A stretch of 64,000 nt of DNA, taken from contig LAPX01000004.1 of assembly GCA_001858525.1 (NCBI GenBank), forward strand, positions 434,001 to 498,000, written 5' to 3'. The notes under the pieces were generated by a model. It made no database searches. It was not told where the DNA came from and saw nothing but the letters and a program-made list of their open reading frames with translations. Position numbers and translations under genes: made by a program. The DNA is from Vampirovibrio chlorellavorus. Lineage in GTDB: Bacteria; Cyanobacteriota; Vampirovibrionia; Vampirovibrionales; Vampirovibrionaceae. Shown here in pieces: positions 1 to 64,000 of this stretch; the first letter of the stretch is position 1; the number at the start of each line of letters is the position of its first letter.

Positions 1-141
1 AAGACTGTGATTCGTAAACTGGAAACCGATATTAAGTACTATCAAGGTAAAGCAAACGAACTGTCTGAGATTATTGATCTGTTCATTCTTTCCAACACCT
101 CTGGTGGAAAAATGAGCAACCCAGAGGATATGTCTCATTAA
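1..141 (+). CDS. C-terminal fragment of an unidentified protein (truncated by window start)
   Basis: Open frame from base 1 (KTVIRKLETDIKYYQGKANELSEIIDLF...) ending TAA at 139-141. Confidence 0.6.
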   Translation, partial: KTVIRKLETDIKYYQGKANELSEIIDLFILSNTSGGKMSNPEDMSH

Positions 142-169
142 TTCAGTCAGTTCTGCTTTCTAGAGACAA

Positions 170-1444
170 ATGAATATTTTCAGTTCTCTATCCTGTGCTT
201 TGAAGATCCCTGCCGTAATTTCTCGGCGAGGGATCTTCACCTTGTTGGGCCTGTTTTGGCTCAGCACGGTTTTGCTGAGCGGTTGTAACGTTCAGACTCC
301 CAATCCGGGCTCTGTGTTCGTTTCAACCTCTGAAAATGACCAATCTCAACTGGCCAATCAGCTGTATGAAGAGGCTTGGCGCACGGTGCAGGAAGAATAT
401 GTCGATGGCACCTTTAACGGTCAGGACTGGTCCAGTTGGCGATATCGCTACCGGGGTAAACTGAAGGACGTACAGGATGCTTATGTGGCCATTAGCACCA
501 TGGTGGCCAGCCTGAACGATGAATACACCCGCTTTCTGCAACCGCGGGACATGAGTGAGCAGAGCATGAGCATTGACTCTCGCTTGTATGGGGTGGGGAT
601 TCAAATTTCCAAACGGGACAATAAATTGCTGGTGTTAGCCACCATTGATGATACCCCTGCCCAACGGGCCGGATTGATGCCCAAGGATCAGATCACGCAC
701 ATTAACGGCAAAGAAACCGCTGGCATGAGTGTGGAAGATGCGGCGGATCAGATTCGTGGGGAAAAAGGCACCTATGTCACCCTGAACATCAAGCGGGGCA
801 AGGCCGAGTTGTCCAAGCGGATTCAGCGGGATGAGATCAAGATCAAATCGGTTTTTACCAAACCCCTGGACGATCAGCGGATTGGCTACTTGCGACTCAG
901 TTCTTTCATCAGCGAAACCATGCTGGATGAAATGAAAGAAGCCTTGCAGAAGCTATCCTCTAAGCAGGCAGTGGTTCTGGATTTGCGGGGCAATTACGGC
1001 GGCTTGTTTACCAATGCCGTTGAGGCAGCCGATATGCTCATGGAGCAGGGTGATATTGTCTTTATCGTGAATCGAGAGCATGACAGGCGGTCTTTTGAGG
1101 CGCACCCGGGAACCATTAACGCCAAACCGCTAGTGGTACTGATTGATGGTGGCAGTGCCAGTGCCAGCGAAATTTTGGCTGGGGCGCTTAAGGACAATCA
1201 TCGGGCCACCCTGATTGGTTCTCAATCTTTTGGCAAAGGGCTGGTGCAAAAGGTGAATCCGCTGATGAACAACAGCGGCATTAATATCACCATTTCCAAG
1301 TACCTCACCCCCAATGGCACCGATATCAATAAAAAAGGCATTGAGCCCAATATTAAGGTGCCATACACCGAGGCGGATTATTTGGCCCAGCGGGATCCGC
1401 AACTGGATCGGGCCGTTCAATATTTGCGCGGTCACTTGAAGTAG
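170..1444 (+). CDS. ctpA: S41-family carboxyl-terminal processing protease with PDZ domain, lipoprotein-like N-terminus
   Basis: PDZ segment and S41 motif GGSASASEILAGALKD...GSQSFGKGLVQ. Confidence 0.9.
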   Translation: MNIFSSLSCALKIPAVISRRGIFTLLGLFWLSTVLLSGCNVQTPNPGSVFVSTSENDQSQLANQLYEEAWRTVQEEYVDGTFNGQDWSSWRYRYRGKLKDVQDAYVAISTMVASLNDEYTRFLQPRDMSEQSMSIDSRLYGVGIQISKRDNKLLVLATIDDTPAQRAGLMPKDQITHINGKETAGMSVEDAADQIRGEKGTYVTLNIKRGKAELSKRIQRDEIKIKSVFTKPLDDQRIGYLRLSSFISETMLDEMKEALQKLSSKQAVVLDLRGNYGGLFTNAVEAADMLMEQGDIVFIVNREHDRRSFEAHPGTINAKPLVVLIDGGSASASEILAGALKDNHRATLIGSQSFGKGLVQKVNPLMNNSGINITISKYLTPNGTDINKKGIEPNIKVPYTEADYLAQRDPQLDRAVQYLRGHLK

Positions 1445-1447
1445 ATC

Positions 1448-1885
1448 GTGGAAAGCAGGATAAAGGTGTCCATTTCCGCTGAGCAAGCCCAGGTTTTACT
1501 CAATGCCGCTCAGGCAGCCGCGGAAAATGCCTATGCGCCCTACAGCGATTTTCCGGTGGGGGCGGCTTTGCTGACTACCAACGGGGCAATCTTAACGGGT
1601 GTGAACGTGGAAAACGCCAGTTTTGGGCTGACCTTGTGCGCGGAGCGAACCGCTTTGGTCAAAGCAATCAGTGAAGGCCATCGGGACTTTCAGGCCATTG
1701 CCGTGTGGGCCAGTCGGCGTCCCCATGGTTCGGTGACCCCGTGTGGGGCTTGTCGGCAGGTCATGGTGGAATTTTTATTACCGCAGACGCCGGTGGTGCT
1801 GACGGATGAAAGCAACGGGCAAGTGCGTATTTTATCCATGACCGAATTGTTACCAGAGGCGTTTGGGCCTGCCATTCAGCGCTAG
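1448..1885 (+). CDS. cdd: Cytidine deaminase
   Basis: NVENASFGLTLCAERTA and PCGACRQV zinc motifs; GTG start. Confidence 0.92.
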   Translation: MESRIKVSISAEQAQVLLNAAQAAAENAYAPYSDFPVGAALLTTNGAILTGVNVENASFGLTLCAERTALVKAISEGHRDFQAIAVWASRRPHGSVTPCGACRQVMVEFLLPQTPVVLTDESNGQVRILSMTELLPEAFGPAIQR

Positions 1886-2904
1886 AGGCTGGTTTGGCTG
1901 GTTAATTGTTCTGGGTAAAAACTCCCCGGATACAGATAGCAGCTCACTGAATGAGAGTCGCTCAGTTGGGCTTCTTTGGGAAAGCGAGAGGGGCACACCG
2001 GCAAGCGTTTCTGGCAACGGGGCTCAAAACTGCAACCCGGTGGCATTTCGGTAATGGATGGGGGCTGCCCTTCAATGGGTTCCAGTCGACTGCGGGTCAT
2101 GGTGGGCAGGGAGTTCAGTAAGCCAATGGTGTAGGGGTGTTTGGGGTCTTTAAACAAATCGTGGGCACTGGCTTTTTCCACCACCCGACCGGCGTACATT
2201 ACGGCCACTTCATCGCACATTTCGGCCACCACTCCCAGATCATGGGTAATCAGCAAAATGGCGGTCTGGTGCTCTTTCCGAATATCCCGAAGCAGTTCCA
2301 GAATTTGGGCTTGCACGGTCACATCCAGGGCCGTGGTGGGTTCATCGGCTATCAGCAAGGACGGGGTACAGCTAAGCGCCATGGCAATCATGACCCGCTG
2401 GCGCATACCGCCTGAAAACTGGTGGGGGTAGTCATTCAAACGCTCTTTGCTGTTTGGGATGCGAACCATATCCAGCAGCTCAATGGCTTTGCGTTGGGCG
2501 TCCTTCTGATGGAGGCCCTGATGCAGGGTCAGGATTTCGGTAATCTGTTCTCCAATGGTGTACACCGGGTTCAGAGAAGTTAGTGGATCCTGCGGGATGA
2601 GGGCGATTTGGGCGCCCCGAATTTTGCGCATTTGCTCGTTGTTCAGGCTCAGCAAATTTTGTCCGTTGAAGTGAATGCTGCCATCGGCAATCATGCCGGG
2701 CTGGGGAATCAGGCGTAAAATGGCCATGCTGGTCATGCTTTTGCCACAACCGGATTCGCCCACCACCCCAAGCACTTTTCCCGGCTCTAAGTCCAGCGAT
2801 AAATGATTGACGGCGTAAGCCGGACCGTCATCCGTGGGAAAGGTGACCGACAAATTCTGGATTGAAAGTAAGGGCGTTGAAACCATAGGGCCATTATAGC
2901 CCAT
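1882..2904 (-). CDS. Oligopeptide/dipeptide ABC transporter ATP-binding protein (OppD/DppD type)
   Basis: Walker [17 protein letters not shown]-like signature, C-terminal oligopeptide transporter extension with Cys motif. Confidence 0.9.
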
Positions 2905-3202
2905 TTATTGGCCGGAAGGTTTGAGTAGGCGTTCTTGGGTTCGGACTTGTCCGGTCATGAAGGCAGGAATCTTTGGATTTTTCTGGGTCCAGATTCGGCT
3001 GAATCCCCTTGAATCGATCTGATCCAAGTTTCCTTTTGATTTTTTTGGTATGTTGTTTGAGTTGAGCAATGGGTCTAGAGTCGATCGGCGTATGTGTTTC
3101 CGCATATACCACTTGATTTCCCCGTGTTTATATTATTGATGGAATATTAAAGGTATCAATTTGATCCCCTCGTAAGCCTTATCCTGGAGAAGAACCAAGT
3201 TT

Positions 3203-4609
3203 ATGCAAGCCCTTACCAACCTATGGCGCGCCGTATTTAGTGACGAGCCCTTTAGTGCCAGCCGAAACTTTCTGATTTGTGCCATATTCTACCTGGTGTT
3301 TGGCATGTTGTTCGGTCTGATCGCATCGTTATTGATGTATAGTCCAGACCTGATTCATGGGATTCCGCAGTTGGCTTTTGGCCGGTTACGTCCAGCGCAC
3401 ATTAATACCGTGTTGATTGGCTGGCTTTCCATGGGTTATGTGTCTTGTATGTATTACATCGTGCCGGTTTTGTCGGGGCGTAAGAGTCTTTGGTCTGAGC
3501 GCTTGGGGAATATCACGCTCTTTCTCTGGAATTTAACTGTCTTTGTGGGTGTTTACAGTATTTTGAACGGTTACACCGAAGGCAGAGAGTACGCTGAACT
3601 GAACGGGCCGTTCGACTGGTTGGTGTTGGGCGCCCTGTTGCTGGTCGGCTTGAACGTTTACATGACCATCTTCACTGGTACCGAGAAGAAATGGTACGTG
3701 AGCCTGTGGTACTTCATGGGTGCATTGTTCTGGTTCCCCATTGTGTACGTGATTGGTAACCGGGCTTTTGTTCAGTTTACCGGCTTGAACGACGCCATAG
3801 CCGGTTGGTTTTATGGACACAACATTCTGGGGATGTGGTTTACCGTCGGCGGTGTGGGTATTCTCTACTACCTGTTGCCCCGTTTTTCCGGCAATCCGCT
3901 GTACAGTCACACATTGTCCATGATTGGCTTCTGGACCATCGGGATGTTCTACGCCCCCACCGGGACGCACCACATTCTGCAATCTCCCGTTCCGGAATGG
4001 TTGAAGGCTATCGCCGTTATCTCCAGCGTATTCTTGTTGATCCCGGTGTTAACCGTGCAGGTCAACTTCTTTATGACTTTGAAGGGTAAGTGGCATTTAA
4101 TGGCCGATCACATCCCCATGCGCTTTGCCATGGCTGCTGGTTTGGCTTATTTGCTGACTTGTATGCAGGGTCCATTCCAGGCCACCCGGTCTATCAACTG
4201 GTACCTGCACTTTTCTAACTGGGTGGTGGGTCACGCTCACTTGGCCCTGTTGGCTACCTTCTCCTTCATCGTGTTTGCGGCTTCCTACTTCATCATTCCT
4301 AAAATCACTGGCCGCAAAATATACAGCCGTTCATTGGCCATCTGGCACTTCTGGCTCAGCTTTATCGGGTGGATTGTCATGATGATCTCATTGACCATCG
4401 CGGGCCTGATTCAGGCCGCTGGCTGGCACTTTACCTTGCCTTACGATCAGTGGGTCATGGAAATGGTGCCTTACTTCATCGTTCGGACCTTCTCCGGCTT
4501 ACTGTTGATTGCCGGTCAGGTGCTGTACATGTTGAATATTTACAAAACGGTCTTCTCCAAATCGGCTGAGCCGCTGCCGGAGTCTCCGACCGGAATCGCT
4601 TACGTATAG
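3203..4609 (+). CDS. ccoN: cbb3-type cytochrome c oxidase subunit I
   Basis: Haem-copper oxidase helices, GHNILGMWF and HFSNWVVGHAHLAL motifs. Confidence 0.92.
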   Translation: MQALTNLWRAVFSDEPFSASRNFLICAIFYLVFGMLFGLIASLLMYSPDLIHGIPQLAFGRLRPAHINTVLIGWLSMGYVSCMYYIVPVLSGRKSLWSERLGNITLFLWNLTVFVGVYSILNGYTEGREYAELNGPFDWLVLGALLLVGLNVYMTIFTGTEKKWYVSLWYFMGALFWFPIVYVIGNRAFVQFTGLNDAIAGWFYGHNILGMWFTVGGVGILYYLLPRFSGNPLYSHTLSMIGFWTIGMFYAPTGTHHILQSPVPEWLKAIAVISSVFLLIPVLTVQVNFFMTLKGKWHLMADHIPMRFAMAAGLAYLLTCMQGPFQATRSINWYLHFSNWVVGHAHLALLATFSFIVFAASYFIIPKITGRKIYSRSLAIWHFWLSFIGWIVMMISLTIAGLIQAAGWHFTLPYDQWVMEMVPYFIVRTFSGLLLIAGQVLYMLNIYKTVFSKSAEPLPESPTGIAYV

Positions 4610-4644
4610 GGCGAACGCAAGGACTATTTAAGGAAAAGACGACT

Positions 4645-5688
4645 ATGCAACCTCGAATTCTTAACTACCTGATTGCCGCTGTCTTTGTGGCCCTAATCTT
4701 TCTAACCATCATTTTTGTAACCGCCATTTTGCCGGCGACTACCTTCCAACCGGAAGCGTCCAAGCAGGGTTCTTACATTTACACTGCCAGTGAATGGCGA
4801 GGTCGGGAAATCTACAAACGGGAAGGTTGTGTTTACTGCCATACCCAATTTGTTCGTTACCAGGATCGTGAAATGGGTGAGATGGTTCAGGCGGGCGATT
4901 ACTTGCACGAGACCCCTCACTTGCTGGGTACGGAACGGACTGGTCCCGATTTGTCCAACATTGGTGGTAAATACCCGGATGCCTGGCACTGGGCACACCA
5001 CGTTCAGCCCCGTTCTGTGAAGCCTGGTTCTTTAATGCCGTCTTTCAGTTACTTGAAAGACAGCGAAATGAAGGACTTGGTGGCCTATTTGCAAACCTTG
5101 GGCAGAGAGCGTGAATTAGAGGCTCGTCGTCGCAAAAAGCCTGATCATCTAGCTTCTGCCGCTGGCCATGGTGCGGCGCCCGCTCAGGACCCCCTGACCT
5201 GGTTGGAAGCGCCTCAGGAAATGCGCGATGAGTGGAAACGGATTTCCAAAAACGTGGATACGGATAACTCGGCCATTGCTAACTCGGGTCGCGGTATCTA
5301 TATGCAAAACTGCGCTCAGTGTCACGGTGTAACCGGTCGGGGCAATGGTCCGGTCAGTTCCTCCATGATTAAGAAGCCTGCCAACTTGACCCGTCCTTTC
5401 TACAAGAGCTACACCGATGCGTTGTACTACTGGCGTCTGAAGGAAGGCGTAACCGGTACCCGCATGCCTCGCTGGGGACGTAGTTTAAGTGAGCAGCAGC
5501 TGGCATATCTGGTCGCTTTTATTAAAACCTTGCCGGTCAATGCGGCTACCCCATCTTCTGAGGTAGAAGTTGTAAACTATTCTCAGTTGGATCAGCCGGA
5601 TGTCATGTCTAAAAACTACGAGCAGATTTCTCGGTTGACGGAAATCAAAGACGAGTATCCTGAGCAACTTGGAGGCGGAAGACATTAA
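4645..5688 (+). CDS. ccoO: CcoO-like cbb3 oxidase subunit II fused to a C-terminal cytochrome c domain
   Basis: CVYCHTQF CcoO haem site plus second NCAQCHGVTGRG haem site; length ~347 aa. Confidence 0.88.
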   Translation: MQPRILNYLIAAVFVALIFLTIIFVTAILPATTFQPEASKQGSYIYTASEWRGREIYKREGCVYCHTQFVRYQDREMGEMVQAGDYLHETPHLLGTERTGPDLSNIGGKYPDAWHWAHHVQPRSVKPGSLMPSFSYLKDSEMKDLVAYLQTLGRERELEARRRKKPDHLASAAGHGAAPAQDPLTWLEAPQEMRDEWKRISKNVDTDNSAIANSGRGIYMQNCAQCHGVTGRGNGPVSSSMIKKPANLTRPFYKSYTDALYYWRLKEGVTGTRMPRWGRSLSEQQLAYLVAFIKTLPVNAATPSSEVEVVNYSQLDQPDVMSKNYEQISRLTEIKDEYPEQLGGGRH

Positions 5689-5690
5689 AT

Positions 5691-5858
5691 ATGTGCCCAT
5701 CCTGTCTTTCTGGTGGTATCGGACCCGGCTATATTGCAGCCTTTGCTATTTGCGGCCTGTTTTTCCTGATTGCTTTTGCGGCCATGTTTTGGGCCTCCCG
5801 AAACGGCAAGCTGGATAATCTGGAAGATTCCAAGTTTCGCATGCTGCAAGATGATTAA
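5691..5858 (+). CDS. Small membrane protein, CcoS-like
   Basis: MCPSCLSGGIGPGYIAAFAICGLFFLIAFAAMFWASRNGKLDNLEDSKFRMLQDD: one TM then G-x-L/F-D-x-L-E motif typical of CcoS; not in supplied ORF track. Confidence 0.65.
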   Translation: MCPSCLSGGIGPGYIAAFAICGLFFLIAFAAMFWASRNGKLDNLEDSKFRMLQDD

Positions 5859-5878
5859 TCGGAACGGAGTTTTTCCTT

Positions 5879-6055
5879 ATGTCTGAAGAGAACAATACAA
5901 GCGGACAATCGACCAACCTCAACGAAGCGGCTTTGCCCAAACCTTACGATGAGTTCGAGGTTGGTGAGCACAAGGTTCCCTGGTTTTTGTGGTTATTTTT
6001 CATTCTGATTGTAGGCTGGGCCTCCATTTCCTGGATTCAGTTTTTTGGATATTAA
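5879..6055 (+). CDS. Small membrane protein resembling the CcoP/FixP N-terminal TM segment
   Basis: MSEENNTSGQ...YDEFEVGEHKVPWFLWLFFILIVGWASISWIQFFGY; P-W-F-L-W-L-F TM pattern like FixP_N; within oxidase cluster. Confidence 0.6.
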   Translation: MSEENNTSGQSTNLNEAALPKPYDEFEVGEHKVPWFLWLFFILIVGWASISWIQFFGY

Positions 6056-6073
6056 GCAAAAAGGCTATATTAA

Positions 6074-7219
6074 ATGGACTTCTCGTTTAAAATGCAGACT
6101 TTCAAAAAGCGACCGCCGTTACTGGCATTGGCCTTGGTTGCAGCCACCGCGTCCACTATTTTATTGAGTGGATGTAGCAACGCCCCGGATAAGGCGAGTT
6201 TAGGCAATGCCAACATTGCGGCGCAGCCAGTGTTTAACCAACAGATGAGCGCTGAGGATTTTGCCTTTCCCTCCAAACGTCCTTCTTTAATGAAAGGTCG
6301 GGAGATTTTCCAGCAGCACTGCGTGAAATGTCACGCCGCTTCTTTCTGGCAAACCCAAAAGGTGAAAGTGGATTTGGCTTACACCACGCCCATCGACATG
6401 TATCGCTTCCTGACCCGTGGAGAAGTGAAGCAACTGGTGAATGAGCACGGTGAGCCCATTCCCGAATTGTTGACCGCTGAGCGTAAAAAGCTGCTACCCA
6501 AAGGGCACCCTGCTTTCAGAAATGTGCTGAATGCCGATGAGCGTTGGGCAGCCATTTTCTACGTTCGTTATCTGGCTGGCGCCGGTGATATGAAATCCCC
6601 GGATCCTAAGCAGGACATTGCCGGTATTTTTGGTGGTAACTGCGCGGTTTGTCATGGCTCCAAAGGCCAAGGCGATGGCTTTTTGCACACGGGTAAAACC
6701 GGTAACCATGAGCTGCATGACGCTTCACAGTTGAAGAACTTGCAGCCAGCCCCGGCGAACTTCCAGCAATACAGTCGTGTTTACAACCGGACAGACGCCC
6801 AATTGCTGAAGTATCTTTGTGAAGGCGTTTATCCTTCCGCCATGCCAGCCTGGTATGGGGATGTTAACCTGGATAAAGAAACCGGTAAGCCGACCTTTGT
6901 TTTCGATGAACCCTTGTTGACCAACCTGGTACGCTATGTGCGGGCTTGGGCTTACGATAACGATCTGAACCCGGATTTGCCAGAGGCTAAAAACCCCCCG
7001 CCGGGCTTGGGCATCATTCAATCTTGCAAGCCAATGCCCACCAACCGCCCCTGGACTGAAGCCATGCAGAACAATGGCCCCAACAAAGGGCACCACTATC
7101 GCATTATGCCTGCAGATCCCATTACCGGCGGTATGACCCACGTTGGCCCCGAGCCTGTGGGACCCGTGGTTCGGGAGGCATCTGCCTTGAAAAATGAGAA
7201 GCAAGGAGGGGCTATCTAA
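6074..7219 (+). CDS. Di-haem c-type cytochrome lipoprotein
   Basis: LSGC lipobox, CVKCH and CAVCH haem motifs. Confidence 0.85.
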   Translation: MDFSFKMQTFKKRPPLLALALVAATASTILLSGCSNAPDKASLGNANIAAQPVFNQQMSAEDFAFPSKRPSLMKGREIFQQHCVKCHAASFWQTQKVKVDLAYTTPIDMYRFLTRGEVKQLVNEHGEPIPELLTAERKKLLPKGHPAFRNVLNADERWAAIFYVRYLAGAGDMKSPDPKQDIAGIFGGNCAVCHGSKGQGDGFLHTGKTGNHELHDASQLKNLQPAPANFQQYSRVYNRTDAQLLKYLCEGVYPSAMPAWYGDVNLDKETGKPTFVFDEPLLTNLVRYVRAWAYDNDLNPDLPEAKNPPPGLGIIQSCKPMPTNRPWTEAMQNNGPNKGHHYRIMPADPITGGMTHVGPEPVGPVVREASALKNEKQGGAI

Positions 7220-7220
7220 A

Positions 7221-7871
7221 ATGAACCGACGAGATTTCTTGAAAATTATTGTCAGTATTCCCGTTTTAGGTGCTTTGGCTCTGTTTGTCTCCCCCTTGTT
7301 TCGTTATCTACGCCCTTCTTCAGGTCCTTTAAAAACCACGTCCTGGGATTTAAAAGGGAAGCCGACTGATTGGCATGGGGTTTCCGGCTTGGTGAAACAA
7401 CCCGATATGCCCAAGGCCGACCGGAGTATCGAGTTTGATTTGTCCATGTTCCCGACGCCGTGGTCTTATCAGCCTTTTACCTTCAGTCAGCAGAGCAAGG
7501 AATACACTTTCAAGCACTTTCAGGCCAGCAAAATTCCCGGGTTCGTAGTGCGCTTGCCTGAGGACAAGAATGGTAAACCCGACTTTATTGTGGTCAGCCG
7601 TATTTGTCCTCACATGGGTTGCGTTTTCAACTTCTTGCCCGATCCGGCTGAGGCAGCTGCCTACAACTATCCATCGGCCAAAAACCCCTTGTTTGCTTGC
7701 CCTTGTCACTTGAGTGTTTATGATCCCCTGCAATCTCAGGAAGTGAGCGGTCAAATGCTGGCCGGGAAAGTGGTTAGTGGGCCAGCTCCCCGTCCGCCCC
7801 GTCATTTTCAGTATGACATGCAAGGCTCAAAGCTTGTTATTACCGCACTAGAAGCGGGAGGTATTGCGTAA
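7221..7871 (+). CDS. Rieske [2Fe-2S] protein of a bc/b6f-type complex
   Basis: CPHMGC...CPCHLS Rieske motifs; MNRRDFLK N-terminal twin-arginine-like signal-anchor. Confidence 0.9.
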   Translation: MNRRDFLKIIVSIPVLGALALFVSPLFRYLRPSSGPLKTTSWDLKGKPTDWHGVSGLVKQPDMPKADRSIEFDLSMFPTPWSYQPFTFSQQSKEYTFKHFQASKIPGFVVRLPEDKNGKPDFIVVSRICPHMGCVFNFLPDPAEAAAYNYPSAKNPLFACPCHLSVYDPLQSQEVSGQMLAGKVVSGPAPRPPRHFQYDMQGSKLVITALEAGGIA

Positions 7872-9374
7872 ATGGTAGCCACAAATACGTTTGATCCCAA
7901 GCAACTTCCAGCCCAAGCTTTTAATTGGGTGATGGAGCGCGTTCAAAAGATTGACTTGTTTGACGAGACTAAGGTGGACTTGCAATCGGAGTCTCCCTGG
8001 TACCAGTTGGGTGGGCTTTACTACCTTTGCTGGGTCATGGTTCTTATGACTGGCGTTATCTTGGTGGCCATTTATTTGCCCACCACGGCGCAAGCCTACA
8101 ACTCTGTAGATTTGCTCTCTCACAACCCGCTCGGGTCTATTCTGCGTGGGCTTCATAAATATAGTGGTGATGCCATGATTATTGCCGCCACTTTGCGGGT
8201 GTACCGTATGTGGTTTACCGCTGAATATAAGAACAAGGGTGAATTGACTTTTGTTTTGGGTATTTTGTTGCTGGTAATCGCTATGTACTCCGGTTTGAGT
8301 GGCTATTTGCTAATCTGGAACCAGCGTGCCTTTTGGGCGACCAAGGTATTCGCCACCTTCCCCACCTACTTGGATATTACCCCCGCCAACTGGGCTTGGC
8401 CTTGGGATTTTGCCCATTACAAAAGTTCCTGGCTGATTCCCAACATGATTGGTGCGGTGACCCAATTGATTGGTAACATTACTCACCAAGGTTTTAGTAC
8501 TTCCCAGATTCTGATGGGGGGTAGTTCCATTGGTCAGGCGACCATGACCCGGTTCTACTCACTGCACTTTGCCTTGTCCCTGATTCTGTTGGTCACTTCC
8601 GAAATCTACTTCTACAAAAATCGTTTGAACCGCATCAATCTGAAGAAGCCCTTGGTGTTCCTGGTGATTGCCATGCTGGTGTTCACGGCCATCATCTTCC
8701 CTGCGGAATCCGGTACACGGGCTAACCCAGAGGTTACTCCCCTGCCCATTCTGTCTGATTGGTACTTCTTGGCCTTGTACCAGTTGCTGAAGTACATGGA
8801 TCCTTACTGGGCCACCATTTGGACACTGGGTATTCCCTTTGTGACCATTGGCTTGACCTTGCTGGATTTTGGTCCTGAAAGAAACTGGTTAAAGCGCCCC
8901 TTGTTCACAACCATTGGCATTATGGCGGCGATTGAGTTTGTGGTGTTCTCCATGCTGATTATCGCCAACATGGCCAATATCGAAACCGATCCGCCTTACT
9001 GGTTCGCTCACCTGATTGCTATGATTACCATTGGTCAGTTCTGGCATTGGGCTATGTACAAACAGCGCTTGCCCATGACGGTTTGGGTCTTGTTCAATTT
9101 GGCTACCAGTGCGTTCTATCTCATCTTCTGGCACCTTGTGGTGGAAAACACCAAATTGGCTGGCGCTTTTGGCGGTCACAGCATGGTTGCCTGGTTTGAG
9201 ATGATGTTCCACGGGGCATCCGTTTCCATCAACTTCACCAACTTGTATTGGAGCATGTTGTGGTTAGGCTATGCCGTGGTTCAAATGCTGGTCGCTGGCT
9301 TCTTGTTCTGGATTGACCGGGCCCAGCGGGACGCTCGTTTGGGAGCTTTACAACCTGAAGGAGCCCGCGCTTAA
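7872..9374 (+). CDS. Cytochrome b (bc/b6f-type), ~500 aa
   Basis: Cytochrome b TM pattern: LRGLHKYSGDAMIIAATLRVYRMWFT, PDWYFLALYQLLKY. Confidence 0.85.
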   Translation: MVATNTFDPKQLPAQAFNWVMERVQKIDLFDETKVDLQSESPWYQLGGLYYLCWVMVLMTGVILVAIYLPTTAQAYNSVDLLSHNPLGSILRGLHKYSGDAMIIAATLRVYRMWFTAEYKNKGELTFVLGILLLVIAMYSGLSGYLLIWNQRAFWATKVFATFPTYLDITPANWAWPWDFAHYKSSWLIPNMIGAVTQLIGNITHQGFSTSQILMGGSSIGQATMTRFYSLHFALSLILLVTSEIYFYKNRLNRINLKKPLVFLVIAMLVFTAIIFPAESGTRANPEVTPLPILSDWYFLALYQLLKYMDPYWATIWTLGIPFVTIGLTLLDFGPERNWLKRPLFTTIGIMAAIEFVVFSMLIIANMANIETDPPYWFAHLIAMITIGQFWHWAMYKQRLPMTVWVLFNLATSAFYLIFWHLVVENTKLAGAFGGHSMVAWFEMMFHGASVSINFTNLYWSMLWLGYAVVQMLVAGFLFWIDRAQRDARLGALQPEGARA

Positions 9375-9375
9375 T

Positions 9376-9705
9376 ATGTCCCGGCTGTCGCAGGAGCATG
9401 ATTTTGGTCCCAAGCCTTTAAACAAGGTGACTTGGTGGTTTTTCTTTCTCCTGGCCACTTTTGTTGCTTCGCTAGGCTTTCAGACTTTCAAGGTCTTTAC
9501 TTTGAACCCCAACTGGTTGAACGCTGGCTTGTGGCTCTTGGTAATGGTGCTTCTGTTCCAGTCCATTGGCATTTTGGCTTATGACAGCTATGTTCAGGAA
9601 AAGCACAAAGGTAACGTGCAAAAACCGGTAAAGTTATTTGATTGGATGATTCGGAAAGGTTTCTTACTGAGAATCAGTTCTGAGAAAAAAGGAAATAATC
9701 AATGA
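9376..9705 (+). CDS. Small membrane protein of the respiratory cluster
   Basis: ATG at 9376, two predicted TM segments, abuts neighbours. Confidence 0.6.
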   Translation: MSRLSQEHDFGPKPLNKVTWWFFFLLATFVASLGFQTFKVFTLNPNWLNAGLWLLVMVLLFQSIGILAYDSYVQEKHKGNVQKPVKLFDWMIRKGFLLRISSEKKGNNQ

Positions 9706-10013
9706 ATTCATCAAAAAACAATTGGAGAGATGTGCTCGCTCTGCTGATTGCCGTTGCCTCTTTGTTTGGGTTATGGGTCATGTTTAACGCTGAAGGCAGT
9801 GTCTGGCTGGTCAACCTGGTCGGCGGACAGCCCCAGGAGATCCTGAATCCTCTGGACATTTTCAAGCAGTTTCAAAGCGTTATTTTGCCAGGCCTGCAAA
9901 AGTACAGTTTTGCCATCGGTCTGATTTTGTTTGCCGTTAGTATTTCATACATTTTATTGGGCGCGCAGGAAGAAATTTCCACTGCGTTAGATGACCCAAA
10001 AACCAAGCAATAG
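9702..10013 (+). CDS. Small membrane protein of the respiratory cluster
   Basis: 103 aa, two hydrophobic segments, 4-nt overlap with upstream ORF. Confidence 0.6.
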   Translation: MNSSKNNWRDVLALLIAVASLFGLWVMFNAEGSVWLVNLVGGQPQEILNPLDIFKQFQSVILPGLQKYSFAIGLILFAVSISYILLGAQEEISTALDDPKTKQ

Positions 10014-10037
10014 ACGTGCTAAAAAGGAGTTAAGCCC

Positions 10038-11186
10038 GTGTATACCGAACCATTACAGAACGCCACACTCTGGCTGGAGAAAGGTTTAAACAAACTTTTT
10101 TCCCAAAAATATAACCCCTTCTATTACCACGGGGCTTTACCGAACTTCTTCATTTGGGCCCTGTTTATTTCCGGGTTGCTGTTGTTTGCCTACTACCAGC
10201 CAACATTGGCTACTGCCTATGCCTCGGTTCGCTACATCACCTTTGAATTGCCGTTTGGTAACCTGTTTCGTTCCATTCACCGCTATGCCAGCGATGGGAT
10301 GATGATTTTCGTGATGTTGCACATGTTCCGGGTCTGGTTTACGGATCGCTACCGGGAATATCGCATCGTCCCCTGGGTTACCGGGGTGGTTTTGCTGGTG
10401 ATTACTTTTATTCTGGGCTTGACCGGATACTTGCTGATCTGGGATCAGGAAGCGGTGACGCTGGCCAACATGACCTTCAACCTGGTTGGCAAAACGCCTT
10501 TCATCGGTACGGCCTTGGCTGAAGCCCTAATGGCTGGCAAGATGATTACCGACTACACCCTGACCCGCATGATGTTCCTGCACTTGGGTATTCCCTTGTT
10601 TATGATGTTCATGCTGTGGTTGCACTACCTGCGCATTACCCGCCCGGTTTCCGAACCGCCTTTGGCCTTGGTGGTCATGTTGTCCGGCGTGTTGTTTCTG
10701 GTGTCTGCCGCGTTCCCGGTCGGCTTGGGAACCTTGCAGAATATGGCTGATCCGGCTGCGGCGCCCTTGCTGACCGCTGTAAGCCCCAATGTGTATTTTG
10801 ATTTGTTGTACGCCTGGCCTCAGTATCTGGCGGCTCATAACGTGGCTCCCCTGTTGGTGGTCTTGCTGGTGATTGCCGTGCCGGTGGGTCTGTTGATTCT
10901 GCCCTACCTGCAAAAGAAAGCGCTGCGTGATCAGTTTGCGGTGGTTACCCGTGAAAATTGCACAGGTTGCTCTCTCTGCTATAACGATTGCCCCTATGAA
11001 GCCATTGAGATGGTGGATCGTGGTAACGACGGCACACGCTTCAAGCGTTTGGCTGTGGTTGACCCGGGACGTTGCGCCAACTGCGGTTTGTGCGTAGGTG
11101 CTTGTGCCTTCAAGGCCATTGAAATTCCCCGCCGGGATACCAACAATGTACTGGCTGAGATTGAAGCCGCTCTGACAGTTTCTTAA
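10038..11186 (+). CDS. Cytochrome b/b6-like protein fused to C-terminal 2x[4Fe-4S] ferredoxin domain
   Basis: N-term FRSIHRYASDGMMIFVMLHMFRVWFT; C-term CTGCSLCYNDCP and CANCGLCVGACAF clusters. Confidence 0.88.
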   Translation: MYTEPLQNATLWLEKGLNKLFSQKYNPFYYHGALPNFFIWALFISGLLLFAYYQPTLATAYASVRYITFELPFGNLFRSIHRYASDGMMIFVMLHMFRVWFTDRYREYRIVPWVTGVVLLVITFILGLTGYLLIWDQEAVTLANMTFNLVGKTPFIGTALAEALMAGKMITDYTLTRMMFLHLGIPLFMMFMLWLHYLRITRPVSEPPLALVVMLSGVLFLVSAAFPVGLGTLQNMADPAAAPLLTAVSPNVYFDLLYAWPQYLAAHNVAPLLVVLLVIAVPVGLLILPYLQKKALRDQFAVVTRENCTGCSLCYNDCPYEAIEMVDRGNDGTRFKRLAVVDPGRCANCGLCVGACAFKAIEIPRRDTNNVLAEIEAALTVS

Positions 11187-11200
11187 TAAGGAAAGCGCTG

Positions 11201-11629
11201 ATGACTACTGAAAATCCTAAATTGATTGGCCTGGTCTGCGAGCGGAGCGTGGACTTTGAAGGTCACCTGGATGAAGATGGCAATATGCTGGATCATCCTT
11301 CGGTTAAAATCATTCGCGTCCCTTGCAGTGGCCAAATTCAGCCCGTTATGCTGGAAACCGCTCTAAAGAACGGTGCCAGCGGCACATTTGCCTTGGGCTG
11401 CCGCATGGGCGACTGCCACTACCGTGAAGGTAACAAGTTCTGCCGGGATCGCCTGACTGGCAAACGTATGCCTAAGCTGAAGCCCAGCGTGGACAAGCGT
11501 CGCGTTCAGGGCTACTGGCTTTCAGCGGTTGAATACGACAAGCTGAATGAGCTGGTGGGGCAGTTTGTTGAGGATTGCAAGTCCTTACCCACCCCGGAAG
11601 TAAAGTCCACCGCCAAGGCCGCCAAGTAG
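11201..11629 (+). CDS. MvhD/FlpD-like iron-sulfur electron-transfer protein
   Basis: RVPCSGQIQP, ALGCRMGDCHYREGN, RVQGYWLSAVEYDKL match the methyl-viologen-reducing hydrogenase delta-subunit family. Confidence 0.82.
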   Translation: MTTENPKLIGLVCERSVDFEGHLDEDGNMLDHPSVKIIRVPCSGQIQPVMLETALKNGASGTFALGCRMGDCHYREGNKFCRDRLTGKRMPKLKPSVDKRRVQGYWLSAVEYDKLNELVGQFVEDCKSLPTPEVKSTAKAAK

Positions 11630-11647
11630 CCATAGGAAGAGATTGAA

Positions 11648-11758
11648 ATGGAAGATCGCAAAGATATTTCTTTATTTATCAAATACGTTTGGTTTTATCT
11701 CTTCTACTTTGCCTTGATACTATTGATCGCTAGCTTTGGTATCATTGCAGAGAGTTAG
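11648..11758 (+). CDS. 36-aa single-TM microprotein
   Basis: MEDRKDISLFIKYVWFYLFYFALILLIASFGIIAES; preceded by AGGAAGAG; between mvhD-like and membrane ORF. Confidence 0.5.
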   Translation: MEDRKDISLFIKYVWFYLFYFALILLIASFGIIAES

Positions 11759-11773
11759 TAGGAGAGATTGATT

Positions 11774-12238
11774 ATGTCTAATCACCCAGAGCATCACGAA
11801 GACCATCATTTTGACGTTACCACCGCTGGTGGCCGCTTTTCGTGGTTTTTTAAGGAGTTTTGGCCGATCATTTTGCCTGCTTCTTGCTTTCTGTTAATGA
11901 ACGCCATTCCCCTCACATTGTCCGGGATGATGCACAACTACTTCAGTTCCGCTGATGTGGTTTGGGGCGGTTATGGCCTGCTGTTGATTGTTGAATTCCT
12001 GGTAGCAGTGGCCATTGTGTGCCTGGTGCCCCATTTGCTGGGCGCTTACTTGCTGCTGTTGGCTGTTTACGGTTTGGTGACCGCTGAAAATGGTCATGCC
12101 TGGACTGCTGGCTTTGTCAGCGACGGCCATAATACCTGGATGATCAACACCATTTCCATTCTGTTTTTGACCTATGTAGCCATTGGAAACCTGGTGTTTC
12201 TGAACGCCTTGCGGAACCAAAGAAAAAGTCGCTTGTAA
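11774..12238 (+). CDS. Membrane protein of the respiratory cluster
   Basis: ~154 aa, several TM segments, same strand as cluster. Confidence 0.7.
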   Translation: MSNHPEHHEDHHFDVTTAGGRFSWFFKEFWPIILPASCFLLMNAIPLTLSGMMHNYFSSADVVWGGYGLLLIVEFLVAVAIVCLVPHLLGAYLLLLAVYGLVTAENGHAWTAGFVSDGHNTWMINTISILFLTYVAIGNLVFLNALRNQRKSRL

Positions 12239-12312
12239 GGCAAATCATCTTTGTGCTACAAATGTACCCTAAATAGTGTGTCCACGTGTATAACTAGGAG
12301 ATTCCCCTTTTT

Positions 12313-12630
12313 ATGGTTAAGATTCGTTTGAAGCGCCAGGGTCGCAAACATCGCCCCTTTTACCGGATTGTGGTTACCGATATTCGTAATCGCCGGGATG
12401 GCGCACCTTTGTCCGAGTTGGGGTATTACAATCCAATCTCCAAGGAGTTGAAACTGGACAAGCAAGCTGCTATGGACTGGATTCGTAAAGGCGCCCAACC
12501 CAGCGATACCGCTAAAAAGTTGATCGATAAAGCTGATGAAAACGGCAACTTGATTAAATTGGAAGTGGTCAAGCGTGACAAGCTTTCCAAAAAAGCTGCT
12601 GAAAAAGCCAAAGCGGTCGCTGCTGAATAA
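12313..12630 (+). CDS. rpsP: 30S ribosomal protein S16
   Basis: [30 protein letters not shown]. Confidence 0.96.
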
Positions 12631-12660
12631 GTAGTCGCTTATCCCATCTACAAAGATTTA

Positions 12661-12690
12661 AAAAGAGGTCATTATTGGCCTCTTTTTTGC
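12661..12690 (+). terminator. Rho-independent terminator after rpsP
   Basis: AAAAGAGGTCATTATTGGCCTCTTTTTT hairpin plus T tract. Confidence 0.8.
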
Positions 12691-12744
12691 ATGGATATTC
12701 TGATGTTACGCCTGTTGCACCAGCGGAAGACGCGTTAGTCTTGC

Positions 12745-13713
12745 TTAAGGGTTGGCGGCGGCGCTTTTTTGGGTTGCCTGTTCCAGGGCCGTAATGGCGG
12801 CAGGGCCAACCAAACCACTGAGCGCTACACGGCTGCTGTGAAAGCTTTGTTCGGCGCTTTGAACATCTTGCTTGGCGGATTCAACCAGCGATTGCATAAG
12901 TGGCTTTAACGCTTCGGAGGTGCTGCCACTGGCTTCGGCCTGATCGCCATATTTTTCAATCACACGCTCAGCTTCTTTGGCGATGGTTAAGCGTTCTTTG
13001 GCGTGTTTATAGTCGTAATACAGGGTGATGAGCTGGCTTTGTAGTTCTTCGACTTCCTTGGCCAAAATGACCATATCTGCGTCCGTGACCCTGGCTAAGG
13101 CGGGGTCGGTTGGGCTACCGGCCATCATATCCTGAATCATGCCAGAGCCAATCAGTCCGGCGGGTGTGCCGGTCCACATGCTGCCCGCCACACCACCCAG
13201 GTGCACCAGGCTTCCAATCATGCGTTTGGAAAAATTGTCGGCCTCAACCGGTTTACCCGTGGCATCCCGGCGAGACAGCTTTTCAATGGCGTAACGAATG
13301 GTTCCGCTGCGCTCAACGGCTGCTTCCCACAGCATGCCGATATCAGTCAGGGCCAGTTCTTCATCGTCTCGCACTTCGTTGTAGATGCCCTGATCTTCGC
13401 GTTGGATGGTGTCTGCCGCTTGGTTTAGTTGTTTGCGGGTTTCCACGTCCAGCCTCAGTGCGGTATCCGTAATGCTTTTGCGGGTGGCTTCATCGATGAC
13501 CGGTTTGGGTTCCTTCCGGTGTGAGGCCGTCTTGGGTTTGGTGGCGCTGTCATTGGCGGAGGCAGAAGTGGCGCTTTTTTTGGTGTCTGTTTTTGCGGGT
13601 TTAGCGGCCTGACTGACGGCACCATTGGCCAGCAATACCAGAATGAACCCCTGGATCAGCAAATATTTTGGGATCAGCAAATAGTTAGACCGGGTCTTGC
13701 GTTGGGTGCTCAT
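12745..13713 (-). CDS. Secreted helical, TolC-like hypothetical protein (paralogue of next ORF)
   Basis: Signal peptide; LWEAAVERSGTIRYAIEKLSRR shared with 13710..15038 product. Confidence 0.7.
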   Translation of the reverse strand: MSTQRKTRSNYLLIPKYLLIQGFILVLLANGAVSQAAKPAKTDTKKSATSASANDSATKPKTASHRKEPKPVIDEATRKSITDTALRLDVETRKQLNQAADTIQREDQGIYNEVRDDEELALTDIGMLWEAAVERSGTIRYAIEKLSRRDATGKPVEADNFSKRMIGSLVHLGGVAGSMWTGTPAGLIGSGMIQDMMAGSPTDPALARVTDADMVILAKEVEELQSQLITLYYDYKHAKERLTIAKEAERVIEKYGDQAEASGSTSEALKPLMQSLVESAKQDVQSAEQSFHSSRVALSGLVGPAAITALEQATQKSAAANP

Positions 13714-15038
13714 TGCAGTACAAACTCTCCCGCTTCGGAGGGATCTTCAAGCTGCGAAATGGCCTGCGGCAGTTGCAGAGAATGATGTACATCACTCTCA
13801 TTCAACTGAGGCCCAATTTCCATGGGTTGCAAGGGGTCGTTGCTTTTCTGATTGTTCCGTGAATTTTGCTTGGGGGCACGGGTTTTAGCCGGCGGAAGTT
13901 CGGGGCCAATCATCTCGCTGGTTTTGGTCGTGTTGCTTTGCAGCATACTTTCCATGGGCGATGGGCCGATTAACTCCTGATTTTGCGGAGTATTCTCATT
14001 CAGCTTATTGGGCAGATTACTCGGCTCAATGCTCGGGGTGGTCATGGCTGTGGTGGCGTTTTCTGGCACGTGTACAGCCAGTTCTAAGCGCTGAACGGCT
14101 TCTGGGCCAGCCAGTCGCTCCAGTTGCAGACGGTTCAGCTTGGCTTTTTGTCGCAAGTCGGTTTCGCTCAGTAACGCCTGGTAATAGGCAGATCCTGCGG
14201 CCATAATGGCCAAATCATTCTTGGAGGTTAGTGCCTTTGAGTATAAAAGGTTGTTCTTGGCGGTAATGGCATGACTTTGTGCCAGAATTTGCAGGGTATT
14301 TTTGTAATCCTGATAGCTGTGGATGAGCCGGAGCTTGAGTTGATCGATTAGCCCGGCCAACTGAATTTGTTCGGTGGCGGATAAGCTGTTCGGATTGACC
14401 TGGGTTTTGCCGTTCACCATGTTCTGTAAGGCATTGCCCACGGCCATACTGCCCATGTTCTGGTACATGCCGCTACCCGGAAGCATGGCAGGCACCATGG
14501 TGGCCCCGGAAATCAGCATGTTCAGGGTCTTGGTCATAAATCGGCTGGACTGTTTGGTTTGTAAATCAGTCGGCGTGGCCAGCTTTTCCAGGGAGAACCG
14601 GATGACCGGGTTCTTTTCCACGGTGGCTTCCCACAGCGATTCTAAATCCGCTTCATCGATTTTTCGCTGGATTTCCAGCAGATTCTCTAACTGGGTGGTT
14701 TTAATTTGGGCGCTGATGTCGGTATCCAGCTTTTCCACTTTGGGAGTAGCATGCAGGATGGGCGTTTGCACTGCGGATAAAGCCACCGGCTCCATGGGGT
14801 CCTCGGTGGCGGTTTGGGCTTGCTCGACCAAACGGGCGTTAATGGTGGCTACCGGGGGTAAAAAATCTCGCTGAATGGCAGGCGTTGAACCCCCTGCCAG
14901 TGCCTGACCTGCGGTGAGCGCTCCCAAGGCAATGCTAGCAGCCAATCCAATGGTCAGGTGTTGCGTAAAAAGCCAAGCTGTCGACGGCTTACGATACTTC
15001 ATGGTGTGATTCGCCTTGTTGTTACTGGCTGGCGCCAA
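13710..15038 (-). CDS. Secreted helical, TolC-like hypothetical protein
   Basis: Signal peptide; LWEATVEKNPVIRFSLEKLATP; 4-nt overlap with 12745..13713. Confidence 0.7.
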   Translation of the reverse strand: MAPASNNKANHTMKYRKPSTAWLFTQHLTIGLAASIALGALTAGQALAGGSTPAIQRDFLPPVATINARLVEQAQTATEDPMEPVALSAVQTPILHATPKVEKLDTDISAQIKTTQLENLLEIQRKIDEADLESLWEATVEKNPVIRFSLEKLATPTDLQTKQSSRFMTKTLNMLISGATMVPAMLPGSGMYQNMGSMAVGNALQNMVNGKTQVNPNSLSATEQIQLAGLIDQLKLRLIHSYQDYKNTLQILAQSHAITAKNNLLYSKALTSKNDLAIMAAGSAYYQALLSETDLRQKAKLNRLQLERLAGPEAVQRLELAVHVPENATTAMTTPSIEPSNLPNKLNENTPQNQELIGPSPMESMLQSNTTKTSEMIGPELPPAKTRAPKQNSRNNQKSNDPLQPMEIGPQLNESDVHHSLQLPQAISQLEDPSEAGEFVLQ

Positions 15039-15204
15039 AGAGAACCCTATAAGACATTATCCCAATAAAACCAAGGTATGGCGACCAATTTCTGAAGGGC
15101 CGTTGAAACTTTGTAAAAGTTAACACGCCTCAGTCGTTCATCGTCAATTTTGCAGAGTGATAACCTTGAGCAATGACGCTCTGAGGACCAGACGGTTCCC
15201 TACG

Positions 15205-15894
15205 CTACCATTGCAATACTTCACCCGGTGTGTGGATGGTTTCCATCCGTTGCAGGTCACAGGCGTAGTAATTTCCCGGCTGGATCAGGGCATCGGGTTC
15301 ATAGCCTTTGGTGGCAAAGTAACCTTTGCTGTTTTCAGCGCTGGTTTCGTCACTGCTTTCAGCGACCAGTTCCAGTTTGGTGAGTTGTCCCAGGCCTTTG
15401 TGGGCATAACGGTCAAACACCATCAGGCGCAAGGGGCCACCATGAATGGCGGGCAGTCCTTTTCCCCGAGCCCGCAGGCAGAATAAAGCCCGTTGGGTGT
15501 ATAAATCTTTCAGAGAAATGTATTCTACCTGACCGGACAGGTTGGTTTGCTTCAGATATTGCGCTTCTGGCAGTGGGGAAAGCCGGTGTAGCAGCTCCTG
15601 AACCACGAAGCCTTCCCAAGTATCCCGGTAGCTGTAACCATCGGAAAATACCAGCCGTCGGTTTTGCTGGATGCGGGTAAACTGGGCGAAATCTTTCAGT
15701 GAAAACTGCTGAGGCTTTTCAACCAGACCGCCCACTTCCAGTTCCCATTGATTGCTGTGGACTGCCTGAAACCCATCCAGACAAGTGGCGGGCCACTTGT
15801 CCAGGTTCCCTTCCGAGGGTTGACCTTGCGCGTTCGCTGTAGGGAGTAAGGCGGTGGTATTTTGCTTGTGAAGACTGTAGAACATGATTTTCAT
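15205..15894 (-). CDS. Sulfite-oxidase-fold (YedY-like molybdopterin-binding) protein
   Basis: WELEVGGLVEKPQQFSLKDF...DTWEGFVVQELL...GGPLRLMVFDRYAHKGLGQLTKLELV; likely start ATG at 15894. Confidence 0.7.
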   Translation of the reverse strand: MKIMFYSLHKQNTTALLPTANAQGQPSEGNLDKWPATCLDGFQAVHSNQWELEVGGLVEKPQQFSLKDFAQFTRIQQNRRLVFSDGYSYRDTWEGFVVQELLHRLSPLPEAQYLKQTNLSGQVEYISLKDLYTQRALFCLRARGKGLPAIHGGPLRLMVFDRYAHKGLGQLTKLELVAESSDETSAENSKGYFATKGYEPDALIQPGNYYACDLQRMETIHTPGEVLQW

Positions 15895-16012
15895 TCTAGC
15901 ATAAGGGTTTCTGCAAAGGCTTGCACTTTGTGCTTGCGGCCCTGCCTGAGACCGTTGTGGCTGTCCTTGCCGGTTCTCCATCCCCGAGGATGCTTGGCCC
16001 GTTTTTTTCAAA

Positions 16013-17221
16013 TTGAGTGGTTTGTTCTATCATAGTAGAGAAGAAAGTCGTACCATAGTAATGCCCCATCCTTTGGTTAATCCCCTGCAGGTGTTTATGA
16101 ACTATTCTGTATATAAAAGAGCTGCCATTGTGGCCTTTGCGGTCATGTTATCCCCCTGGATTCTGGCCTCTTCTGCTACTTCCGCCATTACCCCGGATAC
16201 CAGCAGCATCCGTATGACGGCCGATAAGCAGTCTTACAACCTTGAAAAGAAAAAATACATTTTAAGCGGACGGGTCACCGTTGCGTTTCAGGATATGAAA
16301 ATTACCGGCAACCGGGCCGAAGTGGATATGGATGAGGCGGGTAAGCCGCAGGTGGCCAACTTCTTCAATCGGCCAGCCTTTAAGCGCATCAAGCCCAACG
16401 TGGGCGAAGACAGCGTGGTGGGCGATATCATCAAGGTGTATCTCTCCGAGGACCGGTATGGGGCCTTGGGTAACGTGGTCTCTCATATCGCCACCGTGGC
16501 TGCCGATCCGTTCCTGATTCGTTCGGATGTGCAGGAGTTTGACAACAAAAACAAGGTGGTTTCCGCCAGTGGCAACGTGAAGGTAGACTACAAAGGCTCT
16601 CAGGCCTTTAGCTCTCTGGCCAACGTGCGCATGAAGCCGGATGGCAAGGCCGATCGAGTTATTTTTTCCGGCGGGGCCAAAATCAAGCAGGAAAACAGCA
16701 TCATTAACGGCGATCGCATCACGGTCATGGTGGATTCCGGGAACCTGATTGCCGAGCACAATGTGACCACCAACGTGGATCTCAAAGAGGAGGCTGCCAG
16801 CCCCAAGCCTACCACCCCAGTGGCAGTGGCCAAGCCCCGCAAAGTCATTATCACTTCCGACTATCAGCAGTACGACAAGTCCTCCGATATTATGATTGCC
16901 AGCGGGCATGTCAGAATTATTTACGATGACTATGTTGCCGTAGGCCCCAAGGCCACTTTCAAGCTCAAGGGCAATGATTTGGACCGTATTTTCCTGACCG
17001 GGCGACCTACCATCACGGAACCCGGCCGGGTGATTACCGCCGATAAAATTACCATTACCACCAATCCCAAAAACTTTGACGCTGTGGGCAACGTCAAAGT
17101 GAACTTCAAATCCGCCAAGCCAGCCCAATCGGCTGCTGCCGCGCCTGCAGTCAAAGGGTCGGGCACTGCCAGTGGTGGTGGTGGCAAATCTTTACCCTCG
17201 GATGATTCATCGGACTACTAA
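16013..17221 (+). CDS. lptA: OstA/LptA-like LPS transport periplasmic protein
   Basis: Repeated OstA beta-strand pattern (GRVTVAFQDMKITGNRAEVDMDE, ASGNVKVDYKG, ASGHVRIIYDD), upstream of lptB; exact start uncertain. Confidence 0.8.
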   Translation: MSGLFYHSREESRTIVMPHPLVNPLQVFMNYSVYKRAAIVAFAVMLSPWILASSATSAITPDTSSIRMTADKQSYNLEKKKYILSGRVTVAFQDMKITGNRAEVDMDEAGKPQVANFFNRPAFKRIKPNVGEDSVVGDIIKVYLSEDRYGALGNVVSHIATVAADPFLIRSDVQEFDNKNKVVSASGNVKVDYKGSQAFSSLANVRMKPDGKADRVIFSGGAKIKQENSIINGDRITVMVDSGNLIAEHNVTTNVDLKEEAASPKPTTPVAVAKPRKVIITSDYQQYDKSSDIMIASGHVRIIYDDYVAVGPKATFKLKGNDLDRIFLTGRPTITEPGRVITADKITITTNPKNFDAVGNVKVNFKSAKPAQSAAAAPAVKGSGTASGGGGKSLPSDDSSDY

Positions 17222-17290
17222 GCACGTCCGGTGATGGTTTCGCTTCCCGGTTCTCCGTTTTATCTGGTTTAGTTTGGAATTCCACACACC

Positions 17291-18010
17291 ATGCCTCTCA
17301 TCGTCGAACACCTCCGTAAAAGCTATGCGGGCCGCCCCGTGGTGAATGATATCTCTTTTGATATCAATCCGGGAGAGATTGTGGGCTTGCTGGGACCCAA
17401 CGGAGCCGGTAAAACCACCACGTTCTATTCGGTGGTAGGTATCGTCAAGCCGGATGCAGGCTCAGTGTCTCTGGACGGTCATATCATGTCCGGTTTGCCT
17501 ATTCATGAGCGGGCTCGGGCCGGGATTGGTTACTTACCGCAGGAAACCTCCGTGTTTCGCAGCTTGACCGTTGAAGAAAACCTGGCTCTGGTGCTGGAGT
17601 TCCAGCCCTTAACTGCCAAACAGCGTCAGCAACGCATTGACACCCTGTTGGAGGAGTTCAGCATCAGCAAACTGAGAACCGCCTCAGTCATCAGCCTGTC
17701 AGGTGGGGAGCGCCGTCGGGTGGAGATCGCCCGGGCTATTGCCACCAATCCCAAGTATCTGTTGCTGGATGAACCCTTTACCGGGATTGATCCCATTGCC
17801 ATTCAGGACATTCAAAAATTGATTGTGCTGTTGAAAGAGCGCGGTCTGGGCATTTTGCTGACCGACCACAATCCACGCGCCACCTTGTCCGTGGTGGATC
17901 GGGCCAATATTATTCACGATGGTCAGTTGATCTTCTCCGGTACCAACGTAGAAGTGGCTCAAAACGACATGGTTCGCCGTACTTATCTGGGCGAAGATTT
18001 CAGCTTGTAG
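17291..18010 (+). CDS. lptB: LPS export ABC transporter ATP-binding protein
   Basis: GPNGAGKTT, LSGGERRRVEIARA, LLLDEPFTGIDP. Confidence 0.93.
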   Translation: MPLIVEHLRKSYAGRPVVNDISFDINPGEIVGLLGPNGAGKTTTFYSVVGIVKPDAGSVSLDGHIMSGLPIHERARAGIGYLPQETSVFRSLTVEENLALVLEFQPLTAKQRQQRIDTLLEEFSISKLRTASVISLSGGERRRVEIARAIATNPKYLLLDEPFTGIDPIAIQDIQKLIVLLKERGLGILLTDHNPRATLSVVDRANIIHDGQLIFSGTNVEVAQNDMVRRTYLGEDFSL

Positions 18011-18019
18011 GAGACTCCC

Positions 18020-19153
18020 GTGTTCAAAGTGTTCAAGCGTTTCTCCTTACTGGACTGGTATCTGTGCAGCCAATTGATCCTGATTATTCTCTTTGCGGTG
18101 GTCTTGTTCAGCATTATCTGGCTGGCCCCGGAAACCCTGTTTAAGCTCACTCAGTACGTGTTTGGCGGCGATATTAACCCCGTTCAGGGCGTTTTGATGT
18201 TCCTGTTGCACGTGCCTCAGGTGTTGCCCCAAACCATCCCCGTGGCGGTGTTGTTGGGCACCATTATTTTGTTTCAGCGGCTGAGCCAGAACTATGAGCT
18301 GGTGGCCTTGTTGGCCAGTGGAATCAGCCCGGCCCGAATTTTGCGGGCGGTGCTGTGGGTGGGATTGCTATTTGGGGGGCTTCAGGCGGTGGTCAGCGAG
18401 TGGGTCATTCCTCAAACTGCCCCGATGCTTGAAAAGTACTACACCGATGCCAATTTGAAAGATATTCCGGATCGCAACTTTTTGTTTGTGGAAAAGAACC
18501 ACGATAAAAAACTCAGCAAGTTTTTCCTGATTGGCCAGATTCAAAAAGCGGCGCTTTCCGATTTCATCATTCTTTATTACGACGAAACCCCACAGGCGGG
18601 CGTTCAGATCTCTCGCATTATCCGGGCCAGTAGCGGTCGTTGGGTGCCGGATCGTCACCAGTGGGAACTGAATAACGGCATTGAGTATGTGCTGGACAGC
18701 GAAGGGGTTTATCAGGACATTCGTCCTTTTGCCCAGCAGCAGGTGCGCACCAATAAGTATGCCTCCATCTTGCTGGATTACACCCGGCAAAACCCCATGA
18801 TCATGCCTTGGGGACAGCTTCGTCAGTACATCAAACTGATGAAAGAAGGCGGCCAGCTTCAGGAAATTCCTTTCTTTGAAGTGCGATCCTGGCAGAAGTG
18901 GTCGGCCCCGGTGGCCACCATTATATTTGCCTTGCTGGGTGCCTTGCTTGGTATGGAGCGGGTGCGGGCCAGCCGCGTTTACGGTTTGCTGTTTGGGGTC
19001 GTGGTGGTCTTTTTCTACAGCATTTTGGTGCCGTTTTCCGGCAGTTTTGGATCTTTGGATATTGTGGCCCCCTGGCTGGTGGCCTGGATTCCCTTGTTGG
19101 TGGCCGTGGCCATTACCTTTGTCTTGCGAAGCCTGCGACCACAGCAAGGCTGA
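18020..19153 (+). CDS. LptF/LptG (YjgP/YjgQ) family permease
   Basis: TM architecture, ELVALLASGISPARILRAVLWVG, immediately after lptB. Confidence 0.88.
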   Translation: MFKVFKRFSLLDWYLCSQLILIILFAVVLFSIIWLAPETLFKLTQYVFGGDINPVQGVLMFLLHVPQVLPQTIPVAVLLGTIILFQRLSQNYELVALLASGISPARILRAVLWVGLLFGGLQAVVSEWVIPQTAPMLEKYYTDANLKDIPDRNFLFVEKNHDKKLSKFFLIGQIQKAALSDFIILYYDETPQAGVQISRIIRASSGRWVPDRHQWELNNGIEYVLDSEGVYQDIRPFAQQQVRTNKYASILLDYTRQNPMIMPWGQLRQYIKLMKEGGQLQEIPFFEVRSWQKWSAPVATIIFALLGALLGMERVRASRVYGLLFGVVVVFFYSILVPFSGSFGSLDIVAPWLVAWIPLLVAVAITFVLRSLRPQQG

Positions 19154-19280
19154 GTCACCCCATCTTTCACCGGCAGTTTGTTAGCGCAAGTTTGCGTTAA
19201 TCTCGTCCGGGTGGATATGGTGAGCGGGCGCGCACTTGCTCTAAAATAAGAAGAGCCGAGGGAAAGTGTGAAGTGTTTGC

Positions 19281-20456
19281 ATGGCCAGTTTTAAAAACTA
19301 CTATCTGATTTTGGGCGTGGAGGCCTTTGCCGACGCTGATGCCGTGCGCACTGCTTTTCGAAAGCTGGCCCGCCAGCATCATCCGGATCTGAACGCGGGC
19401 AACGCCCAGGCCGAGGAGCGTTTTAAGGAAATTAACGAGGCTTATGAAATTTTAAGCAACCCGGATAAACGGGCCATGCACGATGCCAGTTTGCGGGCGA
19501 TGAAAGGCAATCCGGGGGGCAACCCGGCGGAGGGAAAAGCGGCTTACAGCAAACAGGGCGATCAGACACCCAGGGGAAAAGCCAGTCCACCACCTGCCGC
19601 TGAGAAAAAGGCCAAAGCGGAGTCAGGGCCTGCAGCTTCTCCCAAAGCGGCTTCCTCATCATCGTCTTCGGAAAAGCCGGAGCTGAACAAGGATAAGGGC
19701 AGTAACACTTCCATTAATGACCTGTTTGAGTCCTTTTTGAAGAAGGGCTTTCAGGAAAAATCGCCCAAGGGTGCCCCTGATCGGGAGGAGGGGTTATTTA
19801 ATCCCAAGAAAGACCCCGGTAAAAAATCTGAAAAACCTCAACGGGGCGAGGACGTGCAGGTGAAGGCCGCGATTACCCCACAGGAAGCCATGGATGGGGT
19901 GGTGAAGACGGTCAATGTTCAGCACAATGAAATCTGCCGCCGTTGCTCCGGGACGGGCAAGGTGAATGGCCTGGTTTGTACTGCCTGTAGCGGAGAGAAA
20001 ATTCTGGTGCGCCTTAAAAAAATTGATGTGCGCATTCCTGCCGGGGTGAAAAATGGTTCCAAGGTGCGGGTGGCTAAAGAAGGCGGGCGTGGCTACGGCG
20101 GATCAGAAAACGGGGATTTGTTCCTGCAGATTGAAATTAGTGTGGATGCGGGCTTGCGCATTGAAGGGCTGGATGTTTACGGGGATGCCGTTATTGCGCT
20201 TACCGATGCTGTGCTGGGATGTGAGATTGAGGTTTCTACCTTGCATGGGGCCATGAAGATGACCGTGCCGCCGGGAACCCAGCCGGGCAAGGTCTTTCGG
20301 CTGAAGGAGCGTGGGGTGCAAAGCGGCCTGACTCAGGGCGATCACTATGTCACCGTCTCTGTGGTGGTGCCGGATGCCTTATCCGCTCGGGAACAGGAGC
20401 TCTATCAGGAGTTGGCACGTCTGCGTCCTGAGAAATCCAATGCCAAAAAACCTTGA
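19281..20456 (+). CDS. DnaJ-like co-chaperone with reduced zinc finger
   Basis: J domain with HPD; CRRCSGTGKVNGLVCTACSG; C-terminal DnaJ domains. Confidence 0.85.
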   Translation: MASFKNYYLILGVEAFADADAVRTAFRKLARQHHPDLNAGNAQAEERFKEINEAYEILSNPDKRAMHDASLRAMKGNPGGNPAEGKAAYSKQGDQTPRGKASPPPAAEKKAKAESGPAASPKAASSSSSSEKPELNKDKGSNTSINDLFESFLKKGFQEKSPKGAPDREEGLFNPKKDPGKKSEKPQRGEDVQVKAAITPQEAMDGVVKTVNVQHNEICRRCSGTGKVNGLVCTACSGEKILVRLKKIDVRIPAGVKNGSKVRVAKEGGRGYGGSENGDLFLQIEISVDAGLRIEGLDVYGDAVIALTDAVLGCEIEVSTLHGAMKMTVPPGTQPGKVFRLKERGVQSGLTQGDHYVTVSVVVPDALSAREQELYQELARLRPEKSNAKKP

Positions 20457-20584
20457 GACCTTTTTGGGGTTTCTTGACCCTGAAATCGGGAAGGATCCGG
20501 AATAGAGTCATACACAGCCTCCATCGTTTGGATGATGTTCACCATCTCAAAAACCTCCATACTGTGTAGGAACGTGGTGAAAGT

Positions 20585-21382
20585 GTGGAGTTAGACCGGA
20601 TGACCGGCTTAGGCATCAGGGCATTTCGTGGATGGAAAACGTTGGTGCTGTTATTGGCAGGGCTGGCACTCATTGGGCTGCTGGCATCTCCAGCCATGGC
20701 CCAGGTGGGAATCCCTACCGTGGATATTAAAGTGGGCTCGGCCACCAACCCGCAGGAGGTCAGCAAGGGCCTGCAAATATTGGTGCTGCTAACAGTCCTG
20801 ACCTTGGCTCCCGCCATTTTGGTTATGGGCACGGCCTTTACCAGAATCGTGATTGTTCTGTCACTGGTTCGGCAAGCCATTGGCACCCCCCAGTTACCAC
20901 CCAGTCAGGTGATTATCGGTCTGTCTCTCATTCTGACCTTTTTTGTGATGTCACCCACCATTGATCAGATCAACACTCAAGCCTTTCAACCATATCTCAA
21001 AGGGCAAATGCCGCAGGATGAGGCCTTGACCAAGGCCATGGTGCCGGTCAGAACTTTTATGTTCAAGCAAACCGCCCCCAAGGATCTGGAATTATTTATG
21101 GGGCTGGCCAAACTGAAAAAGCCCAAAAATCGGGGGGACGTGCCCACCTATGTATTGCTGCCCGCTTTTACCATCAGTGAGCTGAAAACGGCCTTCCAGT
21201 TGGGTTTTATCATCTTTCTGCCCTTCCTGATCATTGATATGGTGGTGTCCAGCGTGTTGGTGTCCATGGGGATGATGTTCTTGCCCCCGGCCACCATTGC
21301 CCTGCCCTTCAAACTGGTGTTGTTCGTGCTGGTAGACGGCTGGCACCTGATCTCTCAATCCCTGGTGACCGGATTTGGATAG
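20585..21382 (+). CDS. fliP: Flagellar biosynthetic protein FliP
   Basis: MGTAFTRIVIVLSLVRQAIGTPQLPPSQVIIGLSLILTFFVM. Confidence 0.95.
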   Translation: MELDRMTGLGIRAFRGWKTLVLLLAGLALIGLLASPAMAQVGIPTVDIKVGSATNPQEVSKGLQILVLLTVLTLAPAILVMGTAFTRIVIVLSLVRQAIGTPQLPPSQVIIGLSLILTFFVMSPTIDQINTQAFQPYLKGQMPQDEALTKAMVPVRTFMFKQTAPKDLELFMGLAKLKKPKNRGDVPTYVLLPAFTISELKTAFQLGFIIFLPFLIIDMVVSSVLVSMGMMFLPPATIALPFKLVLFVLVDGWHLISQSLVTGFG

Positions 21383-21388
21383 GAGAGA

Positions 21389-21676
21389 TTGCCGATGACC
21401 GAAGCCGCTTTTATCGATCTCCTTCAGAATGCCTTGTGGCTGATTATTTTGCTATCCGCGCCCATGTTGCTGGTGAATCTGGTGGTGGGGGTGGCTATTT
21501 CCATTTTTCAGGCGGTCACCCAAATTCAGGAAGCCTCGTTGTCGTTTGTGCCCAAATTGCTGGCCTCATTTCTCATTCTGATTTTGGCCGGGCCGTGGAT
21601 GACCCAAATGGTGCTGGATTACTCGGATCGGATTTTTGACACGCTGGTGGAAGTGGCCAAAGCCCCCAAACAGTAA
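21389..21676 (+). CDS. fliQ: Flagellar biosynthetic protein FliQ
   Basis: ISIFQAVTQIQEASLSFVPKLLA. Confidence 0.95.
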   Translation: MPMTEAAFIDLLQNALWLIILLSAPMLLVNLVVGVAISIFQAVTQIQEASLSFVPKLLASFLILILAGPWMTQMVLDYSDRIFDTLVEVAKAPKQ

Positions 21677-21693
21677 TAAGGAGATGAATCGGT

Positions 21694-22479
21694 TTGGATT
21701 TGAGCCTGCTAACCTTAAATACCGTCATCGCCTTTTTGCTGGTGCTGTTTCGCATTGCCGGGATGCTGGTTAGCGCGCCCCTGTTCAACATGCGCAATAT
21801 TCCGGCTCAGGTCAAAGTGGGCTTTGCCGTGGCCATTGCCCTCATTCTGTTTCCCCTGCATTCGGCCCATTTGGTCATTCCCAAGGATCTCATCCAGTTT
21901 TCCCTGTTGGTGATTCAGGAAAGCATTCTGGGCATTTTAATCGGCTTTACGGCCAATCTGGTGTTTATTGCCCTGCAAGTGGCCGGGGAGTTTTTCAGTA
22001 TGCAGATGGGCTTATCCATTGCCAATTTGCTGGATCCGGTCACTAATACCCAGTCGGCGGTGGTGGGACAGTTCTTTTTCTACTTTGCGGCCCTTCTGTT
22101 TTTAAACCTCAATATCCATCACGCCCTAATTGCCGGGGTGGATCGCAGTTTTAACGCCATCCCTTTGGGGCATTTTATTGGAGAAGGGAATTTAACCGGA
22201 GGGTTGATGGCGGAGCGTTTTATCCGACTCAGTAGCGATATGTTCATTATGGCCATGATGATTAGCGTGCCCCTCATGTCCATCCTCATTTTGCTAGAAA
22301 TTGCCCTGAGCTTTGTGGCCAAGGTCATGCCGCAAATGAATATTTTTATCGTAGGTTTGCCGGTAAAAGTAGGCGGCGGCTTGTTTGCCATGATGGTCAG
22401 CCTGCCCTATCTCAGCACTTTACTGGGCGATCAGTACGCCACTCTAGTCAAGGTCCTGTTGGGCCTGTACAAGACTTGA
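21694..22479 (+). CDS. fliR: Flagellar biosynthetic protein FliR
   Basis: FRIAGMLVSAPLFNMRNIPAQVKVGFAVAIAL; position. Confidence 0.93.
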   Translation: MDLSLLTLNTVIAFLLVLFRIAGMLVSAPLFNMRNIPAQVKVGFAVAIALILFPLHSAHLVIPKDLIQFSLLVIQESILGILIGFTANLVFIALQVAGEFFSMQMGLSIANLLDPVTNTQSAVVGQFFFYFAALLFLNLNIHHALIAGVDRSFNAIPLGHFIGEGNLTGGLMAERFIRLSSDMFIMAMMISVPLMSILILLEIALSFVAKVMPQMNIFIVGLPVKVGGGLFAMMVSLPYLSTLLGDQYATLVKVLLGLYKT

Positions 22480-22490
22480 GGGGGTAGCTT

Positions 22491-23651
22491 ATGTCCGGAG
22501 AAAAGACAGAAAAGCCAACAGGTAAGCGCATCTCGGATGCGCGAGCCAAGGGACAGGTGGCCAAAAGCCAGGACTTCAACGCCGCACTGGTTATGATTGC
22601 GGTGACCTGGATTATGGGCTCGATGGGACCTTACACGGTTAATACCGTGTACGCCCAAATGCAGTACACCTTTGGCAAGCTGCTGACCAGCCCTGCGGTG
22701 TTGCAGCCCATGACCAAAAGTAGTTTTGACGCCATTTTTTCCGGCACCTTGCAGTCCATGATCTGGCTGATGCTGCCCTTTTTACTGTCCGTGTGCGTAA
22801 TGGCCGCCTTGTCCAATCTGGTGCAGGTGCGTCCCCTGTTTAGCATGCAGGCCATTGCCCCCAAGCTGGATAAACTCAACCCGCTGAATGGGTTTAAGCG
22901 CCTGTTTTCTATGCGCTCGGTCATTGAAGTGGTCAAGGCCATCATCAAAATGACCATCATCGGAACCTGCGGCTATTCGGTCATCTCTGGGCATTTGCAG
23001 GAACTGATGGGCTTGGGCGCTGTGGATGTACCCACCGCCTGGGGCGTAATCGTGGGCGTGGCCGGGGAAATTGCCAAGCAAGGCTGCATTGCCTTTTTGA
23101 TCATCGGGATGGCTGACTGGCGTTATCAGGCCTGGGAGCTGGAAAAGCAATTGCGCATGTCCAAGCAGGACATTAAGGACGAGCGCAAAAATTCCGATGG
23201 CGATCCCATGATGAAAAGCCGCATGCGCCAGATGGGTATGAAGATGATGCGCACCCGTCAGTTGGCCGCCGTACCCACCGCGGATGTGGTCATTACCAAC
23301 CCCACGCACTACGCCATCGCCCTGAAGTACGACCCGGACATTGCCCCGGCCCCGGTTGTGGTGGCCATGGGGAAGGATCTCTTCGCCCAGAAAATTAAGG
23401 AAGTGGCCAAAGAGGCCGGCGTGCCCATGGTGGAAAACAAGCCGCTGGCAAGAGCTTTGTACCCGGTGATTGAAGTGGAAGCCATGATTCCGCCGGATTT
23501 GTTTGTGGCCGTGGCCGAAGTACTGGCCTTTGTCTTTGCCAAACACAAGGGACGTCGTCTGGCGGCCCAAAAGCGCTCCAAAGAGGCCGCCGAAAAGGAA
23601 GCTGCTAAGCAGGAAGCCAAACGCAAGTTGCGGGAGGAGGCTGAAGAATGA
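22491..23651 (+). CDS. flhB: Flagellar biosynthetic protein FlhB
   Basis: EKTEKPTGKRISDARAKGQVAKSQD, autocleavage NPTHY. Confidence 0.95.
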   Translation: MSGEKTEKPTGKRISDARAKGQVAKSQDFNAALVMIAVTWIMGSMGPYTVNTVYAQMQYTFGKLLTSPAVLQPMTKSSFDAIFSGTLQSMIWLMLPFLLSVCVMAALSNLVQVRPLFSMQAIAPKLDKLNPLNGFKRLFSMRSVIEVVKAIIKMTIIGTCGYSVISGHLQELMGLGAVDVPTAWGVIVGVAGEIAKQGCIAFLIIGMADWRYQAWELEKQLRMSKQDIKDERKNSDGDPMMKSRMRQMGMKMMRTRQLAAVPTADVVITNPTHYAIALKYDPDIAPAPVVVAMGKDLFAQKIKEVAKEAGVPMVENKPLARALYPVIEVEAMIPPDLFVAVAEVLAFVFAKHKGRRLAAQKRSKEAAEKEAAKQEAKRKLREEAEE

Positions 23652-25759
23652 GCGCTCCCAAAAATAAAATGCCCAAACTGACCTGGAAAGATTTGCTAAA
23701 GCATAACGATGTGCTGTTGGCGGTGGGCATTGTGTTTGTGGTCACCATGATGGTGATTCCCCTGTCGCCGTTGATCCTGGATGTGTTTCTGACCCTGAAC
23801 ATCGCCCTGTCAGTGACGATTTTGCTGGTCACGCTGTACACCCAAGAGCCGCTTCAGTACTCCACCTTTCCCACCATTTTGCTGTTTGCCACTTTATTCC
23901 GGCTGGGTCTTAACGTCAGCACCACCCGGTTGATTCTGCTCAACGGGGAAGCCGGACAAGTGGTTCACGCCTTCGGGAACTTCGTTATCGGCGGGAATTA
24001 CGTGGTGGGTATGCTGATCTTCATCATCCTCATCATCATCAACTTTATCGTTATCACCAACGGTGCGGGCCGAGTCTCGGAAGTGGCCGCCCGATTTACT
24101 TTGGACGCCATGCCCGGTAAGCAGTTGAGCATTGATGCCGATTTAAACGCCGGTATGATCGATGAGAAAGAGGCCAAGCGCCGTCGGCAAAACATTCAGA
24201 GAGAGGCCGATTTTTACGGGACCATGGACGGTGCCAGCAAGTTTGTAAAAGGCGATGCCATTGCCGCCATTATTATTACGGTCATCAACATTGTAGGCGG
24301 CTTGATTATCGGGGTCATGCAGATGGGCATGCCCTTAGAGCAGGCTGCCGCCACCTTCACCACCCTATCGGTAGGGGATGGTTTGGTTTCCCAGTTGCCC
24401 GCCCTGATTATTTCAGCGGCCACCGGTATTTTGGTCACCCGGGTCAATGATTCCGAGATGTCTCTGGGGGATGAAATTGGCGGACAAATGTTTCAAAACC
24501 CCAAGGTCATGGCCATTATGGGCAGCCTGATGCTGTTGATGGGCATGATCCCCGGCTTGCCCAACCTGCCTTTCCTGACCGTTGGCGCTTTGGCTGTGGG
24601 TGGTAGCTTTCTACTGGTGAAAAACACCCGGGAAAAGGCTGAACTGAAAATACTGGAAGATAACAAGGCCAAAACCGTTCAAAAGAAGAAAACCACCACC
24701 GAAAACGTGCTGGATTTGCTGCAAGTGGAAACCATGGAGCTGGAAATCGGCTATCGGCTGGTGCCGCTGATTGAAGCGGAAGCGGGAGGCGACCTGCTGG
24801 AGCGGATTGCCCAAATTCGCAAGCAGGTGGCTTTGGAATTTGGCTTTGTACTGCCGTCCATTCGGGTGCGAGACAATTTGCAATTGCCGCCCAACCAGTA
24901 CAACATCAAGTTGCGGGGCGTGACCATTGATCAGGGGGAGGTGATGGCCGATTTATGGCTGGCCATGAGTACCGATCCCGATATCATTGAGCCCATTCAA
25001 GGTATTGAGACCAAGGAGCCCGCCTTTGGCTTACCCGCTTTGTGGATTGAGGCCGATGAAAAAGAGCAGGCCGAGCTGAACGGATACACCGTGGTCAGTG
25101 CCTCAGCGGTGGTGTCTACTCATTTGACGGAATTTATCAAGAAAAACTCGGCGGACATTCTGGGCCGGGCCGATGTCCAGAACCTGTTGACCAATGCCAA
25201 AAAATCCAACGAAAGCCTGGTCACGGATTTGGTTCCCGACACACTGACCGAAGCCGAAATCCAGATTATTTTGCAGAACCTGCTGCGAGAAAAAGTCAGT
25301 ATTCGGGACATGGTGACCATTCTGGAGTCATTGGGTTACCACTGCCGAGTCAACAAAGACCCGGATTACCTCACCGAGCAGGTGCGCATGGCCTTGTCCC
25401 GCAGTATTTGCAAGCAACACCAAAACCCGGACACCGGAGAATTGCCCGTGTTAACCCTGGATCCTACTGTGGAAGAGCAAATGGCCCAAGGCTTAACCCA
25501 GGATGGGCAGACTTTGGCCCTGGGACCCGTGTTTACCCAAAAACTATTTGCCGCCCTCAATCAGGAAATAGAGCGGGTGATTGGTGCCCATGGGGTACAG
25601 CCGGTCTTGCTGTGCAATGCCCGCTTGCGTTTGCCTTTCAGGCGTATGATTGAACGCATGCTGCCCCAAATTGCCGTGCTGTCCTACAACGAGATTGGCC
25701 CCAGCATCAAGGCCACCGCCGTGGGCTCGGTGCGGGTGGATTTGGCCCAATTGGCTTAA
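23648..25759 (+). CDS. flhA: Flagellar biosynthesis protein FlhA
   Basis: STFPTILLFATLFRLGLNVSTTRLIL, RVSEVAARFTLDAMPGKQLSIDADLNAG. Confidence 0.96.
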   Translation: MSAPKNKMPKLTWKDLLKHNDVLLAVGIVFVVTMMVIPLSPLILDVFLTLNIALSVTILLVTLYTQEPLQYSTFPTILLFATLFRLGLNVSTTRLILLNGEAGQVVHAFGNFVIGGNYVVGMLIFIILIIINFIVITNGAGRVSEVAARFTLDAMPGKQLSIDADLNAGMIDEKEAKRRRQNIQREADFYGTMDGASKFVKGDAIAAIIITVINIVGGLIIGVMQMGMPLEQAAATFTTLSVGDGLVSQLPALIISAATGILVTRVNDSEMSLGDEIGGQMFQNPKVMAIMGSLMLLMGMIPGLPNLPFLTVGALAVGGSFLLVKNTREKAELKILEDNKAKTVQKKKTTTENVLDLLQVETMELEIGYRLVPLIEAEAGGDLLERIAQIRKQVALEFGFVLPSIRVRDNLQLPPNQYNIKLRGVTIDQGEVMADLWLAMSTDPDIIEPIQGIETKEPAFGLPALWIEADEKEQAELNGYTVVSASAVVSTHLTEFIKKNSADILGRADVQNLLTNAKKSNESLVTDLVPDTLTEAEIQIILQNLLREKVSIRDMVTILESLGYHCRVNKDPDYLTEQVRMALSRSICKQHQNPDTGELPVLTLDPTVEEQMAQGLTQDGQTLALGPVFTQKLFAALNQEIERVIGAHGVQPVLLCNARLRLPFRRMIERMLPQIAVLSYNEIGPSIKATAVGSVRVDLAQLA

Positions 25760-25784
25760 ATGGAGTCGCTGACGTGGAGTGTGA

Positions 25785-26189
25785 TTGGTCATGAAACTGA
25801 ATACCAAAGTAGGCGGAATCTGTGCCAGCTTGACCTTTCTGATTACGGCACTCCCTGGCTTTTACCAGCAGGCCCGGCCCACGGACTTTAATTTTATCTC
25901 TTCAGACTCTTTTTCGGGCATGGCCGTGGTGGAAACACTGGCCATCAGTCTGCTAGGGGCTCTGGCCGCTGGTATGATCGGCTACATCATTGGCGATATC
26001 CTTTCTAATCCGCAAAAGGCTGCCAAACCATCGGCTTCCCCTCTCCCGTCTCCCGCCGCCCCGGTGGTCACACAGCCGGATTCATCCGATCTAACTGAGA
26101 ATGGCCCTGAGATTGACGAAGAAAGTGACCTGACAGAATCACCAGATCCTGGCACAGCACCAGCGGCTGAAACGGCCGATTTGGAATAA
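25785..26189 (+). CDS. Hypothetical two-TM protein downstream of flhA
   Basis: ORF with N-terminal TMs and acidic C-terminal tail. Confidence 0.6.
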   Translation: MVMKLNTKVGGICASLTFLITALPGFYQQARPTDFNFISSDSFSGMAVVETLAISLLGALAAGMIGYIIGDILSNPQKAAKPSASPLPSPAAPVVTQPDSSDLTENGPEIDEESDLTESPDPGTAPAAETADLE

Positions 26190-26321
26190 ACGCTGCTTTT
26201 TAGCGGTTTTGGGGAAGTGTTTGCTATAATAAAGTATTAAATTAGCTTGGTTGCGCTGAAATTAAAGTTTTTGGCAACAATGCCGATTTAATAATTACCG
26301 TTTTCCCTAAAGGAAAAAGGT

Positions 26322-28259
26322 GTGTTGGAAGTAAACCCTCAAGGTTACATGGGTACAGTCGAACCTCCAGGCAGTACAAGGCCAGCCGATTATTCAGGCA
26401 CTCCCACCTATATCGGCCCTCGTGATAACGCATTTCAGCATGCGGAATCATCGCTTTGGGTTGCTTTTTTGGTCAATATTGCAGTGGGGGCCATTAAGTT
26501 CGTGGCTTGGCTATTTTCTCAAAGCCCCTCCATGTTCAGTGAGAGTTTGCACTCCTTTGGCGATGCGGTGAACAGCATTGCCCTGATTCTGGGGAACAAA
26601 TTCAGTCAACGCCCCCCGGATCGTAGTCACCCCTTTGGGTATGGACTGGAAGCCAATGTTTGGGCCTTGGCCGCTTGCGTTTTCCTCATTGGTACTTCCA
26701 TCTGGGCTGTTTCCGAAGGCTTTCAGCATTTTACCGCCCGAAACCAGGAAGTGATGACCCTGCATGGGTTCCTGACTTCTGTGATCATCCTGATCATCAG
26801 CATCATGCTGGAGATTGTGGCCGTTCGGCGTGCTTCTCAGGCTGTGCTGGAGGAAATGCAGATTACGCCGCGCAATGAGCTGCAAATTTTCACCCTGGCC
26901 TATGCCAATATTAAAAACGTACTCAGTCCCACCACCCGCTTTGTGTTCTACGAAGATAATATCGCGCTGTTGGGTGCTTTTTTGGCGTTAAGCGCCATTT
27001 CGGTTTCTTATTTTGTGGTGCACTCTGGTCTGGTGGTTCCGGGCACTTTGGCCTTGCCGGAGTTTCTCTCCTGGACACTGGTTCGCTTTGACGCCATGGT
27101 CTCCATGTTGATTGGTGGCTTGTTGGCCGGTATGGCCATTTACCTGTTTCGTCATAACCGGGGTATTCTGACCCAAAGTTCGGCCTCTCCCCGGGTGGAG
27201 AAAAAGATTACCGATTTGGTCACCAGTATGCACGGCGTTTCGGAAATTCTGGATTTAAAAACCCTGGATCACGGTATGGCGGGCCTGACCGTTCATCTCA
27301 AGGTGCAAGTGGATCCCTATATTCAGGTTAAGGACGTGGATGATCTGACCGAGCGCATCAAACACAAGATTCAACGCCGGGTGGTGCAGGCCTCTCAGGT
27401 CTTTGTGGAAGTGCTGGCCGATGAATCCGAGATTGAATGGGGCGAAAAGTTCAATGCACTGGTGGAGCAAGGCCGTAAGGAAGGGGTTTTGGATGCCCGG
27501 TCCGAAATCCTGCTGAAAAATGTCTATGACTTCAGTGAGGCCACGGTGAAAGACATCATGATTCCCCGCATTGACGTGGAATACGTGGATGTAGAGACCC
27601 CCTTGTCTGAAGTGGCTGATTTGATGATTGAAACCGGCCACTCTCGCCTGCCCGTGTTCAAGGAGAACGTGGATGATTTGGTCGGACTGGTGCATTCCCG
27701 CGATGTGTTTGAGCTTATTCGCAAAGACCAGATGGAAACATCGCTGGCCAGCATTGTGCGGGAGATTGATATTTTTCCGGAAAACAAGGGCATTAGCGAT
27801 TTATTGGAAGATTTCAAGCGCAATAAAATCCGGATTGCGGCGGTGGCCGATGAACATGGCGGTTTTGCCGGACTGGTAACTGTTGAGGACGTGATTGAGG
27901 AAATCATTGGCGAGATTTGGGATGAGCATGAGCCGGAAGACCCCATGATGATCATTCTTAGCCCCAATCGGGTTCAGGTCAACGGAAAATGCGAGATTGA
28001 AGATCTCAACGAGCAACTGGATTTGAACATTCCCTTTGATGATTTTAAGACGGTGGGTGGTTATGTTTTCGGTGAATTGGGCAGAGAGCCAGAAGAAGGT
28101 GATGAAGTCACCTTTGAGGACTTGAAATTCACCGTAAAAGAAGCCGATGGCCCTCGCATTGTCAGCGTGATGATTGAATCCCCTGTTCCGTTTCAGTTGA
28201 AGCGGGAAGTGTCCTCGGAGTCCAGCAAAGGCAACGGCACAGTGAACGTGGCCGATTAG
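26322..28259 (+). CDS. Fusion: cation diffusion facilitator TM domain + CBS pair + CorC/HlyC transporter-associated domain
   Basis: HSFGDAVNSIALILGNKFSQRPPDRSHPFGYG (CDF); IMIPRIDVEYVDVETPLSEVADLMIETGHSRLPVF...GLVTVEDVIEEIIGEIWDEHEPED (CBS/CorC). Confidence 0.85.
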   Translation: MLEVNPQGYMGTVEPPGSTRPADYSGTPTYIGPRDNAFQHAESSLWVAFLVNIAVGAIKFVAWLFSQSPSMFSESLHSFGDAVNSIALILGNKFSQRPPDRSHPFGYGLEANVWALAACVFLIGTSIWAVSEGFQHFTARNQEVMTLHGFLTSVIILIISIMLEIVAVRRASQAVLEEMQITPRNELQIFTLAYANIKNVLSPTTRFVFYEDNIALLGAFLALSAISVSYFVVHSGLVVPGTLALPEFLSWTLVRFDAMVSMLIGGLLAGMAIYLFRHNRGILTQSSASPRVEKKITDLVTSMHGVSEILDLKTLDHGMAGLTVHLKVQVDPYIQVKDVDDLTERIKHKIQRRVVQASQVFVEVLADESEIEWGEKFNALVEQGRKEGVLDARSEILLKNVYDFSEATVKDIMIPRIDVEYVDVETPLSEVADLMIETGHSRLPVFKENVDDLVGLVHSRDVFELIRKDQMETSLASIVREIDIFPENKGISDLLEDFKRNKIRIAAVADEHGGFAGLVTVEDVIEEIIGEIWDEHEPEDPMMIILSPNRVQVNGKCEIEDLNEQLDLNIPFDDFKTVGGYVFGELGREPEEGDEVTFEDLKFTVKEADGPRIVSVMIESPVPFQLKREVSSESSKGNGTVNVAD

Positions 28260-28281
28260 CGGAACCCAGTGATTCTGTGCT

Positions 28282-29202
28282 TTAAGATTCCGCCGTGCCC
28301 ACCAGCGCCGCAGCGGCTTTCAGACTTTGCCAATCCTCAGGACTCATAATTGGCTGAGGCTCCCACAACGGTGGCTGCTGACTAACCGCTTGGTTGACGG
28401 CATGCAGTCGTTTGGGTAAGCTCGGGTGGTTTTCTCCGTAGACCTTCCACTCCAGTTGCCGCCACCATTTTGCCTTGCTTTTGTTCCGGGTCATATTTTC
28501 AAAGGCTGTTAAATAGCCGTCGGTGCCAAAGCCCGCTTTGGAAAGCAGTCGAATGGCATTAATGTCCGCTCTGGCCTCGTCTTTGCGTTCCATAAAAGCG
28601 GCCCATTGAAAGCTGCCAATCGGGACCACTAGAGAAACTCCCAAGCTTTTCACCAGACTGCGCACCCGGAAGACCCAAAAGGCCAGTTCATCCGCCAAGA
28701 CGATAGCGCCTGAGGCAATGCCCTGACGTACTCTTTTGGCTTTGACATCTTCAAACTGCACATGGCTCAACTCATGAGCCATCACAAACGCCAATTCCTC
28801 CGGGGATTTAGCTTGTTTCAGAGTATCCAGATGAAAGACCACGGTGCCATTGCCATAGGCGGCGGCATTATAAAACGGCTTATTCACCACCATGACTTTA
28901 TTGGGCTTGGGAATGCCATTCCGGCTGGCGATTTGTTGGGCCAATCGGGTGAGCGGTACGGTGGCTTCCGGCATATACAATGGTTTGGAGCGACTCAGTA
29001 TCCACTCATCAATTTTGGATGTGGCTTTGCGATCCGGCTTGGGTACAGCGGGTGCCTGGGGGGAGATGAACTCATCCAGCGTGTTAAGTGGATCGGTGAC
29101 CGGCGGGAGTTTGCGCGTGGCAGGAGAGACAAACTGCGGGTCTATGACGACTGGGATGACTGGTAGGACAGGCAGGTAGGCTCCCATCGAATCCACTGAC
29201 AT
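28282..29202 (-). CDS. M48-family zinc metallopeptidase
   Basis: AFVMAHELSHVQFEDVKAKR with downstream ERKDEARADINAIRLLSKAGF. Confidence 0.88.
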   Translation of the reverse strand: MSVDSMGAYLPVLPVIPVVIDPQFVSPATRKLPPVTDPLNTLDEFISPQAPAVPKPDRKATSKIDEWILSRSKPLYMPEATVPLTRLAQQIASRNGIPKPNKVMVVNKPFYNAAAYGNGTVVFHLDTLKQAKSPEELAFVMAHELSHVQFEDVKAKRVRQGIASGAIVLADELAFWVFRVRSLVKSLGVSLVVPIGSFQWAAFMERKDEARADINAIRLLSKAGFGTDGYLTAFENMTRNKSKAKWWRQLEWKVYGENHPSLPKRLHAVNQAVSQQPPLWEPQPIMSPEDWQSLKAAAALVGTAES

Positions 29203-29316
29203 GCAGAACTCCCCGTAACTTTTTTAACCCATATCTTTCTTTAAAGACTCGCTCCACTATACGGCACAGGCATTTGAAAATCCAGCGGATCGAATGGACT
29301 ATTTTTAGAAGGCTTT

Positions 29317-29718
29317 TTAGTGATCCACCGTGCTTAAAAAGTTGGCATCCCGAATCAGTACCCACTGCCCGGCCGCTGTTTTCCTGAAAACGGATAAAAC
29401 CGGCCCTTTGCGCTCTATGGCTTGTGCGCTGCCCTTGGGCGTAATGGCCAGATGCAGATAGCTTTGGCAGTAAAGCAGATTGCCCGATTCCTCCAATGCG
29501 TTAATGTGCCAATCGACGATGCTCAATTGGACACTTTGACGGATGGCACTGAAACTTTGGAGAAAATCGTCCCGGGTGATGGGTGGATGGTCGGCCACCA
29601 GAAAGATGGCATCTTCGGCCATCAGCGATTGAATGATGTCTAAATCCCCTTGGCCAGAGGCGTGATGCCAGGTTTGCATCAGGGAGTAAATGGGGTGATT
29701 TTCAAACGGCTTGGCCAC
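29317..29718 (-). CDS. NTF2/SnoaL-like (DUF4440-type) protein
   Basis: HHASGQGDLDIIQSLMAEDAIFLVADHPPITRDDFLQSF pattern. Confidence 0.75.
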   Translation of the reverse strand: MAKPFENHPIYSLMQTWHHASGQGDLDIIQSLMAEDAIFLVADHPPITRDDFLQSFSAIRQSVQLSIVDWHINALEESGNLLYCQSYLHLAITPKGSAQAIERKGPVLSVFRKTAAGQWVLIRDANFLSTVDH

Positions 29719-30382
29719 GGCTGTTTTCCTGATTGGGTAGACTGGCTAAGGGTTTAAGGAGGGCTTCCAGTGCTTGCCTGACTTTGGGGTGCAAGGCCTC
29801 AGGGCTTTCCAGGGCATTAAACACCCGAATGCGCTGGGGCTCTTGTTCGGCCAGGTCTAAAAAGCCCGCCCGCACCTTGTTATGAAACTCTGCCTTTTCC
29901 CCTTCCATGCGATCCGCCTGCCCCCGATGGTTTACCCGCTGGGCCAATACCGCTGGTTCAGCGTCGAACAGAAAGGTTAAATCCGGCTGTTTGCCCTGAA
30001 TGGCAATGTGGTTGAGGTCCCGAATGGTGTCAATGGATAAGCCGCGTCCGTACCCCTGATAGGCCAGCGTGGAGTCCATATGCCGATCGCAGAGGACAAT
30101 GGTGCCTTGGGCCAGCGCCGGAAAGACCACTTCATCCATGTGCTGGGCCCGGTCAGCGATAAATAGCAACAGCTCGCTCAGCGGAAACACTGGGCCTTTG
30201 GAGTGTAGCAGAATCTGGCGCAGTTCCTGCCCGAAGGCGGTTCCTCCCGGATTTCGGGTGGTCAGCACTTTGTAGCCTTGGGCACTTAGGGCCTCAGCGC
30301 ATAACGCCAGCTGGGTGGATTTCCCGGAGCCATCCAGCCCTTCAAAGGTAATGAATAGACCCTGCTTTAATAGTGTGCCCAT
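29702..30382 (-). CDS. tmk: Thymidylate kinase
   Basis: FITFEGLDGSGKSTQ, TRNPGGTAFGQELR, DRHMDSTLAYQGYGRG. Confidence 0.95.
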   Translation of the reverse strand: MGTLLKQGLFITFEGLDGSGKSTQLALCAEALSAQGYKVLTTRNPGGTAFGQELRQILLHSKGPVFPLSELLLFIADRAQHMDEVVFPALAQGTIVLCDRHMDSTLAYQGYGRGLSIDTIRDLNHIAIQGKQPDLTFLFDAEPAVLAQRVNHRGQADRMEGEKAEFHNKVRAGFLDLAEQEPQRIRVFNALESPEALHPKVRQALEALLKPLASLPNQENSRGQAV

Positions 30383-30456
30383 GTGTGCTCCATTCGCCCG
30401 ACTGTATCACTCGCTTAGCCTTCCATTATAAACAAATGGCTCATCAGCGACGGTGA

Positions 30457-32169
30457 TTAATCCCGGCTTTTGGGTGGTAGCACTTTTAAGCGGCGGTTGG
30501 GTTCATCGCCAATACTGACGCTGGTGAGATGGTGTTTTTCCACCAGTTCGTGCTGCATGCGGCGAATGTAAGAACGACGGGGAGCCAGTTCCACGGCCAA
30601 TTTTTCCGATAAAGCAGTATCAATGGCTTCCTGGGCTTCCCGCAAGGCCATTTCCACCTCATCTTCAAAAGGCGTTTGCGCAATTTGCCCAGCGAATGCA
30701 CCCGCTTCGGCGTCCAAGGCTTCCCGTAAGGCCCGCTGAATTTGGGGCATGGTGTTGGTTTTGGCGTAGAACACCGGGACTTCATAATCCTGGGCCAGTT
30801 TCAGAATTTTAGATCCGGGCCGGGCATTGGCCTTGATGGCAATCACGGCGTTGGCATCGTACACATTTTTGGTAATGCGCACGTGGTGCAGATTCAGCCG
30901 CTCTAAAATACGATCCAGATAAGACTTACTGATGCCATACACAAACACCCGATACTCTTCCTGGCCCACGGGTAAGGCGGCTAAGTCACGGGGGTGTTCG
31001 TTGAACTCGCCCGGATTAAAGGTGCCGGGTTCGGGTTCCATGATATGGCCGGGCATCACTTCAAAGTTGGTTTTAAGCACTTTGGTGGCCCCGGTTTCAC
31101 TATCAATTTTGCGAATTTCCGGAAACAGGGTCCAGCCTCGCAACAGGTGATCCACGGCTTCGGCCACATCCGGGTAAACGGCCAGGGTGTAGCGATCCCG
31201 GATTTCGATGCAGATATCGAAGGTGGGTTTTTTGGCCCGTTCCTGAATGGTTTTCTGAGATGCCCGACGTTTGGCCTCTTCATCGCCCAGAGTCACAGTT
31301 TGGATGCCCCCGGCCAAGTCGGACAGCATGGGGTTTTTGACCAGATTTTCCAGGGTATGTCCGTGGGCGGTGGCCACCAGAATGACGCCTCGTTCGGCGA
31401 TGGTGCGGGCGGCCATGGCCTCATCCTCGGTGCCGATTTCATCCACGATGATCACTTCCGGGGTGTGGTTTTGCACCGCCTCGATCATGGTTTCTTTCTG
31501 GCGATCCCGATCTGGCACTTGCATGCGGCGGGCCCGACCTACGGCAGGGTGCGGAATGTCGCCATCCCCCGCGATCTCGTTGGAAGTATCAACAATGACC
31601 ACGCGTTTTTGGCCTTCTCCGGCCAGCAACATGGCGATTTCCCGGAGGCGAGAGGTTTTACCCACGCCGGGGCGACCCAGCAGCAAGACACTTTTGCCGC
31701 TTTGGATAATGTCTTTAATGGGGTCCACAGTACCCGTGACCAGTTTGCCCACCCGGCAGGTCAGGCCCACAATATCCCCTTGCCGGTTGCGCATGGCGCT
31801 AATGCGGTGCAGGGTGCGGGGGATGCCAGCCCGGTTATCGCTGGTAAAGTAACCCATGTGCTTGACCACGTGATGAATTTCATCCAGGGTCACTTGCTGC
31901 TCGCCCAATTCCAGCAGTTTTCCTTCGGAAAAGCGGGCTTCCGGCAGGCGGCCTAAATCCATGACGATTTCAATTAAATCTTCGATATCGACCACTTGAA
32001 GCGCGTGTCTGATGCGCTCTGGGAGAATCTCAATAAGCAGTTGCAGATCAGTAGCGATGGCGTTTCCCTCAAAAATCACAGGATGAGATGGCGATACCAC
32101 ACAATGTTGAGGCTGATTCAAAGGCTGCAGAAAATTTCTGCTCGCTTGGGCAGGCTTTTTCAGTGTCAC
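30457..32169 (-). CDS. AAA ATPase with C-terminal R3H domain (Ycf45-type)
   Basis: GRPGVGKTSRLREIA, VIIVDEIGTEDEAMAARTIAERGV, C-term RRSYIRRMQHELVEKHHLTSVSIGDEPNRRLKVLP. Confidence 0.9.
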   Translation of the reverse strand: MTLKKPAQASRNFLQPLNQPQHCVVSPSHPVIFEGNAIATDLQLLIEILPERIRHALQVVDIEDLIEIVMDLGRLPEARFSEGKLLELGEQQVTLDEIHHVVKHMGYFTSDNRAGIPRTLHRISAMRNRQGDIVGLTCRVGKLVTGTVDPIKDIIQSGKSVLLLGRPGVGKTSRLREIAMLLAGEGQKRVVIVDTSNEIAGDGDIPHPAVGRARRMQVPDRDRQKETMIEAVQNHTPEVIIVDEIGTEDEAMAARTIAERGVILVATAHGHTLENLVKNPMLSDLAGGIQTVTLGDEEAKRRASQKTIQERAKKPTFDICIEIRDRYTLAVYPDVAEAVDHLLRGWTLFPEIRKIDSETGATKVLKTNFEVMPGHIMEPEPGTFNPGEFNEHPRDLAALPVGQEEYRVFVYGISKSYLDRILERLNLHHVRITKNVYDANAVIAIKANARPGSKILKLAQDYEVPVFYAKTNTMPQIQRALREALDAEAGAFAGQIAQTPFEDEVEMALREAQEAIDTALSEKLAVELAPRRSYIRRMQHELVEKHHLTSVSIGDEPNRRLKVLPPKSRD

Positions 32170-32259
32170 TTTCCTCTTGGATTTTTCCCTCTTGCCCTCA
32201 TTATATATTAGGTTGGGCAGACTGTCCTGAAAATTTGACGCTGATGCCTATTTCTTATT

Positions 32260-33360
32260 TTACCCGGTTGTGCAGTTGGTGGCTATGCACGCTTCCAACG
32301 CGTGCCATCGACCGTGTTGAAAGGCCTGTGTAATGCTGTGGGCTTTGAGTGCCGCTTGCTCTGGTGAAAGGTTCCACACCGCTTGTCGAGCCATCGTGCC
32401 CATGCCCACCCCGGCGATGAATTGAGCCTCGGGCGCTTGCAACAGGGTGGCGGTATGCTGATTAATACCGCCGGAAATGGTAATGATGGGCGGGGTGAGT
32501 CCGGCTTGCTCAAAGGCGAGGCGGGTTTGCAGGGCGGATTGTAAGGCGGGCCGTGAGGCCTCCGGGTGATCGTTGCCCGACATGGGGGCGCCATCAATTT
32601 GCAGGAAGATGGGCAATGGGTGGGTTTGCTGGGCGGTTTGCACAAAGCGAATCATCTGCTCAGCGGGGACCGTTTCCGGCCGAAAGCACAGGGCGATAAG
32701 CTTGTTTTTCAGCAGAGGCTGCCAGCGAATAAGGAAGGCTTCCAGCATATAGGGATCCACATAATGGCTGTGAATCTCTACCGCCTCGGTGGCCGGATGA
32801 CTGAGGGCCGCTTCAATCTGGCTTTCCACCTGAAATGGTAGCAAGTGAAGGGCATCGGTGGGGCAGGTGGGTACACAGCGCCCGCAGCCGTAGCAAAGGT
32901 CTTGGGAGATATCCAACGCATCCGGCAGGGTGATGGCTTGGGTGGGGCAGGCGGGCAAGCACAGCCCGCACTGAATGCAATCGGGTTTGCTCAGTTCAAT
33001 CTTTCGGAAATGCGGGTCTGGATCGAGAGGCACGCTGACCATGAGCACGGCTGATCTGGACTGGCTGTTTTCAATTTCCTGTTGCACCAGGCCAATCAGG
33101 GTTGCATCAGGGGCGATATCAATACAATCCGCGCTGGCTGATAAATAAGCCCGGCTGACGGCAGCGGTTTTATCGGCCTGAGTGAAGCTGCCCCCGCCAA
33201 TGAGCTTGAAAAAGCGCCGTTGCAAAAGGGCCTCCCACATGCGGGCCTGTGCGGCGCTGAAGGGGAAGGGTGGGGCGGGTTTGGGCAGTGGGGTGAGGGG
33301 AAGGCTCATAGCCCTTACACCATAGCCAAAGGATGGGCGGGGTTCAACATGCTGCCCCAT
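32260..33360 (-). CDS. ldpA: LdpA-like protein with two [4Fe-4S] ferredoxin motifs
   Basis: FKLIGGGSF..., ADCIDIAPD, DPHFRKIELSKPDCIQCGLCLPACP, CYGCGRCVPTCP, EAVEIHSHYVDPYMLEAFL match cyanobacterial LdpA pattern. Confidence 0.8.
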   Translation of the reverse strand: MGQHVEPRPSFGYGVRAMSLPLTPLPKPAPPFPFSAAQARMWEALLQRRFFKLIGGGSFTQADKTAAVSRAYLSASADCIDIAPDATLIGLVQQEIENSQSRSAVLMVSVPLDPDPHFRKIELSKPDCIQCGLCLPACPTQAITLPDALDISQDLCYGCGRCVPTCPTDALHLLPFQVESQIEAALSHPATEAVEIHSHYVDPYMLEAFLIRWQPLLKNKLIALCFRPETVPAEQMIRFVQTAQQTHPLPIFLQIDGAPMSGNDHPEASRPALQSALQTRLAFEQAGLTPPIITISGGINQHTATLLQAPEAQFIAGVGMGTMARQAVWNLSPEQAALKAHSITQAFQHGRWHALEACIATNCTTG

Positions 33361-33421
33361 TGCTTTTGCGGATTGCTTGTTTGCTGAGTTGGGTTTGGGG
33401 TATAAAATAGTTTCATTCCAT

Positions 33422-33497
<76 letters not shown>

Positions 33498-33611
33498 GAT
33501 TTTACATAGGTTTCGGCTGTTATGCCGGAACCTCGTTTTTTATCTGGTGCAAAATGTTGCGTTGTAGGCCGTATTAATCCAAAGAAGAGTAAGCTAAAAA
33601 GCGGGGAACAG

Positions 33612-34622
33612 ATGACAGAAAGCCCAACATACTGCCCAATATCCGGTGATCAAACGCAGAAAGAACTTACAAATGGGGATTATAGGGATATAGACTGCCC
33701 TACGTGCGGAAGCTATAGGATTTCCAGGACTCTGGCTTCCACAATGTTCAGCGATCCAAAAGTCAATACAAAAGAAAAGAAGGCCGTGCTTAGCCATTAC
33801 ATTAGGCAGAAGAATGAGGCGGGTGAACAACCCTTTTTTCATGGAAACTTAATTGATCGGCTATTAAAAGAATTATCTCTTCCGGGACCGGCAGAACAAG
33901 CAGATAATTTAATTTTTTATTTAGGCCGAAAAACAGCTGTTGGGAATATTTCATCGTTTTCTCTTTCTAACTTAACAGCTGTAATAGGGGCATTGGATGG
34001 TTCAAATACTGCTTTCATATGCCAATATGCATTTAACCAAGAATATATAATGCATGACAAAAAAGAATTACTAATTGTAGAAAATAGCAATGTCTCACTT
34101 GGATTAACAATGAAAGGGTGGGAGCGCTTCTATGAGCTTGAAAAGGGTGTGATTGACCGACGCTTGGCTTTCATGGCTATGCCCTTTGGGGACGCTCGCC
34201 TGGATGAAATCTACTTAAATTGGTTTAAACCTGCTTGTCAGGCGGTTGGCTTTGAACTGCGGAGAGTGGATGAAAGACCAGAAGCGGGTATCATTAATAA
34301 CAAAATGATGGTTGATATTCGCAAGTCTCGCTTTGTTATTGCGGAACTGACTAAGGAAAACAGAGGCGTTTACTGGGAGGCAGGCTTTGCGGAAGGTTTG
34401 AACAGACCCGTTATCTATACTTGTGATGAGCAATATAAAGACAAGAACCCTCTTCATTTCGATATCCGACAACACCATACTGTTTTTTGGACAGATCACA
34501 ATCTAAAAGATGCTGCAAAAAATCTGGTTATTACCATACAGGCAACAGTTCCCGAAGCTAAATTGATAGATGTGGAAGAAATCCAATGGCCATCAGAAAT
34601 AAACGCTACACAGGCAACCTAA
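33612..34622 (+). CDS. Zinc-ribbon + nucleoside 2-deoxyribosyltransferase/TIR-like (MAMPF) protein, candidate defence effector
   Basis: CPISGD...CPTCGSYRIS; RRLAFMAMPFGDARLDEIY...DIRKSRFVIAELTKENRGVYWEAGFAEGLNRPVIYTC...HFDIRQHHTVFW. Confidence 0.7.
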   Translation: MTESPTYCPISGDQTQKELTNGDYRDIDCPTCGSYRISRTLASTMFSDPKVNTKEKKAVLSHYIRQKNEAGEQPFFHGNLIDRLLKELSLPGPAEQADNLIFYLGRKTAVGNISSFSLSNLTAVIGALDGSNTAFICQYAFNQEYIMHDKKELLIVENSNVSLGLTMKGWERFYELEKGVIDRRLAFMAMPFGDARLDEIYLNWFKPACQAVGFELRRVDERPEAGIINNKMMVDIRKSRFVIAELTKENRGVYWEAGFAEGLNRPVIYTCDEQYKDKNPLHFDIRQHHTVFWTDHNLKDAAKNLVITIQATVPEAKLIDVEEIQWPSEINATQAT

Positions 34623-34629
34623 CAGAATA

Positions 34630-34653
34630 GCTCTCCCCGTTATTGGGGAGAGC
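34630..34653. other. Strong hairpin after the MAMPF ORF, no downstream U tract on + strand
   Basis: GCTCTCCCCGTTATTGGGGAGAGC followed by AAAAAAA. Confidence 0.6.
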
Positions 34654-34682
34654 AAAAAAACTGTGTTATATGAAAAACTGAT

Positions 34683-35192
34683 TTAAACCGCCAATAGCCA
34701 GGGTTGAGGATCGGCGGGTTTAAAGCCATCGGCCTCATAACCAGCGGCGGTCAGCTCGCCCTTGAATTGCTCCGGCTGGTTGGCGGCGTCAATCATAATG
34801 CTTGCAATCAAATTCACCGCCTCCGTCCAGCTGGTTTCCATCTCGTCCGTCCAGCTGCCCTCTGTGGATAAATGCTCCTTCAGCACGGCAATCAGATTTT
34901 CTCCCACTGCCGGATAATGGGCCGCTTCGGTGCCATATTTCAAGTGACGAATGCCCATGGCATGCAGATAAGGCACTAATTTTTCGGTATTGCTCACTCC
35001 GGCCACAATCGCCCCCAAAGAGGCCATTAGCTTTTTGTGCTGCGCCTCTGGTGGGGTGTTGAACAAAGGGCGTACGGCCGGGTATTTTTCAAACAAGCGC
35101 TGGTAAAACCGCATGCCCAGCGCCTGTGCGCCGCCATTTTCCTGTTGGGCACGTTGAAAGGTTTCAGCAAGAAGGGCCGTGTTTAAGCTCAT
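34683..35192 (-). CDS. Bacterial (flavohaemoglobin/Vgb-type) globin
   Basis: ALGMRFYQRLFEKYPAVRPLF...VPYLHAMGIRHLKYGTEAAHYPAVGENLIAVLKEHL; likely start ATG 35192. Confidence 0.88.
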   Translation of the reverse strand: MSLNTALLAETFQRAQQENGGAQALGMRFYQRLFEKYPAVRPLFNTPPEAQHKKLMASLGAIVAGVSNTEKLVPYLHAMGIRHLKYGTEAAHYPAVGENLIAVLKEHLSTEGSWTDEMETSWTEAVNLIASIMIDAANQPEQFKGELTAAGYEADGFKPADPQPWLLAV

Positions 35193-35351
35193 GGGATTAT
35201 CTCCTTTAAAATACGACGATCGAGGGAGTTTCACGCTTTGAGAGGGGAAATTGGTAGGACACGCTTTCTTTATCCATCTTTTTAGCATACCTTTTTTAGA
35301 CCGTGAGGGAATCGTGTATTTTCAGCATAAATGGCGCAGCTCTGCCGCGCC

Positions 35352-35365
35352 TTGACTCAGGTCAA
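35352..35365. promoter_or_regulatory. FNR/DNR-type binding site
   Basis: Perfect dyad TTGAC-TCAG-GTCAA, 54 nt upstream of a Crp/Fnr-family gene. Confidence 0.7.
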
Positions 35366-35418
35366 TTCTCCTCAAATCCCTGTGTTAGCATACAAAGGTC
35401 AACCTGGGAAAATCATCC

Positions 35419-36099
35419 ATGTCCGCTACCCTACTTCTGGAAAACTTGCAGCAGTGCTTTTTCTTTGATGCGCTGGATGTAGAAGATCTTCAGGCCGTGA
35501 CGGCCATGGCCGGACTGCGGCAGTATTCGGCGGGGCAATGGGTATTTTCGGAAGGGGAGCCGGTGGAGGCTTTCTTTCTATTGGTTTCCGGGTTGGTGCA
35601 GGCTTATAAAATGGGTCCGGATGGCAAGGAGGTGGTCCTGCATCTGGTTCAGCCCGGAGAGGTCTTTGCCGAATATCCGGTCTTTGGCCGGCTGGCCCAC
35701 TATCCGGCCTCGGCCTTGTGTCTGGAGCCGGTTACGATCATTGCCATTCCGGCCGCCTCGTTTAAAGCCCTGGTTGCGGATAAACCAGAAATTTTACTGG
35801 CCATGCTGGCTCGCTTTTCCAAGCGCATTCAGGAATTTGGCGCCATGATTGAAGATTTGTCCCTGCGCAGCGTGGATGCCCGCTTGGCCAAGTATCTGTT
35901 GGCCACCAGTGAGCATGCTCAGACCCAATCCATCGTTCTCATTCAAAAAAAGACGCTGGCCGCTATTTTGGGCACCGTGCCTGAAACCCTGTCCAGGGCC
36001 TTTAAGCGACTTAAACAGCAAGGTCTCATTCGCATGGAAGGGACAAGCTTGCATATTCAGGACAGGGCTCTTCTTCAGCATTTGGCGAATCAGGACTGA
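35419..36099 (+). CDS. Crp/Fnr-family transcriptional regulator
   Basis: cNMP-binding fold, HTH TLAAILGTVPETLSRAFKRLKQQGLI. Confidence 0.9.
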   Translation: MSATLLLENLQQCFFFDALDVEDLQAVTAMAGLRQYSAGQWVFSEGEPVEAFFLLVSGLVQAYKMGPDGKEVVLHLVQPGEVFAEYPVFGRLAHYPASALCLEPVTIIAIPAASFKALVADKPEILLAMLARFSKRIQEFGAMIEDLSLRSVDARLAKYLLATSEHAQTQSIVLIQKKTLAAILGTVPETLSRAFKRLKQQGLIRMEGTSLHIQDRALLQHLANQD

Positions 36100-36243
36100 G
36101 GCGTTTTCTCAAGGGTTCTGCAGGGGAGATGCAGCGGGTGGGGAGATTTTTCGGTCTTTCGTAAAATCGAGAAGCAAGCCGGGTTGGTTTAACTCTGGTG
36201 GTTTGGGGGTATTACCTGGGTATCAGCCTAAGAAGTGCCCACA

Positions 36244-36834
36244 ATGAGCCAAGTTGAACAGCCATCGGATAAAAAGCCGTTCCCCCTGAATGTGATTCAC
36301 AGTGGGGAAGGATGGAGCATTGCCATCTTGTCGGAGAATGGGGAGAACCGACAACTACTGAAACCGGGCTGGAAAGGGGAGAAAACGGCATCCTATCAGT
36401 TCCCAACCGAACAGGCCGCCTGGAATTTTCTGAAGCAAATGTTTAATTTCTGCCTGCAACAGTCTCGCATGCAGCATACCGCCTCAGAAAAAATTAAGAA
36501 CTGCAGCCAGTGTGGGGCTGTGTTTAAAGCCACCGTGTTTGATCATTGTCATCACTGCTTGCAGGAAAATGAATTTGTCTTGCAACAGATTTGGCAAGGC
36601 TTTTACTATCTGGCGGGCTCTGAAAAAGGGGCCCTGCAGAAAGCGGCCTTCCTGCTCAAAATTCCCTATGAAGAGTTTGCCCATGTGCCGGATGCCTTTC
36701 AGGCCATGGTGCAACGACATCTGGAATTGAACCTGGCTCTGGAAAAAGCCCGTGAAGAACGGCTTCAGCAGCAAAAAGTGGAGATTCCTGGCAGCGAACA
36801 GGCCAGAGGGTTGCGAAGCCAAACGTTTCGATAA
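36244..36834 (+). CDS. Hypothetical protein with zinc-ribbon-like CxxC pair
   Basis: CSQCGAVFKATVFDHCHHC. Confidence 0.6.
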   Translation: MSQVEQPSDKKPFPLNVIHSGEGWSIAILSENGENRQLLKPGWKGEKTASYQFPTEQAAWNFLKQMFNFCLQQSRMQHTASEKIKNCSQCGAVFKATVFDHCHHCLQENEFVLQQIWQGFYYLAGSEKGALQKAAFLLKIPYEEFAHVPDAFQAMVQRHLELNLALEKAREERLQQQKVEIPGSEQARGLRSQTFR

Positions 36835-36928
36835 GCCGGTAAGCTTGCCTCCATCATTTATGGGTTACGGTCAGGCTCGCCAGGCGCTAGGATGAACCTA
36901 GCAGCATCATTGATGGAAGGATGGTTCC

Positions 36929-38017
36929 GTGCCGGTTTCTCTGTCTCTGGCCATGATTGTTAAAAACGAGGAGCGGGTCTTGGGGCGTATTCTGTCTCAA
37001 GTAGCTGGCCTATGCGATGAACTGGTGGTGGTGGACACCGGATCCACCGATGGCACAGTAGCCTTGGCCGAATCGTTGGGGGCCAAAGTATTTCATTTTG
37101 AGTGGATTGATGACTTTGCGGCGGCTCGCAACGAAGCCTTTTCCCACTGCACAGGCGATTGGATACTCTGGCTGGATGCCGATGACCTGATTACAGAGGC
37201 CCATTGTCAGCAATTGCTGGCTTTGAAGCAATCTGGCTTGAACGATCAGCTGGATGCGGTGGTGTGCAGTTATCAGATTGCCTTTGATGCCAATGGCCAA
37301 TGCCTGATATCTATGGCCCGAGAGCGATTGCTGCGACGAGCCGCTGGCGGCTCTTGGCAGTTTCCCATTCACGAGGCGTTTGTACTGCCAGAGAACACCG
37401 TCATTCTGGAGCGCCTGGATATTGCCATCGAGCACCACAAGCCGCCAGCGTATATAGAACGCTCCGTGGATCGCAATCTGAACCTGTTGGAGGCCCTGAT
37501 TGAACGGGGCGATCAATCCCCGCGCACCTGGTATTACTATGGAAAAGAATTGCGGCATCACGGGCGTCTGGCTGAAGCCATCGCGGCCTTTACCCGACAT
37601 CTGGAACTCAATGCCAATGAGCGAATCAGCGGCTATCAGGCCATGCATCTCTCCATGCTCTGTTGTATGGAGCTAGAGCGATACGAGGAGGCCTTGAGCT
37701 GGGGGCATCGGGCCTTGGCTTCCGATGGTCGCCGAGCGGAGGCCTTAGTAAGTCTGGGTGTGGTGTATTATCGTCTGGGTGCTTATGCGGAGGCTGTTCC
37801 GGTGTTGACGGCTGCGACGGCTTGCCACAAGCCCAATGCCGGACTCATAGTGGAAGAGGATTACAGCTGGAAGCCCTACCATTACCTAAGTCTTTGTTAT
37901 GAGGGGCTGGGGGATTACGCAAAAGCCATTGAAGCGGCTCTGAAAGCCTATACAGGAATTCCGGACAAAGGGGTCATTCGGGACAATATCATTTGCTTTG
38001 CCCGCAAATTGGGATAA
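36929..38017 (+). CDS. Family 2 glycosyltransferase with TPR repeats
   Basis: SLAMIVKNEERVLGRIL...ELVVVDTGSTDGTVALAESLGAKVFHFEW; TPR-like C-terminus. Confidence 0.9.
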   Translation: MPVSLSLAMIVKNEERVLGRILSQVAGLCDELVVVDTGSTDGTVALAESLGAKVFHFEWIDDFAAARNEAFSHCTGDWILWLDADDLITEAHCQQLLALKQSGLNDQLDAVVCSYQIAFDANGQCLISMARERLLRRAAGGSWQFPIHEAFVLPENTVILERLDIAIEHHKPPAYIERSVDRNLNLLEALIERGDQSPRTWYYYGKELRHHGRLAEAIAAFTRHLELNANERISGYQAMHLSMLCCMELERYEEALSWGHRALASDGRRAEALVSLGVVYYRLGAYAEAVPVLTAATACHKPNAGLIVEEDYSWKPYHYLSLCYEGLGDYAKAIEAALKAYTGIPDKGVIRDNIICFARKLG

Positions 38018-38080
38018 ACCGGCTCAAACAAAATTTTTAAACATAACTTGGAGGGGCTTGTCATTTTGCTTGAAATAAAG

Positions 38081-38098
38081 TATCTTGATATCAAGATA
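38081..38098. promoter_or_regulatory. 18-bp perfect palindrome, candidate MarR-family operator
   Basis: TATCTTGATATCAAGATA, 20 nt upstream of the MarR ORF start. Confidence 0.75.
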
Positions 38099-38118
38099 TA
38101 AAAATTAGAGTTTAAGCA

Positions 38119-38568
38119 ATGTACAACCCCACCCAAGAACCTTATCAGAGCGCTCACCTGTGGCTGGTCCTGATGAAAGCGACCCAAGCCATTCGAGAGC
38201 ATGACTTGAGAAGTATTGAATCCTCTGGCCTGTGTTTTTCCGATTTCGCCATTCTGGAACTCTTACTGCACAAAGGCCCGCTGCCTGTGAACTTAATTGG
38301 CGAAAAGGTTCAGCTCACCAGCGGTTCCATTACCACCGCCATTGATCGCCTGGAAAAACGGGACTTGGTGCAACGCCAGTCATCACCCACCGATCGCCGG
38401 GTCCGGCTGGTTCAATTAACCGAAACTGGCCGGGCGCTCATTGAACGTTTTTTTGAGCAGCATGTGCAAGCCCTGCATGTGGCCACCTCCGGCTTAAGCG
38501 GTGAAGAGAAAACACAGTTGATCGACCTGCTTAAAAAGCTGGGAAAGCAGGCCAAAGCATTGTTTTAA
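38119..38568 (+). CDS. MarR-family transcriptional regulator
   Basis: wHTH: LTSGSITTAIDRLEKRDLVQRQSSPTDRRVRLVQLTETGRALI. Confidence 0.92.
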   Translation: MYNPTQEPYQSAHLWLVLMKATQAIREHDLRSIESSGLCFSDFAILELLLHKGPLPVNLIGEKVQLTSGSITTAIDRLEKRDLVQRQSSPTDRRVRLVQLTETGRALIERFFEQHVQALHVATSGLSGEEKTQLIDLLKKLGKQAKALF

Positions 38569-38618
38569 AGTTTTCCGAAACAAATTTAAAAATTACAAAA
38601 AATAAGGAGATTAGATCG

Positions 38619-39062
38619 ATGAATTGGAACACCTATTTTCAGTCCAAGACCTGGCCTTCGTTGGGCTTATTGGCCTTCCGGGTCGTAATGGGCAGCGCCT
38701 TTGTATTCCATGGCTTGCCCAAAGCCCAAAATGCCTTTACCTGGATGGGTGAAGGAACCATTCCCGGCATCCTTCAGGCCTTTGCCGCCTATTCGGAAGT
38801 GCTGGGCGGTGCGGCTCTGGCCCTGGGCTTTTTAACCCCGTTGGCCAGCCTGGTGTTAATCGGCACCATGATTGGCGCCTTGAGCCTGGTTCACTGGCCC
38901 AGTGGACATCCTTTCGTCAGCGCCACGGGCGATGGTTCCTGTGAATTGGCATTGGTCTATCTCACCGGCGCCTTGCTATTCCTGCTGAATAGCCCCGGCA
39001 AATTTTCCGTGGATTACTGGTTGCTGAAAGCCAAATTCAACCCGGCTCAAACGGCTGCCTAG
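38619..39062 (+). CDS. DoxX-family membrane protein
   Basis: FRVVMGSAFVFHGLPKAQNAFTWMG...EVLGGAALALGFLTPLASL. Confidence 0.88.
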   Translation: MNWNTYFQSKTWPSLGLLAFRVVMGSAFVFHGLPKAQNAFTWMGEGTIPGILQAFAAYSEVLGGAALALGFLTPLASLVLIGTMIGALSLVHWPSGHPFVSATGDGSCELALVYLTGALLFLLNSPGKFSVDYWLLKAKFNPAQTAA

Positions 39063-39097
39063 TTGAAGCCTCACGTCACCACCTATTAGAAAGGATC

Positions 39098-39856
39098 ATG
39101 GTTATGAACACGCTCAGCAAACTTACAGTTAGAAGCAGTCAGGAACGGGGACGCACCCACATTGACTGGCTGGACAGTTACCACACCTTTTCCTTTGGCG
39201 ATTACTTCGAACCGCGCTTTCATCATTTCAGCGATCTGCGGGTGATTAATGATGATCTCATCCAGCCGGGCGGTGGCTTTCCCTCTCACGGGCACCGGGA
39301 TATGGAAATTCTCACGGTGGTGCTGAAAGGCGAATTGAGTCATCAGGACAGTTTGGGCAACGGCTCCACCATTCGTCCCGGTGAAATTCAGCGTATGACC
39401 GCAGGTACCGGTGTGATGCACAGCGAGTTCAATGCCTCAAGCACAGACGCCTTGCATCTGCTGCAAATCTGGATTCATCCTCAAGAAAAAGGGTTGGCGC
39501 CCGGTTATGAGCAAAAATCGTTTATAGCCTTGCAGCCTTCACAAGTTACTTTGGAAGATTCGAGCAGCACGGCGTTTCAGTGCATTGCCTCTCCCTCCGG
39601 AGAAGGCTCTGCGGTGCGCATTCATCAGGATGCCTTTCTCTATCGGGCGGCCCTGGATGCGGGTCAGCATAGCACCTTCGCTCTTTCCTCGAATCGTCAT
39701 TACTGGCTGCATGTGGCCACTGGTCAGGTAGAAGTTGATGGGCGTGTCTTGCAGGCAGGGGATGCCCTGGGCCTGACCGATTCCGATGCTCTTCTGGACC
39801 TGACGGCTCAAGCATCAGAAACGCAAATATTGCTCTTTGATCTGAGAAGTGTTTGA
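39098..39856 (+). CDS. Pirin-family (YhhW-type) bicupin protein
   Basis: DSYHTFSFGDYFEPRFHHFSDLRVINDDLIQPGGGFPSHGHRDMEILTVVLKGELSHQDSLGN. Confidence 0.92.
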   Translation: MVMNTLSKLTVRSSQERGRTHIDWLDSYHTFSFGDYFEPRFHHFSDLRVINDDLIQPGGGFPSHGHRDMEILTVVLKGELSHQDSLGNGSTIRPGEIQRMTAGTGVMHSEFNASSTDALHLLQIWIHPQEKGLAPGYEQKSFIALQPSQVTLEDSSSTAFQCIASPSGEGSAVRIHQDAFLYRAALDAGQHSTFALSSNRHYWLHVATGQVEVDGRVLQAGDALGLTDSDALLDLTAQASETQILLFDLRSV

Positions 39857-40048
39857 GAAACTTTCTGAGATTTTTAGAGCACTTTTTTAACAGGTCTCAT
39901 TGAATTTGCTCAGCTTCATGGTCCTGTGTGTGATTTTAGTCATTTAAAAGCATGCACAGGGCTTTTTGAGGTTGAGCTTTCTTGTTTTGAAGCTCTGCTA
40001 CAGTGTTGTTGGGGTTCCTGCCGGTGTTGGATATTTTCACGCTTGAGT

Positions 40049-40078
40049 TTGACACCATCCTACAAAAAAGTTTATAAA
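40049..40078 (+). promoter_or_regulatory. Sigma70-like promoter upstream of beta-helix gene
   Basis: TTGACA - 18 nt - TATAAA. Confidence 0.55.
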
Positions 40079-40195
40079 AACAATATAAACCGTAGAACTT
40101 TCGCTTTGAGTGAGTAAGCCCCCTTGGGTAGAGGTGAATGACAGGCGTGGCTGAGGTTTGATCTGCCTAGGGTAAATGATGTGTCGTACGAATAG

Positions 40196-40218
40196 ACGCT
40201 GTTTTTAGAGAACAGCGT
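40196..40218 (+). other. 5'-leader hairpin upstream of beta-helix gene
   Basis: ACGCTGTT-TTTAGAG-AACAGCGT followed by TTTATAG, 26 nt before ATG. Confidence 0.55.
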
Positions 40219-40243
40219 TTTATAGAAAAGTGGAGTTGGATCA

Positions 40244-41479
40244 ATGAAAAAGTCCTTTGGATTCTCTTTGGCTACTTTAACCGCAGTGGTATTGCTGCAA
40301 AACAGCAATGCTTTTGCCTATCAATTAAACGCGGCGGATAGAACGCTATCCGTGACCCCCGGTCAAACCGCTCAAGCCACTACGTCTGACTTGAAAAGCG
40401 TACTGAGCTATTTGTCCAGCTTGAAAGACAAAAGCAAGCCATGGCGGGTACTAATGGCCCCTGGTAAATACCTGGTTACCAATCAGCTCACCGTTCGCAA
40501 TTTGCAGAACGTAGAATTTGTCTCGGATATGAATAAGCCTGCCCAGCTGATCAAGGACGCCGCATGGAACGCCACCACCGGTGGAGAGTACTTGTTGAAT
40601 GTGACTTACAGTAAAAATGTGTCCATGAGTGGCATGCAGTTTTATGGCCAAACCGACTATAAAAATAATGCAGATCCGGTGTGGCCAGATCAGGGCATTT
40701 ACTTTGGCTCTTGCGATACCATTCGGATTCAGAATAATGGCTTTTTTAACTTCGGAAACAGCGCTTTGCGGGTTGCCACCCACGAGCGGGATCCCATTCC
40801 AGGGGTGAATAGCCGCAACACCCAGGTGCTGAATAATCTGTTCAATAACGTGTATCAAATTTCCACGACCACCAACGATACCGTTCATGGTGGCACCCAG
40901 AACTACTTGCTGCAAGGCAACGTATTCTACAACCTGCGGGGGTCCATCAAATTCGCTACCCGTACGGCAGGGGCTGAGAACATCAAAATTTTGAACAACC
41001 GGGTCAATGGTGGCAGTCACTATGGTATTGAAATTAATAATTACAATAACGTGGAAATTCGTGGCAATCAGTTACAAAATATCAAGGAATTCGCCATGAA
41101 TATCTACACCAATACGCGGGCAACGGGCTCCTTTAACTGGGGTGAAAACTACACTATTGCCGATAACGTCATGACCACCGTGGGCAAAGGCTTGCGTTTC
41201 AGTACCGAGCCTTATGCTGATGGCACCAAGGTGTTTGGCAAGAACGTGCAAATCACCAATAATATTTTTAATGGGGTTACCGATGCCAGTTTTGGTGGCG
41301 CCGCCATTTCTCAAATCAACGGGAATATTAATGGGCTGACCATTACTCAGAATCAATTGAATAACATTGCTAACAAAAGGTACATCAGCTACAGTTCCGG
41401 TAGCACGATTACCAGTTATTTGAATAACCTGGTGAATGGTGTCGCCTATGGTCCACAACAAACCACGGCGACCAAATAA
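40244..41479 (+). CDS. Secreted right-handed parallel beta-helix protein
   Basis: Signal peptide; repeated NVxIxxNxxxN beta-helix coils. Confidence 0.8.
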   Translation: MKKSFGFSLATLTAVVLLQNSNAFAYQLNAADRTLSVTPGQTAQATTSDLKSVLSYLSSLKDKSKPWRVLMAPGKYLVTNQLTVRNLQNVEFVSDMNKPAQLIKDAAWNATTGGEYLLNVTYSKNVSMSGMQFYGQTDYKNNADPVWPDQGIYFGSCDTIRIQNNGFFNFGNSALRVATHERDPIPGVNSRNTQVLNNLFNNVYQISTTTNDTVHGGTQNYLLQGNVFYNLRGSIKFATRTAGAENIKILNNRVNGGSHYGIEINNYNNVEIRGNQLQNIKEFAMNIYTNTRATGSFNWGENYTIADNVMTTVGKGLRFSTEPYADGTKVFGKNVQITNNIFNGVTDASFGGAAISQINGNINGLTITQNQLNNIANKRYISYSSGSTITSYLNNLVNGVAYGPQQTTATK

Positions 41480-41491
41480 CGCTGAAACAGA

Positions 41492-41522
41492 AAGCAGGCC
41501 AGTGACAAAGCTGGCCTGCTTT
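41492..41522. terminator. Rho-independent terminator (possibly bidirectional with trp operon end)
   Basis: AAGCAGGCCAG-TGACAAAG-CTGGCCTGCTT. Confidence 0.8.
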
Positions 41523-41552
41523 TCCGTTTTTTAGTTTTCGAAATTTAAGCCA

Positions 41553-42377
41553 TTAGATGATGGGTGCAGCCAGCTCGGCAATATAGTCTCGTATACTATC
41601 CACGGAGTCGTTTGGATCCAGTTTCTGAATTTTAGCCATCACCGCAGAACCGACAATGACTCCATCGGCACCCAGGGCAATCATGCTTTTCACATGCTCC
41701 CGCTTGGAAATGCCAAAGCCCACGCAGACGGGCAAGTCAGAACACTGGCGCGCTTGAGTCAATAAATTGCCCAGCGCTTGATCGTAGCGTTCTTCCACGC
41801 CGGTAATGCCAAGACGCGAGACCGCGTATAAAAATCCACCGGATTGGGCCGCAATTTTCGGCAGACGCTCCGCAGTGGTGCGGGTGGAAATAATGGACGT
41901 GAGTTGCAAGCCGTAATTCTCTAGAGCCGGTTTGATTTCGGCGATACCTTCCACCGGTAAGTCGGCAATCAGTAGACCGTCGGCTCCGGCTTGGGCAATA
42001 TCCTGACAAAAGCGATCAATGCCCCGAACCAGCACCAGGTTGTAATACACCAATAAACTAATCGGAATATGCGGATATTTTTGCCGAATTTGTTTCAGCA
42101 AATCCAACGCCTGATCCACATCAAAGCCCGCTTCTAAGACCTCTCGACCCGCCTGCTGAATCAGCGGACCATCGGCCACCGGATCACTGAACGCCAGACC
42201 CAGTTCCAGGGCACTGGCCCCACCAGCCACAAAGGCATCAATGGTCTCCATGCATCTTTGGGGGGTCGGCCATCCCAGCAGGGTAAAGGGGATCAGGGCA
42301 TGGCGTTTTTCCTGTTTCAAACGGGCGAACAAGCCATCATAGCGAGACTGGGTTTGCGGTTGTCTAAGCGTGGACAT
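41553..42377 (-). CDS. trpA: Tryptophan synthase alpha chain
   Basis: [32 protein letters not shown]. Confidence 0.96.
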
Positions 42378-43551
42378 GATGGGCTCCTTCCTGTTGGGCC
42401 ATGACTTGGTGTAAATCCTTGTCTCCCCGACCGGAGAGATTGATCAAAATAATCTGCTCCGGCGATCCCTGAGCGGCCAGCGTTTGGGCATAGGCCAGCG
42501 CGTGACAGGATTCCAGGGCGGGTAAAATGCCTTCGGTTTCAGCCAGTGTATGGAAAGCGGCCAGCGACTCAGCGTCCGTGGCAGAGGCATAAGTGGCCTC
42601 CCCAGTGCTTTGCATGTAGGCGTGTTCTGGGCCCACCAAGGGGTAGTCCAGTCCGGCGGAAATGCTGTAAGTTTCTCGGACCTGACCATCTCTGTCTTGC
42701 AAGGCCAAACTCTTCATGCCGTGCAAACAGCCGGGGGTTCCCTTGGCCAATACCGCCCCGTGATGCTCTGTCTCTAAGCCCAGTCCAGCGGGTTCCACCC
42801 CGATCAGTTGGGCGCTGGTATTGCGGAAGCCCTGAAAAATACCGATGGCATTGGACCCCCCGCCCACACAGGCCACTACTTTATCGGGCAACCGGCCAGC
42901 TTGTTCTAAAATTTGTTGATGCGCTTCTTCCCCAATAATCTGTTGAAAAAAGCGAACCAGCGTGGGGTAAGGATGAGGCCCAGCGGCGGTGCCCAGCAGG
43001 TAATAAGTATCCTGCAAGTTGCTGACCCAATCCCGCATGGCTTCATTAATGGCGTCTTTCAGGGTTTTGGAACCCACTTCCACCGCATGCACGGTAGCTC
43101 CCAATAATTTCATGCGAAATACGTTGGGCTGCTGACGCTCCATATCCACGGCGCCCATGTATACTTCGGTCTTGATTCCGAGCAGGGCCCCAGCCATGGC
43201 GGTGGCCACACCGTGTTGGCCCGCACCGGTTTCGGCGATAATCCGGGTTTTGCCCATGCGCTTTGCCAACAAGGCTTGCCCAATGGCATTGTTGGTTTTG
43301 TGAGCACCACCGTGCAGCAGGTCTTCCCGCTTTAAAAAAACGCGGGCGCCATAGAGTTTAGAGAGATTTTTTGCTTCATAGAGGGGTGTGGGGCGCCCGG
43401 CGTAGTGTTTCAGTAAATGATGATATTCCTTTAAAAAGTCAGCGTCCTGGCTGGCCTCTAAAAAGGCGCTTTCCACTTCTTCCAGCGCAGGCACTAAAAG
43501 TTCCGGAACATAAACGCCCCCGAAGGAGCCAAAAAAGCCTAGGGATTGCAT
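42364..43551 (-). CDS. trpB: Tryptophan synthase beta chain
   Basis: [36 protein letters not shown]. Confidence 0.97.
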
Positions 43552-44249
43552 GATGCGTTCTCTCCATGATTGGGTTGGGGTTTAAAATTTTTTACGATGT
43601 GACAAAAGCGTTTCATTTTATCGACGTCTTTTTTTCCGGGCCCTTGCTCCACCCCAGAGGCCACATCGACCCCAGCGGGCTGGAAGGTTTGCAAGGCTTG
43701 TTGAATGTTCTCTGGGGTTAAGCCACCGGCCAACAGGCATGGAAAGTCGGATAAAAAGGATTCCAATATTTCTGAATAAGCGACATCCAAAACGCTTGGA
43801 ATGGCGCTGCCTTTGGGCAGATCCAGCAGTAGGGTTTGCACTTGAGGAACTTCCAAATAAGCTGCCGCTTGGCGGCGGAGCGCAGAGAAATCCAGTTCGG
43901 GTCGTTCTGGCAGTTCTGAATTGAGTAGCAGTGTTTTAATCACAGGTACCGAAATTTGAGCACAGAATGCGGGGCTTTCATTACCATGAAGCTGCACCCG
44001 ATTGATGTTCAGGACTTGAATGTGATGCTCAATTTCAGAGAGCGATTGATTCTGAAAAACGCCCACCACCGTCGTTTCAGGATGAATGACCCGAAGCTGC
44101 CTCATAATCTCTTTGGCCGATTCCACTGATACAAAGCGAGGGGTCTGGGGCACGAAAATCAGGCCCAACCAATTCACGCCTGCCTCAACGGCGGCCATGG
44201 CATCAGCCGGGTTGGTAATCCCGCAAATTTTGATCCGAGGAGAGATCAT
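43539..44249 (-). CDS. trpF: Phosphoribosylanthranilate isomerase
   Basis: [45 protein letters not shown]. Confidence 0.95.
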
Positions 44250-45055
44250 GCCAATAATTCCTGAAGCTTTTTAGCCAGTGCCTCTGGGGTCGGTTCCCTC
44301 ATTAGGGTAGAACCGATTAAAAAACCATCACAGTGGGGTTGCAATCTCAAAATATCCGCCCTGTCTTGAATGCCGCTGGCTGAAATTTTGAGAATGCCCT
44401 CAGGGATCAGTGGGGATAAGCGCTCCGTGGTGGACAGATCCATTTTTAAAGTTTGTAGATTGCGGTTGTTGATAAGCAGAACAGAAGGATTGATTTTCAG
44501 CGCTCGACGCACTTCTTCGGCATCCTGCACTTCAATCAGTGGGGTCATGCCCAGTGTTAAAACCAGTTGATTGAGTTCAGCGAGTTGTACATCGCTCAAT
44601 GCTTTCACGATCAGTAAAACCGCCTGAGCTCCTGCTTGTCGTGCTTCATAGACTTGATAGGGATCGACAATAAAATCTTTGCAAAGGGTGGGGATGGTGA
44701 CTTGATTGCTAACTGATTGCAGCAATTCTAAACTGCCCCCAAAATAGTGGGCATCGGTTAAAACGGAGATGGCCACGCCGTATTGCGCATAAATTGGCAA
44801 TATGGATTCTAAATCCAGCGTTTTTTTAAGAACACCGGCGGATGGCGAAGCCGGTTTGATTTCCAAAATGCAGGCCGGTTTTTGGGTGGCGTTGTGAATG
44901 GGTTGAATAGACCGCTCCAGGGCGTGCGGCTGGGGAAAGGCCTGTACTTGGTTCACCCATTGGTTAAGTGGCCGGTGTTTTTTTCGATCCGCCACTTCTT
45001 CAAGCGTGTGGGCCACGATGGTGCCTAGGACGTTATCAGCAGGCAAACTGTTCAT
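44246..45055 (-). CDS. trpC: Indole-3-glycerol phosphate synthase
   Basis: CILEIKPASPSAGV, VLTDAHYFGGSLELL, LLINNRNLQTLKMDLSTTERLS. Confidence 0.95.
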   Translation of the reverse strand: MNSLPADNVLGTIVAHTLEEVADRKKHRPLNQWVNQVQAFPQPHALERSIQPIHNATQKPACILEIKPASPSAGVLKKTLDLESILPIYAQYGVAISVLTDAHYFGGSLELLQSVSNQVTIPTLCKDFIVDPYQVYEARQAGAQAVLLIVKALSDVQLAELNQLVLTLGMTPLIEVQDAEEVRRALKINPSVLLINNRNLQTLKMDLSTTERLSPLIPEGILKISASGIQDRADILRLQPHCDGFLIGSTLMREPTPEALAKKLQELLA

Positions 45056-46016
45056 TGACCCTCCGGCATTGTTCCAGCGTGTGTAATGCGTTTCCGCTTT
45101 TTAAAATCTGTTTGGCTTCCTGAATGGCTTCCTCCAGCGTGCCGACTTTTTGGGCAATCAACAGGCCTGCACCAGCGTTGAGACAAACCATGTCATAATA
45201 CGGCGATTGATCATCGTCCCCTTGAAGCAGCCGCATGAAAATTTTTAAATTCTCAGCAGGACTATGCCCGTTTTGTGGCAGTTCACGGTGTCCATTTTTA
45301 GACAGGAAATCAGACGGAGAAATGGTTATTTCCGCACAGCGGTTGTTTTCCAGTTGTAACACCTGAGTGTTGCCGTGGATATCAATTTCATCCAAACCCG
45401 ATTCCGCATGCACGATCCAGCCGCGTTCGCAGGTGCCAGTGTTAATCAAATGGTCGGCCATCCGTTGTTGCATGACGGGGTGAGAAACACCCAGCAGTCG
45501 GTATGCGGGTTTCACTGGATTGAGCAAGGGGCCCAAAAAATTAAACAGGGTGCGTATTTTCAAGGTGCGACGCAACTGGTTAAACCCTGCCAGTTGTGGA
45601 TAACATTGCGGGGCGAATAGAAAAATCAGACCGCATTGTGCCAGCGCTTCCGGGATGCGATGCAAGTCCATCCGTTCGGAAAAACCGAGCTGAGCCAATA
45701 GATCAAAACTGCCACTGGCACTGCTAAAGCCCCGATTTCCAAATTTAACCACGGGAATCCCGGCTGCTGCTAAAATAAAGGCTACCGTGGTGGAGGTATT
45801 AAAATGGGGCAAGCCACTGCCACCGGTGCCGCAGCAATCCATGACCGGCATTGGGGGTAAAGCCAACGGTTCGGCGGTTTCCTGCAGGCAGGCCAAGGCA
45901 TCCGAAAACAGGGCTGGGGTAATGCGTTCCGGGGTCAGTTGGCCCAGTAACGCAAGCGTTTCCGCTTCGTTGTATTCCAGATGAATGAGCTGGCGCAGTT
46001 GATCACGGCTTAGCAT
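45036..46016 (-). CDS. trpD: Anthranilate phosphoribosyltransferase
   Basis: DCCGTGGSGLPHFNTSTTVAFILAAAGIPVVKFGNRGFSS. Confidence 0.95.
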   Translation of the reverse strand: MLSRDQLRQLIHLEYNEAETLALLGQLTPERITPALFSDALACLQETAEPLALPPMPVMDCCGTGGSGLPHFNTSTTVAFILAAAGIPVVKFGNRGFSSASGSFDLLAQLGFSERMDLHRIPEALAQCGLIFLFAPQCYPQLAGFNQLRRTLKIRTLFNFLGPLLNPVKPAYRLLGVSHPVMQQRMADHLINTGTCERGWIVHAESGLDEIDIHGNTQVLQLENNRCAEITISPSDFLSKNGHRELPQNGHSPAENLKIFMRLLQGDDDQSPYYDMVCLNAGAGLLIAQKVGTLEEAIQEAKQILKSGNALHTLEQCRRVNEQFAC

Positions 46017-46612
46017 TGGACTAGAAAATTCCTTAAAATCTGTTTTCCCTGCGGGGTACCAATGGATTCCGGGTGAAACTGGATGCCATACAAGGGCTGT
46101 GTGCGGTGCTGCATGGCCATGGGAATGTTACTTTCCGCATCGCGGACGGTAATTTCCAAATCCGAAGGCAAGGTCTTTTCATCCACCAGTAGGGAGTGAT
46201 AGCGCATGGCCTCAAACGTGGGGGGTAGACCCCCAAACAAAGGACTGGCAACCACTTGGCGCATGGGGCGGCTTTCCCCGTGTACGATTTCAGGTGCGGC
46301 TATGACGCCACCCCCCAAATAATGGGCCATGCCCTGATGCCCCAGACAGACACCCAGAACCGGGCAATTCAGTTCCGCTTGTTTTTGGATAATCTCGGCA
46401 CAAATGCCAAAATCCGAGGGCTCTGCGGGGTGGCCGGGGCCGGGGGACAGGATGATTCGCTGTGGTTTTTTAGCCAGCAAGGTTTGGAAATCAACGCCAT
46501 CATTTCGGTAGACTTCCACCGGGGCTTCCGTTTCCGCTTGCAGCATCTGGTATAAATTGAAGGTGAAGGAATCGTAATTATCAATAATCACGACGGGTTG
46601 TGCTGCGGGCAT
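46010..46612 (-). CDS. trpG: Anthranilate synthase component II (glutamine amidotransferase)
   Basis: DNYDSFTFNLYQ, LSPGPGHP, PVLGVCLGHQ, GIQFHPESIGTPQGK. Confidence 0.96.
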   Translation of the reverse strand: MPAAQPVVIIDNYDSFTFNLYQMLQAETEAPVEVYRNDGVDFQTLLAKKPQRIILSPGPGHPAEPSDFGICAEIIQKQAELNCPVLGVCLGHQGMAHYLGGGVIAAPEIVHGESRPMRQVVASPLFGGLPPTFEAMRYHSLLVDEKTLPSDLEITVRDAESNIPMAMQHRTQPLYGIQFHPESIGTPQGKQILRNFLVQC

Positions 46613-48047
46613 CGGCGTCCATCCTTTCCGCCATCAGAATGGCTTTAATCATACTTTTGGCCTTGTTGCGGGTTTCTTCGTATTCGGCTTCAGGCACTGA
46701 GTGATGCACAATGCCAGCCCCCGCCTGAATATGGGCGGTATTATCCTGAATGAGGGCGGAACGAATGGCGATGGCGCCATCGGCGTTACCACTGGCATCA
46801 ATGTAGCCCACCATACCCGAGTACACGCCCCGTTGCTCGGGTTCCAGTTTGGCCAGCAGTTGCATGGCCCGAATTTTGGGAGCGCCGCTCACGGTGCCTC
46901 GGGGGAAGCAGCTTCTTAAAGCGTCATACCCGCTCAGGCCTTCCCGGAGTTTACCGTTAATTTCCGTGGCCAGGTGCATGACATGGGTGTATCGGAGGAT
47001 TTTGGCGATTTCTCCCACTTCAATGCTGCCTGGCTGGCAAATACGACCTAAATCGTTACGACCCAGATCCACCAGCATGCGATGCTCGGCCATTTCCTTG
47101 CGGCAGGCCCGAAGCTCTTCAGCCAAACTGATGTCATCCGCTTCCGACTTGCCCCGGGGGCGGGTACCCGCCAAGGCCTTTAAAGTCACCTGTCCGTTGC
47201 GACAGCGCACAAAGGTTTCCGGGGAGGAGCCCAGATAGACGAACTCTGGAAATTTGAGGTAATACGCGTAGGGGGAGGGATTGATGGCGGTCACCGTGCG
47301 GTAAATATCCAGCGTGCGGCACTGTACCGGTAACGAGAAGCGCTGGGCCAGTACGATCTGGAAAATTTGACCTTCCACAATCCACTGCTTGGCCTGATGG
47401 ATGGCGCTCATAAAATCCGCTTTGGGGGTAGCGTAATGGACCGTGTCAAAAACCTGTTCATCGGAAATTTGGGGTAGGGTGAGCAAGTGGAGTTCCTGTG
47501 TCTGTTGATTCAGGGCCTGCTGCACGGTTTGGAACAGCCGATGGGCTTCTGCGGCTTCCCGGTGAGAGACCAGATGAATACGGCGATATAGGTGATCAAA
47601 AATAATCACTGAATCGTAAAGCCCCATGTACACATCGGGCACCTTCAATACGTCTTCGGCGGCCTGAGGAATCCGTTCAAAATACTGGGTGGTGCCATAG
47701 CCCAAATAACCCACCCACCCGGCGGTCAAGGGCAAATCAGTGTATTCGGGGGGCAGGGCATCCAGCGGCGGCAAGGTTTCCTGTTGCAGGGATCGTAAAC
47801 GGCCCATGGGGTCGGTGCAGGTTTCCAGCCTTTCGGTGCCTTCCCGATGGTTTTGAATAATGGCCGCTCCGTTTTTCAAGCGAAAACTGAGCACGGCATC
47901 CAGCCCGATGATGGAGAAGCGGCCCACCTGCCGGTCCCCGTCGGTACTTTCCAGCAGAAACATCAGGGGAAAGGAGGATTGCAGGCGGTGAAACAGGGAC
48001 ACGGGTGTCTCTGTGTCCGAGAGGTAACTTTGGATGGTCAGGGGCAT
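46581..48047 (-). CDS. trpE: Anthranilate synthase component I
   Basis: SSPETFVRCRNGQVTLKALAGTRPRG, FPRGTVSGAPKIRAMQLL. Confidence 0.96.
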   Translation of the reverse strand: MPLTIQSYLSDTETPVSLFHRLQSSFPLMFLLESTDGDRQVGRFSIIGLDAVLSFRLKNGAAIIQNHREGTERLETCTDPMGRLRSLQQETLPPLDALPPEYTDLPLTAGWVGYLGYGTTQYFERIPQAAEDVLKVPDVYMGLYDSVIIFDHLYRRIHLVSHREAAEAHRLFQTVQQALNQQTQELHLLTLPQISDEQVFDTVHYATPKADFMSAIHQAKQWIVEGQIFQIVLAQRFSLPVQCRTLDIYRTVTAINPSPYAYYLKFPEFVYLGSSPETFVRCRNGQVTLKALAGTRPRGKSEADDISLAEELRACRKEMAEHRMLVDLGRNDLGRICQPGSIEVGEIAKILRYTHVMHLATEINGKLREGLSGYDALRSCFPRGTVSGAPKIRAMQLLAKLEPEQRGVYSGMVGYIDASGNADGAIAIRSALIQDNTAHIQAGAGIVHHSVPEAEYEETRNKAKSMIKAILMAERMDADARSTTRRDY

Positions 48048-48089
48048 AATGGCAGCGGCTCCAATGCGTTTAATTTAAGGCTAAAAACG

Positions 48090-48111
48090 AAAAAACAGAC
48101 CCGTGGGCCTG
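48090..48111 (-). terminator. Candidate trp operon attenuator terminator
   Basis: Minus strand CAGGCC-CACG-GGTCTG-TTTTTT between leader peptide and trpE. Confidence 0.8.
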
Positions 48112-48148
48112 CTTTCTGGAAATCTGGAGTCAATTACGAGCAATGCTT

Positions 48149-48241
48149 TCAAGGGTAATCAATCCAGCCCGACAGGCCAGTAAGCGGTTGGTTCCACCAC
48201 CACTGCTGCAATTGGGTTGGCTGTGTTGTGATTGAAAGCAT
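48149..48241 (-). CDS. trpL: Candidate Trp leader peptide (30 aa)
   Basis: Minus-strand ORF ATG...TGA: MLSITTQPTQLQQWWWNQPLTGLSGWIDYP; three tandem Trp codons plus a fourth, upstream of attenuator and trpE. Confidence 0.8.
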   Translation of the reverse strand: MLSITTQPTQLQQWWWNQPLTGLSGWIDYP

Positions 48242-48276
48242 GAAAATAGCATATTCATCATTGACGTTGAGATATT

Positions 48277-48307
48277 ATCATAGCCGCTCGTGGGGCTGCT
48301 TTGTCAA
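48277..48307 (-). promoter_or_regulatory. Candidate trp operon promoter
   Basis: Minus strand TTGACA - 19 nt - TATGAT, ~36 nt before leader ATG. Confidence 0.5.
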
Positions 48308-48401
48308 GCAATTATTTGTAATGCCCGGCAGTCCCTATCAAAAACGTCCACCCATAGTGGGCAGACGCTTTGAGAATGGGTGTTGTAAAGGGAGGCGCTG
48401 G

Positions 48402-48836
48402 TTACTTGCGCATCATTTTACGCACTTCTCCAATATGACTTTCCTCTTCGGCCACCATACGGCGGGCGAACTCTTCAAACATCACGGATTTGTCCTTCAC
48501 CAAATCCAGAAGCTCTTGGTAAAGCTGCATTTGTCTGGATTCATGGGTCAGGGATTCTTCCAGAATGCTGAAGATATCGTGCTTGTGGGTTTCCAGCAGT
48601 TGGCCAATGCCCAGGGACGGGTGTTCTCCCAAATGGGTGATCAGCTCGCCGCTTTCCTGGGCGTGCAATAAGGATTCGCTGGCCTGACTTTTAAGCCAGG
48701 AGGTAATGGGAATACGGTTGGGGCCAAAGACCATAAACGAGTAGTGGGTATAACGCACCACACCGGCCAATTCCATTTCCACAATGCGGTTTAGGGTATC
48801 CACGACCTTGGGAATATCGAATGTATAGTCCGCCAT
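48402..48836 (-). CDS. Bacterioferritin/ferritin-like di-iron protein
   Basis: MELAGVVRYTHYSF, ASESLLHAQESGELI, RRMVAEEESHIGEV. Confidence 0.85.
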   Translation of the reverse strand: MADYTFDIPKVVDTLNRIVEMELAGVVRYTHYSFMVFGPNRIPITSWLKSQASESLLHAQESGELITHLGEHPSLGIGQLLETHKHDIFSILEESLTHESRQMQLYQELLDLVKDKSVMFEEFARRMVAEEESHIGEVRKMMRK

Positions 48837-49022
48837 TGGCTCTCTCCTTGTTGTTGACTGATTGGTTGAGAATCATAACCCGATTCGATGGACCTTGATC
48901 TTACCGAAGAGTGATTACATCTCCAAATTAATTTGCGCAAGCCGTCAGGCAATCCGGAATTTTTCAGGGTGTTATTCATTTATGTGCTTGAAAGTAGTGA
49001 ATTCGCCGATGACACTTCACTT

Positions 49023-64000: not shown

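Follow-up and report, generated by a model that had tools for sequence, protein, structure and literature searches.

Attenuation by leader peptides was known only from the Proteobacteria and Actinobacteria until a survey published in 2010 added the bacilli, with his leader peptides in front of hisS and hisZ, as a new group (PMC2965389). For the cyanobacteria, a survey of leader genes from 2016 found no reliable data on attenuation (PMC4833913). The locus described here, which lies in front of the trpEGDCFBA operon of Vampirovibrio, the cyanobacterial sister lineage referred to in a preliminary description of this DNA, carries a genuine conserved trp attenuator that makes use of the known mechanism, in a lineage without a documented case in the literature covered. 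We found no paper that joins Melainabacteria, attenuation and leader peptide; subscription papers and preprints were largely outside the scope of this search, and we do not assert priority. The locus shares with the E. coli trpL-trpE region the tandem Trp codons, the alternative 1:2, 2:3 and 3:4 pairings and the computed on/off pattern, and in both organisms segment 2 follows the Trp codons at roughly the distance of a ribosome footprint (14 nt in E. coli and 18 nt in Vampirovibrio). It differs from E. coli trpL in that the leader has 30 rather than 14 codons, with three tandem Trp codons and a fourth one, and from E. coli also in its long apical antiterminator helix, the absence of a detectable TrpR from the genome and the lack of a match to any Rfam family. 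The trp attenuators of Corynebacterium and Streptomyces (PMC1262725), likened here by their description, also have a double or triple UGG and a GC-rich terminator with a U tract 5' of the trp genes, but belong to a different phylum. The his leader peptides of the bacilli are similar in being a case of leader-peptide attenuation outside the two classical phyla, but concern a different amino acid and different genes. Finally, trpL of Sinorhizobium meliloti is also a Trp leader-peptide attenuator; its leader peptide peTrpL, however, is reported to have functions in trans as well (PMC7298713), which are improbable for the Vampirovibrio leader.

The window, i. e. the whole stretch of 64,000 nucleotides that was analysed, belongs to a genome of 3.03 Mb, in which the locus is located on contig C23. 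The encoded TrpE is 96% identical to that of a named Vampirovibrio MAG and 64% identical to that of a MAG labelled V. chlorellavorus. The genes 3' of the leader make tryptophan: they form a complete operon of overlapping genes in the order trpE-G-D-C-F-B-A, which extends from 48047 to 41553 on the minus strand.

46581..48047, minus strand: trpE, anthranilate synthase component I (Pfam PF00425, 6.5e-90; PF04715, 1.7e-29)
46010..46612, minus strand: trpG, glutamine amidotransferase subunit (PF00117, 2e-51)
45036..46016, minus strand: trpD (PF00591, 1.8e-64)
44246..45055, minus strand: trpC (PF00218, 5.6e-74)
43539..44249, minus strand: trpF (PF00697, 2e-41)
42364..43551, minus strand: trpB (by sequence and operon position)
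41553..42377, minus strand: trpA (by sequence and operon position)

A ferritin-like gene (48402-48836) is located 5' of the trp leader. Just past this gene, at about 48348-48372 of the minus strand, there is a terminator-like hairpin with a longer stem (AGCGTCTGCCCA..TGGGTGGACGTT) that parts the gene from the trp leader. The genome encodes a second chorismate-binding homologue (L002, C23:301913-303094) that is 35% identical to TrpE and for which no leader was found; its product is perhaps a PabB-type enzyme. No relatives of TrpE were found in viral contigs.

The elements between the ferritin-like gene and trpE are, in the direction of transcription:

48302..48307, minus strand: putative -35 box TTGACA (from the sequence; invariant in three genomes)
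48277..48282, minus strand: putative -10 box TATGAT (from the sequence; invariant in three genomes)
48149..48241, minus strand: leader peptide ORF MLSITTQPTQLQQWWWNQPLTGLSGWIDYP, 30 codons with 4 Trp (read from the sequence; counterparts in relatives)
48168..48216, minus strand: 1:2 (protector) hairpin; its 5' arm contains the Trp codons and its 3' arm the first part of segment 2 (predicted MFE structure)
48194..48202, minus strand: three tandem Trp codons W14-W16, the regulatory codons (sequence)
48172..48178, minus strand: segment 2 core GGCCTGT, the antiterminator 5' arm (sequence and folding)
48155..48167, minus strand: apical antiterminator arm CTGGATTGATTAC, covered by a ribosome positioned at the stop codon (folding and sequence)
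48124..48137, minus strand: apical antiterminator arm GTAATTGACTCCAG (folding and sequence; invariant in three genomes)
48106..48117, minus strand: segment 3, the terminator 5' arm AGAAAGCAGGCC (terminator scan, folding and sequence)
48090..48101, minus strand: segment 4, the terminator 3' arm GGTCTG with the U tract (terminator scan, folding and sequence)

The leader ORF extends from an ATG at 48241 to a TGA at 48151-48149 and has Trp codons at positions 14-16 and 26. On direct reading, the coordinates of the ORF, the WWW motif, the terminator and the GGCCTG motif (48178-48173, minus strand) given in the preliminary description all proved to be correct. No clear Shine-Dalgarno sequence was seen 5' of the leader ATG in the sequence of the locus, and the putative promoter is absent from the output of a consensus scan because its -35 and -10 boxes are spaced by 19 nt. 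The intrinsic terminator, AGAAAGCAGGCC-CACG-GGTCTGTTTTTT (48117-48090, minus strand), was previously described as the hairpin CAGGCC-CACG-GGTCTG; this hairpin is indeed present, but it is stronger than had been stated, with 12 pairs in the terminator scan, as the GC core with its one G-U pair is lengthened by an AGAAAG:TTTTTT run. The 3:4 hairpin ends 42 nt 5' of the trpE start, the start region being outside the hairpin. Within segment 3, GCAGGCC doubles as the 3' arm of the antiterminator. The proposed antiterminator helix GGCCTG:CAGGCC exists as well, but the earlier account had overlooked the apical helix CTGGATTGATTAC:GTAATTGACTCCAG that makes it longer. Moreover, the account had overlooked the 1:2 hairpin, which includes the Trp codons and keeps segment 2 sequestered in the absence of a stalled ribosome; this hairpin is the MFE prediction for the free RNA as well as for the RNA with a ribosome that has reached the stop codon. 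Segment 2 is located 18 nt past the second Trp codon. In a mechanical scan, the 64-kb window yielded 19 Trp-clustered small ORFs, four of which are followed by a terminator-like hairpin, and the hairpin of the trp leader is the strongest of these four (-14.7 kcal/mol vs -9.6 kcal/mol for the next one). About 0.25 matches combining a Trp cluster and a terminator are expected per Markov-shuffled window; since relatives have the element in the same position, it is not a product of chance.

The locus is, with high confidence, a classical ribosome-mediated transcription attenuator of trpEGDCFBA. In such a mechanism, the ribosome would follow the RNA polymerase while translating the 30-codon leader ORF. 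If charged tRNA-Trp is plentiful, the ribosome would pass the three UGG codons and reach the stop codon; there, its footprint would disrupt the apical antiterminator and the upstream 1:2 hairpin would take up segment 2, so that segment 3 can pair with segment 4 and transcription terminates 5' of trpE. If charged tRNA-Trp is scarce, the ribosome would stall at the UGG codons and mask the 1:2 hairpin, and segment 2, one footprint downstream, would pair with segment 3 before segment 4 has been made, resulting in read-through into trpE. We infer the translation of the leader, the stalling, the premature termination in vivo and the promoter from features that were computed: the ORF, both hairpins and their competition, the footprint spacing, the conservation and the compensatory covariation.

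The competition between the hairpins was analysed by thermodynamic folding with the ribosome modelled as a simple block. Transcripts ending before segment 4 were used because equilibrium folding of the complete leader always favours the terminator and does not tell the states apart. When the RNA is blocked by a ribosome as far as the second or third UGG, the 2:3 antiterminator has a probability of 0.99; this value drops to 0.07 if no ribosome is present and to 0.01 if one is located at the stop codon. The low value at the stop codon results from the 1:2 hairpin (48216-48168) holding segment 2 and from the footprint covering the apical helix. When the trp leader of an annotated E. coli genome was computed in the same way, the values were 0.99 in the stalled, 0.13 in the free and 0.00 in the stop-codon state. 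Folding under these constraints thus predicts the standard three-way switch. The protector hairpin is predicted in the window and in several relatives, but not at two loci (L006 and L012), for which the antiterminator is predicted even when the ribosome has reached the stop codon; the off state of these two loci is not explained by the model.

A Trp-clustered leader ORF with a terminator 5' of trpE is present in all five Vampirovibrio genomes, and the leader ORF is conserved in relatives, contrary to one of the findings that would have refuted attenuation according to the preliminary description. In family f4, which comprises Obscuribacter and other Melainabacteria MAGs, 27 of the 28 sequences have the leader ORF and 25 of 28 also have the terminator under a strict rule. 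The element was also found in two further relatives of Vampirovibrio, G006 (family f1, with WRW) and G010 (family f2); in the latter, the leader precedes a DAHP-synthase-like gene, named from a reading of its sequence, that is itself followed by trpE. Across the relatives, the Trp motifs are WWW, WWRW, WWLW or WRW. Both genomes of family f16, which is assigned to a different class within the phylum and lacks PsaA and PsaB, have the element as well (WRWWW). The element was not found at the four trpE loci of family f3 or in G051, although these relatives have a related TrpE, nor at the 18 loci of families f5, f7, f8, f12 and f13. Among the photosynthetic lineages, none of 48 trpE loci has it, except for one evident chance match: at this locus (L127), the only Trp-doublet ORF with a hairpin is a long hydrophobic frame. 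Other Trp-doublet ORFs in photosynthetic genomes were likewise attributed to chance. In a TrpE tree, all sequences of families f1, f2, f3 and f4 form one clade (support 100/99) apart from those of the photosynthetic lineages and of f5, f7 and f8, and the f16 sequences are placed on a long branch of their own. This pattern would fit an element that arose once in the f1-f4 clade and was lost in f3 and G051, the f16 element being either separate or much diverged. Three trpE loci of family f6, genus g74 (L061, L063 and L139), have a conserved leader ending in ..WAWCPV.., in which segment 2 starts only 3 nt past the Trp codons, and a clear terminator is present only in L061; judged by these sequences, the standard attenuator geometry does not fit the f6 leaders.

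In the three closest genomes, hardly any variation is seen between the Trp codons and the end of the U tract, in contrast to the variable flanks. Among the Vampirovibrio species, the leader peptide is poorly conserved outside the Trp residues and the pairing segments. A hairpin followed by T-rich sequence is present in all 36 retrieved elements (for L032, the terminator arm was chosen by hand, as the automatic choice was poor). Covariance of leader and terminator, suggested earlier as a check, was indeed observed: summed over 22 genus-level groups, the segment-2:segment-3 duplex energy is -400 kcal/mol for the own pairs vs -319 kcal/mol (sd 12.6) for permuted pairs, and none of 20,000 permutations was as good. 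In a version of the test that considers contiguous helices, none of 5,000 permutations reached the own pairing. It is the pooled permutation that is decisive, since at several individual loci (e. g. L005 and L050) the own pairing is no better than pairing with other genera. Changes on both sides of the longest uninterrupted helices are seen among GGCCTGT:GCAGGCC in the window, CGGGTAAG:CTTACCCG, GATAGGCC:GGCCTGTC, GGTAAGC:GCTTACC, GGCAAGC:GCTTGCT, GGTGA:TCACC and CAGTGGC:GCCACTG. The antiterminator that competes for the 5' arm of the terminator is thus maintained by covariation. Moreover, the distance from the second Trp codon to the start of segment 2 is 14-22 nt in 90% of 21 lineages, vs 45% of mismatched and 18% of shuffled pairs, which is what a geometry imposed by the stalled ribosome would produce.

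These data bear on the other explanations that might be considered for the locus. As the ferritin-like gene is located upstream and the hairpin alone makes a strong terminator, this terminator might be constitutive, serving the ferritin-like gene or a fixed down-regulation of trpE, with the Trp-rich ORF being incidental. However, closer to its stop codon, the ferritin-like gene is followed by a terminator-like hairpin of its own (48360-48348), and the Trp ORF, the antiterminator covariation and the footprint spacing are conserved over the 22 genus-level groups, making a constitutive terminator very improbable. We are just as sceptical of translational attenuation, in which the alternative structures would gate the ribosome-binding site of trpE: leader-controlled translation does exist in other systems, but the retrieved elements have a U tract after the 3:4 hairpin, and in the window this hairpin ends well before the trpE start.

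T-box, TRAP and TrpR are well-known regulators of trp genes, and T-box or TRAP control had been named earlier as an alternative to attenuation. Yet a search of 39 genomes of the class, including that of the window, revealed neither these two (RF00230 and PF02081) nor TrpR (PF01371), even though they were detected in control genomes, and an Rfam scan around the locus gave no family match at E values up to 5, including the trp leader and T-box families. Control of the operon by any of the three can therefore be regarded as next to excluded, and if a Trp-binding regulator acted at this locus, it would have to come from a family not known so far. Finally, the main or an additional output of the locus might be exerted in trans by the released leader RNA or peptide, since attenuation would set free a short RNA and peTrpL of S. 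meliloti is reported to act in trans (PMC7298713). As the peptide is poorly conserved outside the Trp residues and pairing segments, and conservation tracks the RNA pairing rather than the peptide, such an output is improbable, although less so than the other explanations.

Leader attenuators are widespread in the lineage, probably also at ilv and his genes, a point that the preliminary description had overlooked; our survey for them covered four gene families. In Vampirovibrio and G006, ilvB is preceded by leaders such as MNILNSVVIILVVILSGPAGGI that are rich in Ile, Leu and Val and followed by a terminator with a 5' arm (AACCGCCGGCCC) complementary to the leader, suggesting a probable ilv attenuator. 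These leaders were identified at L177 (upstream of ilvB on contig C24 of the genome studied here), L178, L179, L180 and L181. At L177, and also at L178, L179 and L181, a second conserved, Val/Leu-rich ORF (MTT..LLNRVVVLLLGTPPTVV..) is located between the terminator and ilvB, and its stop codon overlaps the ilvB start; this ORF is perhaps a second leader or serves translational coupling. Three hisG genes of related genomes (L207 in G006, L208 in G047 and L209 in G042) have leaders with four to six tandem His residues (HPHHHHHRH, HGHHHHHHS and HRHHHH, respectively) followed by terminators; hisG gave no match in the genome of the window. A leuA-like gene of G047 (L161) is preceded by the Leu-rich leader MQMNLATALLLSLGLDLGNLLLSEIT and a terminator, and leuA may thus possibly have a matching leader in this lineage, too. 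No Phe-rich leader was found in front of prephenate dehydratase genes.

The covariation places leader-peptide attenuation in the Cyanobacteriota, in clades that lack photosynthesis genes. We consider it reasonably likely that this attenuation is a general and old strategy of the non-photosynthetic Cyanobacteriota, used for trp, ilv, his and perhaps leu genes in at least two classes, and that it is rare or absent at the trpE genes of the photosynthetic class. If this is the case, transcription and translation would be tightly coupled in the non-photosynthetic Cyanobacteriota, and the mechanism would have been gained or lost within the phylum. From sequence alone, the elements provide a regulatory annotation for trp, ilv and his operons in bacteria most of which are uncultured and one of which preys on Chlorella, and the coupling of transcription and translation in this lineage becomes directly testable.
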